NCBI GenBank assembly: GCA_030619925.1
Contig: JAUXAL010000032.1
Span: 1 to 41,145 of the forward strand
Length of the DNA stretch: 41,145 nt
Direction of reading: 5' to 3'
Source: Phycisphaerae bacterium
GTDB taxonomy: Bacteria > Planctomycetota > Phycisphaerae > Sedimentisphaerales > Anaerobacaceae
The position numbers and the translations under genes were made by a program. The notes below the pieces were generated by a model. That model was not told the DNA's origin. It saw nothing but the letters and a program-made list of their open reading frames with translations, and did not search any database. Shown piece by piece: positions 1 through 41,145 of the stretch (the stretch's first letter is position 1; each line of letters begins with the position of its first letter).

Positions 1-7
1 TTGGTGA

Positions 8-265
8 AAACAAACCCAATTCAAACCCAAACAAAGCCAATTTCCAAAAAGCCCAAATGAATGTAAACTCACTTATAACAAAGGATTACAGAAAAAATGA
101 CGCTTTCGCAGTCCAAAAAAACAAACCCAATTCAAACCCAAACAAAGCCAATTTAAAAAGAGCCAAAATGGACGTAAGCATCTATTACACAGAGGATTAT
201 GAAAATAAATGGCAGCGGAGAGTCAGGAAAAACAAACCCAATTCGAACCCAAACAAAGCCAATTT
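8..265. repeat. Three-copy 111-bp periodic repeat
   Basis: A 36-nt core containing AAACCCAATTC and ACAAAGCCAATTT occurs at 8-43, 119-154 and 230-265, so the period is exactly 111 bp (37 codons). The copies differ at only one or two positions, while the spacers between them are only loosely similar. A + frame from 57 stays open through copies 2 and 3 and gives an Asn/Lys/Pro-rich peptide in which NKPNSNPNKANF recurs. No strong ribosome binding site precedes that frame and it runs into unrelated GC-rich sequence. I read it as a non-coding dispersed repeat, with the open frame following from a period divisible by three. The array may extend left of the window. Confidence 0.75.
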
Positions 266-798
266 CAAACGCGACGACGGTTTTTCTGCTTATTACACGA
301 GAGATTGCACTGCTCTGCGAAGTAGTACTCTGCGCAGTCGCTACGTAGCACGAGTCGCTACGCAGCACGAGCCACGGCCCTCCCGGCTACGGCGAAGGCC
401 TTCGCCGAGACGAGTCGGGCCTTGCAATGACTTGTACAAAGGTTCTCAACAGAGCAAGCCCGCCATTCGCGTGGCGGGCAAGCCTTTATATGAAATTATT
501 TGCAAATATAGAGTAACGCCGGATTTTGTAAAAGCAATTTCATTTGTATGATAATTGTATGTATAATTAACGAAGTTTTTGTCGATAGGACAATATTGAG
601 CTTGGAAATACGAAGCACGAAATCCGAAATACGAAACAAATTCAAATGACCAAAATACAAAATTCGAAACAGTATGTTTTGAACATTTGAAATTTGAATT
701 TTGATATTGTTTCGGATTTCGACCCGCCAGCGGCGGGTATCGATCGGAACCCAGCATTGCTGGGTCGAATTTCGAATTTATAAGTTTGGAGCTAAGAA
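266..798. other. Gene-free repeat region upstream of hisA
   Basis: No convincing gene. It holds GC-rich short palindromes, including a GCCCGCCA...TGGCGGGC hairpin at about 453-483 (a near copy lies at 32566-32595). It also holds ACCCGCC/GGCGGGT at 722-738 and ACCCAGC/GCTGGGT at 749-764. From about 600 to 727 there is an AT-rich degenerate tract of GAAATNCGAAAT-like words whose two ends (near 618-640 and 700-725) are imperfect inverted repeats. Confidence 0.5.
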
Positions 799-1512
799 GT
801 GTATATCATACCGGCAATTGACCTGCGGGACGGTAAATGTGTCAGACTTATCCAGGGCCAGTATCATCGCCAGATAACCTATCAGAATGACCCTGTCAGG
901 CAGGCCCGGGAATTTAGCTCCGCCGGAGCACAATGGCTGCATATTGTCGATTTGGACGGAGCTAAGGTCGGCAGGCCGGTTAATACCGATACAATATCAG
1001 CGATAGCCGCTCTTGAGCAATTCAAAATCGAAGTCGGCGGCGGACTGCGTGACGAAGCCTCTATAAAACAGTTGCTCGATATAGGCGTCGAAAGGGTGAT
1101 AATCGGCACCAAAGCCGTAAGTGACTTCGGGTGGTTCAGCCGAATGGCTGAGAAGTTCAGCGGTAAAATTGTACTCGGCCTCGACGCCCGAGGCTCAACG
1201 GTCGCTACTCACGGCTGGACACAGGATGGCCCCCAGCATCTGTTGGAATTTGCAGCCGAAGCGGCAAAACTACCATTGGCCGCAATAATATATACCGACA
1301 TCACCAAGGACGGTATGATGACGGGGCCTAACTTCGAAAGAACAAAGGCGCTTGTCCAGGCGGTAGACGTGCCTGTCATCGGTTCGGGAGGCGTAGGAGA
1401 GCTGAGCGATATTAAGAAGCTGGCCGAGTTGGGGGCCGAAGCGGTGATAATCGGCAGAAGTTTATACGAAGGCACATTAAAACTCTCTGACGCTATAAAC
1501 GCAATCAAGTAA
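799..1512 (+). CDS. hisA: HisA: ProFAR isomerase, histidine biosynthesis
   Basis: Phosphoribosylformimino-5-aminoimidazole carboxamide ribotide isomerase, the fourth step of histidine biosynthesis, a cytoplasmic TIM barrel. The 237-residue length is normal for the family. The N-terminus MYIIPAIDLRDGKCVRL carries the catalytic Asp8. The GGG phosphate-binding turn is at 80-82, the second catalytic Asp is D129 in GLDARG, and the C-terminal phosphate site is GSGGVG near 197-202. The start is GTG, with GGAG at 788-791 placed 7 nt upstream. No other his gene is visible, so the pathway genes are either scattered or lie left of the window. Identification is firm. Confidence 0.95.
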   Translation: MYIIPAIDLRDGKCVRLIQGQYHRQITYQNDPVRQAREFSSAGAQWLHIVDLDGAKVGRPVNTDTISAIAALEQFKIEVGGGLRDEASIKQLLDIGVERVIIGTKAVSDFGWFSRMAEKFSGKIVLGLDARGSTVATHGWTQDGPQHLLEFAAEAAKLPLAAIIYTDITKDGMMTGPNFERTKALVQAVDVPVIGSGGVGELSDIKKLAELGAEAVIIGRSLYEGTLKLSDAINAIK

Positions 1513-1823
1513 CAAACCGTCGTGTCCTTGAGCAGCGAGATAAATGGTCATCTCCGTCCGGGCGGCCCCCCTTAGCCCTGCGACACCCAGAATCTGGCTC
1601 CGGTGAACCTTAAAAGATGGTAAATGGTGAATGGTAAATGGTAATTACCAATAACCAATTACCAATAACCAATACTCAGGTTTGGAATTAAGCTTGATTT
1701 TTCCACCAACGACATTAAAATGTGGAATCTATTCAGCTTATATGAACTATCGCGGTTTTTGGGCCAGCCGGGAGATAACTGGGTTCCCATTTTGTCCCGC
1801 ACGTGAAGGATAATTAGAACAGA
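1513..1823. repeat. Intergenic region with degenerate ACCAAT/ATGGTAA tract
   Basis: Between hisA and the next gene I see no CDS. At about 1616-1677 there is a degenerate tract of GGTAAATGGT words followed by their complement-like ACCAATTACC words, so the tract is roughly self-complementary. Similar words recur at 3016-3120 and 28995-29040. Confidence 0.6.
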
Positions 1824-2963
1824 ATGACTGTGAACCTGGACAGCCGTAGTATCGAATCGCGCGCGGCGACTGAAATCTATATTTCAGCGGCGCCCGGGGA
1901 AAATGCGCCGCCGCAGGACCAGGCGCAGGAAATCTTTTCCGGTATCCGGGACATACTGCGTTCGAAAAGAGCGAGTATCCTCCAGGAGCGGGTTTTCGCC
2001 ACTCAAGCAGCGATGAAAGACATCTGCCGTGTACGGTCCCGGGTATATGGTGATATTGACGATGGAGTTGCTCCAAGCCTTTTGGTGGGTAAGGAAGGGA
2101 CGGTTGGCCCGATTGCCGGCGTGCAGGTCCACGCCGTCAGCAGTAACAGCAGGCCCGAAGTGATCGATTTACAAGGGAACCTTTGCGGACGAATTCTGCG
2201 TGTGCCCGGCCGTGCATATCTTACTCTTTCGGGCATATCTGATCAGCAGCGCGGGCAGGCCACTACACAGGCCCAGGCTATGATGGAAAAAGCCGAAGCT
2301 GCACTGAGACAATTCGGCGCCGATTTCCTTTCGGTGCCGCGTACTTGGATGTGGCTAAAGGATATTCTTTCGTGGTACGACCAGTTCAATCACGTCAGAA
2401 CCAAGTTTTTCACCGGGTGGGGTCTTATCGGAGCCGGAACCCGCCAGTCGATGCCCGCCAGCACGGGCATTGGGCTTGGACCGGCTGACGGCGGCGACTG
2501 TGCGATGGATCTAATGGCGGTCCTCGAACCGACCGACTGCACGCATTACCTTCAGGCAGCGGGAAAACAGCACTGTGCGCTGGAGTACGGCTCAGCCTTC
2601 TCACGAGCCGCTCGCAGCGTTATGCCAGCCGGGGAAACGGTATTTGTTTCCGGGACCGCCTCTATCAATGCCAGCGGAGCTACCACACATATCGGAGATG
2701 CGTTAGGCCAGATAAATACAACGATAGAAAACGTTCGCGCTGTTCTAAGAGACATGCACTGCAGCGACCGGGACGTAGTGCAGGTGGTCGCCTACTGTAA
2801 AACAACCGAGGTCGAGAAGGTCTTCAACGCTTCCAAGGGAGCTCTTGCCCGCCAGACGGTAGGCGGGCTTGCCTGGCCGTGGGTAACGGTCATTTGCGAT
2901 ATCTGCCGCCCCGACCTGCTATTTGAAATCGAAGCCACCGCCATGCCAAGACAAAGTGCTTAA
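1824..2963 (+). CDS. Chorismatase/RidA-fold family protein
   Basis: A 379-residue soluble protein without signal peptide or membrane segment. The C-terminal half resembles the RidA/YjgF-type fold of FkbO/Hyg5/XanB2-like chorismatases. The segment VFVSGTASINASG begins near residue 270 and is followed by THIGD and a Q-x-x-x-T-x-x-N stretch, the pattern expected where that family has its GTAS motif. If it is a true chorismatase it would hydrolyse chorismate to a dihydroxy- or hydroxybenzoate. If not, it is a divergent Rid-type protein. The ATG start has a distant GAAGGA at 1805-1810. The gene stands alone behind hisA. Family assignment is moderate; substrate is not determined by the sequence. 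Confidence 0.55.
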   Translation: MTVNLDSRSIESRAATEIYISAAPGENAPPQDQAQEIFSGIRDILRSKRASILQERVFATQAAMKDICRVRSRVYGDIDDGVAPSLLVGKEGTVGPIAGVQVHAVSSNSRPEVIDLQGNLCGRILRVPGRAYLTLSGISDQQRGQATTQAQAMMEKAEAALRQFGADFLSVPRTWMWLKDILSWYDQFNHVRTKFFTGWGLIGAGTRQSMPASTGIGLGPADGGDCAMDLMAVLEPTDCTHYLQAAGKQHCALEYGSAFSRAARSVMPAGETVFVSGTASINASGATTHIGDALGQINTTIENVRAVLRDMHCSDRDVVQVVAYCKTTEVEKVFNASKGALARQTVGGLAWPWVTVICDICRPDLLFEIEATAMPRQSA

Positions 2964-3123
2964 GAGCAAAAGTCTTGTGCACTTATCATTTATGCACTTA
3001 TGCCTTCCAAACTTCTCCACTCACCAATCACCAGTTAACCACTCACCATTTGTGCGATCATCGAGTATCCAGAAACGAGCTATTCCTCACCAATTACTAA
3101 TTAACCAATCACTAATTAACTAA

Positions 3124-5019
3124 TTATTTCTTCGCCCCGTGCGCTTTCAAGGACACCTGCCATATATCCGTACGACCGACACCGCCGCGTCTGCCCGATA
3201 CGAGGTAGAGGGTAGAACCATCTCTGGAAAGATCGGGGTTGGCCTCCCAGTTCGCACTGACGGCTGGGCCAAGCTTCACCGGTGTACCCCAGGGGTCGCT
3301 TGTGCTTTTCCGCTTCGCCACCCATATGGCGCTGCCGCCGCCCCGTTCGGAGTCGAAGTAGAGCGATAGGCCATCCTCTGATGTGGACGGCGATCCGTCG
3401 TAGGCAGGACTATTGACCATTGGGCCGAGATTCACGGGGCTACCCCAGGGGTCGGCCATCGTTTTTCTCGTTGTCACCCAGAGGTCGCTTTGATCCCAAC
3501 CTCCGGGTGACTTATCGGGCCAGACAATGAAGTAAAGCGCCAGGCCGTCGGTGGAAATGCTCGGCGTTTGCTCATTCGCCGGGCTGTTGACCGTTGGGCC
3601 GAGGTTTACCGGCTCGCCCCAAGGAGCACTCTTTGTCTTCCGCGTCGTCACCCAGAGGTCCTGACCACCATGCCCTCCGGACCGGGCCGAATTGAAGTAG
3701 AGCGACAGGCCGTCGGCGGATATGCTTGGCCCTTTATCACCAGCCGGACTATTGATCGTTGGGCCGAGATTCACGGGGCTGCTCCAGGGGTCGGCTTTCG
3801 TTTTTCTCCTCGTCACCCAGATGTCAGCCTTACCAAAACCCCCGGGCCGATAGGAGTTAAAGTAGAGCTCCAGCTCATCGGCTGAAATGCTTGGGTCATA
3901 CTCGCTATCCGAACTGTTAACCGTTGGGCCAAGGTTGGTGGGATTACCGAAGATGGGAGTTGCGTCCACACTTTCAGTTGACGGCTGATTTTTTGCTCTG
4001 GCAGTCAGGACTACGGTAGTTGGGACGGCTAACAGAGCCGTCAACACAACAATCGCTACGGCAGGTAAGCTGGGGTGTTTGTAGAATTTTTTTCCTGGTC
4101 TTAACATGGTCTTTATCCTTTCCTCAATATTTTTCACTGGACCGGCTACAGCCAACGATGGAACTGGCCGGGTCGATTCATGCTCGACAATTAGTATGTT
4201 CACAATGGCGGAGCTATACTCTTTTACTTCGGCGCCTAAGCGGGCGATGGCCATCTCATCGCAGCATTTCTCCCGCTCAGTCCGGATCTTCTTATTCGCC
4301 CACCAGACAAACAGATGGAACCATAATATCGCCTGAGCGATTACCTGCAGAATATTGACCGCAGCATCAAAACGCAGAATGTGACTTAACTCATGGCCTA
4401 AAATGCCTCTACGTTGCTCAGCGTTATCAACCTTGACGAAATTGGCTGGCAGATATATACTGCCCCGCAACAGTCCCCATACAAACGGCTGGCCTATACC
4501 CTTAATCAGCCAAACCTTTGGAAAACTCCTGAAGTCAAAGCTGGAGAATAAATTTTCAATCCCGGTCTGCAATTCGGCCGGTAGAGATTTTCTTTGCCGC
4601 CATAGCCACAAATTCGTCCGCAACGCTTTGACAACAGCAACCAGGACGAATACAGTTGCCCCCATAATCCAGACTAACGCGAGCCATTGGTGGGCAGTGA
4701 GTGTCGTTCCTGATTCAACAACCGCTGGTGCTGGTGGGCTTGCGTCCGAGGCCGGAGGTGACACCACAGGTTCGGATATCATCGGAGGCGGGGTTTCTAA
4801 CAGCAATATGGGTTTTTCTTCCGGCAGAATCGGCAATGGTATGGCAAGTAAAGGTGGCACCAGACATTTGGCCAGAACAATCAGCCAAAGTAAGTAGCGG
4901 ATGTGTGCACTTTTATTTTTCAGCAGCCACGATACCGCTGCTATTGCCACCACCAGGGCCGCTATCTGCCAGCTTTGCGTCAGCAAATAATTGGTAAGCT
5001 GGGTTGAATAATTTTCCAT
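3124..5019 (-). CDS. M56 (BlaR1/MecR1-like) metallopeptidase with C-terminal PD40 propeller
   Basis: A 631-residue inner-membrane sensor-protease. Hydrophobic segments lie at about 13-31, 40-62 and 108-128, and a last one near 325-347 separates a cytoplasmic peptidase from an outside domain. The zinc motif HELSH sits near residue 207, inside the M56 peptidase domain. From about residue 355 to the end there are five repeats of about 55 residues built on NLGPTVNSP, PSISADGLxLYF and DLWVTxRKT, which is the PD40/WD40-like propeller pattern. In BlaR1 the outside domain is a penicillin-binding sensor; here it is a propeller, so the signal is probably not a beta-lactam (inference). The gene lies 26 bp behind the BlaI-like repressor, with a GGAG ribosome binding site, and is surely co-transcribed with it. 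Confidence 0.88.
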   Translation of the reverse strand: MENYSTQLTNYLLTQSWQIAALVVAIAAVSWLLKNKSAHIRYLLWLIVLAKCLVPPLLAIPLPILPEEKPILLLETPPPMISEPVVSPPASDASPPAPAVVESGTTLTAHQWLALVWIMGATVFVLVAVVKALRTNLWLWRQRKSLPAELQTGIENLFSSFDFRSFPKVWLIKGIGQPFVWGLLRGSIYLPANFVKVDNAEQRRGILGHELSHILRFDAAVNILQVIAQAILWFHLFVWWANKKIRTEREKCCDEMAIARLGAEVKEYSSAIVNILIVEHESTRPVPSLAVAGPVKNIEERIKTMLRPGKKFYKHPSLPAVAIVVLTALLAVPTTVVLTARAKNQPSTESVDATPIFGNPTNLGPTVNSSDSEYDPSISADELELYFNSYRPGGFGKADIWVTRRKTKADPWSSPVNLGPTINSPAGDKGPSISADGLSLYFNSARSGGHGGQDLWVTTRKTKSAPWGEPVNLGPTVNSPANEQTPSISTDGLALYFIVWPDKSPGGWDQSDLWVTTRKTMADPWGSPVNLGPMVNSPAYDGSPSTSEDGLSLYFDSERGGGSAIWVAKRKSTSDPWGTPVKLGPAVSANWEANPDLSRDGSTLYLVSGRRGGVGRTDIWQVSLKAHGAKK

Positions 5020-5045
5020 TTCTTCTGCTCCGTGAAAAATAATGG

Positions 5046-5420
5046 CTATTTTTTATCTATTAACTTTTTTAGCTTTTCGATATCGTCGGCGTCGATTTTA
5101 CCGTGTTCGGCTAAGTACTGCATAAGCGGAACAGGGTCGCCGCCGAAGAGCCTGTCGAGAAAGTCATTGACTGACCTTTTTATGACTTTTTCGCTTTTGA
5201 CCGAGGGGAAAAAGACGTGGGCCTTGCCCCGGATGCGGTGTTTCAGATAGCCCTTCTTTTCGAGCCGACGCAGCAGGGTTTGAACCGTTGCGTAAGCGAT
5301 TTTTCTTTTGGCGGGCAGACTATCACAGACCTCTTGCACAGTCGCTTTGTCGAGCTGCCAGACTAATCTTAGGATTTCGGTTTCGGATGGGCTTACAGCC
5401 GGTAATCTTCGCTTTGTCAT
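5046..5420 (-). CDS. blaI: BlaI/MecI/CopY-family transcriptional repressor
   Basis: A 124-residue winged-helix repressor of the BlaI/MecI family. The N-terminal SPSETEILRLVWQLDKATVQ and the helix ATVQTLLRRLEKKGYL are typical of the DNA-binding half; a basic and acidic C-terminal dimerisation helix bundle follows. The ATG at 5418-5420 has AGGAGA about 8 nt upstream and gives the usual family length, so I prefer it over upstream starts. Three TACA-NN-TGTA sites cover its promoter, so it represses itself and the downstream M56 gene. By family analogy, M56-mediated cleavage of this protein relieves repression; no cleavage site can be proven here. Confidence 0.9.
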   Translation of the reverse strand: MTKRRLPAVSPSETEILRLVWQLDKATVQEVCDSLPAKRKIAYATVQTLLRRLEKKGYLKHRIRGKAHVFFPSVKSEKVIKRSVNDFLDRLFGGDPVPLMQYLAEHGKIDADDIEKLKKLIDKK

Positions 5421-5434
5421 AACAAATCTCCTTT

Positions 5435-5481
5435 TACAAGTGTATTTTACAAATGTACAACTACAATATCGTACAATTGTA
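5435..5481 (-). promoter_or_regulatory. Triple BlaI-type operator
   Basis: Three perfect TACA-NN-TGTA dyads are present: TACAAGTGTA at 5435-5444, TACAAATGTA at 5448-5457 and TACAATTGTA at 5472-5481. TACA/TGTA dyads are the known BlaI/MecI recognition element. The third lies between the -35 and -10 boxes, the second overlaps the expected transcription start and the first lies in the leader. Confidence 0.85.
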
Positions 5482-5492
5482 CAACCTGTCAA
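5463..5492 (-). promoter_or_regulatory. Sigma70-type promoter of the blaI-M56 operon
   Basis: On the minus strand a perfect TTGACA (plus coordinates 5487-5492) is followed after 18 nt by TATTGT (5463-5468). A strongly A/T-rich run at about 5493-5520 lies just upstream and could act as an UP element. Transcription should start near 5456, inside the second operator. Confidence 0.7.
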
Positions 5493-5544
5493 CAAAAAAA
5501 ATAAAAAATTTTACAATTTTTTCGGGGACTGTAACAGCTTTACA

Positions 5545-5572
5545 AAGCAAATAATGTTTAAGCTATTTGCTT
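5545..5572. other. Hairpin behind mnmG
   Basis: AAGCAAATA at 5545-5553 and TATTTGCTT at 5564-5572 form a perfect 9-bp stem with a 10-nt loop between mnmG and the blaI promoter. No U-run follows directly on the minus strand, so it is a weak terminator candidate at best. Confidence 0.3.
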
Positions 5573-5634
5573 GCAATGACTTATGTAATCTTGCTGGACC
5601 CCTCATATTTTCTGCTTTTTTGAATTTTTATCGA

Positions 5635-7479
5635 TCATCTTGTATTTTGGTTTCTGTTGCTGGATTTTTTCAGGTGGATTTGAATGACCGTAATGTCAGC
5701 CGGCGTTATGCCGTTTATTCGAGAGGCCTGACCGAGCGTGCTCGGCCTAAAGGCCGATAATTTCTCTTTCGCTTCCGCCCGCAGATGTGCGATACTGTTA
5801 TAATCCAAATCCAGCGGAATCTTCTTGTTCTCCAGGGTTCTGAAACCGGCCACCAGACGCTCCTGCTTAGCTAAGTAGCCCTCATATTTGGCATCGATAA
5901 CTACCGCCTGCAGCACAGCTTCAGAAAGATTCATATTCTTGACATCAGGATGCTCAGCCAGTGTTTCTGCAAGAGTACTATTTGGCTGGCGAAGCTGCTC
6001 CCACAAGCTGAGGCCACCTGAACGGCTGTTGGTCAAATAATTCTTAAGCTCATTGATGTTCGCAAGCTTCTTTTGAAACTTTGTCCATCGCTTCTTATCT
6101 ACAAGGCCGACCGATTTGCCGATTTGCGTCAATCTTCGGTCCGCGTTATCGGCTCTTAACGCCAGCCGATACTCCGCTCGCGACGTGAACATCCGGTAAG
6201 GTTCGTTGATGCCCTTGGTTAGTAAATCATCTATCAGCACACCGATATACGCCTGGTCCCTGCCGAGAACAATAGGCTCTTTGCCCTGCTGCTTCCTGGC
6301 AGCGTTTATACCTGCCATAATACCCTGCCCGGCCGCCTCTTCATATCCGCTGGTCCCGTTTATCTGCCCCGCAAGGAACAGCCCTGATATTTTCTTGGTC
6401 TCCAGATTGGGCTTTAGTTGAATCGGCGGACAATAATCGTACTCAATCGCGTAGGCATAGTGAGCAATCCGGGCATTTTCCGTCCCAGGCAGCCATCTGA
6501 GTATCTGCTCCTGAACGTCTTTTGGCATAGAGGTGAAAACACCGTTGCAGTAAATCGTTTTTATTTCTTCTTCTTCCGGCTCTAAAAAGATTCGATGCTG
6601 CTTCTTGTCCGCAAACCTGACCACTTTACCTTCGAGGCTCGGACAATAGCGAGGGTCGGCGCCCGTTATCTGGCCCGAAGAAAGTGGTGCGCGGTGCAGA
6701 TTATCCCTGAGCAGCTCGTGTATTTTCTCATTGGTATATGTAATCCAGCACGGCACCTGGGGCCGGACTATTCTTTCTGTCATAAACGAAAACGGCACCG
6801 GCGGCTGGTCACCGGGCTGCACCTGCAATTTGTCCACATCTACCGTCTCAGCGGCTAATCTGGGGGTCGTATCCGTTGCCATCCGTCCAAGTTTCAGTCC
6901 GAGCCGTTTCAAACTCTGCGAGAGCTCCATACTGGGCGGCTCATCAAGCCTGCCGCCAGCCCACTTCTCGCTGCCAATGTACATCATTCCGCCGAGAAAT
7001 GTCCCCGGCGTCAGCACAACCGTCCCGGTGCGGAAAACGGAGCCATCCTTGCAGCTTACTGCGCGTACCTTGTTGTCTTCTGTTATTATCTCTGTCGCTA
7101 TCGTCTCGACGATAGTCAAATTAGTAGTTTGCTCAAGTGCCCGCCGCATAAACTGCTGGTACTTTTGCCTGTCAGCCTGGGCTCGCGGCGACTGGACAGC
7201 CGGGCCTTTTGAACGATTCAGCAGCCGAAACTGAATCCCCGTCGCGTCTATCGCCAAGGCCATTAGTCCCCCGAGCGCATCGACCTCGCGCACAATCTGT
7301 CCCTTCGCAAGTCCGCCGATAGCCGGATTACAGCTCATCTTGGCTATCGTGTCTTTGCTGATGGTTATGAGGCAGGTTTTGGCGCCGGTTCCGGCAGCAG
7401 CGTGGGCGGCCTCGACGCCGGCGTGACCTCCGCCTATAACAACGCAATCAAAATCGTTTGTTTTCGTTCCGTTAGACAT
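5635..7479 (-). CDS. mnmG: MnmG (GidA): tRNA uridine-34 carboxymethylaminomethylation enzyme
   Basis: FAD-dependent subunit of the MnmEG complex that makes 5-carboxymethylaminomethyl-uridine at tRNA position 34. The 614-residue length is normal. The N-terminal FAD-binding GGGHAG is at 16-21, followed by the family segments MSCNPAIGGLAKGQIVREVD and GPAVQSPRAQADR. The middle holds the conserved GLFLAGQINGTSGYEEAAGQ region and TSRAEYRL. The C-terminal helical domain that contacts tRNA and MnmE is complete. ATG start. MnmE is not in this window. Identification is firm. Confidence 0.97.
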   Translation of the reverse strand: MSNGTKTNDFDCVVIGGGHAGVEAAHAAAGTGAKTCLITISKDTIAKMSCNPAIGGLAKGQIVREVDALGGLMALAIDATGIQFRLLNRSKGPAVQSPRAQADRQKYQQFMRRALEQTTNLTIVETIATEIITEDNKVRAVSCKDGSVFRTGTVVLTPGTFLGGMMYIGSEKWAGGRLDEPPSMELSQSLKRLGLKLGRMATDTTPRLAAETVDVDKLQVQPGDQPPVPFSFMTERIVRPQVPCWITYTNEKIHELLRDNLHRAPLSSGQITGADPRYCPSLEGKVVRFADKKQHRIFLEPEEEEIKTIYCNGVFTSMPKDVQEQILRWLPGTENARIAHYAYAIEYDYCPPIQLKPNLETKKISGLFLAGQINGTSGYEEAAGQGIMAGINAARKQQGKEPIVLGRDQAYIGVLIDDLLTKGINEPYRMFTSRAEYRLALRADNADRRLTQIGKSVGLVDKKRWTKFQKKLANINELKNYLTNSRSGGLSLWEQLRQPNSTLAETLAEHPDVKNMNLSEAVLQAVVIDAKYEGYLAKQERLVAGFRTLENKKIPLDLDYNSIAHLRAEAKEKLSAFRPSTLGQASRINGITPADITVIQIHLKKSSNRNQNTR

Positions 7480-7687
7480 ATTTATAGCATCTTAGACAGA
7501 TAGCATGGACCAAAACCATTCTGCATTTCGCTTAGCCAGTATAGAGCTTGCAAGCCAAAAAACAAGGTTTTGTGTTGATTAGTAGCGCGTACAAAGGTAA
7601 AGTTAACCCAAAAGGTAGAAGCTATCCGGAGGCGAGAGGCCAAGCCGTAGCCGGATTAGATATAACAAAATGACTGGTATAAATTAC

Positions 7688-7716
7688 TTGACTTTTAAAA
7701 ACTTATATGGTATTTT
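7688..7716 (+). promoter_or_regulatory. Possible sigma70 promoter of hicBA
   Basis: TTGACT at 7688-7693 is followed after 17 nt by TATTTT at 7711-7716, about 20 nt before the hicB ATG. The -10 matches only partly, so this is tentative. Upstream at about 7626-7659 an ATCCGG...CCGGAT stem encloses a GC-rich stretch. Confidence 0.4.
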
Positions 7717-7736
7717 TATAGTAGAGGTAATCAGAA

Positions 7737-7967
7737 ATGAAAAAAAATCATCAGTTACCTATATTAATAGAAAAAGATGAAGATGGATTTTATGTAGTTG
7801 AATGTCCGGTATTCTCGGGATGCTATAGCCAGGGAAAAACCGTAGATGAAGCCCTAAAAAACATTCGAGAAGTAATTGACTTATGTCTCGAAGAAAAAGA
7901 AAATAAAGAAGCCCTTAAAAATTTCCATCCCCAAGAATTAAGTTTCTACACATTATCTTATGCCTAA
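7737..7967 (+). CDS. hicB: HicB-family antitoxin
   Basis: A 76-residue protein of the HicB/UPF0150 family with a partial RNase-H-like fold. It opens with ILIEKDEDGFYVVECPVFSG, then CYSQGKTVDEALKNIREVI, which is the family hallmark. It is short, so no separate DNA-binding domain is evident. HicB binds and neutralises the HicA mRNA interferase. AGAGGT lies about 9 nt before the ATG. The stop codon overlaps the start of the next gene by 8 nt. The pair is antitoxin-first. The pair is clearly more AT-rich than its flanks, a sign of acquisition. Confidence 0.9.
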   Translation: MKKNHQLPILIEKDEDGFYVVECPVFSGCYSQGKTVDEALKNIREVIDLCLEEKENKEALKNFHPQELSFYTLSYA

Positions 7968-8187
7968 ATTACCTATCATTTCTGGCAATCAAGCCGTAAA
8001 ATGTTTTGAAAAGATAGGTTATCAAGTCATTCGTCAACGAGGTAGCCATGTACGAATGCGCCACAAAAGTAATAGTACTAAACGACCCTTAACTATACCT
8101 CGTCATAAAGCATTGGGTAAAGGTCTCATACGCAAATTACTGCGTGACGCTGAACTTACTATCGAAGAATTGTTAAAGTTGCTTTGA
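7960..8187 (+). CDS. hicA: HicA-family mRNA interferase toxin
   Basis: A 75-residue HicA/YcfA-type protein with the small dsRBD-like alpha-beta fold. The catalytic histidine is expected at H30 in QRGSHVRMRH, followed by the TIPRHKALGKGLIRKLL segment that forms the last strand and helix. The toxin cleaves mRNA when not bound by HicB. Length and motifs are complete, so it looks functional. It overlaps hicB by 8 nt and must be translationally coupled to it. The stop codon abuts the left arm of an inverted-repeat element. Confidence 0.92.
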   Translation: MPKLPIISGNQAVKCFEKIGYQVIRQRGSHVRMRHKSNSTKRPLTIPRHKALGKGLIRKLLRDAELTIEELLKLL

Positions 8188-8368
8188 GTTAAGTTTCGCA
8201 CTTTTTATTAAGGAAAACCTTATGAAACAAGCAGTTACACGCCATTTTGTATTTTATGCATGTACGGTAAAAACCTCGAACTTGCCAAAAATAATCCGAC
8301 CGTTGTGAAATCGGCTCTTCCGTGCAAATTACCCAAATTGACACATTGTTAAAAGTGCGAAAGTTAAC
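8188..8368. mobile_element. MITE-like inverted-repeat element behind hicA
   Basis: GTTAAGTTTCGCACTTTTTA at 8188-8207 and its near complement at 8349-8368 match at 18 of 20 positions. They bound a 181-bp AT-rich segment with no reading frame. The left arm starts at the base after the hicA stop codon. I see no obvious target duplication, so it could be a MITE relic or a long hairpin acting as a bidirectional transcription end between hicA and acpS, which are convergent. Confidence 0.5.
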
Positions 8369-8468
8369 TTTGACTAAAATAACAATTTGCTCCACCTGAC
8401 CAGAAAGCTGTGTTTTTTTACCGGGTGAGTTCATATTTGGAAATTTGTGGAAATTAGGAGATTCAGAG

Positions 8469-8858
8469 CTATCCCTTCTTCGTCAGCGCAACTGCAGAGG
8501 CTATTGCGAAATTTGCCGTATGTGTAATACTGACGCTTATATGTTTAATCCCGAGTTTGTCGGCAATTTTCTTGACCTCTCCGTCAAGGGTAACCTCCGG
8601 CTGGCCTGCACTATTGTTTATTATCTCTATATCAGTCCAGGCAATCTTACCTCGCCAGCCTGTCCCCATCAGTTTAAGAACGGCTTCCTTTGCAGCAAAG
8701 CGTCCCGCTAATTTCTCTATTCGGTTTTTGTTCGCCTCGGCGTAGGCCTGTTCAGCGGTGGTAAAAACCCTCTTGATAAAGCGCTTGCCGTGCTGCTCTA
8801 TCATCTCTTCTATCCGCGGGCAATCTACAAGGTCTATACCATGTGCCACAATTTCCAT
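8469..8858 (-). CDS. acpS: AcpS: holo-[acyl-carrier-protein] synthase
   Basis: Transfers 4'-phosphopantetheine from coenzyme A to the serine of acyl carrier protein. The 129-residue length is normal. HGIDLVDCPRI carries the metal ligand D9, FAAKEAVLKLMG carries E58, and the C-terminal SITHTANFAIA is conserved. ATG start. It is the last gene of a co-directional run and lies 54 bp behind the SurA-like gene; that gap is filled by a degenerate GACTCAAGACT-type tract. Identification is firm. Confidence 0.96.
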   Translation of the reverse strand: MEIVAHGIDLVDCPRIEEMIEQHGKRFIKRVFTTAEQAYAEANKNRIEKLAGRFAAKEAVLKLMGTGWRGKIAWTDIEIINNSAGQPEVTLDGEVKKIADKLGIKHISVSITHTANFAIASAVALTKKG

Positions 8859-8912
8859 CTCTTAAGACTCCAGACACAAGACTCAAGACTTTAGTCTGTG
8901 GTCTTGGGTCTT
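8859..8912. repeat. Degenerate AGACTCAAGACT / GTCTTGGGTCTT tract
   Basis: The gap between acpS and the preceding gene consists almost wholly of degenerate GACTCNAGAC words and their complements (GTCTGTGGTCTTGGGTCTTC). The same family recurs at 28935-28995, 29245-29300, 32178-32200 and 36365-36450. Confidence 0.7.
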
Positions 8913-10043
8913 CTATTCGTTGCTCATTCGATAGATTTCTTCCAGACAAAAATCTATAAATTCGCCTGTTTCACCGTATTTCGCTTGCTGCATAAGTTTC
9001 TCACGAAGTCCATTAAGGACTTTGCTCCGGCGGTCGAAAATAATTTTCTGCTCTACTTTTTGCTGTACTTTCTCAAACGGCTCGTAGCCCTTTGATTGTT
9101 TTTCTTCCAGCTTCATTATGAAAATATGTTCATCTATCTCAATCGGCTTTGTAATCTGTCCCGGCTCAATCTTTTCAGCCTTAGCTGCAAGAATATCATA
9201 AGGCTTTTTCAGATTCTTCGGCTGCACCAGCCTGCCAAATCTGATAAACGATACCCCGGAATATTTTTCTGCCAATTCGCTAAGGTCTTCACTCACCCAT
9301 ATTCGTTTAACTAATTCCTTCGCCAATTCTCTGGCTTGTTCGAGCCGACTCTGATTCGGTTCTGTCACTTCCAGCCCCGCGATCTCAATATCAATCAGCT
9401 GGAACTTTACCCTTCTCTTGATAGCGAAAAATTCGTTTTTCATTTGATTATAACAGTCCATTAACTCTCGATAAGTGATAGGCCTGTCGTCAGCCATATT
9501 CGATGCTATATGAGATTGAATGAGAATCAACCTTTTTTGCTCTTCCTTGAAGCTCTTTCGATCCACTCCTCTTTGTTTAAGTGCCTCGTCAGCCTTGGCC
9601 TCGTCACCCCCGAAGTCCAGAACAAATCTCCTCCACTCCCTTTCTGCTGCCTTTTCCAGACCTTCGTCGATGTTTTGTCCCGCTTGTCTCTTGGCGTCCT
9701 GATAAAGCAAAATATCCAGGATTTTAGCCGTAAGAATTTCTTCAACTTGACCCCTGGCCTGCTCCTTGAACTGCTCAGGACCGCTCATTTGCGCAATCGG
9801 CTTGAGATGTTCTGCTAATGATACAACCGCTTCGCTGCGTTCTACCGGTGACTCAATTATCTCATCGCTGGTTACGGTCTCACCGCCCACCATCAGCACA
9901 AGCCCACCTGCGGCTTCAACAAGCTCTATCTTTTGCATAAGGGCGGTACGCTCTAATTCGGCGCTGGTCAAACCCGACTTGCCGCCCTGGCAGCTGCCTA
10001 TCAGCAAGAGCATTAACACCGATAAAAAAGCACACTTACGCAT
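8913..10043 (-). CDS. SurA/PpiC-like peptidyl-prolyl isomerase lipoprotein
   Basis: A 376-residue exported lipoprotein. The N-terminus MRKCAFLSVLMLLLIGSC has a short positively charged region, a hydrophobic core and a lipobox ending at Cys18. The N-terminal half is helical like the SurA/PrsA chaperone domain. The C-terminal part, roughly 225-330, contains ELAEKYSGVSFIRFGRL and EPGQITKPIEIDEHIFIMKL, the usual end pattern of a parvulin rotamase domain. It probably helps fold exported proteins. It lies 29 bp behind the HD-domain gene and 54 bp before acpS. Catalytic activity is not certain because parvulin active-site residues are poorly visible. Confidence 0.75.
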   Translation of the reverse strand: MRKCAFLSVLMLLLIGSCQGGKSGLTSAELERTALMQKIELVEAAGGLVLMVGGETVTSDEIIESPVERSEAVVSLAEHLKPIAQMSGPEQFKEQARGQVEEILTAKILDILLYQDAKRQAGQNIDEGLEKAAEREWRRFVLDFGGDEAKADEALKQRGVDRKSFKEEQKRLILIQSHIASNMADDRPITYRELMDCYNQMKNEFFAIKRRVKFQLIDIEIAGLEVTEPNQSRLEQARELAKELVKRIWVSEDLSELAEKYSGVSFIRFGRLVQPKNLKKPYDILAAKAEKIEPGQITKPIEIDEHIFIMKLEEKQSKGYEPFEKVQQKVEQKIIFDRRSKVLNGLREKLMQQAKYGETGEFIDFCLEEIYRMSNE

Positions 10044-10072
10044 ACCCCGATCCTGAACTTACGGACTCAAAA

Positions 10073-10657
10073 CTAAGAAATACAATTACCTTTTAGTCCG
10101 ATTTCGTCAGCTACGTCGCGCATCCCCATAATCACATCATCGATAAGCTCCCCCAATTCCACGCCCAGCATCTCAGCACCTTTTCCGATTACGTCCCTGT
10201 TCACGCCCGCAGCGAAGGATTTGTCTTTCCATTTCTTTTTGACCGATTTGACTTTCATGTCCATCACGCTCTTGCTCGGCCGCACTAATGCCGTGGCCAC
10301 CACAAGCCCGACAAGTTCATCAACGGCGTAAAGGACTTTCTCCAGCTCGCTTTGAGGTTCAACGTCCGTGCATATACCCCACCCGTGCGAGACCACAGCC
10401 CGTATGTACTCAGCAGGCCAGTTCCGGGAGGCCAGAATTTCCTCGGTCTTTCGGCAGTGCTGCTCGGGAAACTGCTCATAGTCTAAGTCGTGGACCAACC
10501 CGATAACGCCCCACTTTTCTTCGTCCTCGCCGCGTTTGCGGGCACAATAGCGCATCACCGCCTCAACCGCCACGGCGTGCTTAATCAATCTTTCATTTTT
10601 GTTATATTCTTTCAGCAGCGAAAAAGCTTCTTCACGGCTCGGCTTACCATCCGCCAT
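10073..10657 (-). CDS. HD-domain hydrolase
   Basis: A 194-residue soluble protein of the HD superfamily of metal-dependent phosphohydrolases. The first metal-binding His is in LIKHAVAVEAVM (about residue 27), the HD pair is in GLVHDLDYE (H56, D57), and further His/Asp residues follow in HCRKTEEI, VSHGWG and YAVDELVG. Substrate is unknown; family members cleave nucleotides or cyclic nucleotides. I chose the internal ATG at 10655-10657, because AAGGAG (plus-strand 10664-10669) lies 6 nt upstream. The longer frame to 10705 would need a TTG with no ribosome binding site. Confidence 0.8.
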   Translation of the reverse strand: MADGKPSREEAFSLLKEYNKNERLIKHAVAVEAVMRYCARKRGEDEEKWGVIGLVHDLDYEQFPEQHCRKTEEILASRNWPAEYIRAVVSHGWGICTDVEPQSELEKVLYAVDELVGLVVATALVRPSKSVMDMKVKSVKKKWKDKSFAAGVNRDVIGKGAEMLGVELGELIDDVIMGMRDVADEIGLKGNCIS

Positions 10658-10804
10658 AACTTGCTCCTTGACATCGTAAAAGTCGTCAATTTTCTCGTCC
10701 CGCAAAGCTTACGTAGCTAATCGTAAAAGCAACATCACTAAATTGCAATTCTTATTTTCAAGTCCCCACTAAAACAGAGCCGGGATAAGCGACCGGTCAA
10801 GAAT

Positions 10805-11839
10805 TCATCTGCCTCTGGATTTTCTCATCCTCCCATACATCTCTAAATCAAATATCAGAATGCCTCTTCCCACCCCGGCCCGGTCACCTCTTTTGGCGAC
10901 CTGAAATGCGATATATCGGCCGTCGTCGCTCACCACGGGGTTAGAGGCCTTGTAACCTGGATACTCGGCGAAGAACGTCAGGCGGGCAGTTTTGCCTGAG
11001 CCGTCCAGAGCCAGCTTATAGATGTCGATGTATTGCGTGCCCCTGGTGTTGTGCTTGTCACACTCGACCAGCGTATGTTTGCCGTCCGGAAAAATACCTT
11101 CCGGCTCATCATACTGGTTCGGTGCTTTCGAGTAGTTGACCACCTTGCCCGTCTCGATATCGAGCCCGGCGACTTCCGTGCCCTGATAGCCATACGCACT
11201 GAATATCAGCTCCTTCTCATCCGGCGGCCGAAAGTTCTGCGTCTCGAGCCCGGTCTCAAACGGCAAATCCCGCTTGTCTAAAATTTTCTTCCTGTTTGTC
11301 AGCTCAGGTTTCCCGTTTTTGTAAACAATATCGGCCATATAGAATGCTCCGCCCTGCGTCCACGCAATCCGCATACGCCTGCGCGAAACCGCTGGGCCTT
11401 CGGAGCACTTCTCACCCAATGGTACAGGCGCGCTCGAGAGGTCTTTTTTTAAGACCCACAACTCCGCGTTCTTCTCGTTTCGGCTTGCCCACGGGTCGTT
11501 CGCGTCGAATTGCCTCGCCCCCGAAAGCAGAATATCCCCATTACTCAGGTACAGTGCCCGCGTATAGCCCTCATGGAAGTAACGATGCGTCATCGGGCGG
11601 ATAATTTTCGTCTCTAATTGGACTTCATATACGTCACCGAAAGTCTTCTCGACGAACAGTATTCGCTTACCGTCGTGCGAGAAGTCCGCCCGCTGCCCAA
11701 AGTGCGTTACCCGCCTTATATGCGGCGGCAGCTCATCCAGCGGCGACTTACCTTCCTTTCTTTGCAATTGTCCTAAACAGTTTGTTGATGACAGCCCCAC
11801 CAAAACCAACAACAAGAGTTTGCTTGTTCTTTTCTTCAT
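10805..11839 (-). CDS. Exported TolB/PD40-like propeller protein
   Basis: A 344-residue protein starting MKKRTSKLLLLVLVGLSS, a clear export signal with a possible lipobox at LSSTNC. The mature part has propeller-like blades with signatures such as RADFSHDGKRILFVEK, EGIFPDGKHTLVE and NPVVSDDGRYIAFQ, as in TolB C-terminal and PD40 repeats. It probably binds a ligand or protein outside the inner membrane. The ATG at 11837-11839 is preferred over a start at 11911 because it has AAGGATAG in place and gives a proper signal peptide. It follows the double-thioredoxin gene in the same run. Confidence 0.72.
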   Translation of the reverse strand: MKKRTSKLLLLVLVGLSSTNCLGQLQRKEGKSPLDELPPHIRRVTHFGQRADFSHDGKRILFVEKTFGDVYEVQLETKIIRPMTHRYFHEGYTRALYLSNGDILLSGARQFDANDPWASRNEKNAELWVLKKDLSSAPVPLGEKCSEGPAVSRRRMRIAWTQGGAFYMADIVYKNGKPELTNRKKILDKRDLPFETGLETQNFRPPDEKELIFSAYGYQGTEVAGLDIETGKVVNYSKAPNQYDEPEGIFPDGKHTLVECDKHNTRGTQYIDIYKLALDGSGKTARLTFFAEYPGYKASNPVVSDDGRYIAFQVAKRGDRAGVGRGILIFDLEMYGRMRKSRGR

Positions 11840-11911
11840 AAGTTCTATCCTTATTAAAATATTTTCTTGTGACTTCCTTCGGCTCCGGAATTCTGACCTC
11901 CCGTGCATCAT

Positions 11912-13039
11912 CTATTTGTAATAGCGCCCTAATTGTCCGACAATGGTCTGTTTCAATTCAAGCGGATCTATCATTCCCAGCCGACGGTAAATAATTTCTC
12001 CGCCCGGCTTAATCAGAAGCGTATACGGGATACCCCCAAACGAATCTTCATCAACCGCTTCCATGAGCTGGTACTTATCTTCCGAATCAAAAAGATAATT
12101 CCTGCAAGATGCCTGCTGTTGTTTCAAAAACGAAAGGACTTTGCTCTTTCTACTGGGCGAATCTGCACTAATCGTAATCAATTCGAACTCCCGGCGACGG
12201 TACATCCGGTTAATAGTAACGAGTTCCTTAAATTCTATAACACAGGGCCCACACCATGTCGCCCAGACATTGACCAATCGCAGTTTTTCTGAGTCATTTT
12301 TGATAAGTCCCTTTATGCCGTTTGCATTTATCATCTCCAAAGAGACGCTTTCCCCCGCCCAGGCCTCGAAGGCCTTTTTCACAGACTCTCGCTTACTCGA
12401 CCACTTAACCGAACAACCGGATGGCTTGGTTTGTTTCACGCGAACTTCTTTGCCCGCCAGCAATGCCTCAATCGCGTTACGTGCGTCGCGCGATTTGACC
12501 CGTTTGGACTTTTGTGAATCGTCGATGCGTCCGACATAGCGCAGTTTGCGCTGCCTGTCAAAGATAAACACGTGCGGCGTTGACAGCGGGCCGTAAGCGC
12601 GGGACACTTTTTGTTTGTCCCCATCATAAAGATATGGGAAATTGTATTTCATGTCCTTTGCACGTATCTTCATCTCCTCGAGCGAATCGCTTATGTCCGA
12701 GTAGCCGAGCTCGTCCAGACGCACCGCTTTAGGGTCGTTCGGCGAAATCGCCACCAGCGCAACGCCTTTGCTCTTATAGTCGGTCGCCAGCTTTTTAATC
12801 CGCCCCTCGTACGCCTGGGCGGTCGGACAGTGGTTGCAGGTGAATACAATCACGAGGACGTCCGCCTTGCTGAAATCCGAGAGCTTGTATTGTCGCCCAT
12901 CCACACCCGGCAAGCTGAAGTCGGGCGCTTGTTGACCAATTCTTAGCGTCTCAACCTTTTCGGGCGCCGACCGGCTCAAACCTGCCATAAAAAGTATGGC
13001 TGCCACTATTGCCAAAGTTCGTTTATTGTACTGACTCAT
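11912..13039 (-). CDS. Exported protein with two thioredoxin-fold domains
   Basis: A 375-residue protein with an N-terminal signal peptide (about 1-25). Domain 1 (about 30-200) is AhpC/TSA/redoxin-like, with QAPDFSLPGVDG and a C-N-H-C motif at C68-C71. Domain 2 (about 230-375) is TlpA/ResA-like, with NVWATWCGPC giving the redox pair C263/C266 and GGIPYTLLIKPGG giving the cis-proline loop. It probably handles thiol-disulfide chemistry in the periplasm. Carrying both modules in one chain is unusual and could allow electron transfer between them (inference). It lies between the pseudopilin-like gene (35 bp) and the propeller gene. Confidence 0.82.
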   Translation of the reverse strand: MSQYNKRTLAIVAAILFMAGLSRSAPEKVETLRIGQQAPDFSLPGVDGRQYKLSDFSKADVLVIVFTCNHCPTAQAYEGRIKKLATDYKSKGVALVAISPNDPKAVRLDELGYSDISDSLEEMKIRAKDMKYNFPYLYDGDKQKVSRAYGPLSTPHVFIFDRQRKLRYVGRIDDSQKSKRVKSRDARNAIEALLAGKEVRVKQTKPSGCSVKWSSKRESVKKAFEAWAGESVSLEMINANGIKGLIKNDSEKLRLVNVWATWCGPCVIEFKELVTINRMYRRREFELITISADSPSRKSKVLSFLKQQQASCRNYLFDSEDKYQLMEAVDEDSFGGIPYTLLIKPGGEIIYRRLGMIDPLELKQTIVGQLGRYYK

Positions 13040-13074
13040 GTTAGATCTCCTTCTTACATAATACTGTTAACTTC

Positions 13075-13632
13075 TTACTCTATTAACCTCTCATCTCTTT
13101 CCTCAACGCCCCATTTCAACTCCCCAATCCGCTCGGTGTTCACAAATTCTACCTGACCATCGTTAAACAGTACACAGCACCCCTCGCCCTTATGATTTTC
13201 CGTAGCTAATATCTCCGGCCCTCCGAATTGGTTCCAGCCGCCTTTAGTCTCAAATAGCAACACCATGTCACCCGGTGAATTCGGCTCGGCATTCGGATTA
13301 ATTGCATAATGACATCGTTTTTGGTTGCCTTTCTCAAAAGCGCCTCTACAAACAAACAGGTTTTCACGAGCCCCACCACGCTGTAATAACACATCACACC
13401 ATTTGTCAGCGGCTGGATACTTATTGTCATACTCACTGGCGTAAAATTGCATGGATATGCCCAAGACCTTCAAGTTATTTCTACATACTATCCGATAGGC
13501 CCTTTCCCGCGGAATAGGCCCAGGCGCAAAGATAACGAACAGAACCACAAGGACGACAAATACCCCAATGAGAACCCTGAACCAGGATAAGTTGTTGCCA
13601 CATTGCGGCTTCTCAACGGATATCTCGCTCAT
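13075..13632 (-). CDS. Membrane-anchored pseudopilin-like (DUF1559-type) protein
   Basis: A 185-residue protein with one N-terminal membrane helix (about 18-38), without the canonical prepilin FTLIEL leader. After it comes RIVCRNNLKVLGISMQFYA and a tail NHKGEGCCVLFNDGQVEFV, the His...Asp-Gly pattern of planctomycete pseudopilin-like proteins. It may be an atypical type II secretion or pilus-like component. Its ATG overlaps the mfd stop codon (ATGA, 13629-13632), so it is translationally coupled to mfd, which is an odd pairing. Confidence 0.65.
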   Translation of the reverse strand: MSEISVEKPQCGNNLSWFRVLIGVFVVLVVLFVIFAPGPIPRERAYRIVCRNNLKVLGISMQFYASEYDNKYPAADKWCDVLLQRGGARENLFVCRGAFEKGNQKRCHYAINPNAEPNSPGDMVLLFETKGGWNQFGGPEILATENHKGEGCCVLFNDGQVEFVNTERIGELKWGVEERDERLIE

Positions 13633-16600
13633 TTCTTAGCCTCCGCAAGTATTTTCCTTAAAATGTTTATTAGCGTTCTCGGCTCAAAATAATTCGCAGG
13701 CAATCGCAAATATGCCGTCTTCGGCTCCGGTGTCCTGACCTTCCCTGATACCTTTGAAAATAATGTTTCAACTTCACGGCCGGGCTCTTTAGTGAACGAA
13801 AACACTAAATCCTGTCCAGAAATGACGATGCTTTTTATATCCAGCTTACTTGCCTTGATTCGAAGCTCAGCCAATTCCAGCAGCAGCTTTACCTCATCCG
13901 GCACCGGCCCATACACATCGGTTAATTCGCCCTGTATTTGTCTGAGGTCCTCGCTGCCTTTTGCAACAGCAATTTTGCGATAGGCATCCATCCGGTGTCT
14001 GTTAACAGGTATATAATTTTTCGGTATATACGTGGCAAATCCCAAATCGACAACCGCCGTTGGTATCGCCTCTACCGGCTCGTTTTTTAATCTTTTAACA
14101 GCCTCAGCCAACAATTCGCAATACATCTGGTAGCCCACCGTTTGAATATGGCCTGACTGCTCCGGCCCCAAAATATTGCCCGCCCCGCGAATTTCCAAAT
14201 CCCGCAGAGCGATTCTAAAGCCGGCCCCCAAATGTGAATATTCTTCAATAGCTTTCAGCCGTCTCGCCGCCAATGGCGTAATCGGCCGTGACATCGGCAG
14301 CAGCATATAAGCGTACGCCCGATGTTTATACCTGCCCACCCTGCCGCGAAGCTGATGCAGCTCCGCCAGCCCGAATCTGTCCGCATCGTTTATAAAAATC
14401 GTATTCGCATTCGGAATGTCCAATCCCGATTCGATAATCGTCGTGCATACAAGCACGTCGGTCTCGCCGGTCACAAAATTTATCATTGCCGTCTCAAGCT
14501 TGCTCTTGGCCATCTGGCCGTGTGCGATAGTAACCTTTGCGTCGCTGACCAGTTTTTGAACTTCCCAGGCCTTTTTCTCAATTGTTTTAACCCTGTTGTG
14601 CAGGAAAAATACCTGGCCCTGACGATTCAGCTCCCGGCAAATCGCTTTCCTGATGAGCTCTTTGTTATAGGTGGTCACGGTTGTCACTATACTGCGCCTG
14701 TCCAACGGCGGCGTCGCCAGCGAGCTTATATCACGCAGCCCCAACAGTGACATATGCAATGTCCGCGGAATCGGCGTGGCTGTCATCGTAAGAACATCAA
14801 CGTTGACACGCAGCTTTTTGAGCTTCTCTTTGTGTTCAACCCCGAACCGCTGCTCCTCGTCGATTATCAAAAGCCCAAGGTCCTTGAATCCAACGTCGCC
14901 ACTCAAGAGCCGATGTGTGCCGATGAGTATATCAACTCTGCCCGCCTTTGCCCGGGCGATTATGTCCCTTGCCTGCTTTGGCGTCTTGAACCGGTTCAAA
15001 ACCTCGATGCAAATCGGAAAATCCGCATACCGCTCAGTAAAAGTTCTGCCGTGCTGCACGCACAACACCGTTGTCGGCGTTAAGATAGCGACCTGCTTTC
15101 CGTTCTCGACCGCCTTGAACGCCGCACGCATTGCAAGCTCCGTCTTGCCGTAGCCCACGTCACCGCACAGCAGTCTATCCATCACGACAGCTTGCTGCAT
15201 ATCCGCTTTGATTTGTCCTGCTGCGGTGGTCTGGTCCGGCGTTTCCTGATAGGCAAATGACTCTTCAAATTCCACCTGCCAGTTCGAATCGGCCTCGAAC
15301 GCAATCCCGCCTGTTGTCTGACGCTCTGCCTGAATCTCGAGCAGCTCGCCGGCAAGGTCTTTAACGGAGCGCGCAACTTTTTCTTTCTGCCTCTGCCATC
15401 TCTTTGACCCGACCTTGCTCAGCTTCGGCCGCTTCGGACTGCTCCCGATGTACTTCTGCACCAGTGCAATATTGCGGACCGAGGCCTGGATTTTCACGCC
15501 GTCGGCGTATTCAATCGTAAGATACTCGCTCTTGCCGCCTTTTTCCTGTATCGTTTTTACCCCTGAAAACCTGCCGATGCCGTAGGAGGCGTGCACAACA
15601 TAGTCGCCTTCCTGCAAATCGCTGAGTGTATCGACCGGTGACGTTGCGCGGGCCGGCCTGCGTCTTCTCCGCAGCGCGTATTGGCCGAACAGCTCGTGAT
15701 GACTTATTACTATTCGTTTTAGCGAATCTATGACAAAGCCCTGGTGAATAAATCCTAACAGCAGCTTAAATTTCGCCGGGATTTCCGGCGCCCCCAAACG
15801 TTCGTCGTCGCGTTTGGAGACATCTTTGTTAATGTCTCCTACGATCTCGCCCACACGTTTGATTTCAGCTTCAGCTTCGCAGTAAAGCCGCACTTCTTTT
15901 CCTTGTTTTGCCTCCTGCACCAGCTCCTCCAGAGCCGCTTTATGACCCGCCCACACTGAAGTTGCTTTGTGCTGAAACTGCTGCACACTTTTGATATTTA
16001 CCTTAAGGAAGCCATCCGGCTCGGCCATGGCAAATCTGCAGATATGAAGCTGCGTAAAGTTACCCATCGCCTTATAAATATCAGTCCAGTTGTAAAGCCT
16101 GCCGGCATCCTCGGCCCTGCTCAGGTACACCTTTGCAACTTCCTCAATCTCGCTGGGCTCTTCGAGAATTATTATCGTATCTTTCGGCAGGATATTTATA
16201 AAAAGCTCCCTCTGCTCTGCCGCAGTCCCGCAGACCGCCGAGACTATCCCGGTACTTTCTATCTGTTGGCTCGAGCGCTGCGTATCCAGATTGATTTCGC
16301 GGATACTTTCTATATTGTCACCGAAGAATTCAACCCGTATTGCCTGGGCATCCTCCGATGGCATGGACTGCTCTTCGCGAAATAGAACTTTGCCGATAAT
16401 CAGCGGGGCGTAAATATCAATAATCCCGCCACGACGTGCGAACTGGCCCGGCAAATCAATCCTGTCCACTCGCTCGAACCCATTATCAACCAGCCACTCG
16501 ACTACCTCTTCCGGCGGCACTTTTTTTTCAGTTTGTAACTGCAGGCAGCCCTGCTCTATCGCTTCCGGCCTTGGTATCGGCTGGCAAAGCGCCTGTATCG

Positions 16601-16973
16601 GCGCCGGGATAATAAACCGTGACCCCAGCACAGAGGGACGAGGGACGAAGGACGAGAGACGAGATACGAGCTTTAGCCTTTCAGTTCTGATTTCATCGGT
16701 GGCGTCCGCCAGGTCCTCCTCGCCCTCCCAGGCACCTAAAGCCTCAATCTTTTCGCCTCCGAAGGTGTGCAAATCGTCTGCAGCCTTGTCGGCGTCGTCG
16801 ATATGGGGGCGGACGTACAGAATCGGCCGTCCGAGCTCTTTTGATATGTGCGTGACCAGCAGAGGCGCAAAGGACCCCCACGTCCCCGCGACTTTAACCA
16901 CCCCCTCGCCGGCTTCAGCCGATTTCAGTCGGGAGATTATCTGGCCTACCGTTTTATCCCGCCCAAGTTCCAT
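13629..16973 (-). CDS. mfd: Mfd: transcription-repair coupling factor
   Basis: A 1114-residue ATP-dependent translocase that removes stalled RNA polymerase and recruits UvrA. It has the UvrB-like N-terminal part, a polymerase-interacting CarD-like domain (GDYVVHASYGIGRFSGVKTI, near 455), Walker A GDVGYGKTE (near 603), motif II DEEQRFG (near 705), the TATPIPRTLHMSL segment, and the translocation motif with QLRGRVGRYKHRAY. The C-terminal TRCF domain is complete. At about residues 101-114 the frame runs through a degenerate GACGAGGGACGAAGGAC tract (16633-16670), adding a Ser/Arg-rich stretch not expected in the family. It heads a run of co-directional genes. Confidence 0.96.
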   Translation of the reverse strand: MELGRDKTVGQIISRLKSAEAGEGVVKVAGTWGSFAPLLVTHISKELGRPILYVRPHIDDADKAADDLHTFGGEKIEALGAWEGEEDLADATDEIRTERLKLVSRLSSFVPRPSVLGSRFIIPAPIQALCQPIPRPEAIEQGCLQLQTEKKVPPEEVVEWLVDNGFERVDRIDLPGQFARRGGIIDIYAPLIIGKVLFREEQSMPSEDAQAIRVEFFGDNIESIREINLDTQRSSQQIESTGIVSAVCGTAAEQRELFINILPKDTIIILEEPSEIEEVAKVYLSRAEDAGRLYNWTDIYKAMGNFTQLHICRFAMAEPDGFLKVNIKSVQQFQHKATSVWAGHKAALEELVQEAKQGKEVRLYCEAEAEIKRVGEIVGDINKDVSKRDDERLGAPEIPAKFKLLLGFIHQGFVIDSLKRIVISHHELFGQYALRRRRRPARATSPVDTLSDLQEGDYVVHASYGIGRFSGVKTIQEKGGKSEYLTIEYADGVKIQASVRNIALVQKYIGSSPKRPKLSKVGSKRWQRQKEKVARSVKDLAGELLEIQAERQTTGGIAFEADSNWQVEFEESFAYQETPDQTTAAGQIKADMQQAVVMDRLLCGDVGYGKTELAMRAAFKAVENGKQVAILTPTTVLCVQHGRTFTERYADFPICIEVLNRFKTPKQARDIIARAKAGRVDILIGTHRLLSGDVGFKDLGLLIIDEEQRFGVEHKEKLKKLRVNVDVLTMTATPIPRTLHMSLLGLRDISSLATPPLDRRSIVTTVTTYNKELIRKAICRELNRQGQVFFLHNRVKTIEKKAWEVQKLVSDAKVTIAHGQMAKSKLETAMINFVTGETDVLVCTTIIESGLDIPNANTIFINDADRFGLAELHQLRGRVGRYKHRAYAYMLLPMSRPITPLAARRLKAIEEYSHLGAGFRIALRDLEIRGAGNILGPEQSGHIQTVGYQMYCELLAEAVKRLKNEPVEAIPTAVVDLGFATYIPKNYIPVNRHRMDAYRKIAVAKGSEDLRQIQGELTDVYGPVPDEVKLLLELAELRIKASKLDIKSIVISGQDLVFSFTKEPGREVETLFSKVSGKVRTPEPKTAYLRLPANYFEPRTLINILRKILAEAKK
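16633..16670. repeat. Degenerate GGACGAGG tract inside the mfd reading frame
   Basis: About 38 nt of degenerate GRGACGARGGACGA words lie within the mfd coding sequence and remain in frame. The encoded stretch includes RLSSFVPRPSVLGSR. It resembles in style the intergenic GTCTTGAGTC-type tracts of this window, though the words differ. Confidence 0.65.
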
Positions 16974-17137
16974 AGGCGTAGGAAATTAGAAAGTGCCTAA
17001 AGTGAACTAAAGTTATAAAAAAGAATATCCAATACCGAACAAGGAAAATAGATTAGTTCGATATTCAATATTCCTTGTTGATTATTCATTATTCATTCCT
17101 TTTAACTTTAGGCACTTTATACTTTAGGCACTTTAGC
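16974..17137. repeat. Inverted-repeat intergenic segment between tkt and mfd
   Basis: AAGTGCCTAAAGT near 16991-17003 is repeated in inverted form as ACTTTAGGCACTTT near 17105-17118, and again near 17121-17134. Between them lie degenerate GAATATCCAATACCGAACAAGG-type words that are partly self-complementary (about 17023-17085). No CDS. It may act as the transcription end of tkt, but there is no classic U-run. Confidence 0.55.
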
Positions 17138-19165
17138 TCACTTTTTCTCAATTGTTTTCTTTGCTGCCTTTACAACATTATCAACTGTAATGCCGAACTT
17201 CTCGAAGCAGACCTTCCCCGGTGCGGATGCACCAAATGACGACATCCCAACGAAGATATCTTTCTCGCCCAGCCATTTGTGCCAGCCTAATTCGACGCCG
17301 GCTTCAATCCCAACCCTTGCTTTGACATTGGGTGGAATAACCGAATCTTTGTATTCCTGGCTCTGTTTGTCAAACAGCTCCCAGCAGGGCATACTGACCA
17401 CCTGCGCGGCTATTTTTTCAGCCGCCAGTTTCTCCGCGGCCTCCAGAGCAATGCCAACCTCCGAGCCGCTCGCCAAAAGCAGCACATCCGGCTTGTCGGC
17501 ACCAGCCAGAACATAAGCGCCCTTACTGAGATTCGCCGCGGAACCGTATTTGTCCTGGTCTAAAACGGTCAATCCCTGCCGGGTGAGAAGCAAAGCCACC
17601 GGCCCATCTCGATTCTCCAACGCGAACTTCCACGCCTGCGCCGTCTCGTTTGCATCGGCCGGTCTGAACACTAACAGATTCGGTATCGCCCGTAAGCTCG
17701 CCAGTTGCTCTACCGGTTGATGGGTCGGCCCATCCTCACCAACGCCGATACTGTCGTGGGTGAACACAAATATGGTCGGATACTTCGACATGGCCGCCAC
17801 GCGTATCGCCCCCCGCATATAATCGGAGAAAACCAGAAACGTCCCGCCATACGCTCTGGCCAGGCCGCTTACGGAAATCCCGTTCATTATCGCGCCCATC
17901 GCGTGTTCTCTTATCCCGTAGTGTATATATCTGCCGTCACGCGCATCTTTCTGGAAATTCTTTGCATCGGCAAACCGCGTATTGTTCGAAGGCGTCAAAT
18001 CCGCCGAGCCGCCCAGGACCAGCGGCAGCTTCGGCATCAGCGCATCAAGGGCCTTCCCCGACGCCTTGCGTGTCGCGACAGAACTGCCAGCCTCGAACTT
18101 CGGCAAAATATCGTCAAGGTTCAGAGGCAGCTTGCCCGCCGCGGCATCACGGAACTGCTGAGCTAACTGCGGATGCGCCTTGGCGTAATCGGCAAACATC
18201 TTGTCCCACGCTTTCTTCGCCTCTGCCCCCTTCTCTACGGCTTTGCGCATATGGGACGATACCTCATCAGGGACATAGAAACTCTTTTCAGGGTCCCAGC
18301 CGAATCTTTCCTTAATCAATCTGATTTCATCATCGCCCAGAGGAGCGCCATGCGCCCCGGCCGTATCCTGCTTATTCGGACTGCCGTAAGCAATATGCGT
18401 GCGAAGTTTTATCAGGCCCGGCCGCTGCTTCTGGGCCTTGGCTTTTTCCAGGGCCTTCTCAAAGGCGGCCATATCGTTGCCGTCACCGCCGACTTCCTGG
18501 ACATTCCAGCCGTATGCCTGGTAACGCTTGGCCCTGTCTTCGGTAAATGCAAGGTCGGTATCGCCGTCGATGGTGATATGATTGTCATCGTAAACAACAA
18601 TCAGGTTATCCAGGCCCAGATGTCCCGCTAAGGAGCTGGCCTCTGACGCAACACCCTCCTGCAGATCGCCGTCGCTGACAATAACATAAATCTTATAATC
18701 GATAATTGGAAAACCATCCCGATTGAAGTAATTGGCCAGATACTTCTGCGCTATTGCCATCCCGACCGCATTGGAAATCCCCTGCCCCAACGGCCCGGTC
18801 GTAACTTCAACCCCGCGCTGCGGGTCATACTCCGGATGTCCGGGCGTTTTGCTGCCCCACTGCCGAAAGTTCTTCAGCTCATCCAGACTTATATCGTAAC
18901 CGGCCAAATGCAGCAGCGAATACAGCAGCGCACTGCCGTGACCCGCAGAAAGAACGAAACGGTCCCGATTATGCCATCCCGGATTAGCCGGGTTATGCTT
19001 GAGGTGTTTGGCCCATAGCACGTACGCCGCCGGCGCCATTCCCATCGGCATACCGGGATGCCCCGATTTCGCCTTCTGCACAGCTTCGGCAGATAGAAAC
19101 CGAATCGTTTGGACACAAAGCTCATCAAGTTCCGACAAACCTGGATTCTTTACGGATTTACTCAT
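17138..19165 (-). CDS. tkt: Transketolase
   Basis: Thiamine-diphosphate enzyme of the pentose phosphate pathway that moves two-carbon ketol units. The 675-residue length is normal. The N-terminal [19 protein letters not shown], the TPP motif [15 protein letters not shown] with DNHITIDG, the pyrimidine-binding part ([20 protein letters not shown]) and the C-terminal domain are all present. I chose ATG at 19163-19165, with GAGGAA at 19173-19178 positioned 7 nt upstream, over the GTG one codon earlier. It is divergent from the sulfatase gene. Identification is firm. Confidence 0.96.
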
Positions 19166-19300
19166 CACAAATTTCCTCTATAAGTTTTTTGATACACTTT
19201 TACCGTCAAAACGAAGCAAGAATCATACAGTAAAACTCTCATTTCAACAAGGATATTATTACCCAAGGACCAACCAACCCTACACAAGCTTCATACTTAG

Positions 19301-19319
19301 CCCCCAGTTTTACTGGGGG
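19301..19319. other. Perfect hairpin between divergent tkt and sulfatase genes
   Basis: CCCCCAGT and ACTGGGGG form an 8-bp perfect stem with a TTT loop, 30 bp before the sulfatase -35 box. No U-run follows on either strand. Role unknown; it could insulate the divergent units. Confidence 0.45.
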
Positions 19320-19348
19320 TTATCTGCAAAATGAAAAAACTTACTTAT

Positions 19349-19377
19349 TTGACAAACCTGTACTCCCATTGGATAAT
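19349..19377 (+). promoter_or_regulatory. Near-consensus sigma70 promoter of the sulfatase unit
   Basis: TTGACA at 19349-19354, a 17-nt spacer and GATAAT at 19372-19377. Transcription should start near 19384, giving a leader of about 46 nt. AGGAGG at 19416-19421 lies 8 nt before the ATG at 19430. Confidence 0.75.
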
Positions 19378-19429
19378 TACAACTACTAACTGAAATCTAA
19401 AGGATACAAACTAACAGGAGGCAGAGCAA

Positions 19430-20878
19430 ATGAGTCAAATATCAGGTTTAATGAATCGGCGGGACTTTCTCAAACTAACGGCAGCGGGCACAACGGCATT
19501 TCTATTGCCGGGCTGTGCCGGCGTTTTCCAACAGTCGGCTTCAAAGCTGCCGGAACACCCAAACGTGTTGTTCATTGCTATTGACGACCTCAATGACTGG
19601 ATTGGCTGCCTCGGCGGCCATCCCGACGTAGAGACGCCGAACCTCGACCGCCTCGCGCAAAGAGCGGTGCTTTTCACCAACGCCCACTGCTCGGCGCCTG
19701 CCTGCAATCCTTCACGAGCCAGTCTTATGACGGGAATCCTGCCGTCAACTTCCGGCGTCTATCGCAATCCAGACCCCTGGAGAAAGTCGCCGGCCCTGGC
19801 CAACGCCGTCACAATCCCGCAGCATTTTATGGCCCACGGCTACCGCGCCGTTGGCGGCGGCAAGATTTACCACGGAGGCTTCCCCGACCCGCCGTCATGG
19901 CAGGAGTATTTCCCATCTCAGAAAAAGAACAAACCCGATGACCCGATGCCCCCGAATCGGCCGTTGAACGGCATCCCTAAAACCGCGCATTTCGACTGGG
20001 GCCCGGTAGATGTGCCCGACGACCAGATGGGTGACCGAAAAGTCGCTGCCTGGGCCATCTCAGAGCTGCGCAGAGAGCATGACAGGCCGTTTTTCCTCGG
20101 CTGTGGCTTCTTCCGCCCTCATTTGCCCTGGTACGTACCGCCGGAGTATTTCGATATGTACCCGGCCGACAGGGTAACTTTGCCGAACGTCAATGAAAAC
20201 GACCTTGATGACGTCCCTGCGATTGGCAGAAAAATGGCCAAGCCCGAGAAGGACCATAAAAAGGTCATCGAGCACAAACAGTGGCGCAAGGCCGTGCAGG
20301 GTTATCTGGCATCTATCACTTTTGTGGATACCTGCGTGGGTCAGGTAATTGATGCCCTGGATAAAAGTCCCTATGCGGACAATACTGTGGTTGTACTTTG
20401 GAGCGACCACGGCTGGCACCTCGGCGAAAAACTGCATTGGCGCAAATTTGCCCTCTGGGAAGAGGCAACTCATAACGTTCTGATGGTCATTGCGCCGGGT
20501 GTCACCCGCCCCGGCCGGCGCTGCTCGCGGCCCGTCAGTATGGTCGATATCTACCCTACGCTCATAGACCTTTGCAATCTGACCCCGAAAGAGGAGCTCG
20601 AAGGCAGAAGTCTGTTGCCGTTATTGAGGAATCCCAGAGCAAGCTGGGACCGCCCGGCCCTGACAACACATGGCCGTAATAATCATTCGCTGCGTACGGA
20701 ACGCTGGCGGTACATCCGTTATAGTGACGGCACCGAGGAACTCTACGACCACGACAAAGACGAGCTGGAGTGGAACAATCTCGCTGAGGACCCCAGGTAT
20801 GCCCGCATAAAGAAGAAACTTGCAAAATGGCTGCCTGAGACGAATGTCCCCGATGTGCCGAGAGCCAAGGGCAAGTAA
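19430..20878 (+). CDS. Tat-exported lipoprotein sulfatase (iduronate-2-sulfatase-like)
   Basis: A 482-residue sulfatase that cleaves sulfate esters, probably from a polysaccharide. The N-terminus has a twin-arginine signal MNRRDFLKLTAAG ending in a lipobox LLPGC (Cys29), so the enzyme should be exported folded and lipid-anchored. VLFIAIDDLND carries the first metal ligands (D52, D53). The modification motif C-N-P-S-R with C92 fits the C-x-P-S-R consensus, so C92 needs conversion to formylglycine. SDHGWHLGEKLHW and the C-terminal TERWRYIRYSDGTEELYDH are typical of the S1 sulfatases close to iduronate-2-sulfatase. No maturation enzyme is visible nearby. The next gene follows after 99 bp. Confidence 0.93.
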   Translation: MSQISGLMNRRDFLKLTAAGTTAFLLPGCAGVFQQSASKLPEHPNVLFIAIDDLNDWIGCLGGHPDVETPNLDRLAQRAVLFTNAHCSAPACNPSRASLMTGILPSTSGVYRNPDPWRKSPALANAVTIPQHFMAHGYRAVGGGKIYHGGFPDPPSWQEYFPSQKKNKPDDPMPPNRPLNGIPKTAHFDWGPVDVPDDQMGDRKVAAWAISELRREHDRPFFLGCGFFRPHLPWYVPPEYFDMYPADRVTLPNVNENDLDDVPAIGRKMAKPEKDHKKVIEHKQWRKAVQGYLASITFVDTCVGQVIDALDKSPYADNTVVVLWSDHGWHLGEKLHWRKFALWEEATHNVLMVIAPGVTRPGRRCSRPVSMVDIYPTLIDLCNLTPKEELEGRSLLPLLRNPRASWDRPALTTHGRNNHSLRTERWRYIRYSDGTEELYDHDKDELEWNNLAEDPRYARIKKKLAKWLPETNVPDVPRAKGK

Positions 20879-20977
20879 AGGAAACGCTGACCAAAAGTGA
20901 AGCGCGCACAGTAGCAAAATGCTCAGGGCCACAAGGACCTGAACAATCACCGTTATTAACTAAGAAAGGTCTAATCT

Positions 20978-22879
20978 ATGAGTTTCGCACGAAAAAGGAC
21001 GTTTTGGGGGCTGATTGTTATCCTGCTTCTGGCTTGTTTTGGACCGTTGGCGACCGCCGGCACAAAGCCCTACCGGGTACTGGTGGTAATCGGCGACCAG
21101 TGGGACGACCCCGGCAGTTACAATATAGACAGCACACGGGTCTCCGGCGAGGATTTCCGCGACGTCGTTACCATGCTAAAAATCTGGGGCATACCATTTG
21201 ATATCCTGCGTCTGGACCAGCAGCGCCTCCAGATAAACAGATTCCTAAATGGAATCGCACAGCCCAATTATGCCTGTGTGATATGGATGGCCGACCCGGA
21301 TAAGCTTGAAGGCTACTCGGCCCACTACCAGACGCTGCGCGACGCTGTCGAGGACTACGGAATGAGCTTGATAGCCCTGTTTGACTACATAAAAACCCCC
21401 GATGTCGCCAAACTGCTCGGCGTCGATTATAAAGGCCTTACAACCACCGCCGCCAGGAACAAAAAGCAGGCCTTTGCGATTTCTAAAGAACACTTCATCA
21501 CCGCCGGCATGGTCGGGACCGTTCTGACCGGTGAGGGCGAAGCCGACATCACAACGGTCCGCTGCAAAGCCAAACGCGATACGCAGGTACTCGGAACGCT
21601 CGCAGGACATCCGCAGTTGGTCGTAACTGACCTCAAAGATGACGTCAAAACAGTCTGGATCGGCGGCGGCCGCGACTGGCTCGGCAAACATCCTGTTATC
21701 AGAAAGATTTTTAGAAACGCCCTTGTCTATTGTCTGGGCTTCGGCCTGTTCAACGACAATTTCGACAACGCTTTCATATTCATTATGGACGACATGGGCG
21801 CGTCGGAGCACGCCTACAGCTTGAGATGGCACTACCCCACGCCGAGCAAAGAGACGATAGTCAAGTACCTGGTTGAGCCGCTGGAGCAATACGGTTTCGT
21901 GATGGTTCAGAACGTCACGCCCGGCTATGCCAACCCTGTGACTCGCATGGTTGAAAGTCCCTGGGAAAGAGAGAAGTTTATTGACCCGTTTGGCAACATG
22001 CAGGACTACGCTTCCACCAAGGAAGGACTGGACGAAGGCCTCCGGCGTGGTGTGTTCGAGATCCACGCTCATCGGGCGTGGACACACGTGACCTGGGACC
22101 TGGATTCGCCGCCTGGACCGTGGTGGGATGCGCCGATCGATGGAGAGAGGGCACACCCGGACTGGTACCAAGAAACCTATGACGAACGCCGCGGCACGCC
22201 CGTGCCCTCTAATGATATGCTCTTCATCTACAAGGTTGGCCGTGACGCGGTCGAGCGACAGTTCGGCGTAACGCCGTTGGCGGTGACCGTCCGTCCCGGT
22301 ACCGGTCTCTACGATGACAACGGGCGTCTGGCAGCTATTGCCGGTTACGGCATCGGTCGTTGGCAGTACGTCGGCACCGACTATGTGATCCAGTTCAGCA
22401 TCGACCAGATGGTCCCCGACCGGTTCGTCTGCCACGACTTGGACCTCATCGCGAAGACCGACTCGGAGGTCACCAGCCCGACGAATGACATCCAGCGGGC
22501 AGCGACGGCGGCCTTGCTTGCGGCGAAGGTAGTCGGAGGTCGGCGAATCGACCTGAGGAAACGCGAGTGGATCGAGTCCAGGAAAGACAAAAAATGGATT
22601 GGCTATAACGAAGTCTGTGCCTACGTCCATAGTGATATTAATATTCAGGCGGCGGGTGCTTTGACTATGCTGCTCGATTACGATAGTCATTATTGCCGGT
22701 ATTTCTCCAACCATAAATCTACCTGGACAATCGAACTTTCTGACCGTTACCGTAAAAAGCTCGGCAGAAATGCTACTATTATCATTGATGGCAAGTCCAA
22801 GAGAATGGCACTGACAAGAAGTCAGGCCATCGACATTCCTGCAGGAGTAGGGCGGCACAGAGTTGTAATTAAAAGGTAA
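20978..22879 (+). CDS. Secreted protein with polysaccharide-deacetylase-like domain
   Basis: A 633-residue protein with a signal peptide (MSFARKRTFWGLIVILLL to about residue 27). Residues about 30-250 look like a flavodoxin/glutamine-amidotransferase-like sensor fold (PYRVLVVIGDQWDD). Residues about 260-500 resemble a NodB/glycosidase-like barrel: FIFIMDDMGASEHAY provides an Asp-Asp pair, GVFEIHAHRAWTHV a His pair, and PLAVTVRPGTGLYDDNG a later strand. A beta-rich C-terminus follows. If the comparison holds it acts on an acetylated glycan. I do not recognise the exact family. AAAGG lies 9 nt before the ATG. It shares the sulfatase transcription unit, which supports a joint role in glycan breakdown. 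Confidence 0.6.
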   Translation: MSFARKRTFWGLIVILLLACFGPLATAGTKPYRVLVVIGDQWDDPGSYNIDSTRVSGEDFRDVVTMLKIWGIPFDILRLDQQRLQINRFLNGIAQPNYACVIWMADPDKLEGYSAHYQTLRDAVEDYGMSLIALFDYIKTPDVAKLLGVDYKGLTTTAARNKKQAFAISKEHFITAGMVGTVLTGEGEADITTVRCKAKRDTQVLGTLAGHPQLVVTDLKDDVKTVWIGGGRDWLGKHPVIRKIFRNALVYCLGFGLFNDNFDNAFIFIMDDMGASEHAYSLRWHYPTPSKETIVKYLVEPLEQYGFVMVQNVTPGYANPVTRMVESPWEREKFIDPFGNMQDYASTKEGLDEGLRRGVFEIHAHRAWTHVTWDLDSPPGPWWDAPIDGERAHPDWYQETYDERRGTPVPSNDMLFIYKVGRDAVERQFGVTPLAVTVRPGTGLYDDNGRLAAIAGYGIGRWQYVGTDYVIQFSIDQMVPDRFVCHDLDLIAKTDSEVTSPTNDIQRAATAALLAAKVVGGRRIDLRKREWIESRKDKKWIGYNEVCAYVHSDINIQAAGALTMLLDYDSHYCRYFSNHKSTWTIELSDRYRKKLGRNATIIIDGKSKRMALTRSQAIDIPAGVGRHRVVIKR

Positions 22880-22887
22880 ATACACTT

Positions 22888-22910
22888 GGGTTCCCGCTTT
22901 GCGGGGGCCC
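22888..22910 (+). terminator. Hairpin terminator candidate of the sulfatase unit
   Basis: GGGTTCCCGC, a TTT loop and GCGGGGGCCC form a 10-bp RNA stem with two G-U pairs, 8 nt behind the stop codon. The tail TTCTCATAT is only moderately U-rich. It also lies between convergent genes. Confidence 0.5.
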
Positions 22911-23001
22911 TTCTCATATATTAAAGTTCTTGGCGATATAGGTCCGGAGGGAACATAGCACAGAGGAGAGATGCCAGACGACAAAGGACAGACTCTGATT
23001 T

Positions 23002-23934
23002 TCAGTAGTCTCGAAACCTTCTCATCCAATCCGGCCAGTTTCCCGGCATGACACCGCCGGCTTTGGTCCAGGGCCCGCTCATATTGAAATTTCGATGCCA
23101 CTTCAACGTCCACAACTCCTTAAGCCCAACCTTTCTTGCAGACCAATCCAAGAAGACGCAGTTCACAAAACCATTGTGCCGGTTCAAGCAGGGCCATCCC
23201 ATGTGCTGTTCAACCCCTTGCAAACTCGGCAGGGCATCCCATGCCACACCCTCGAATGATGGTGGAGCGTTGTTGTCTTCCGGCCAGAAATTATACCGCT
23301 GGCCAGCCAAAAACAGCGGTATGTATGCCGCCCCTCTTATATTGGGCGTGCGCCAGTGATTCTCTGGAAGATTGTGCTGAGCGTAGCCGGGGCTGGGGTT
23401 GTTGCAGAAACCGTTGATACCGTAACTTCCCTTAATCGGTTTGAGCCATCCCTGCCGTTGATAATAGCCCCACGCGGTGGTCGAGCCAAGAAACGTCCCT
23501 TTGCGACCGAGACTCTCGCCCGACTCGGTGAACCACTCCTTTGTGGCGTTCGGACAACACGTCAACTGCGTATCCCATTTGTAGTAAGGTCCAAGGGCCT
23601 TGACCCATCGGTGGTTGCGGTCATGGGGGTGGGTGTTCGCCCTACCATTGACGCCTTCCATGAAGCTGCCGTTGTTGTCGTCAGTGTACATGGAGAAGTA
23701 CAGGCCCCATTGCTTGATCTGGGTCAGACAGGCCACGCTACGTGCCTGTTTTCGGACTCTCGACAACGCTGGCATCAATATCGCCATCAATAGCGCAATT
23801 ATGGCAATCACCACCAGCAGCTCTATTAACGTGAACGCCGTTAGAAATCTTCCCCTTTCCCGGTCAGGGGTCTTAATCTTGACTGTCGTCAGACAAGTTT
23901 CTAACGCGGTAAATGCTCTTGTTTTGTTCATCAC
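23002..23934 (-). CDS. Type II secretion-like pseudopilin, paralogue 1
   Basis: A 310-residue protein. After a leader of about 35 residues comes the prepilin peptidase motif FTLIELLVVIAIIALLMAIL, which forms the N-terminal membrane helix. The outside part has QIKQWGLYFSMYTDDNNG, several Cys pairs, and the tail HNGFVNCVFLDWSARKVG followed by LKELWTLKWHR, a variant of the His-x9-Asp motif with Trp instead of Gly. Such proteins are numerous in planctomycetes and are thought to assemble into pilus-like secretion structures. The long leader suggests that an internal start (for example at Met2) is used. Paralogous to the next gene. Confidence 0.85.
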   Translation of the reverse strand: MMNKTRAFTALETCLTTVKIKTPDRERGRFLTAFTLIELLVVIAIIALLMAILMPALSRVRKQARSVACLTQIKQWGLYFSMYTDDNNGSFMEGVNGRANTHPHDRNHRWVKALGPYYKWDTQLTCCPNATKEWFTESGESLGRKGTFLGSTTAWGYYQRQGWLKPIKGSYGINGFCNNPSPGYAQHNLPENHWRTPNIRGAAYIPLFLAGQRYNFWPEDNNAPPSFEGVAWDALPSLQGVEQHMGWPCLNRHNGFVNCVFLDWSARKVGLKELWTLKWHRNFNMSGPWTKAGGVMPGNWPDWMRRFRDY

Positions 23935-24037
23935 GACGTCCTTCAGTACCTTCTCATTATTCTGCTTTTCGCAATTACGCTTTATATGACTTCGCCAAAA
24001 CGCAAATTGCTTGTGGTTTTTTGTGCCGGAGTTATTC

Positions 24038-24877
24038 TTAGTAATCTTTAAATCTTCTCATCCATTCCGGCCATACCGGTGCCAGATAGTTTATGTCGTA
24101 GCTTCGATGCCACTTAAGCTTCCACAACTCTTTGAGCCCCACCTTTTTGACAGACCAATCCAAAAAAACGCTGTTTACGAACCCGTCGTGCCGGTTGAGG
24201 CAGAAACGCTTCATACCACCAGCCCGCTCACCATCATATTCCGGGGGCTGGTTGGTAGGCTCTGGGTGGGATCCATACCACCAACAATCCAAAAACAGTG
24301 GTATATAACCTACACCTTTAACATTGGGAATCCTCCAGTGATTTTCAGCTGGACGGCTACCATGACTGAACTGGACATCTGGTGGTAAATTGTAGACCCA
24401 GGCATTTATACCATAGCTGCCGTAAGCACCTTCTACATAGTAGTTACTTTGCCAGGCTGCAAATGGAATACGGCCTCCCTCGGCCTCAAGCTTCGTGGCC
24501 ATCGGGCAACACCGTAGCTTTGCCTCTTTGTAGTACGGCATCGTCGCCTTGATCCAGTCCCCATGACCCATGGTGGGGCTCCAATAGCCGGCGGAGAAAT
24601 AGCCGTTGTTGCCATCTGTGTACATCGAAAAGATTACACCCCATTGTTTCAGTTGCGTCTGACAGACAACTGTTTTTACCTGTTTCTTCACCCGTTGTAG
24701 CGCCGGCATCAATATCGCCATCAATAGCGCGATTATGGCAATCACCACCAGCAGCTCTATTAACGTAAACCCCGCCTCGCTGGAGAGCTTTCTCCTGACG
24801 GGGCAAATCCTGTTCGTCTGTCTATAATTGTACTGCATTTTCTTTATGCCTAAAGTTGCAAACCACAACATGAGCAC
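24038..24877 (-). CDS. Type II secretion-like pseudopilin, paralogue 2
   Basis: Up to 279 residues, same plan as its neighbour: FTLIELLVVIAIIALLMAIL helix, QLKQWGVIFSMYTDGNNG, and the tail HDGFVNSVFLDWSVKKVG plus LKELWKLKWHRSYD, ending MRRFKDY as paralogue 1 ends MRRFRDY. This is clearly a tandem duplication. The true start is uncertain: the frame opens with GTG at 24877, and ATG codons at 24871 and 24838 are alternatives with no strong ribosome binding site. The latter leaves a leader of about 22 residues, which is the more usual length. Confidence 0.83.
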   Translation of the reverse strand: MLMLWFATLGIKKMQYNYRQTNRICPVRRKLSSEAGFTLIELLVVIAIIALLMAILMPALQRVKKQVKTVVCQTQLKQWGVIFSMYTDGNNGYFSAGYWSPTMGHGDWIKATMPYYKEAKLRCCPMATKLEAEGGRIPFAAWQSNYYVEGAYGSYGINAWVYNLPPDVQFSHGSRPAENHWRIPNVKGVGYIPLFLDCWWYGSHPEPTNQPPEYDGERAGGMKRFCLNRHDGFVNSVFLDWSVKKVGLKELWKLKWHRSYDINYLAPVWPEWMRRFKDY

Positions 24878-24960
24878 ACGCTTATTGAGTTTGACCGATC
24901 TATCGAATCCTCAGCGTGCTCTGCTAACCTTCTGTTTCTACTGCCAGAAGAAACCGCTCT

Positions 24961-25039
24961 TTATTATTGAACTTTGCGTTATTAAAGCAACACTGGGTGT
25001 TGAAAATAATTTATTTTGCAAACATCAATAATCTAACGG
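24961..25039. repeat. Dispersed repeat, copy A
   Basis: Shares TTGAACTTTGCGTTATTAA, AAGCAAC and TATTTTGCAAACATCA with copy B at 35147-35250. It lacks the internal hairpin present in copies B and C. It overlaps the last codons and stop of the DUF1080 gene and lies upstream of pseudopilin paralogue 2. Confidence 0.7.
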
Positions 25040-25708
25040 TTCGATGTAGATATTGCGGAACTCGATTGGGCTGCCTTCGCTCTGCAGGCATATCCAGCCG
25101 GCGGTTTCCGTAGCGTTGGTTCCCTCGTTCTGCAGCATGCCGTTGACGTAGCAGCGAATCGTATCTCCTTTGCAGTAGATTTCGTACGTGTTCCACCGGC
25201 CTGGGGGTCTTTCACTGCTCTGTTGTTTCTTGGTTATCACCACGAATTGTTTTTCGACGTTTTGTCTGTCCCGGCCGTCAACGGTGATACCGGTTCCGCC
25301 GATAAGGACTAAATCACCGGCGTTGCCCGCCTTTAACTGGCATTCGATACACCGGGGCCAGACCTTGTCCGGGCCTTTGGCATGCAGCAGCACACCACTG
25401 TTGGTTGGTTCGCCCGGCCAGCGCCATTCGAGGTGCAGGTGGTAGTCCTTATATTCGGCCTTGGTCCGCATATACCCGTTGGGTCGTCCCTCGCAATACA
25501 CAACGCCGTTGCTGACCGACCAAACCTCGTGCACATCGATTGTTTTGTCGGCAACGTACAACTTCCAGCCGGCAAAGTCTGTGCCGTTGAAGAGCGTCAC
25601 CTTTTCTTTCGGCCCGATAGGCCCGAACATTCCCTGACAGCCCACCAGTGCTGACAAAAGTACAATCAAAATACCCAGTGCAAATAATCCGCCTACAACT
25701 TGTCTCAT
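25025..25708 (-). CDS. DUF1080 (concanavalin-like glucanase fold) lipoprotein
   Basis: A 227-residue lipoprotein with lipobox ALVGC (Cys24). The family, also called 3-keto-disaccharide hydrolase, has a jelly-roll fold. VTLFNGTDFAGWKLY, VWSVSNGVVYCEGRPNGYM, YHLHLEWRWPG, NSGVLLHAKGPDKVWPRCIE and ERPPGRWNTYEIYCKGD are its standard order of blocks. It probably acts on sugars at the cell surface. GGAGGT lies 7 nt before the ATG. Its last codons lie in dispersed repeat copy A, suggesting that the C-terminal end has been replaced or extended by the repeat. Confidence 0.9.
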   Translation of the reverse strand: MRQVVGGLFALGILIVLLSALVGCQGMFGPIGPKEKVTLFNGTDFAGWKLYVADKTIDVHEVWSVSNGVVYCEGRPNGYMRTKAEYKDYHLHLEWRWPGEPTNSGVLLHAKGPDKVWPRCIECQLKAGNAGDLVLIGGTGITVDGRDRQNVEKQFVVITKKQQSSERPPGRWNTYEIYCKGDTIRCYVNGMLQNEGTNATETAGWICLQSEGSPIEFRNIYIEPLDY

Positions 25709-25746
25709 GGTCTTACCTCCATTAATCCTTTCTTACCCGAAGTTTT

Positions 25747-25822
25747 CTATTTATTGGACTTTGTGTTATTAAAGCAATGCTGCACGGCGGCCCCAAACTT
25801 TTTGGGGCTGTTCTCAGCGAGC
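25747..25822. repeat. Dispersed repeat, copy C (partial)
   Basis: TTATTGGACTTTGTGTTATT then AAAGCAATGCT matches the left part of copies A and B. It contains a perfect CCCCAAA/TTTGGGG stem with CTT loop at 25791-25807. Lies 39 bp upstream of the DUF1080 start on the minus strand. Confidence 0.6.
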
Positions 25823-25849
25823 AGTACGAACACAACCTCTTGCAGTCCA

Positions 25850-27736
25850 CTATTTGTCTTTTTTCTCCAAAATTGCCTCAATTTCATCCATGGTTCGATT
25901 CATTGCTACCATTGTTTTGCGGAATGGTTCGGGGCTGGTCATATCCACGCCCGCCTTTTTCAAAAGATCGATTGGATAATCAGATCCACCTGATGATATG
26001 AATTCAATGTATTCTTCAACCGCACCTTTTTCTTTGTTTAGTACCTTTTCAGCCAGGGCTGTAGAGGCAGTAAAGGATGTTGAATACTGATACACGTAGA
26101 AGTTGTAATAAAAATGCGGAACGTATGCCCACTCGACTTTATATAGGTCATCGATATGGCAGAGGCCTTTGTCGTGGCCATAATATTTTTTCAGGATATC
26201 ACCGTAAAGTTCACTGAGCACGTCCCCTGTCAGTGGCTCACCACGTTCGGCCTTTTCGTGTATGCGCAGCTCGAACTCGGCAAACTGAGTTTGCCTGAAA
26301 ACCGTTACCCTGATTCCCTCTAAGTAATTCATCAGCAAAGATAACCGAGTATCATCATCTTTGATTTCTTTGAGCATTTTGTCAATCAGCAGCGCCTCGT
26401 TAAAAGTAGAAGCCACTTCCGCGACAAAAATCGAATAGTCCGCTGTTGGATAGGGCTGGTTCTTGTTGGAATAATAACTGTGCATTGTATGGCCTAATTC
26501 ATGGGCCAACGTACTGACATCGTCATATTGGCCGTTGTAATTCAAAAGGATGTAAGGATGAACATCATAAGCGCCGCCGCTGGAATATGCACCTGACCGC
26601 TTACCCGGTGTCGGATAAACGTCTATCCATCGTTCCTTAAAGGCCTTTTCGACTACACGACTGTAGCTGCTCCCCAACGGTTTTACCGAATCAAGCACAA
26701 GCTTTTTGGCTTCATCGAACGTATATTTCAAATCGACACCTTTAACAACCGGCGCATATACATCTGAGTATTTTAACGTCTCTACGCCTAACATTCGTTT
26801 TTTCAGATTCAGAAAACGGCCAAACGAATCAAGGTTATTGGTAACGTTCTCAATAAGAGCTAAATACACTTGGGTCGGAATATTATTCCTGTCCAATGCC
26901 CTTTCCAGCGAAGAGCCGTAACCGCGCGTGCGGGCGTAAAACATGTCCTTCTTTACATTCGCATAAAGCTGCGTACCAAAAGTCCCCTTGAACTTCTCAA
27001 ATGTCTCCCAGAATGCCTGAAACACAGCTTCGCGGTCCTTTCGATTGGGCAAAGCTCGATAGCGGGTGTACCCGGCCTTGGTCAGCTTGGCTGCAGTGCC
27101 GTCACTTAATGTAATCTCGGGATAAGGCAGTTCCGCGTTACTGAAGACCCCGTAAATCGTGTATGGGCCATCGGCCAGCAAGCCCGCCTCCGCAAGTATC
27201 TTCTCTTCCTTCTCTGATAGTGTATGGGCCTTCATCCGCAGTATGTCATACAAACCCATCTTATAGATTTTCAAACCACGCTCTTGCTTAATAAACGTAT
27301 CGATTGTCTCCTTATTCATCTTGGCAATTTCCGGCGTAATAAATGCCGCCTGGGAATTGTAGTCTGTACTAAGCTGCTGGATTTCCTGCTTCATTGCCAG
27401 ATACTTCGAATTGCGTGTGTCCTGGTCGGATTTCATAGAAGCATAGCTACGTAAGCGACCAAATTCTTTGGACACTCGGCTGTCAAACTCAAGACAAGCC
27501 AACAATTCAGACGCAGAGCCTGCTAATTTGCCTTGGTACCTGGTAACTTCATCAAACTGAGCAACCAGCTCCTGCTTGGCTTTATTCCACGCCTGGTCCG
27601 AAGCATAGAGGTCTTCCAGTTTCCATCTGTACTTAACAGGAACTTGTGCTCTTTCACGGGTTTGGGCTAAAACCTGGGTCTGAGAAAATGCAAAAACTGT
27701 AGTTAATATAATGATGACGCTTAGAACTTTGTTCAT
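25850..27736 (-). CDS. pepF: Exported oligoendopeptidase F (M3B)
   Basis: A 628-residue zinc metallopeptidase of the PepF branch of family M3. The N-terminus MNKVLSVIIILTTVFAFSQ is a signal peptide, unlike cytoplasmic PepF. The N-terminal helical domain begins at VPVKYRWKLEDLYASDQAW. The catalytic motif is HELGH near residue 412 in STLAHELGHTMHSYY. The third zinc ligand is in FVAEVASTFNEALL some 28 residues later. The C-terminal ISSGGSDYPIDLLKKAGVDM is typical. The ATG at 27734-27736 has AAGGAG 6 nt upstream and yields the signal peptide, so I prefer it over a start at 27778. It probably degrades peptides in the periplasm. Confidence 0.92.
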   Translation of the reverse strand: MNKVLSVIIILTTVFAFSQTQVLAQTRERAQVPVKYRWKLEDLYASDQAWNKAKQELVAQFDEVTRYQGKLAGSASELLACLEFDSRVSKEFGRLRSYASMKSDQDTRNSKYLAMKQEIQQLSTDYNSQAAFITPEIAKMNKETIDTFIKQERGLKIYKMGLYDILRMKAHTLSEKEEKILAEAGLLADGPYTIYGVFSNAELPYPEITLSDGTAAKLTKAGYTRYRALPNRKDREAVFQAFWETFEKFKGTFGTQLYANVKKDMFYARTRGYGSSLERALDRNNIPTQVYLALIENVTNNLDSFGRFLNLKKRMLGVETLKYSDVYAPVVKGVDLKYTFDEAKKLVLDSVKPLGSSYSRVVEKAFKERWIDVYPTPGKRSGAYSSGGAYDVHPYILLNYNGQYDDVSTLAHELGHTMHSYYSNKNQPYPTADYSIFVAEVASTFNEALLIDKMLKEIKDDDTRLSLLMNYLEGIRVTVFRQTQFAEFELRIHEKAERGEPLTGDVLSELYGDILKKYYGHDKGLCHIDDLYKVEWAYVPHFYYNFYVYQYSTSFTASTALAEKVLNKEKGAVEEYIEFISSGGSDYPIDLLKKAGVDMTSPEPFRKTMVAMNRTMDEIEAILEKKDK

Positions 27737-27932
27737 ACGAACTCCTTCTACATAAATCGGCTTATGGCTTTTCATCAATATCTTTACTGCCTGTTAACCC
27801 TAAGCTAACATAACATATCTTAAGGCTTACAGCCGGTCGTTGTCAATCCTGCAATGGGCTTGGCCATCCTGTGGACTGCCGGCATTGCAAGGCCGAAATT
27901 GGCAAACTACTTCACAAGCTGCGAACCACGAG

Positions 27933-28859
27933 TCACGAGCTGCGCCTCAGGTGCTGCTGTGCCCATATAGCAAGGGCCGAGCCGGCCAACAAAAACACTC
28001 CGAAAACCAGCTGAAAAACATTTAGCGATTCCCCAAATACCACGTTGGAAATCGCAAGGACGGTAAACGGCTGCGACAATATCACAAGTGCCGGGATAGT
28101 CGCCCCGATACGTTTAATCGCGGCGTAGTAAAGCACATGCCCTAATGCTATGGCTGTCACCCCCGAAATCACAACGCACGCCCACTGCCATCGGCCCATT
28201 GCCACACAGTCCTGTGGTCTTCCAAACAATAGTGCGAGCACACAAAGCCCGGCAACCGTGTAGATGCTTATCACCGAGAAACCGCTGCGGGAATCAATAT
28301 CCCTGAAAGCAATTTTCACAGAAACCGTGTACACCCCCCACATAAAGGCCGTGGCAAGGGCAATGACTATACCGGTTATGGTCCTGGTCGCAGCCAAGTC
28401 TTCCTTGTAGTACATCACGCCGGCCACACCGATTACCGAAAGCAACAACCCCAACCAGAAGCGTTTGCTTTTGACCAACGGTCTTTCGTCGGCAAAGAAA
28501 GCAAAAGAAAAGCCTGCTATCCAGATAACAGATGTTTTTGTCAACAGGACCATAAAGGCTGGGCCGATATAGTAAAACGCCCCGGCCCACAAACTCTGCA
28601 TAGCGACGTTTGCCGCCGCCGGCACAATAGCCTTTCGCCAGATTCTTGCATCAAACTGTTTTCTTTTGATGGAAAGCAAAAGAAACGGCAGCCAGAACAG
28701 ACAAGCCGCCGAATATCGCAGCAGGTTCTGTGTCCACGAATCAACATAGTCGGCCAGATATGTTATAAAAATCGGCCCTAACGACCAAAAAAACAGCACA
28801 CCAACGCAGGCGAAGGTCGCCGAGAGGTCAATTTTTCGAATGTTCGCGTGTCCATTCAC
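27933..28859 (-). CDS. EamA/DMT-family transporter
   Basis: A 308-residue inner-membrane protein with about ten hydrophobic helices and two EamA halves. The first contains LFFWSLGPIFITYLADYV, the second GIVIALATAFMWGVYTVSV, each starting with the usual helix pair. The DMT superfamily exports or imports metabolites and amino acids; substrate cannot be told from sequence. Starts at ATG. The gene is followed by pepF 197 bp downstream. Not obviously linked to neighbours. Confidence 0.87.
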   Translation of the reverse strand: MNGHANIRKIDLSATFACVGVLFFWSLGPIFITYLADYVDSWTQNLLRYSAACLFWLPFLLLSIKRKQFDARIWRKAIVPAAANVAMQSLWAGAFYYIGPAFMVLLTKTSVIWIAGFSFAFFADERPLVKSKRFWLGLLLSVIGVAGVMYYKEDLAATRTITGIVIALATAFMWGVYTVSVKIAFRDIDSRSGFSVISIYTVAGLCVLALLFGRPQDCVAMGRWQWACVVISGVTAIALGHVLYYAAIKRIGATIPALVILSQPFTVLAISNVVFGESLNVFQLVFGVFLLAGSALAIWAQQHLRRSS

Positions 28860-29324
28860 TAAGCTTCTCCAGGTTCCCGGATAAGGTTCAGCTACAATAT
28901 AAGCTCAGTAACACGCGCAATCAATATTATTGTGCTTGAGTCTTCTGTCCTCTGTCTTCTGTCTTGAGTCTTGGGTCTTGAGTCTGTGGTCTTAATTAAC
29001 CACTCACCAATTAACTACTCACCAATCACCATTCACTACTCACGGCTTGGCCTTGTTCCTCTATATATTACAGCCTGTCACCCTATACATTGGAATTAGT
29101 ATGAACGCTACATAGCTATGCTATATACTGTATTATAGTATAGTGCTATGCTACATAGCTTATGCCTCTCTATGCTCCCGGAATTATTTCTTATTGTTCC
29201 AGATTCCTCTCTTGTTCGTACTCTGCAATCCACTCTCTGTCTTCAGTTGTCAATCTTGGGTCTTCGGTCTTCCGTCTTCTGTCTTCTGTCCTCTGTCATT
29301 ACGAGCAGCGCAAAGCCGAGAAAT
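28860..29324. repeat. Intergenic repeat cluster between kinase and EamA genes
   Basis: No CDS. It contains TCTTCTGTCCTCTG/TCTTGAGTCTTGGG tracts at 28935-28995, ACTCACCAATTAACTACTC-type words at 28995-29045, and a second TCTTCTGTC tract at 29245-29300. At 29105-29160 there is an imperfect dyad of CTACATAGC and GCTATGCTA words around TATACTGTATTATAGTATA. Confidence 0.6.
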
Positions 29325-31748
29325 CTATTCCTTTGTGCCTTCCTCACGGGGCAGCTTTGCCCGCCATTGCTCGGCCTGTTGCGGCTTGCCCCAGGCCTCG
29401 TAAAGCTCAATAAGGTTGTTCAAAGAGTCCAACGTATGCGGATGCTTCTCGCCCAGTCTTTGTTTTCTGCCTTCGACTGCTTCGAGCAGCAGTCGTTCTG
29501 CCTCATCGTAGCGAGCCTGCTCTTTGTACAGCACAGCCAGGTCGTTCATGGATTCCAGCGTTGCCGGATGGTCCTCACCTAACTTGCGCTTCCTGCCCTC
29601 TAATGCCTTCTTGAACAAAGGCTCCGCTTCATCATAACGCTTCTGCTTTGTAAGCAACACAGCAAAGCCGTTCATGAAGCCGAGGGTTTCGGGGTGTTCT
29701 TCACCCAGTTGGCCGGGTGCAATCTCCAGCATCTCGGTAAATAGGTTCTCCGCCTCCTCGTATCGGTCTTGAGCCGTATATAGGCGTGCAAGGCCGTACA
29801 TAGATTGCAGCGTATGCCGGTGCTTATCGCCCAATACCAGGCGCTTCGTCTCCAATGCCTTGAAAAACAACTGCTCTGCCTCGCTGTAACGCCCTTGGTC
29901 TATATACATATTGGCCAGGTCCTTTGTGTACAGCAGCCTCCCCCAGGAGTCTGCACCCCACTTGGCAGTGGCCAGCGTCTCCACAAAAACCCGCTCTGCC
30001 TCTTCGTAACGTCCCTGGGCCGCGTACACACGGGCAAGATTGCACTTCCAAAAAGGAAGCTGGGGAACGTTCTCCTCCCCCACCTCATGCCGGACTATCT
30101 CTAATATCTTGTCGAGCAACAATTCCGCTTCTTTGTATTTGCCCAGCCACCAGTACGTCACGGCAAGGGCATCCATGGTGAACAGCTGGTCTTCCACACC
30201 ACTAACGCGTTGCCTGATTTGCAGAATCTTGGTCAACAGACGCTCCAAATCGTGATACCGACCCTGGTCCAGGTAAACCCGGCCGAGGCGGAACATAGAC
30301 CGCAGTGTATACCGGTGCTCCTCACCATGCTGCTGTCGATAGATTCGCAGCGCACGCAACAAGTGTTGCTCAGCCTTCGTTGACTCGCCAAGGCTACGGT
30401 ACGTAGAGCCCAGCTTATAGCTAATCGATGCCTCAATGAGTGGCTGGTCCCTGAACTTACCCTCAAGGTTTTTCGAGGCGGCATCGAGAACATAACTGAC
30501 GGTTGCTTCACCGACCCTGGCCTCGCGCACCGAGCCCAGAACATCATTCTCGAGGAAGTCAGCGATGAGCTGCGCCTCTGCACGGGCGCGGGCCTGGCCA
30601 ATGGCCAAGACAGTCGAAACCACGACTCCAGCAATAAGCACAACGAGTACCGCTGCGATGCCGGTAACCAACGCTCGTTTTCGCCGTACGAACTTTTTGA
30701 TTAGGTACATCGTTGACTCGGGCCCGGCTATTAGCGGAGCACCTTTTAAGTAGTTCTGGATGTCATCGGCAAGCTCGGAGGCCGAGCGATAACGGCGTGT
30801 GCGTTCCTTGCGCATAGCTTTGAGAGGAATCCATTCCAATTCCTTGTGCAGACGTTTAGCTAACGTTCCAACCTCGGTACGGCGCCTTTGCGCAATCTTT
30901 GTGGCCTCTTCGCCCAGGCTCGTCAGCCGGGTGCTCGGCGTCCTGGGCTCGGTTTCGCAGATAACCTGCCGGATGTGGTCAACCCCACCTTTACGAAGCT
31001 CCTTTGGGTCAAATGGCAGCGCGCCAATGAGCAGCTCGTAGAGTACTACACCAAGCGAATAAATATCCGAGCGGGTATCAACGTCCTGAGCGGTCGTCTC
31101 GGCCTGCTCTGGACTCATGTACTCAGGTGTCCCGACAAACTGGCCCTGCTCGGTGTACAGTGTCCGCTCGGTCAAAGGCTGGCTGATGGCCTTGGCCACC
31201 CCGAAGTCGATAATCTTTGGCACCGGATTGTTGCCCTCAATGGCCACCAGAATATTCGTTGGCTTGATGTCACGGTGGATGATAGCTTTCTGGTGGGCGT
31301 GCTGGACGGCTTCGCATACCTGCAAGAAGAGTTTAAGGCGTTCTTCGATGCCGAGCTTTTCCCGGTCGCAGTGCCTTGTGAGGGACAGGCCCTTAACGTG
31401 TTCCATTACAAAGTACGGCCGACCCGCATCAGTCATTCCTGCATCGAAGACCTGAGCGATATTGGGGTGGTCCAGCAGGGCCAGGGCCTGACGCTCGGCC
31501 TCGAAGCGGGCGATGACCTGCTTGGTGTCCATGCCCGGCTTGATGACCTTCAGCGCCACACGGCGTTTGACCGGCCCTTGCTGCTCTGCTAAGTAAACCA
31601 CTGCGAAACCGCCTTCGCCCAGGACGCTGAGCAGCTTATAGGGACCTATCTGCCCACCTGGTCCTCCCGCCCCGTTGGCGAAACTGGCGGTGGGAACAGA
31701 TTCACCCTCACCCGGCTGCCTATTCTTTCTTTTTTCAGTCTCGCTCAT
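29325..31748 (-). CDS. Ser/Thr protein kinase with membrane helix and TPR repeats
   Basis: An 807-residue membrane kinase. N-terminal kinase domain (about 36-335): Gly loop GEGGFAVV at 44-51, catalytic Lys K67 in VALKVIKPG, HRDIKPTN with D160, and DFG at 181-183. One membrane helix at about 359-384 (ALVTGIAAVLVVLIAGVVVS) follows. Residues about 440-800 are tandem 42-residue TPR units of kinesin-light-chain type, with recurring YEEAExLFxxxLE and LGEEHPxTLxSMN. The layout, kinase inside and TPR outside, is common in planctomycetes. The ATG at 31746-31748 is preferred; TTG at 31766 and ATG at 31754 are alternatives. Two broken copies of its first codons lie at 35620-36530. Confidence 0.93.
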   Translation of the reverse strand: MSETEKRKNRQPGEGESVPTASFANGAGGPGGQIGPYKLLSVLGEGGFAVVYLAEQQGPVKRRVALKVIKPGMDTKQVIARFEAERQALALLDHPNIAQVFDAGMTDAGRPYFVMEHVKGLSLTRHCDREKLGIEERLKLFLQVCEAVQHAHQKAIIHRDIKPTNILVAIEGNNPVPKIIDFGVAKAISQPLTERTLYTEQGQFVGTPEYMSPEQAETTAQDVDTRSDIYSLGVVLYELLIGALPFDPKELRKGGVDHIRQVICETEPRTPSTRLTSLGEEATKIAQRRRTEVGTLAKRLHKELEWIPLKAMRKERTRRYRSASELADDIQNYLKGAPLIAGPESTMYLIKKFVRRKRALVTGIAAVLVVLIAGVVVSTVLAIGQARARAEAQLIADFLENDVLGSVREARVGEATVSYVLDAASKNLEGKFRDQPLIEASISYKLGSTYRSLGESTKAEQHLLRALRIYRQQHGEEHRYTLRSMFRLGRVYLDQGRYHDLERLLTKILQIRQRVSGVEDQLFTMDALAVTYWWLGKYKEAELLLDKILEIVRHEVGEENVPQLPFWKCNLARVYAAQGRYEEAERVFVETLATAKWGADSWGRLLYTKDLANMYIDQGRYSEAEQLFFKALETKRLVLGDKHRHTLQSMYGLARLYTAQDRYEEAENLFTEMLEIAPGQLGEEHPETLGFMNGFAVLLTKQKRYDEAEPLFKKALEGRKRKLGEDHPATLESMNDLAVLYKEQARYDEAERLLLEAVEGRKQRLGEKHPHTLDSLNNLIELYEAWGKPQQAEQWRAKLPREEGTKE

Positions 31749-32278
31749 CGGCATCCTACTTTCCAACTATACAATACCCAAATCTGCAATTGGCGTCAAT
31801 CGAAAAAACCACCCTGTGAGACCTTTTGGCCAGATACGCCTCACGCTTCATGAGACCTGTCCTCGAGCGAAGCGAAGGATACGAAACCCTGCCCACAAAA
31901 TCCGTCTAACAAGAGTAGAATTCTCTTAGCTTAATTAGTTCCTGTTGCGGAAAACAAAAACTGACGATGTCACCCCTGCGAGGGACCCCGCCTTGCGGGA
32001 ACCCAAAGCAGGGGTCCAGAGCGAAAAAGCTGGATTCCCGCTTCCGCGGGAATGACAAATACTGTTTCCGCAACAGGAACTAACTAAAAGAATTCTACCT
32101 GAGCGCAGCCGAAGGGCCTCGTTCGCACAAACCCGCAAACCTTGTGCGGGCGCAGACAGGAACCCATTCTCCTATCTCCTGGTCTTGTGTCTTGAGTCTT
32201 TACGTGGCGGCTTGCACTCAGGCACGAAGCAGTTGTAATTTCGTTAGTTTTTTCCCGGCGCCCTTACCGTGTTTTCTT
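31749..32278. other. Intergenic region holding a MITE-like element
   Basis: No convincing gene. It contains the inverted-repeat element described separately, GTCCTCGAGCGAAGCGAAGGAT at about 31859-31880 with a related GAGCGCAGCCGAAGGGCCT near 32101-32119, and a short GTCTTGTGTCTTGAGTCTT tract near 32182-32200. Confidence 0.5.
31915..32098. mobile_element. 184-bp MITE-like inverted-repeat element
   Basis: TTAGTTCCTGTTGCGGAAA at 31935-31953 has its perfect complement at 32065-32083. The match continues outward with GTAGAATTCT at 31915-31924 against AGAATTCTAC at 32089-32098, interrupted by a few bases. Inside lie GGGACCCCGCCTTGCGGGAAC and GGATTCCCGCTTCCGCGGGA palindromes and TGTCA/TGACA words. 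No reading frame. The size, long terminal inverted repeats and lack of coding fit a miniature transposable element. Confidence 0.65.
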
Positions 32279-32497
32279 CTATTTGCGTTGTGGGCGAACC
32301 CCTTGGCCTTCTGCCTTGAGTGCTTGGCGTTCACGTTCTACTTGGCGATAAATTTTACAGGCACAATGTCGCATTACCCCCAGCAATATGTCACAGACCT
32401 TGTCATTTTGCAGTGCGTATGAATTGTTGACGAGGCCTATTAAGTCATTGGCTGTCTGTAACGCTTTCAAAATGTGTGCTTTGCTTTGGTTATCCAT
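32279..32497 (-). CDS. Small hypothetical protein (72 aa)
   Basis: I do not recognise the family. It opens MDNQSKAHILKALQTANDL, is mostly helical, has a Cys pair in MRHCACKIYRQ and a very basic, charged C-terminus ending RPQRK. The ATG at 32495-32497 has AAGGAG (plus-strand 32505-32510) exactly 7 nt upstream, which is why I accept it as a real gene and reject the longer frame from 32623. It lies downstream of another small gene on the same strand. A GCCCGCCA/TGGCGGGC hairpin lies between them. Confidence 0.6.
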   Translation of the reverse strand: MDNQSKAHILKALQTANDLIGLVNNSYALQNDKVCDILLGVMRHCACKIYRQVERERQALKAEGQGVRPQRK

Positions 32498-32565
32498 TTT
32501 GTTTCTCCTTATTATCTGCGCATTGGGCTTACATTTAGAGCTTTGATGAAATATGCTCCATCGGG

Positions 32566-32595
32566 AGCAAGCCCGCCATACGTCTGGCGGGCAAG
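32566..32595. repeat. GCCCGCCA hairpin repeat
   Basis: AGCAAGCCCGCCATACGTCT then GGCGGGCAAG, a stem-loop nearly identical to one at about 453-483. Confidence 0.55.
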
Positions 32596-32613
32596 AATCA
32601 ACGTGCTGTGCCG

Positions 32614-32883
32614 TTACGCCCACACATCCAAAAATTGCCCCTGTGCGGCTTCTTCAGCGAATTTATGCCGGCCAAAAGATTTGTCGATATCGGACTTTAC
32701 CTTATCATTCGAATGGGCTGTATTATCAGCGCTTTGCTCATAAGGCTTCAGTTGTACATTCTGTCCTCTAACGGTCTTGGTCAAAGCAGACGGCCTGTTT
32801 GCTCTTTTGGGTTGACCATGCTCAGAAGTTTTATGAGTCAACGGGACTGACCGGATAACTTTGCACTGGATCTTCTTAACCAT
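32614..32883 (-). CDS. Small basic hypothetical protein (89 aa)
   Basis: Unrecognised. It begins MVKKIQCKVIRSVPLTHKTS, is hydrophilic, rich in Lys, Ser and Thr, with no membrane segment, and ends FLDVWA. The ATG at 32881-32883 follows a G-rich GGGGGGTAA that can pair with 16S rRNA, so translation is plausible. It lies about 400 bp behind the sigma54 activator on the same strand, with a 72-aa gene downstream, so the two may form a small operon. Composition is ordinary, with no domain hints. Confidence 0.5.
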   Translation of the reverse strand: MVKKIQCKVIRSVPLTHKTSEHGQPKRANRPSALTKTVRGQNVQLKPYEQSADNTAHSNDKVKSDIDKSFGRHKFAEEAAQGQFLDVWA

Positions 32884-33280
32884 TGTCTTACCCCCCTCAA
32901 GAATCCCCCTATTTGGTTGCCAGGCTGCCCTGGTTTGCTTATCTCACTGACATTAATAAACAACGGGCGTGCCCAACTGCCGAGCGCAGTTGTAGAAAAA
33001 CCGTAAGTCCATGTATAGCAAGCAGATATATTGATAGAATCTTCCGGGGCCGGCCAGAGAATGTCTTACTTCAAAGCTGTTAATGAGACATCAAGAGGTC
33101 GGCTGCAGAAGGTTAGACGAAGCACTTTTGCCGGGAGGGTGTTGTAAGGTCTTATGTATCAAACCGTTATATGTGGATTGGTAGCAGGTCTTCGAGATTG
33201 TGGTGTCTCATTTAGAGTAAATGAGGCGCCATAAGCTATCTGAGACACTTGAAGGCTATTTGAGATACTTGAAGGACAGG
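32884..33280. other. Intergenic region with palindrome and short direct repeat
   Basis: No gene seen. CTCATTTA-GAG-TAAATGAG forms a perfect 8-bp palindrome at about 33208-33226. Behind it, CTATCTGAGACACTTGAAGG and CTATTTGAGATACTTGAAGG are tandem imperfect 20-nt direct repeats (about 33236-33276). ATGAGACA also occurs near 33084. I found no sigma54 -24/-12 pair here. Confidence 0.45.
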
Positions 33281-35080
33281 TTATCGGACTGCGGGCTCGC
33301 TTGTTCTTTCACTGTCTTTGAGGAATCGATACAGGGTGGCCCGCGAAACGCCAAGCCTCAGTGCGGTCTCGACTTTATTGCCGCCGGTTTCATCCAGAGT
33401 GCGCCACACGGTCTCGGCATCAAGCTTGCGTTTTCGCTGTTTCTTTGGGTAGCTGTGTCTCGGCGCGTATGTCATAAGAATCTTCGAGGGTAAATATTCA
33501 GGCAGCAGCAGGTTATCTCTACATTTTATCAGCGCATATTTAAGAGCGTTTTCAAGCTCTCGAACATTTCCAGGCCAGTCATAATCCATCATAACACCGA
33601 CAGTTTCTGGTGATAGAATAACATCTTCTCGGTCCATCTCTTTCAGGGCCCTCTTCAGGAGGTTCTCGGCCAGTAGTGGGATATCGTTTCGCCGTTCACG
33701 CAACGGCGGCAGATATACGGGAACCACGCACAATCTGTAGAAAAGGTCCTCCCGGAATCTTCCTGCTGCAACTTCTTCCGCGAGATTTTTATTCGTTGCA
33801 CTGATGACCCGTATATCAACTTTTATGCTCTCCTCTCCGCCCACGCGCTGAAAAGTCCCTTCCTGCAGAACCCGCAGGAGCTTGACCTGCGTCGCACCGG
33901 GGAGCTCTCCGATTTCATCCAGAAAGATTGTTCCTCCATCTGCCAGTTCGAAACGCCCTTTCCTGTCACCAACAGCTCCGGTAAAAGCCCCCTTAACATG
34001 TCCGAACAGCTCACTTTCCAGGACCCCCTCGGGCAGTGCCCCGCAGTTGACAGCAACGAAAGGCTTATCGGCCAGGGGGCCTTCATTGTGAATAGCTGCG
34101 GCAACAAGCTCTTTACCTGTGCCGCTTTCGCCCTGAATTAGCACAGGGATATTGACCTCGGCAACCTCCCTGATGGTGTCAAACAATTCCAGCATCTTTG
34201 CATTGCGGCCCACGATCCCGGCAAACGACTGCTCCGTTTTCAACCGCCGACGCAGGTGGGACAGTTCAGCGGTGTCCATTTCCAGCTTCTTTTTGGTTGC
34301 CCTGAGGATGTCTGTTTGGGATATAATCCCGCACGGCCGTTTGTCCTCCGTAACAACCAGTCGGCGGATACCCATTTTCTCCATAATCCTGCTGCTGCTG
34401 AACACCGAGTAATCGGCCGACACGCTCGCCACGGGAGTAGACATCACCTCGGCCATCGTAATCTGGTCAGGGCTCTTTTGCGGCGCCACAACTCTTGCCA
34501 GAAGGTCTCTTTCCGTGACAATACCCACCACCTCGTCTCCCTCCAGCACTACGATGCACGATATTTTGCGGCTGGTCATAATTTCCGCCGCTTCCACTAT
34601 ACTCGCGTTGCTCTGCACTCCAGCCACATCCCTGCTCATTATCTCCTCTACATCCTTCCACCTGCCGTAGAATGTCACAACTTGAACCAGGTCTGTTTGT
34701 GTTACAATTCCGACCAGCTGTTTCTTCTCCAGGATTGGCAGTCGCTTGATATGCTTGTCCTCCATAATTCTGATGGCATCAAACACGGACAAATCAGGGG
34801 ATATAGTCTCTACCGGAGAAGACATTATTTCCCTTACCTTTATCCTATCGAAATCCTTCTCCCTGACCGCAACCCTTTTGAGGAAGTCCGTCTCGGTAAG
34901 GATACCTGCCACACTGCCATTGTCCTCAACGACGACGCACGAAACGTTATTCTCAGACATAATCTTCGCCGCTGAAGCTACCGTTTCATTCGAGCAAATG
35001 GTAACCACATCCTCCCTCATCACGTCGACTACTGCCAGCGGAACCCATAACGAGCCTGTCAGATTATTGAAAACACCCAT
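33281..35080 (-). CDS. Sigma54-dependent transcription activator with four CBS domains
   Basis: A 599-residue regulator. Four CBS motifs lie at about 17-70, 80-135, 143-197 and 208-262, each with the VxVVEDxxxVxGIxTETDxL pattern. A short coiled coil (263-283) links them to a AAA+ domain (288-515): Walker A GESGTGKE at 317-324, the sigma54-contact loop GAFTGA at 364-369, and Walker [12 protein letters not shown] near 382-392. The C-terminal Fis-type helix-turn-helix is in [25 protein letters not shown] pairs usually sense adenine nucleotides, so this activator may read energy charge or a second messenger (inference). Its targets are unknown. Dispersed repeat copy B lies 67 bp upstream. Confidence 0.93.
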
Positions 35081-35146
35081 TATCTTGCTCTAAATTAAAT
35101 TGCCAAACTGCTCTCTATTGGCCATCAGCTTTTGCATCGCCGCCCG

Positions 35147-35250
35147 TTTATTACTGAACTTTGCGTTATTAAAGCAACGCTCCGGTGGCACCCTCAAACT
35201 TGTTTGGGGGTGTTGAAAATCATTTATTTTGCAAACATCACTAACGGCGG
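35147..35250. repeat. Dispersed repeat, copy B (most complete)
   Basis: CTGAACTTTGCGTTATTAAA at the left, CCCTCAAAC/GTTTGGGGG hairpin at 35191-35210, and TATTTTGCAAACATCA then TAACGG at the right. Copies A and C share its left part, A also its right part. Lies upstream of the sigma54 activator. Confidence 0.7.
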
Positions 35251-35617
35251 CTTACCCCATCTTGCAGGCAGCGGTTTTCTTGGCCGGCACACTCAAGATT
35301 ATAGACCTTCTCTGATAGCTGCCGGGCGCCAACAGTCTCAGCTTGCCCTTTTTGATTGGAAGCACGATAATAATATCGGCTAAAGTGGACTGGTACTTTT
35401 TTAGATAAAGCCGCCGATTGCCAACCTTTCCGGCCACAGTGATTATGCAACGCTATTGCAGGTCTTATCTGTCCTGGTTTTAACCCGCTTAGCTCTTTAC
35501 ACTGAGAACATGTCGTTTTTCGGACCTAACAATTGCCCTCAACGATCAAGAGGCAGCATAGGGATGCAGACGAACGTTCCTGTGTCGTTAAATTTTCTAA
35601 TATTCGCGTATTCACTC

Positions 35618-35760
35618 ACCAAAAGCCTCTGACAAAACCGGCGGTAGGAACGCCTTCTTTCTCACCCGGCCGCTCGTTGTTTCGCCGCTCGTTGTTTCTT
35701 TGTTCGGCATCGCTCATCAGCATCTCACTTTCAAGCCATACAATACCCAAAATTTCTCAA
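35618..35760 (-). pseudogene. Remnant of a Ser/Thr kinase gene start
   Basis: Read on the minus strand, the sequence matches the 5' end and upstream DNA of the kinase gene at 31748. It gives MSDAEQRNNERRNNERPGEK and then EGVPTAGFVRG before a stop near 35618, against MSETEKRKNRQPGEGESVPT and ASF in the intact gene. The upstream GAAAGTGAGATGC and the CATACAATACCCAAA segment also match. After about 32 codons similarity stops, so this is a truncated duplicate of the gene or of a lost sister gene. A Glu-Arg-Arg-Asn-Asn unit is tandemly repeated. Confidence 0.6.
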
Positions 35761-36039
35761 TCCGTCAACGTTGAAAAACCCGCCTCTGGAGGGTCGACTG
35801 AGACAATAATCAATAACTCAAACTGACCGGTTTTAAGCTGTCATGCTGAGCCCTTCGCTGTGCTCAAGGATAAACTCCGCGAAGCATCTGGCCTTAGTAA
35901 AGAATAATCGCATCATACCGACAGGGGGCCCTCAAACGCATTCTTTCGCGTTTGGGGAACCCCAGTGAGATTCTTCTGGTCAGGATCAAGCCATACCTCG
36001 CACTGCAAGGTAGAGCACGTTGTATTATATAATCACTAA

Positions 36040-36069
36040 GTAGCAATACAAGGTACCTTGCATTGCTAC
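36040..36069. repeat. 30-bp near-perfect palindrome
   Basis: GTAGCAATACAAGGT faces ACCTTGCATTGCTAC, with 14 of 15 positions complementary and no loop. Related CTGCAAGGTA words occur at 36002 and 36335. Confidence 0.6.
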
Positions 36070-36451
36070 ATAGCGCTAAAACTCTCGCAACGATTGTACA
36101 AGCTTTTCAATAGGCCAATTTTCCGTGCGTCGTCGTTAGATATGGCTATGATACGTTGTGGCCAAAATTATCATCCACACATTACCCAAAACTGGTAGTC
36201 CGTTTGCGAGCATACCGAGCCCAGCCGAACGGCCTATCCTGACCAGCGTTCTGAGCTTGCCTCCACTGAGCTTTGTCGAAGTGCCGAATGATCTGTTTTC
36301 AATCCTCCGGCCGAAATATCAAGTCATACTTCGCCCTGCAAGGTATAGAATATTATGCTCTGATCTGCCGTCGGTCTTCTGTCGTCTGCCTTCTGTTTTC
36401 TGCCCTCTGTCTTCTTTCGTCAGTCTTCGGTCTTGAGTCTTGAGTCTTCAC

Positions 36452-36589
36452 TCACCGGGAGCCTCTGACAAAACCGGCGGTAGGAACGCCTTCGTCTTTA
36501 CCTTGCCGGTTTTGACAGGCTGGGCCACGACCTCTTACGGCTTGGCCGTTACTTTGATTCCGCTCGCCTGAGTTCCAGAACACTTGCAT
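36452..36589 (-). pseudogene. Second kinase-start remnant in a 45-codon frame
   Basis: The frame from ATG at 36587-36589 ends CQNRQGKDEGVPTAGFVRGS plus one Arg and a stop at 36452-36454. NRQGKDEGVPTAGF aligns with NRQPGEGESVPTASF of the intact kinase. A 47-nt stretch (36447-36493) is nearly identical to 35611-35657, with only three mismatches, so the truncated fragment was itself duplicated. The first 25 codons of this frame are not kinase-like. Expression is doubtful. Confidence 0.4.
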
Positions 36590-36630
36590 GGTTTTCCAGC
36601 CAAGTCCAATCCCATATTAACCTTTTTCAT
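36535..36630 (-). CDS. Possible 31-aa ORF directly behind the helicase gene
   Basis: ATG at 36628-36630, 13 bp behind the helicase stop codon, preceded by GGGGTGAG, which could serve as a weak ribosome binding site. The peptide begins MKKVNMGLDLAGKPCKCSGT, has a C-K-C motif, and stops at 36535-36537. It overlaps the kinase-remnant frame. It may be a chance frame; it is noted because very short ORFs behind defence genes are easily missed. Confidence 0.25.
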   Translation of the reverse strand: MKKVNMGLDLAGKPCKCSGTQASGIKVTAKP

Positions 36631-36643
36631 ACGCTCACCCCTA

Positions 36644-38530
36644 TTACGACATCTGGTCTGTATTCACCTCCTCTAATTCAACTCCAGCCTGAGACAGTAA
36701 ATCATATAATGGTCTAATCGTGTCTATCGTTTGGCTTTGGCATCTCCCAAAACGGTCAGGTCTCGACAAAGATGCCGTGAGTACAACCCTCTCCTTTGCT
36801 CTTGAGAAGGCAACAAAGAAGCCGCAAGTTTCCTCGTCAGGATTGTTGTTGTATCCCCATAGGGCTTGATCCTCCAGTCCAATGAATACGACAGTATGGA
36901 ATTCCAATCCCTTACTTTTATGTAGAGTCATCATTGGAATTGAGTCGTGCCCTTCAAAATCAAATATAGCATCCTTCCAATTCATCGTGGCAAGGCGATC
37001 ACAAAGCTCCCTAGCAAGTGAATTCATGAGGTCATCATAATATGTGCCCTGTCGGTACTGTTGAAAAAAGTTTCGAATTGTGTCATTCCCCAAGAAACCT
37101 GTCACGACTTCTAGTCTCGCTTCCACCGACTCAACCGTCCATGCTTCTGTGTTTTCCATAGCTTGACGACTCTCGGTTAAAAAGACGCCCAGACTATCTT
37201 CAATTTCGCCACAGGCATCCTCATCAGCATTACTCGTTCTTAACAGAAAATCAGTCACCTTGCTCCAGTCAGCGGGTGATTTCTTCAGCACTATCAATCT
37301 TAGCATTGAAATCAACAGACTCGTAATAGGCTCAGCCAATAAGTCCTGCAATTCAGATTCGATTCTTGCCTTTATTCCAGACTGCCTTAATTTGTCTATC
37401 AACTTGTCTACATATCTGTTGGGTGTTTGTCGGACTAAGATACAGACTTCTCGACATGGAATCTCATTCTCACTGATCCATTCTGAAATTGTGTGACTCA
37501 GATATTCAGCCTCCGCATTATCGTCGGAGAAGAGCAGGGCACGACACACTTCAGTGGAATCACTACTGGATACTCTCGAAACACTTCGTCGGATACCAGG
37601 TGATAATGCTTGTGAAATGGAATGTTGTATCTGTACAAGTTCCGGCACAGAACGATAGTTGCTTATGAGATGCTTTGGAATAGCTGCGAAATCATCAATG
37701 AATAGATTAAAAGCATCACGAACTGCACCTGCCCAAATCATTATTCGCTGCTTATCGTCACCAACAGCAGTCATAATTGTCTGGCTTCCCTTAAAACACA
37801 CAGAAGTCAAATCGTACTGTATTTGAGTGGTATCCTGAAACTCATCAAGGAAAGCATATACGTAGGTAGATCTGATTGCTTGGACCAGTAAAGGATTACA
37901 GTGCAGAATGTATCCAGCAAGACGCCCTATCATAGTAAATATGACTCTCGAAGGAGATAAGCCTTTTAACAGGTAACCCCACACGGACAACGCGGCATGA
38001 TTGTTCAAACTGCAAAGCGGGGTACTTGTTAGATAATCTCGTGCAAATGTCCTGGCGTTGAACTGCTGGATTTGGGCATGCGTGTAGTCTGCCCTACCTA
38101 AGGCTGTTTCAAGGATGCTTTGCATCTGATTTTGACGATTGATTGTGAAGTCTATTTGGTAGTCTTCAGATGGCTGCCAGTTTGCGGGAAGTCCCAGCCG
38201 GAATCTATCAAGTAAAGTCTTGGAAAAGGCATCAAAAGTCATGGAATCGAATCGTCTTGCAATTTCATTTCCACATCTTAGTTCAACACGATCTTTTAGA
38301 TTACGAGCCGCATCTCTCTTGAAACTAATGGCAAGGATTCGCTTAGGAGGAGGGCATAGCCCTGTCTGCAATAAGAAACACGCTCTCTGTGCAAGCAGCT
38401 CTGTCTTTCCCGCCCCAGGTCCAGCAGTAATGAGCACGTTGTTCTCCACTTCTCTAACAGCTTCATCTGCCGCAACCTCAAGGCTGTCTACTCCTATAGG
38501 TGCCCAATTGTCTGGGGAAATCCTTATCAT
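36644..38530 (-). CDS. gajB: GajB-like UvrD/PcrA-family helicase of a Gabija-type system
   Basis: A 628-residue superfamily 1 DNA helicase. Walker A GPGAGKT at 37-43 in LITAGPGAGKTELLAQRA, motif II DEFQDT at 229-234, motif III GDDKQRIMIWAGA from 257, motif IV SNYRSVPELVQ near 290, motif V MTLHKSKGLEFHTVVFIG and motif VI FFVAFSRAKERVVLT are all intact, so ATPase activity is expected. Its ATG overlaps the stop of the upstream OLD-type nuclease gene by 4 nt (ATGA, 38527-38530), giving tight coupling. That pair is the layout of Gabija anti-phage systems. It is somewhat longer than the roughly 500 residues of the first described GajB. Confidence 0.88.
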   Translation of the reverse strand: MIRISPDNWAPIGVDSLEVAADEAVREVENNVLITAGPGAGKTELLAQRACFLLQTGLCPPPKRILAISFKRDAARNLKDRVELRCGNEIARRFDSMTFDAFSKTLLDRFRLGLPANWQPSEDYQIDFTINRQNQMQSILETALGRADYTHAQIQQFNARTFARDYLTSTPLCSLNNHAALSVWGYLLKGLSPSRVIFTMIGRLAGYILHCNPLLVQAIRSTYVYAFLDEFQDTTQIQYDLTSVCFKGSQTIMTAVGDDKQRIMIWAGAVRDAFNLFIDDFAAIPKHLISNYRSVPELVQIQHSISQALSPGIRRSVSRVSSSDSTEVCRALLFSDDNAEAEYLSHTISEWISENEIPCREVCILVRQTPNRYVDKLIDKLRQSGIKARIESELQDLLAEPITSLLISMLRLIVLKKSPADWSKVTDFLLRTSNADEDACGEIEDSLGVFLTESRQAMENTEAWTVESVEARLEVVTGFLGNDTIRNFFQQYRQGTYYDDLMNSLARELCDRLATMNWKDAIFDFEGHDSIPMMTLHKSKGLEFHTVVFIGLEDQALWGYNNNPDEETCGFFVAFSRAKERVVLTASLSRPDRFGRCQSQTIDTIRPLYDLLSQAGVELEEVNTDQMS

Positions 38531-40530
38531 TCATTCCCAGCCTGTAATTTACTAACGATATCTTTCAGTACTTGCGGGCTATTGTCATGAAGCTCCTGGA
38601 CACTTACCTCTATAATCATTCTCAAATGTGAAACGGGCTTACTTCGCCCAAGGAAAAGATATCTGTACCAGAAGTATAGCTCTGGCCGTCTAATCTTTGA
38701 CATAACCCGCGTGATATCTCCTGCATCCTTCTTGATGACAGAAGCATAAGCACCCCTCAGGGCTTTGTAATCGTTCTCTGAGTAATCCGAAGGGATGTTC
38801 GGGCCCAAAGCCCCCTCTTGCGGCTTCATGTAGATGCCGGGGAAAGCTTTGAGCATCATAAAATCAAAATCAATTGGGTAGCTGAAATACACGTTATATT
38901 CTTTGAAGTCCTTGATCCATTCCTTTTCTGTTTCAACATTTGGTTCCCAAGTATGCATTGCTTCGAGTTCGTCGCGATTTAGGACCGAACCATTTTCTAA
39001 TGATAGGAGGTCTTTTCTTGAAATACCATTCTTGAGCAATTGCTTACACACATATTTAATTCTTGCCCACCCTCCCGTCTCACGCCGTCTGTCATAGTCC
39101 AATAGCGTCACATGTGGGATTCCAAGCTGTGTAAGCAATCGCCAGAAATGGTTTACATGTCTACCACCCAGCGGGACTATAGAAATGAAATTCTCGTCAG
39201 TTGGTAGCCCATTAGCATCGAAGATTCGGGGCAAGACAATTTCTTCGCTGTCTCCCTCGCACAGGACTACATGCTTGGCAAAGTAAAGCTCAGGGTATGC
39301 CTGTACCGCATTTCGAACGTACTTGTATGCTTCGTCCGTCTCATCAGGCAAAACAATATTCTTAGGTATAGCGTGAAGGTTGGCATCAAGTCTTAAATGC
39401 CTGATTTCTTCCGGATATATTCTTTTGAGCACAGAAGCTGAATGGCTTGTTAGCACTGTTTGTGCCTCAGGCCTCTCCGAGATATCCCTAAATATTCTTG
39501 TGATTCTACCAAGATAATGAGGGGCAAGGTGGTTTTCCGGTTCTTCAACGGCAAAGACTGTCAAATGGGGTATATTCAAGTGCTCACCTGAAATCCCTTG
39601 CGTGTGAGTAAGATGGCTGACTACCTGGTTCTCAATACAGAAGACACTATGTATCATTGAAAGATAGAACAATGACCGCATTCCTTCGCTCAATCGGGTC
39701 ACGTCGTGCTCGTTTCCTTCGGGGGACGGTGAAAAGAAGACGTCCAACATTGATACGGCCTTCCTAAAATCACTACTTAATGGACTAATGGTAACGTTTT
39801 TATATATATCAGTTCCGCAAAATTTCTCCCATTGTTCGGATAGGGTTTGCTGTATCAGGCCTACGCTGGTCTCGCCCTGAAAGGCTGCCTTGAATTGTTC
39901 TGTCAAAGTCTGGTATAGCTCTTTTGTTGGGTTAGACCACTCGATTGCTCTTATCAAGCGATGCATAATGGTCCCAGCGGTGTACTTTATCTGTGTCAAT
40001 GGATCTCTGATTGCAGGGACGTAATGGACATGTATTCTTGAGCGTTGATATGCACTGACTTTTACTTTATGTGCATCTTCAATCTCACTACTCGCTGTGG
40101 TAATCCAGTTTATGTCTGTATCAATGTCACCTTCAGATGTGATCCCCTGTGACCATTTTGCATCAAGACGTACCCTACAATATGGAGCCGCCCCAGGTGC
40201 TTCAATAGTCATCTGCTTGAATGACTCTGGAACCGCCATAAGTTGCAGTGCTTCATTAGAGAGCAACTCAGGAAAGATCAATTTTGCTTCAATACAGAGA
40301 GAACGTTCTGTCTCATCCTCAAATTTTTGTCCGGCCGGAATATGAAAATCCGAAGACTTGATTGCACGGTCAGATTGAGTTAGCCCAAACAGCTTCACCA
40401 ATGCATGCAAGATCGCGGATTTGCCGCTGCCGTTATGACCAACAAAACACGTAAGGTCATTGAGTTCAACAACCGTTGGCTCCGGACCAAAACAACGAAA
40501 TCCTGAAATACTTATTGATGCAAGCTTCAA
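38527..40530 (-). CDS. gajA: GajA-like OLD-family ATPase-TOPRIM nuclease of a Gabija-type system
   Basis: A 667-residue protein. ABC-type ATPase half: Walker A GHNGSGKS at 31-38, signature RLSEGMRS near 279-286, Walker B TVFAVEEPENHLAP near 324-336, and H-loop LTSHSAS near 360-366. TOPRIM half: VVLCEGDSEEIVLPRIF (421-437) with the metal-binding Glu425, and VTLLDYDRRR with Asp478/Asp480. OLD-family nucleases next to a UvrD-like helicase are the class 2 OLD or Gabija arrangement, where GajA nicks DNA when cellular nucleotides fall. The start is TTG at 40528-40530, with AAGGAGGG (40538-40545) 7 nt upstream. By eye the gene is less GC-rich than the core genes, fitting horizontal transfer. Confidence 0.88.
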   Translation of the reverse strand: MKLASISISGFRCFGPEPTVVELNDLTCFVGHNGSGKSAILHALVKLFGLTQSDRAIKSSDFHIPAGQKFEDETERSLCIEAKLIFPELLSNEALQLMAVPESFKQMTIEAPGAAPYCRVRLDAKWSQGITSEGDIDTDINWITTASSEIEDAHKVKVSAYQRSRIHVHYVPAIRDPLTQIKYTAGTIMHRLIRAIEWSNPTKELYQTLTEQFKAAFQGETSVGLIQQTLSEQWEKFCGTDIYKNVTISPLSSDFRKAVSMLDVFFSPSPEGNEHDVTRLSEGMRSLFYLSMIHSVFCIENQVVSHLTHTQGISGEHLNIPHLTVFAVEEPENHLAPHYLGRITRIFRDISERPEAQTVLTSHSASVLKRIYPEEIRHLRLDANLHAIPKNIVLPDETDEAYKYVRNAVQAYPELYFAKHVVLCEGDSEEIVLPRIFDANGLPTDENFISIVPLGGRHVNHFWRLLTQLGIPHVTLLDYDRRRETGGWARIKYVCKQLLKNGISRKDLLSLENGSVLNRDELEAMHTWEPNVETEKEWIKDFKEYNVYFSYPIDFDFMMLKAFPGIYMKPQEGALGPNIPSDYSENDYKALRGAYASVIKKDAGDITRVMSKIRRPELYFWYRYLFLGRSKPVSHLRMIIEVSVQELHDNSPQVLKDIVSKLQAGNE

Positions 40531-40556
40531 TGTGCATCCCTCCTTATTTTTGAATT

Positions 40557-40718
40557 CTACTGCGTTACATGCCCATATGTATTAGGTATTACTCTTTCAG
40601 TTAGTCGCCTTGACAGTCCCAAGTCGAGAAATATCTTCTCAATAAGATTGATCCCCTTTTGACCCATTACCTTACTGAGAGGCAAGGTTTTCTTCTTTAT
40701 GTGACGTTTTTTGCTCAT
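40557..40718 (-). pseudogene. Truncated ORF (53 aa) resembling the start of a DUF4365 protein
   Basis: Frame ATG 40716-40718 to stop 40557-40559, ending 26 bp before the gajA start on the same strand. It begins MSKKRHIKKKTLPLSKVMGQ and continues KGINLIEKIFLDLG. The stretch GQKGINLIEKIFLDLG looks like the first helix of DUF4365/restriction-like proteins, which usually run on to an Asp-Gly-x-Ile-Glu nuclease motif; here the frame turns into unrelated residues (about 37-53) and ends. I take it as a broken relative, from memory of the family. No strong ribosome binding site. Alternatively it is a genuine small leader gene of the defence operon. Confidence 0.4.
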
Positions 40719-41145
40719 CCTATAATCCAACCATACAGCATAACATCAATAAATCTGCTCATCTCTCATTCTCCGTCCCCCGTCCTTGTGTAACAGGGCA
40801 ATCAACGGCTTTTCCCAATATCTCTGATATGCAGTATACCACACGCCCAGACTCGCCGCCAAGTAAAGATTAGGTCAATTGCGAGCTGTCGGATGTCTCT
40901 TTGATTTCACTTGATTTCAAACCTGTTTTATGGTATAATGTATCGAATTATGAATGGTTCATAGTTCGTTGTTCGTAGACAACAGACTTCAGACTTCAGG
41001 GGGTGTTCCCAATGGCAGCCGAAGTTGTTCTTTTTTCAGAACCCCGTTTATGGGTGTCGAAACTTGTATCGAAGCTGGAAACTGGTAACTGGATACACGA
41101 AAAAACAAGCTTCAAGCTTCTACAGCAAGTATCGTTACGAGCATC
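40719..41145. other. Gene-free right end with degenerate repeats
   Basis: No gene on either strand that I can support. It contains CTCATTCTCCGTCCCCCGTC-type words near 40755-40785 and a GAATGGTTCATAGTTCGTTG / CAGACTTCAGACTTCAGGG tract at about 40950-41001, styles similar to the other degenerate tracts of the window. The sequence upstream of the truncated ORF should hold the gajAB promoter, but I see no convincing -35/-10 pair. Confidence 0.4.

Follow-up and report, generated by a model that had tools for sequence, protein, structure and literature searches.

The window, which is the whole 41,145-nt stretch of DNA analysed, is the complete contig 53 of a 4.0-Mb genome that comprises 141 contigs and is rated 92.8% complete. 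Near one end lie two intact, overlapping genes in the same orientation, evident from both the ORF listing and the bases themselves. The first, gajA (38527..40530, minus strand), starts with TTG and encodes a 667-residue OLD-family protein (class 2) that combines an ABC ATPase with a TOPRIM nuclease; the second, gajB (36644..38530, minus strand), starts with ATG and encodes a 628-residue SF1A helicase resembling UvrD, Rep and PcrA. The two genes share 4 nt, ATGA (38527..38530, minus strand), where gajA stops and gajB starts, and the reading frames and this junction confirm the overlapping pair described in the first-pass annotation. Relatives start at the same residue in the alignment, which supports the TTG start, and a likely ribosome-binding site, AAGGAGG (40539..40545, minus strand), is located 8 nt before the TTG. 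The 615 bases between gajA and the contig end contain a small ORF of 53 codons (40557-40718, minus strand) that gave no Pfam hit at E 0.001 and is perhaps a gene remnant. No Rfam match at the gathering threshold and no tRNA gene was found across the window. In a Pfam scan of nine of the larger remaining ORFs, most look housekeeping-like, one has no match, and none of those with matches is defence-like. Together, the Rfam, tRNA and Pfam searches (the last covering the upstream ORF and these nine) revealed no third gene or RNA belonging to the gajA–gajB system.

We compared both products with the PADLOC profiles, a search that the first-pass annotation had proposed. The gajA product best matched the GajA model PDLC00090 (796.5 bits, profile positions 1-651 of 659) and the gajB product the GajB model PDLC00103 (707.6 bits, positions 3-608 of 612), and these scores exclude a chance origin of the pair. 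Among other models, the gajA product scored 79.4 bits with the class 1 model Old and 78.7 bits with AriA, and the top model shown outside GajB for the gajB product was RTasHel (PDLC03802, listed under DRT; 217.9 bits). All 14 members of the relative alignments also matched the PADLOC models (E up to 1e-100 for GajA and up to 1e-60 for GajB); the sister models PDLC00097 and PDLC00144 likewise matched all 14, with the best single scores. Pfam identified AAA_15 and OLD-like_TOPRIM in GajA, which has the OLD-type layout of an N-terminal ABC ATPase and a C-terminal TOPRIM domain, and UvrD-helicase and UvrD_C in GajB. The predicted GajA structure matches solved GajA end to end, and the predicted GajB structure matches solved GajB best in subdomains 1A and 1B. 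The identification as Gabija made in the first-pass annotation is supported by the family models, the conserved gene pairing, the structures and the careful tree described below and, judged by its profile matches, the pair is part of a branch that PADLOC already models. The RTasHel model was matched at E up to 1e-60 by nine of the 14 GajB alignment members, the window protein included, which hints at an exchange of helicases between Gabija and reverse-transcriptase defence systems.

A GajB-like gene adjoins GajA in all 32 relatives examined. Fifteen of these loci were inspected in genomes and plasmids (two named genomes, seven plasmids and six further genomes) and each has a GajB relative beside GajA, as do all 17 of the remaining loci, which derive from a viral collection; an eighth plasmid, from Latilactobacillus sakei, carries an annotated helicase beside its GajA relative. 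The two genes stay together in plasmids, genomes and viral-collection contigs alike. When start codons were taken nearest to the aligned start, the gajA/gajB junctions of 15 relatives varied between a gap of 31 nt and an overlap of 14 nt; only six of the 15 show the 4-nt overlap, which had been put forward as a hallmark of Gabija and does not hold as one. The nearest relative inspected is 44% (GajA) and 47% (GajB) identical to the window pair. Distribution is patchy, both in the phylum (six of 392 genomes at E up to 1e-60) and among near relatives (two of 61 genomes at E up to 1e-20), with the source genome counted each time. Plasmid records with a match at E up to 1e-20 number 55, of which 46 cover at least 80% of the query and all are less than 60% identical, and six annotated phage records have matches, three of them covering more than 80% of the query. 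Other annotated defence genes were present in five of the eight plasmid regions inspected and were less clear in the other three. On the Roseomonas plasmid pOT10-1 (L014:7986-10810), an IS5-family transposase gene separates two parts of the GajB relative, and one further locus (L022) ends at a contig boundary.

We next examined individual residues in 31 pairs, that of the window and those of 30 relatives, a set that omits L014 and L022 and includes some near-duplicate rows. G31, G36, K37, G283, S286, E329, E330 and H363 of GajA were invariant, as was its TOPRIM set of E425, E429, G455, D478, D480, D554, D556 and K631. GajB carries the Walker A motif GPGAGKT and a DEXQD box in the form DEFQD; its G41, K42, D229-E-F-Q-D233, Q261, R293, H537, K540, G541 and R577 were invariant in all 31 pairs, and the motif-I threonine T43 was kept in 30. 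The ATPase, TOPRIM and helicase motifs had been called intact, and this conservation bears that out. For BcGajA, the accessible text of two papers gives E379, E383, G409, D432, D434, D511 and K541 as active-site positions (PMC10781630, PMC10822852). HMMER alignments match the first six to E425, E429, G455, D478, D480 and D554 of the window protein, all identical; from its invariance and its C-terminal helical position, beyond the aligned part, we infer that K631 is the counterpart of K541. The same kind of alignment pairs D556, an aspartate in 31 of 31 pairs, with residue 513 of BcGajA, and the match rests on it, as the C-terminal metal-B motif is not reliably alignable across OLD rows. Residue 513 is a glutamate in the printed chain, whereas the accessible text names D513 (PMC10781630 / PMC10822852). 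D556 seems to be equivalent to E508 of BpOLD, a residue described in the accessible text as absolutely conserved in class 2 (PMC6755086), and this difference may make it a small marker of the branch.

The deeper position of GajA was studied in trees of 53 rows: the window, 22 of the 32 subfamily relatives, 27 of 30 OLD–TOPRIM loci (the window's own locus, one subfamily locus already included and one fragment were left out), phage P2 Old, BcGajA and TsOLD. In a quick tree, the window fell among helicase-linked rows and deep nodes were weakly supported (80-86); AU tests on the same rows rejected neither a single helicase-linked clade (p 0.116) nor a branch joined to the class 1 group of TsOLD (p 0.259). 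For a careful tree, five rows flagged as long in the quick tree were dropped (L128, L130, L148 and L149, plus the helicase-linked L143). This tree split 12 rows from 36 at 99/97, with a program warning of long branches meeting at the clade of the window. On the 12-row side are rows without a detected helicase, including TsOLD and P2 Old; on the 36-row side are the window branch, BcGajA, the remaining helicase-linked rows and three rows (L136, L137 and L139) for which no helicase was detected within the flank of about 1.5 kb. The first-pass annotation had named a grouping of GajA with class 1 OLD proteins as one result that would speak against Gabija: the careful tree, with those five rows dropped, groups it with BcGajA instead, and the AU tests are not decisive.

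Both proteins were noted at the outset as longer than those of the first described pair, which is true relative to BcGajA and BcGajB, but they are not enlarged for their branch, in which GajA measures 634-698 and GajB 548-643 residues (31 pairs). These similar lengths and those of the PADLOC models (659 and 612 positions) rule out a special enlargement of the window pair, and component length is no peculiarity of this genome because the branch is widespread and already in PADLOC. The suggestion of a divergent subtype with extra regions stands only in part, as regards sequence distance from BcGajAB and the extra GajB segment described here. GajB falls into two size groups, of 618-643 (14 of 31) and 548-561 residues (17 of 31). 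In the 22 of 31 proteins in which a script matched both motifs, the spacing from Walker A to DEFQD is 182-195 residues in the long form (n=12) and 126-129 in the short (n=10), while DEFQD and the KGLE motif are 302-317 residues apart in every one of the 31. About 59 extra residues, found only in the long-helicase group, bring the long form to UvrD-like size. Alignment, motif spacing and predicted helices locate them at residues ~129-187 in the window protein (37970..38146, minus strand), in subdomain 1B by comparison with UvrD-type helicases; the helices are predicted at 133-144, 151-164 and 175-190, with pLDDT averages of 62-87 over ten-residue stretches.

In the careful tree, the ten GajA rows with a short helicase group as a single clade (98/99); the quick tree unites the thirteen long-helicase rows (99). 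A single change could lie behind both sizes, whichever tree is taken. A genome of the same order (L023) has the short-helicase form of the pair; the occurrence of both forms in related hosts is expected under horizontal transfer. According to the accessible parts of two reports, the 1B subdomain of BcGajB spans 84 residues (73-156) and contributes to contacts with GajA (PMC10822852, PMC10781630). Since 1B takes part in these contacts, the extra helices could change the docking of GajB on GajA.

GC content over the pair (0.42-0.45 in 1-kb segments) is lower than in segments within 30000-34999 (0.48-0.57), in line with acquisition from elsewhere. The 600 bases upstream (40546-41145) are multi-copy, with 49 matches in the same genome, and the 1.5-kb downstream flank contains dispersed repeats, with 54 (self-matches counted in both). 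The contig probably ends where it does because of dispersed repeats, a likely cause of assembly breaks. Copies of 40546-41145 were observed at the ends of other contigs, for example C104, C133, C115 and C37. A near-perfect palindrome of 38 nt (36036-36073, arms 92% complementary) lies within an element of 205-257 bases at ~35975-36231 that has four more copies of 89-91% identity on the other contigs C100, C128, C45 and C4; this element resembles a dispersed palindromic repeat of small size. The genome had also been called planctomycete-like, for which SBP_bac_10, a family typical of planctomycetes, offers a weak test: 21 matches, mostly weak, in the source genome against none in 14 control genomes.

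We are highly confident that the locus is an entire Gabija operon (class 2 OLD), whose branch is widespread and has a GajB of full, UvrD-like size; it was probably acquired horizontally. Three other explanations were weighed. The pair might have arisen separately from BcGajAB, by an OLD nuclease recruiting its own UvrD-type helicase, so that its likeness to Gabija would be convergent. Consistent with this, a profile of the branch scores TsOLD (87.6 bits) above BcGajA (62.6 bits), the helicase profile gives UvrD 181 bits and BcGajB a far lower 78 bits, RTasHel is the best of the non-GajB models shown, and the AU test tolerates a branch joined to class 1. The careful tree, less its five long rows, nevertheless unites the branch with BcGajA and the helicase-linked rows at 99/97, and all seven active-site positions of BcGajA have counterparts (six identical, the lysine matched by inference rather than alignment), and we regard a separate origin as unlikely.

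A chromosomal pair serving DNA repair is more improbable again: UvrD-like proteins do act in repair and most of the nine other ORFs scanned are housekeeping-like, but patchy presence, carriage on plasmids and viral contigs, defence-gene neighbours and a GC content below that of the surroundings all argue against it. That a class 1 OLD nuclease merely came to lie beside an unrelated helicase by chance has similarity to TsOLD as its sole point and is hardly credible given the helicase adjacency in 32 of 32 relatives and the correlated divergence of GajA and GajB. Class 1 proteins are, in the accessible text, by definition without a helicase partner (PMC6755086), and window gajA does not show their trait of a single isolated gene.

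The pair is best read as a Gabija nuclease–helicase that would attack incoming linear DNA. By analogy with characterised Gabija systems, GajA would oligomerise through its ATPase domain, onto which GajB would dock; a GajA tetramer with docked GajB is described for other Gabija systems in the accessible text of PMC10781630. The contact residues known from the 4:4 GajA–GajB complex do not align confidently with the window proteins. GajB would bind and move along DNA that has an exposed end or single strand, and its ATP turnover would free GajA, a putative two-metal TOPRIM nuclease (E425, E429, D478, D480, D554, D556 and K631), to nick or cut phage or plasmid DNA as it enters. Excerpts of one study state that Gabija targets DNA ends that RecBCD does not hold (PMC12407980). 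BcGajB is reported to lack helicase or unwinding activity, and the accessible part of a review asks whether this is general (PMC10568477). Long GajB is closer to UvrD and may be a true translocase or helicase, unlike BcGajB. Less probably, the long-helicase branch as a whole may be mechanistically distinct from BcGajAB, with a full-size 1B, a GajB that truly translocates or unwinds, extra helices that remake the docking on GajA and metal-B residues in a D-x-D pair; a separate pairing of an OLD nuclease with a UvrD-type helicase is even conceivable. In the literature searched, mostly without subscription papers, we found no study that singles out the long-component branch and no experimental test of the widespread long-helicase form. 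The window adds an intact member to this Gabija branch and is otherwise an ordinary find; with a GajB of UvrD-like size, the branch is a natural place to ask whether the missing helicase activity is general.

Among known systems, the PADLOC clusters PDLC00090 and PDLC00103 are closest, with near full-length matches and similar lengths, and we found nothing that distinguishes the window pair from them. Gabija of Bacillus cereus VD045 (BcGajA/BcGajB; PDB 8sm3, 8tjy and 8x5i) is a weak pairwise match (GajA E 5e-8). Its PDB chains measure 578 (BcGajA) and 493-499 residues (BcGajB); window GajA is ~90 and GajB ~130 residues longer, with D556 in place of E513 and a 1B that exceeds the 84 residues stated for BcGajB in the accessible text (PMC10822852). 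The class 2 OLD proteins BpOLD and XccOLD (PDB 6nk8 and 6njv) represent, in the accessible text, the same helicase-linked class as the window pair, with the two-metal TOPRIM residues E400, E404, D455, D457 and K562; their metal-B residues T506 and E508, both called absolutely conserved, seem to match D554 and D556 by pattern rather than by firm alignment (PMC6755086). The class 1 proteins TsOLD (6p74) and phage P2 Old fall on the opposite side of the careful tree from window GajA. Window GajB falls far short of the curated cut-offs for the UvrD, PcrA and Rep models and differs from those helicases in being paired with GajA.
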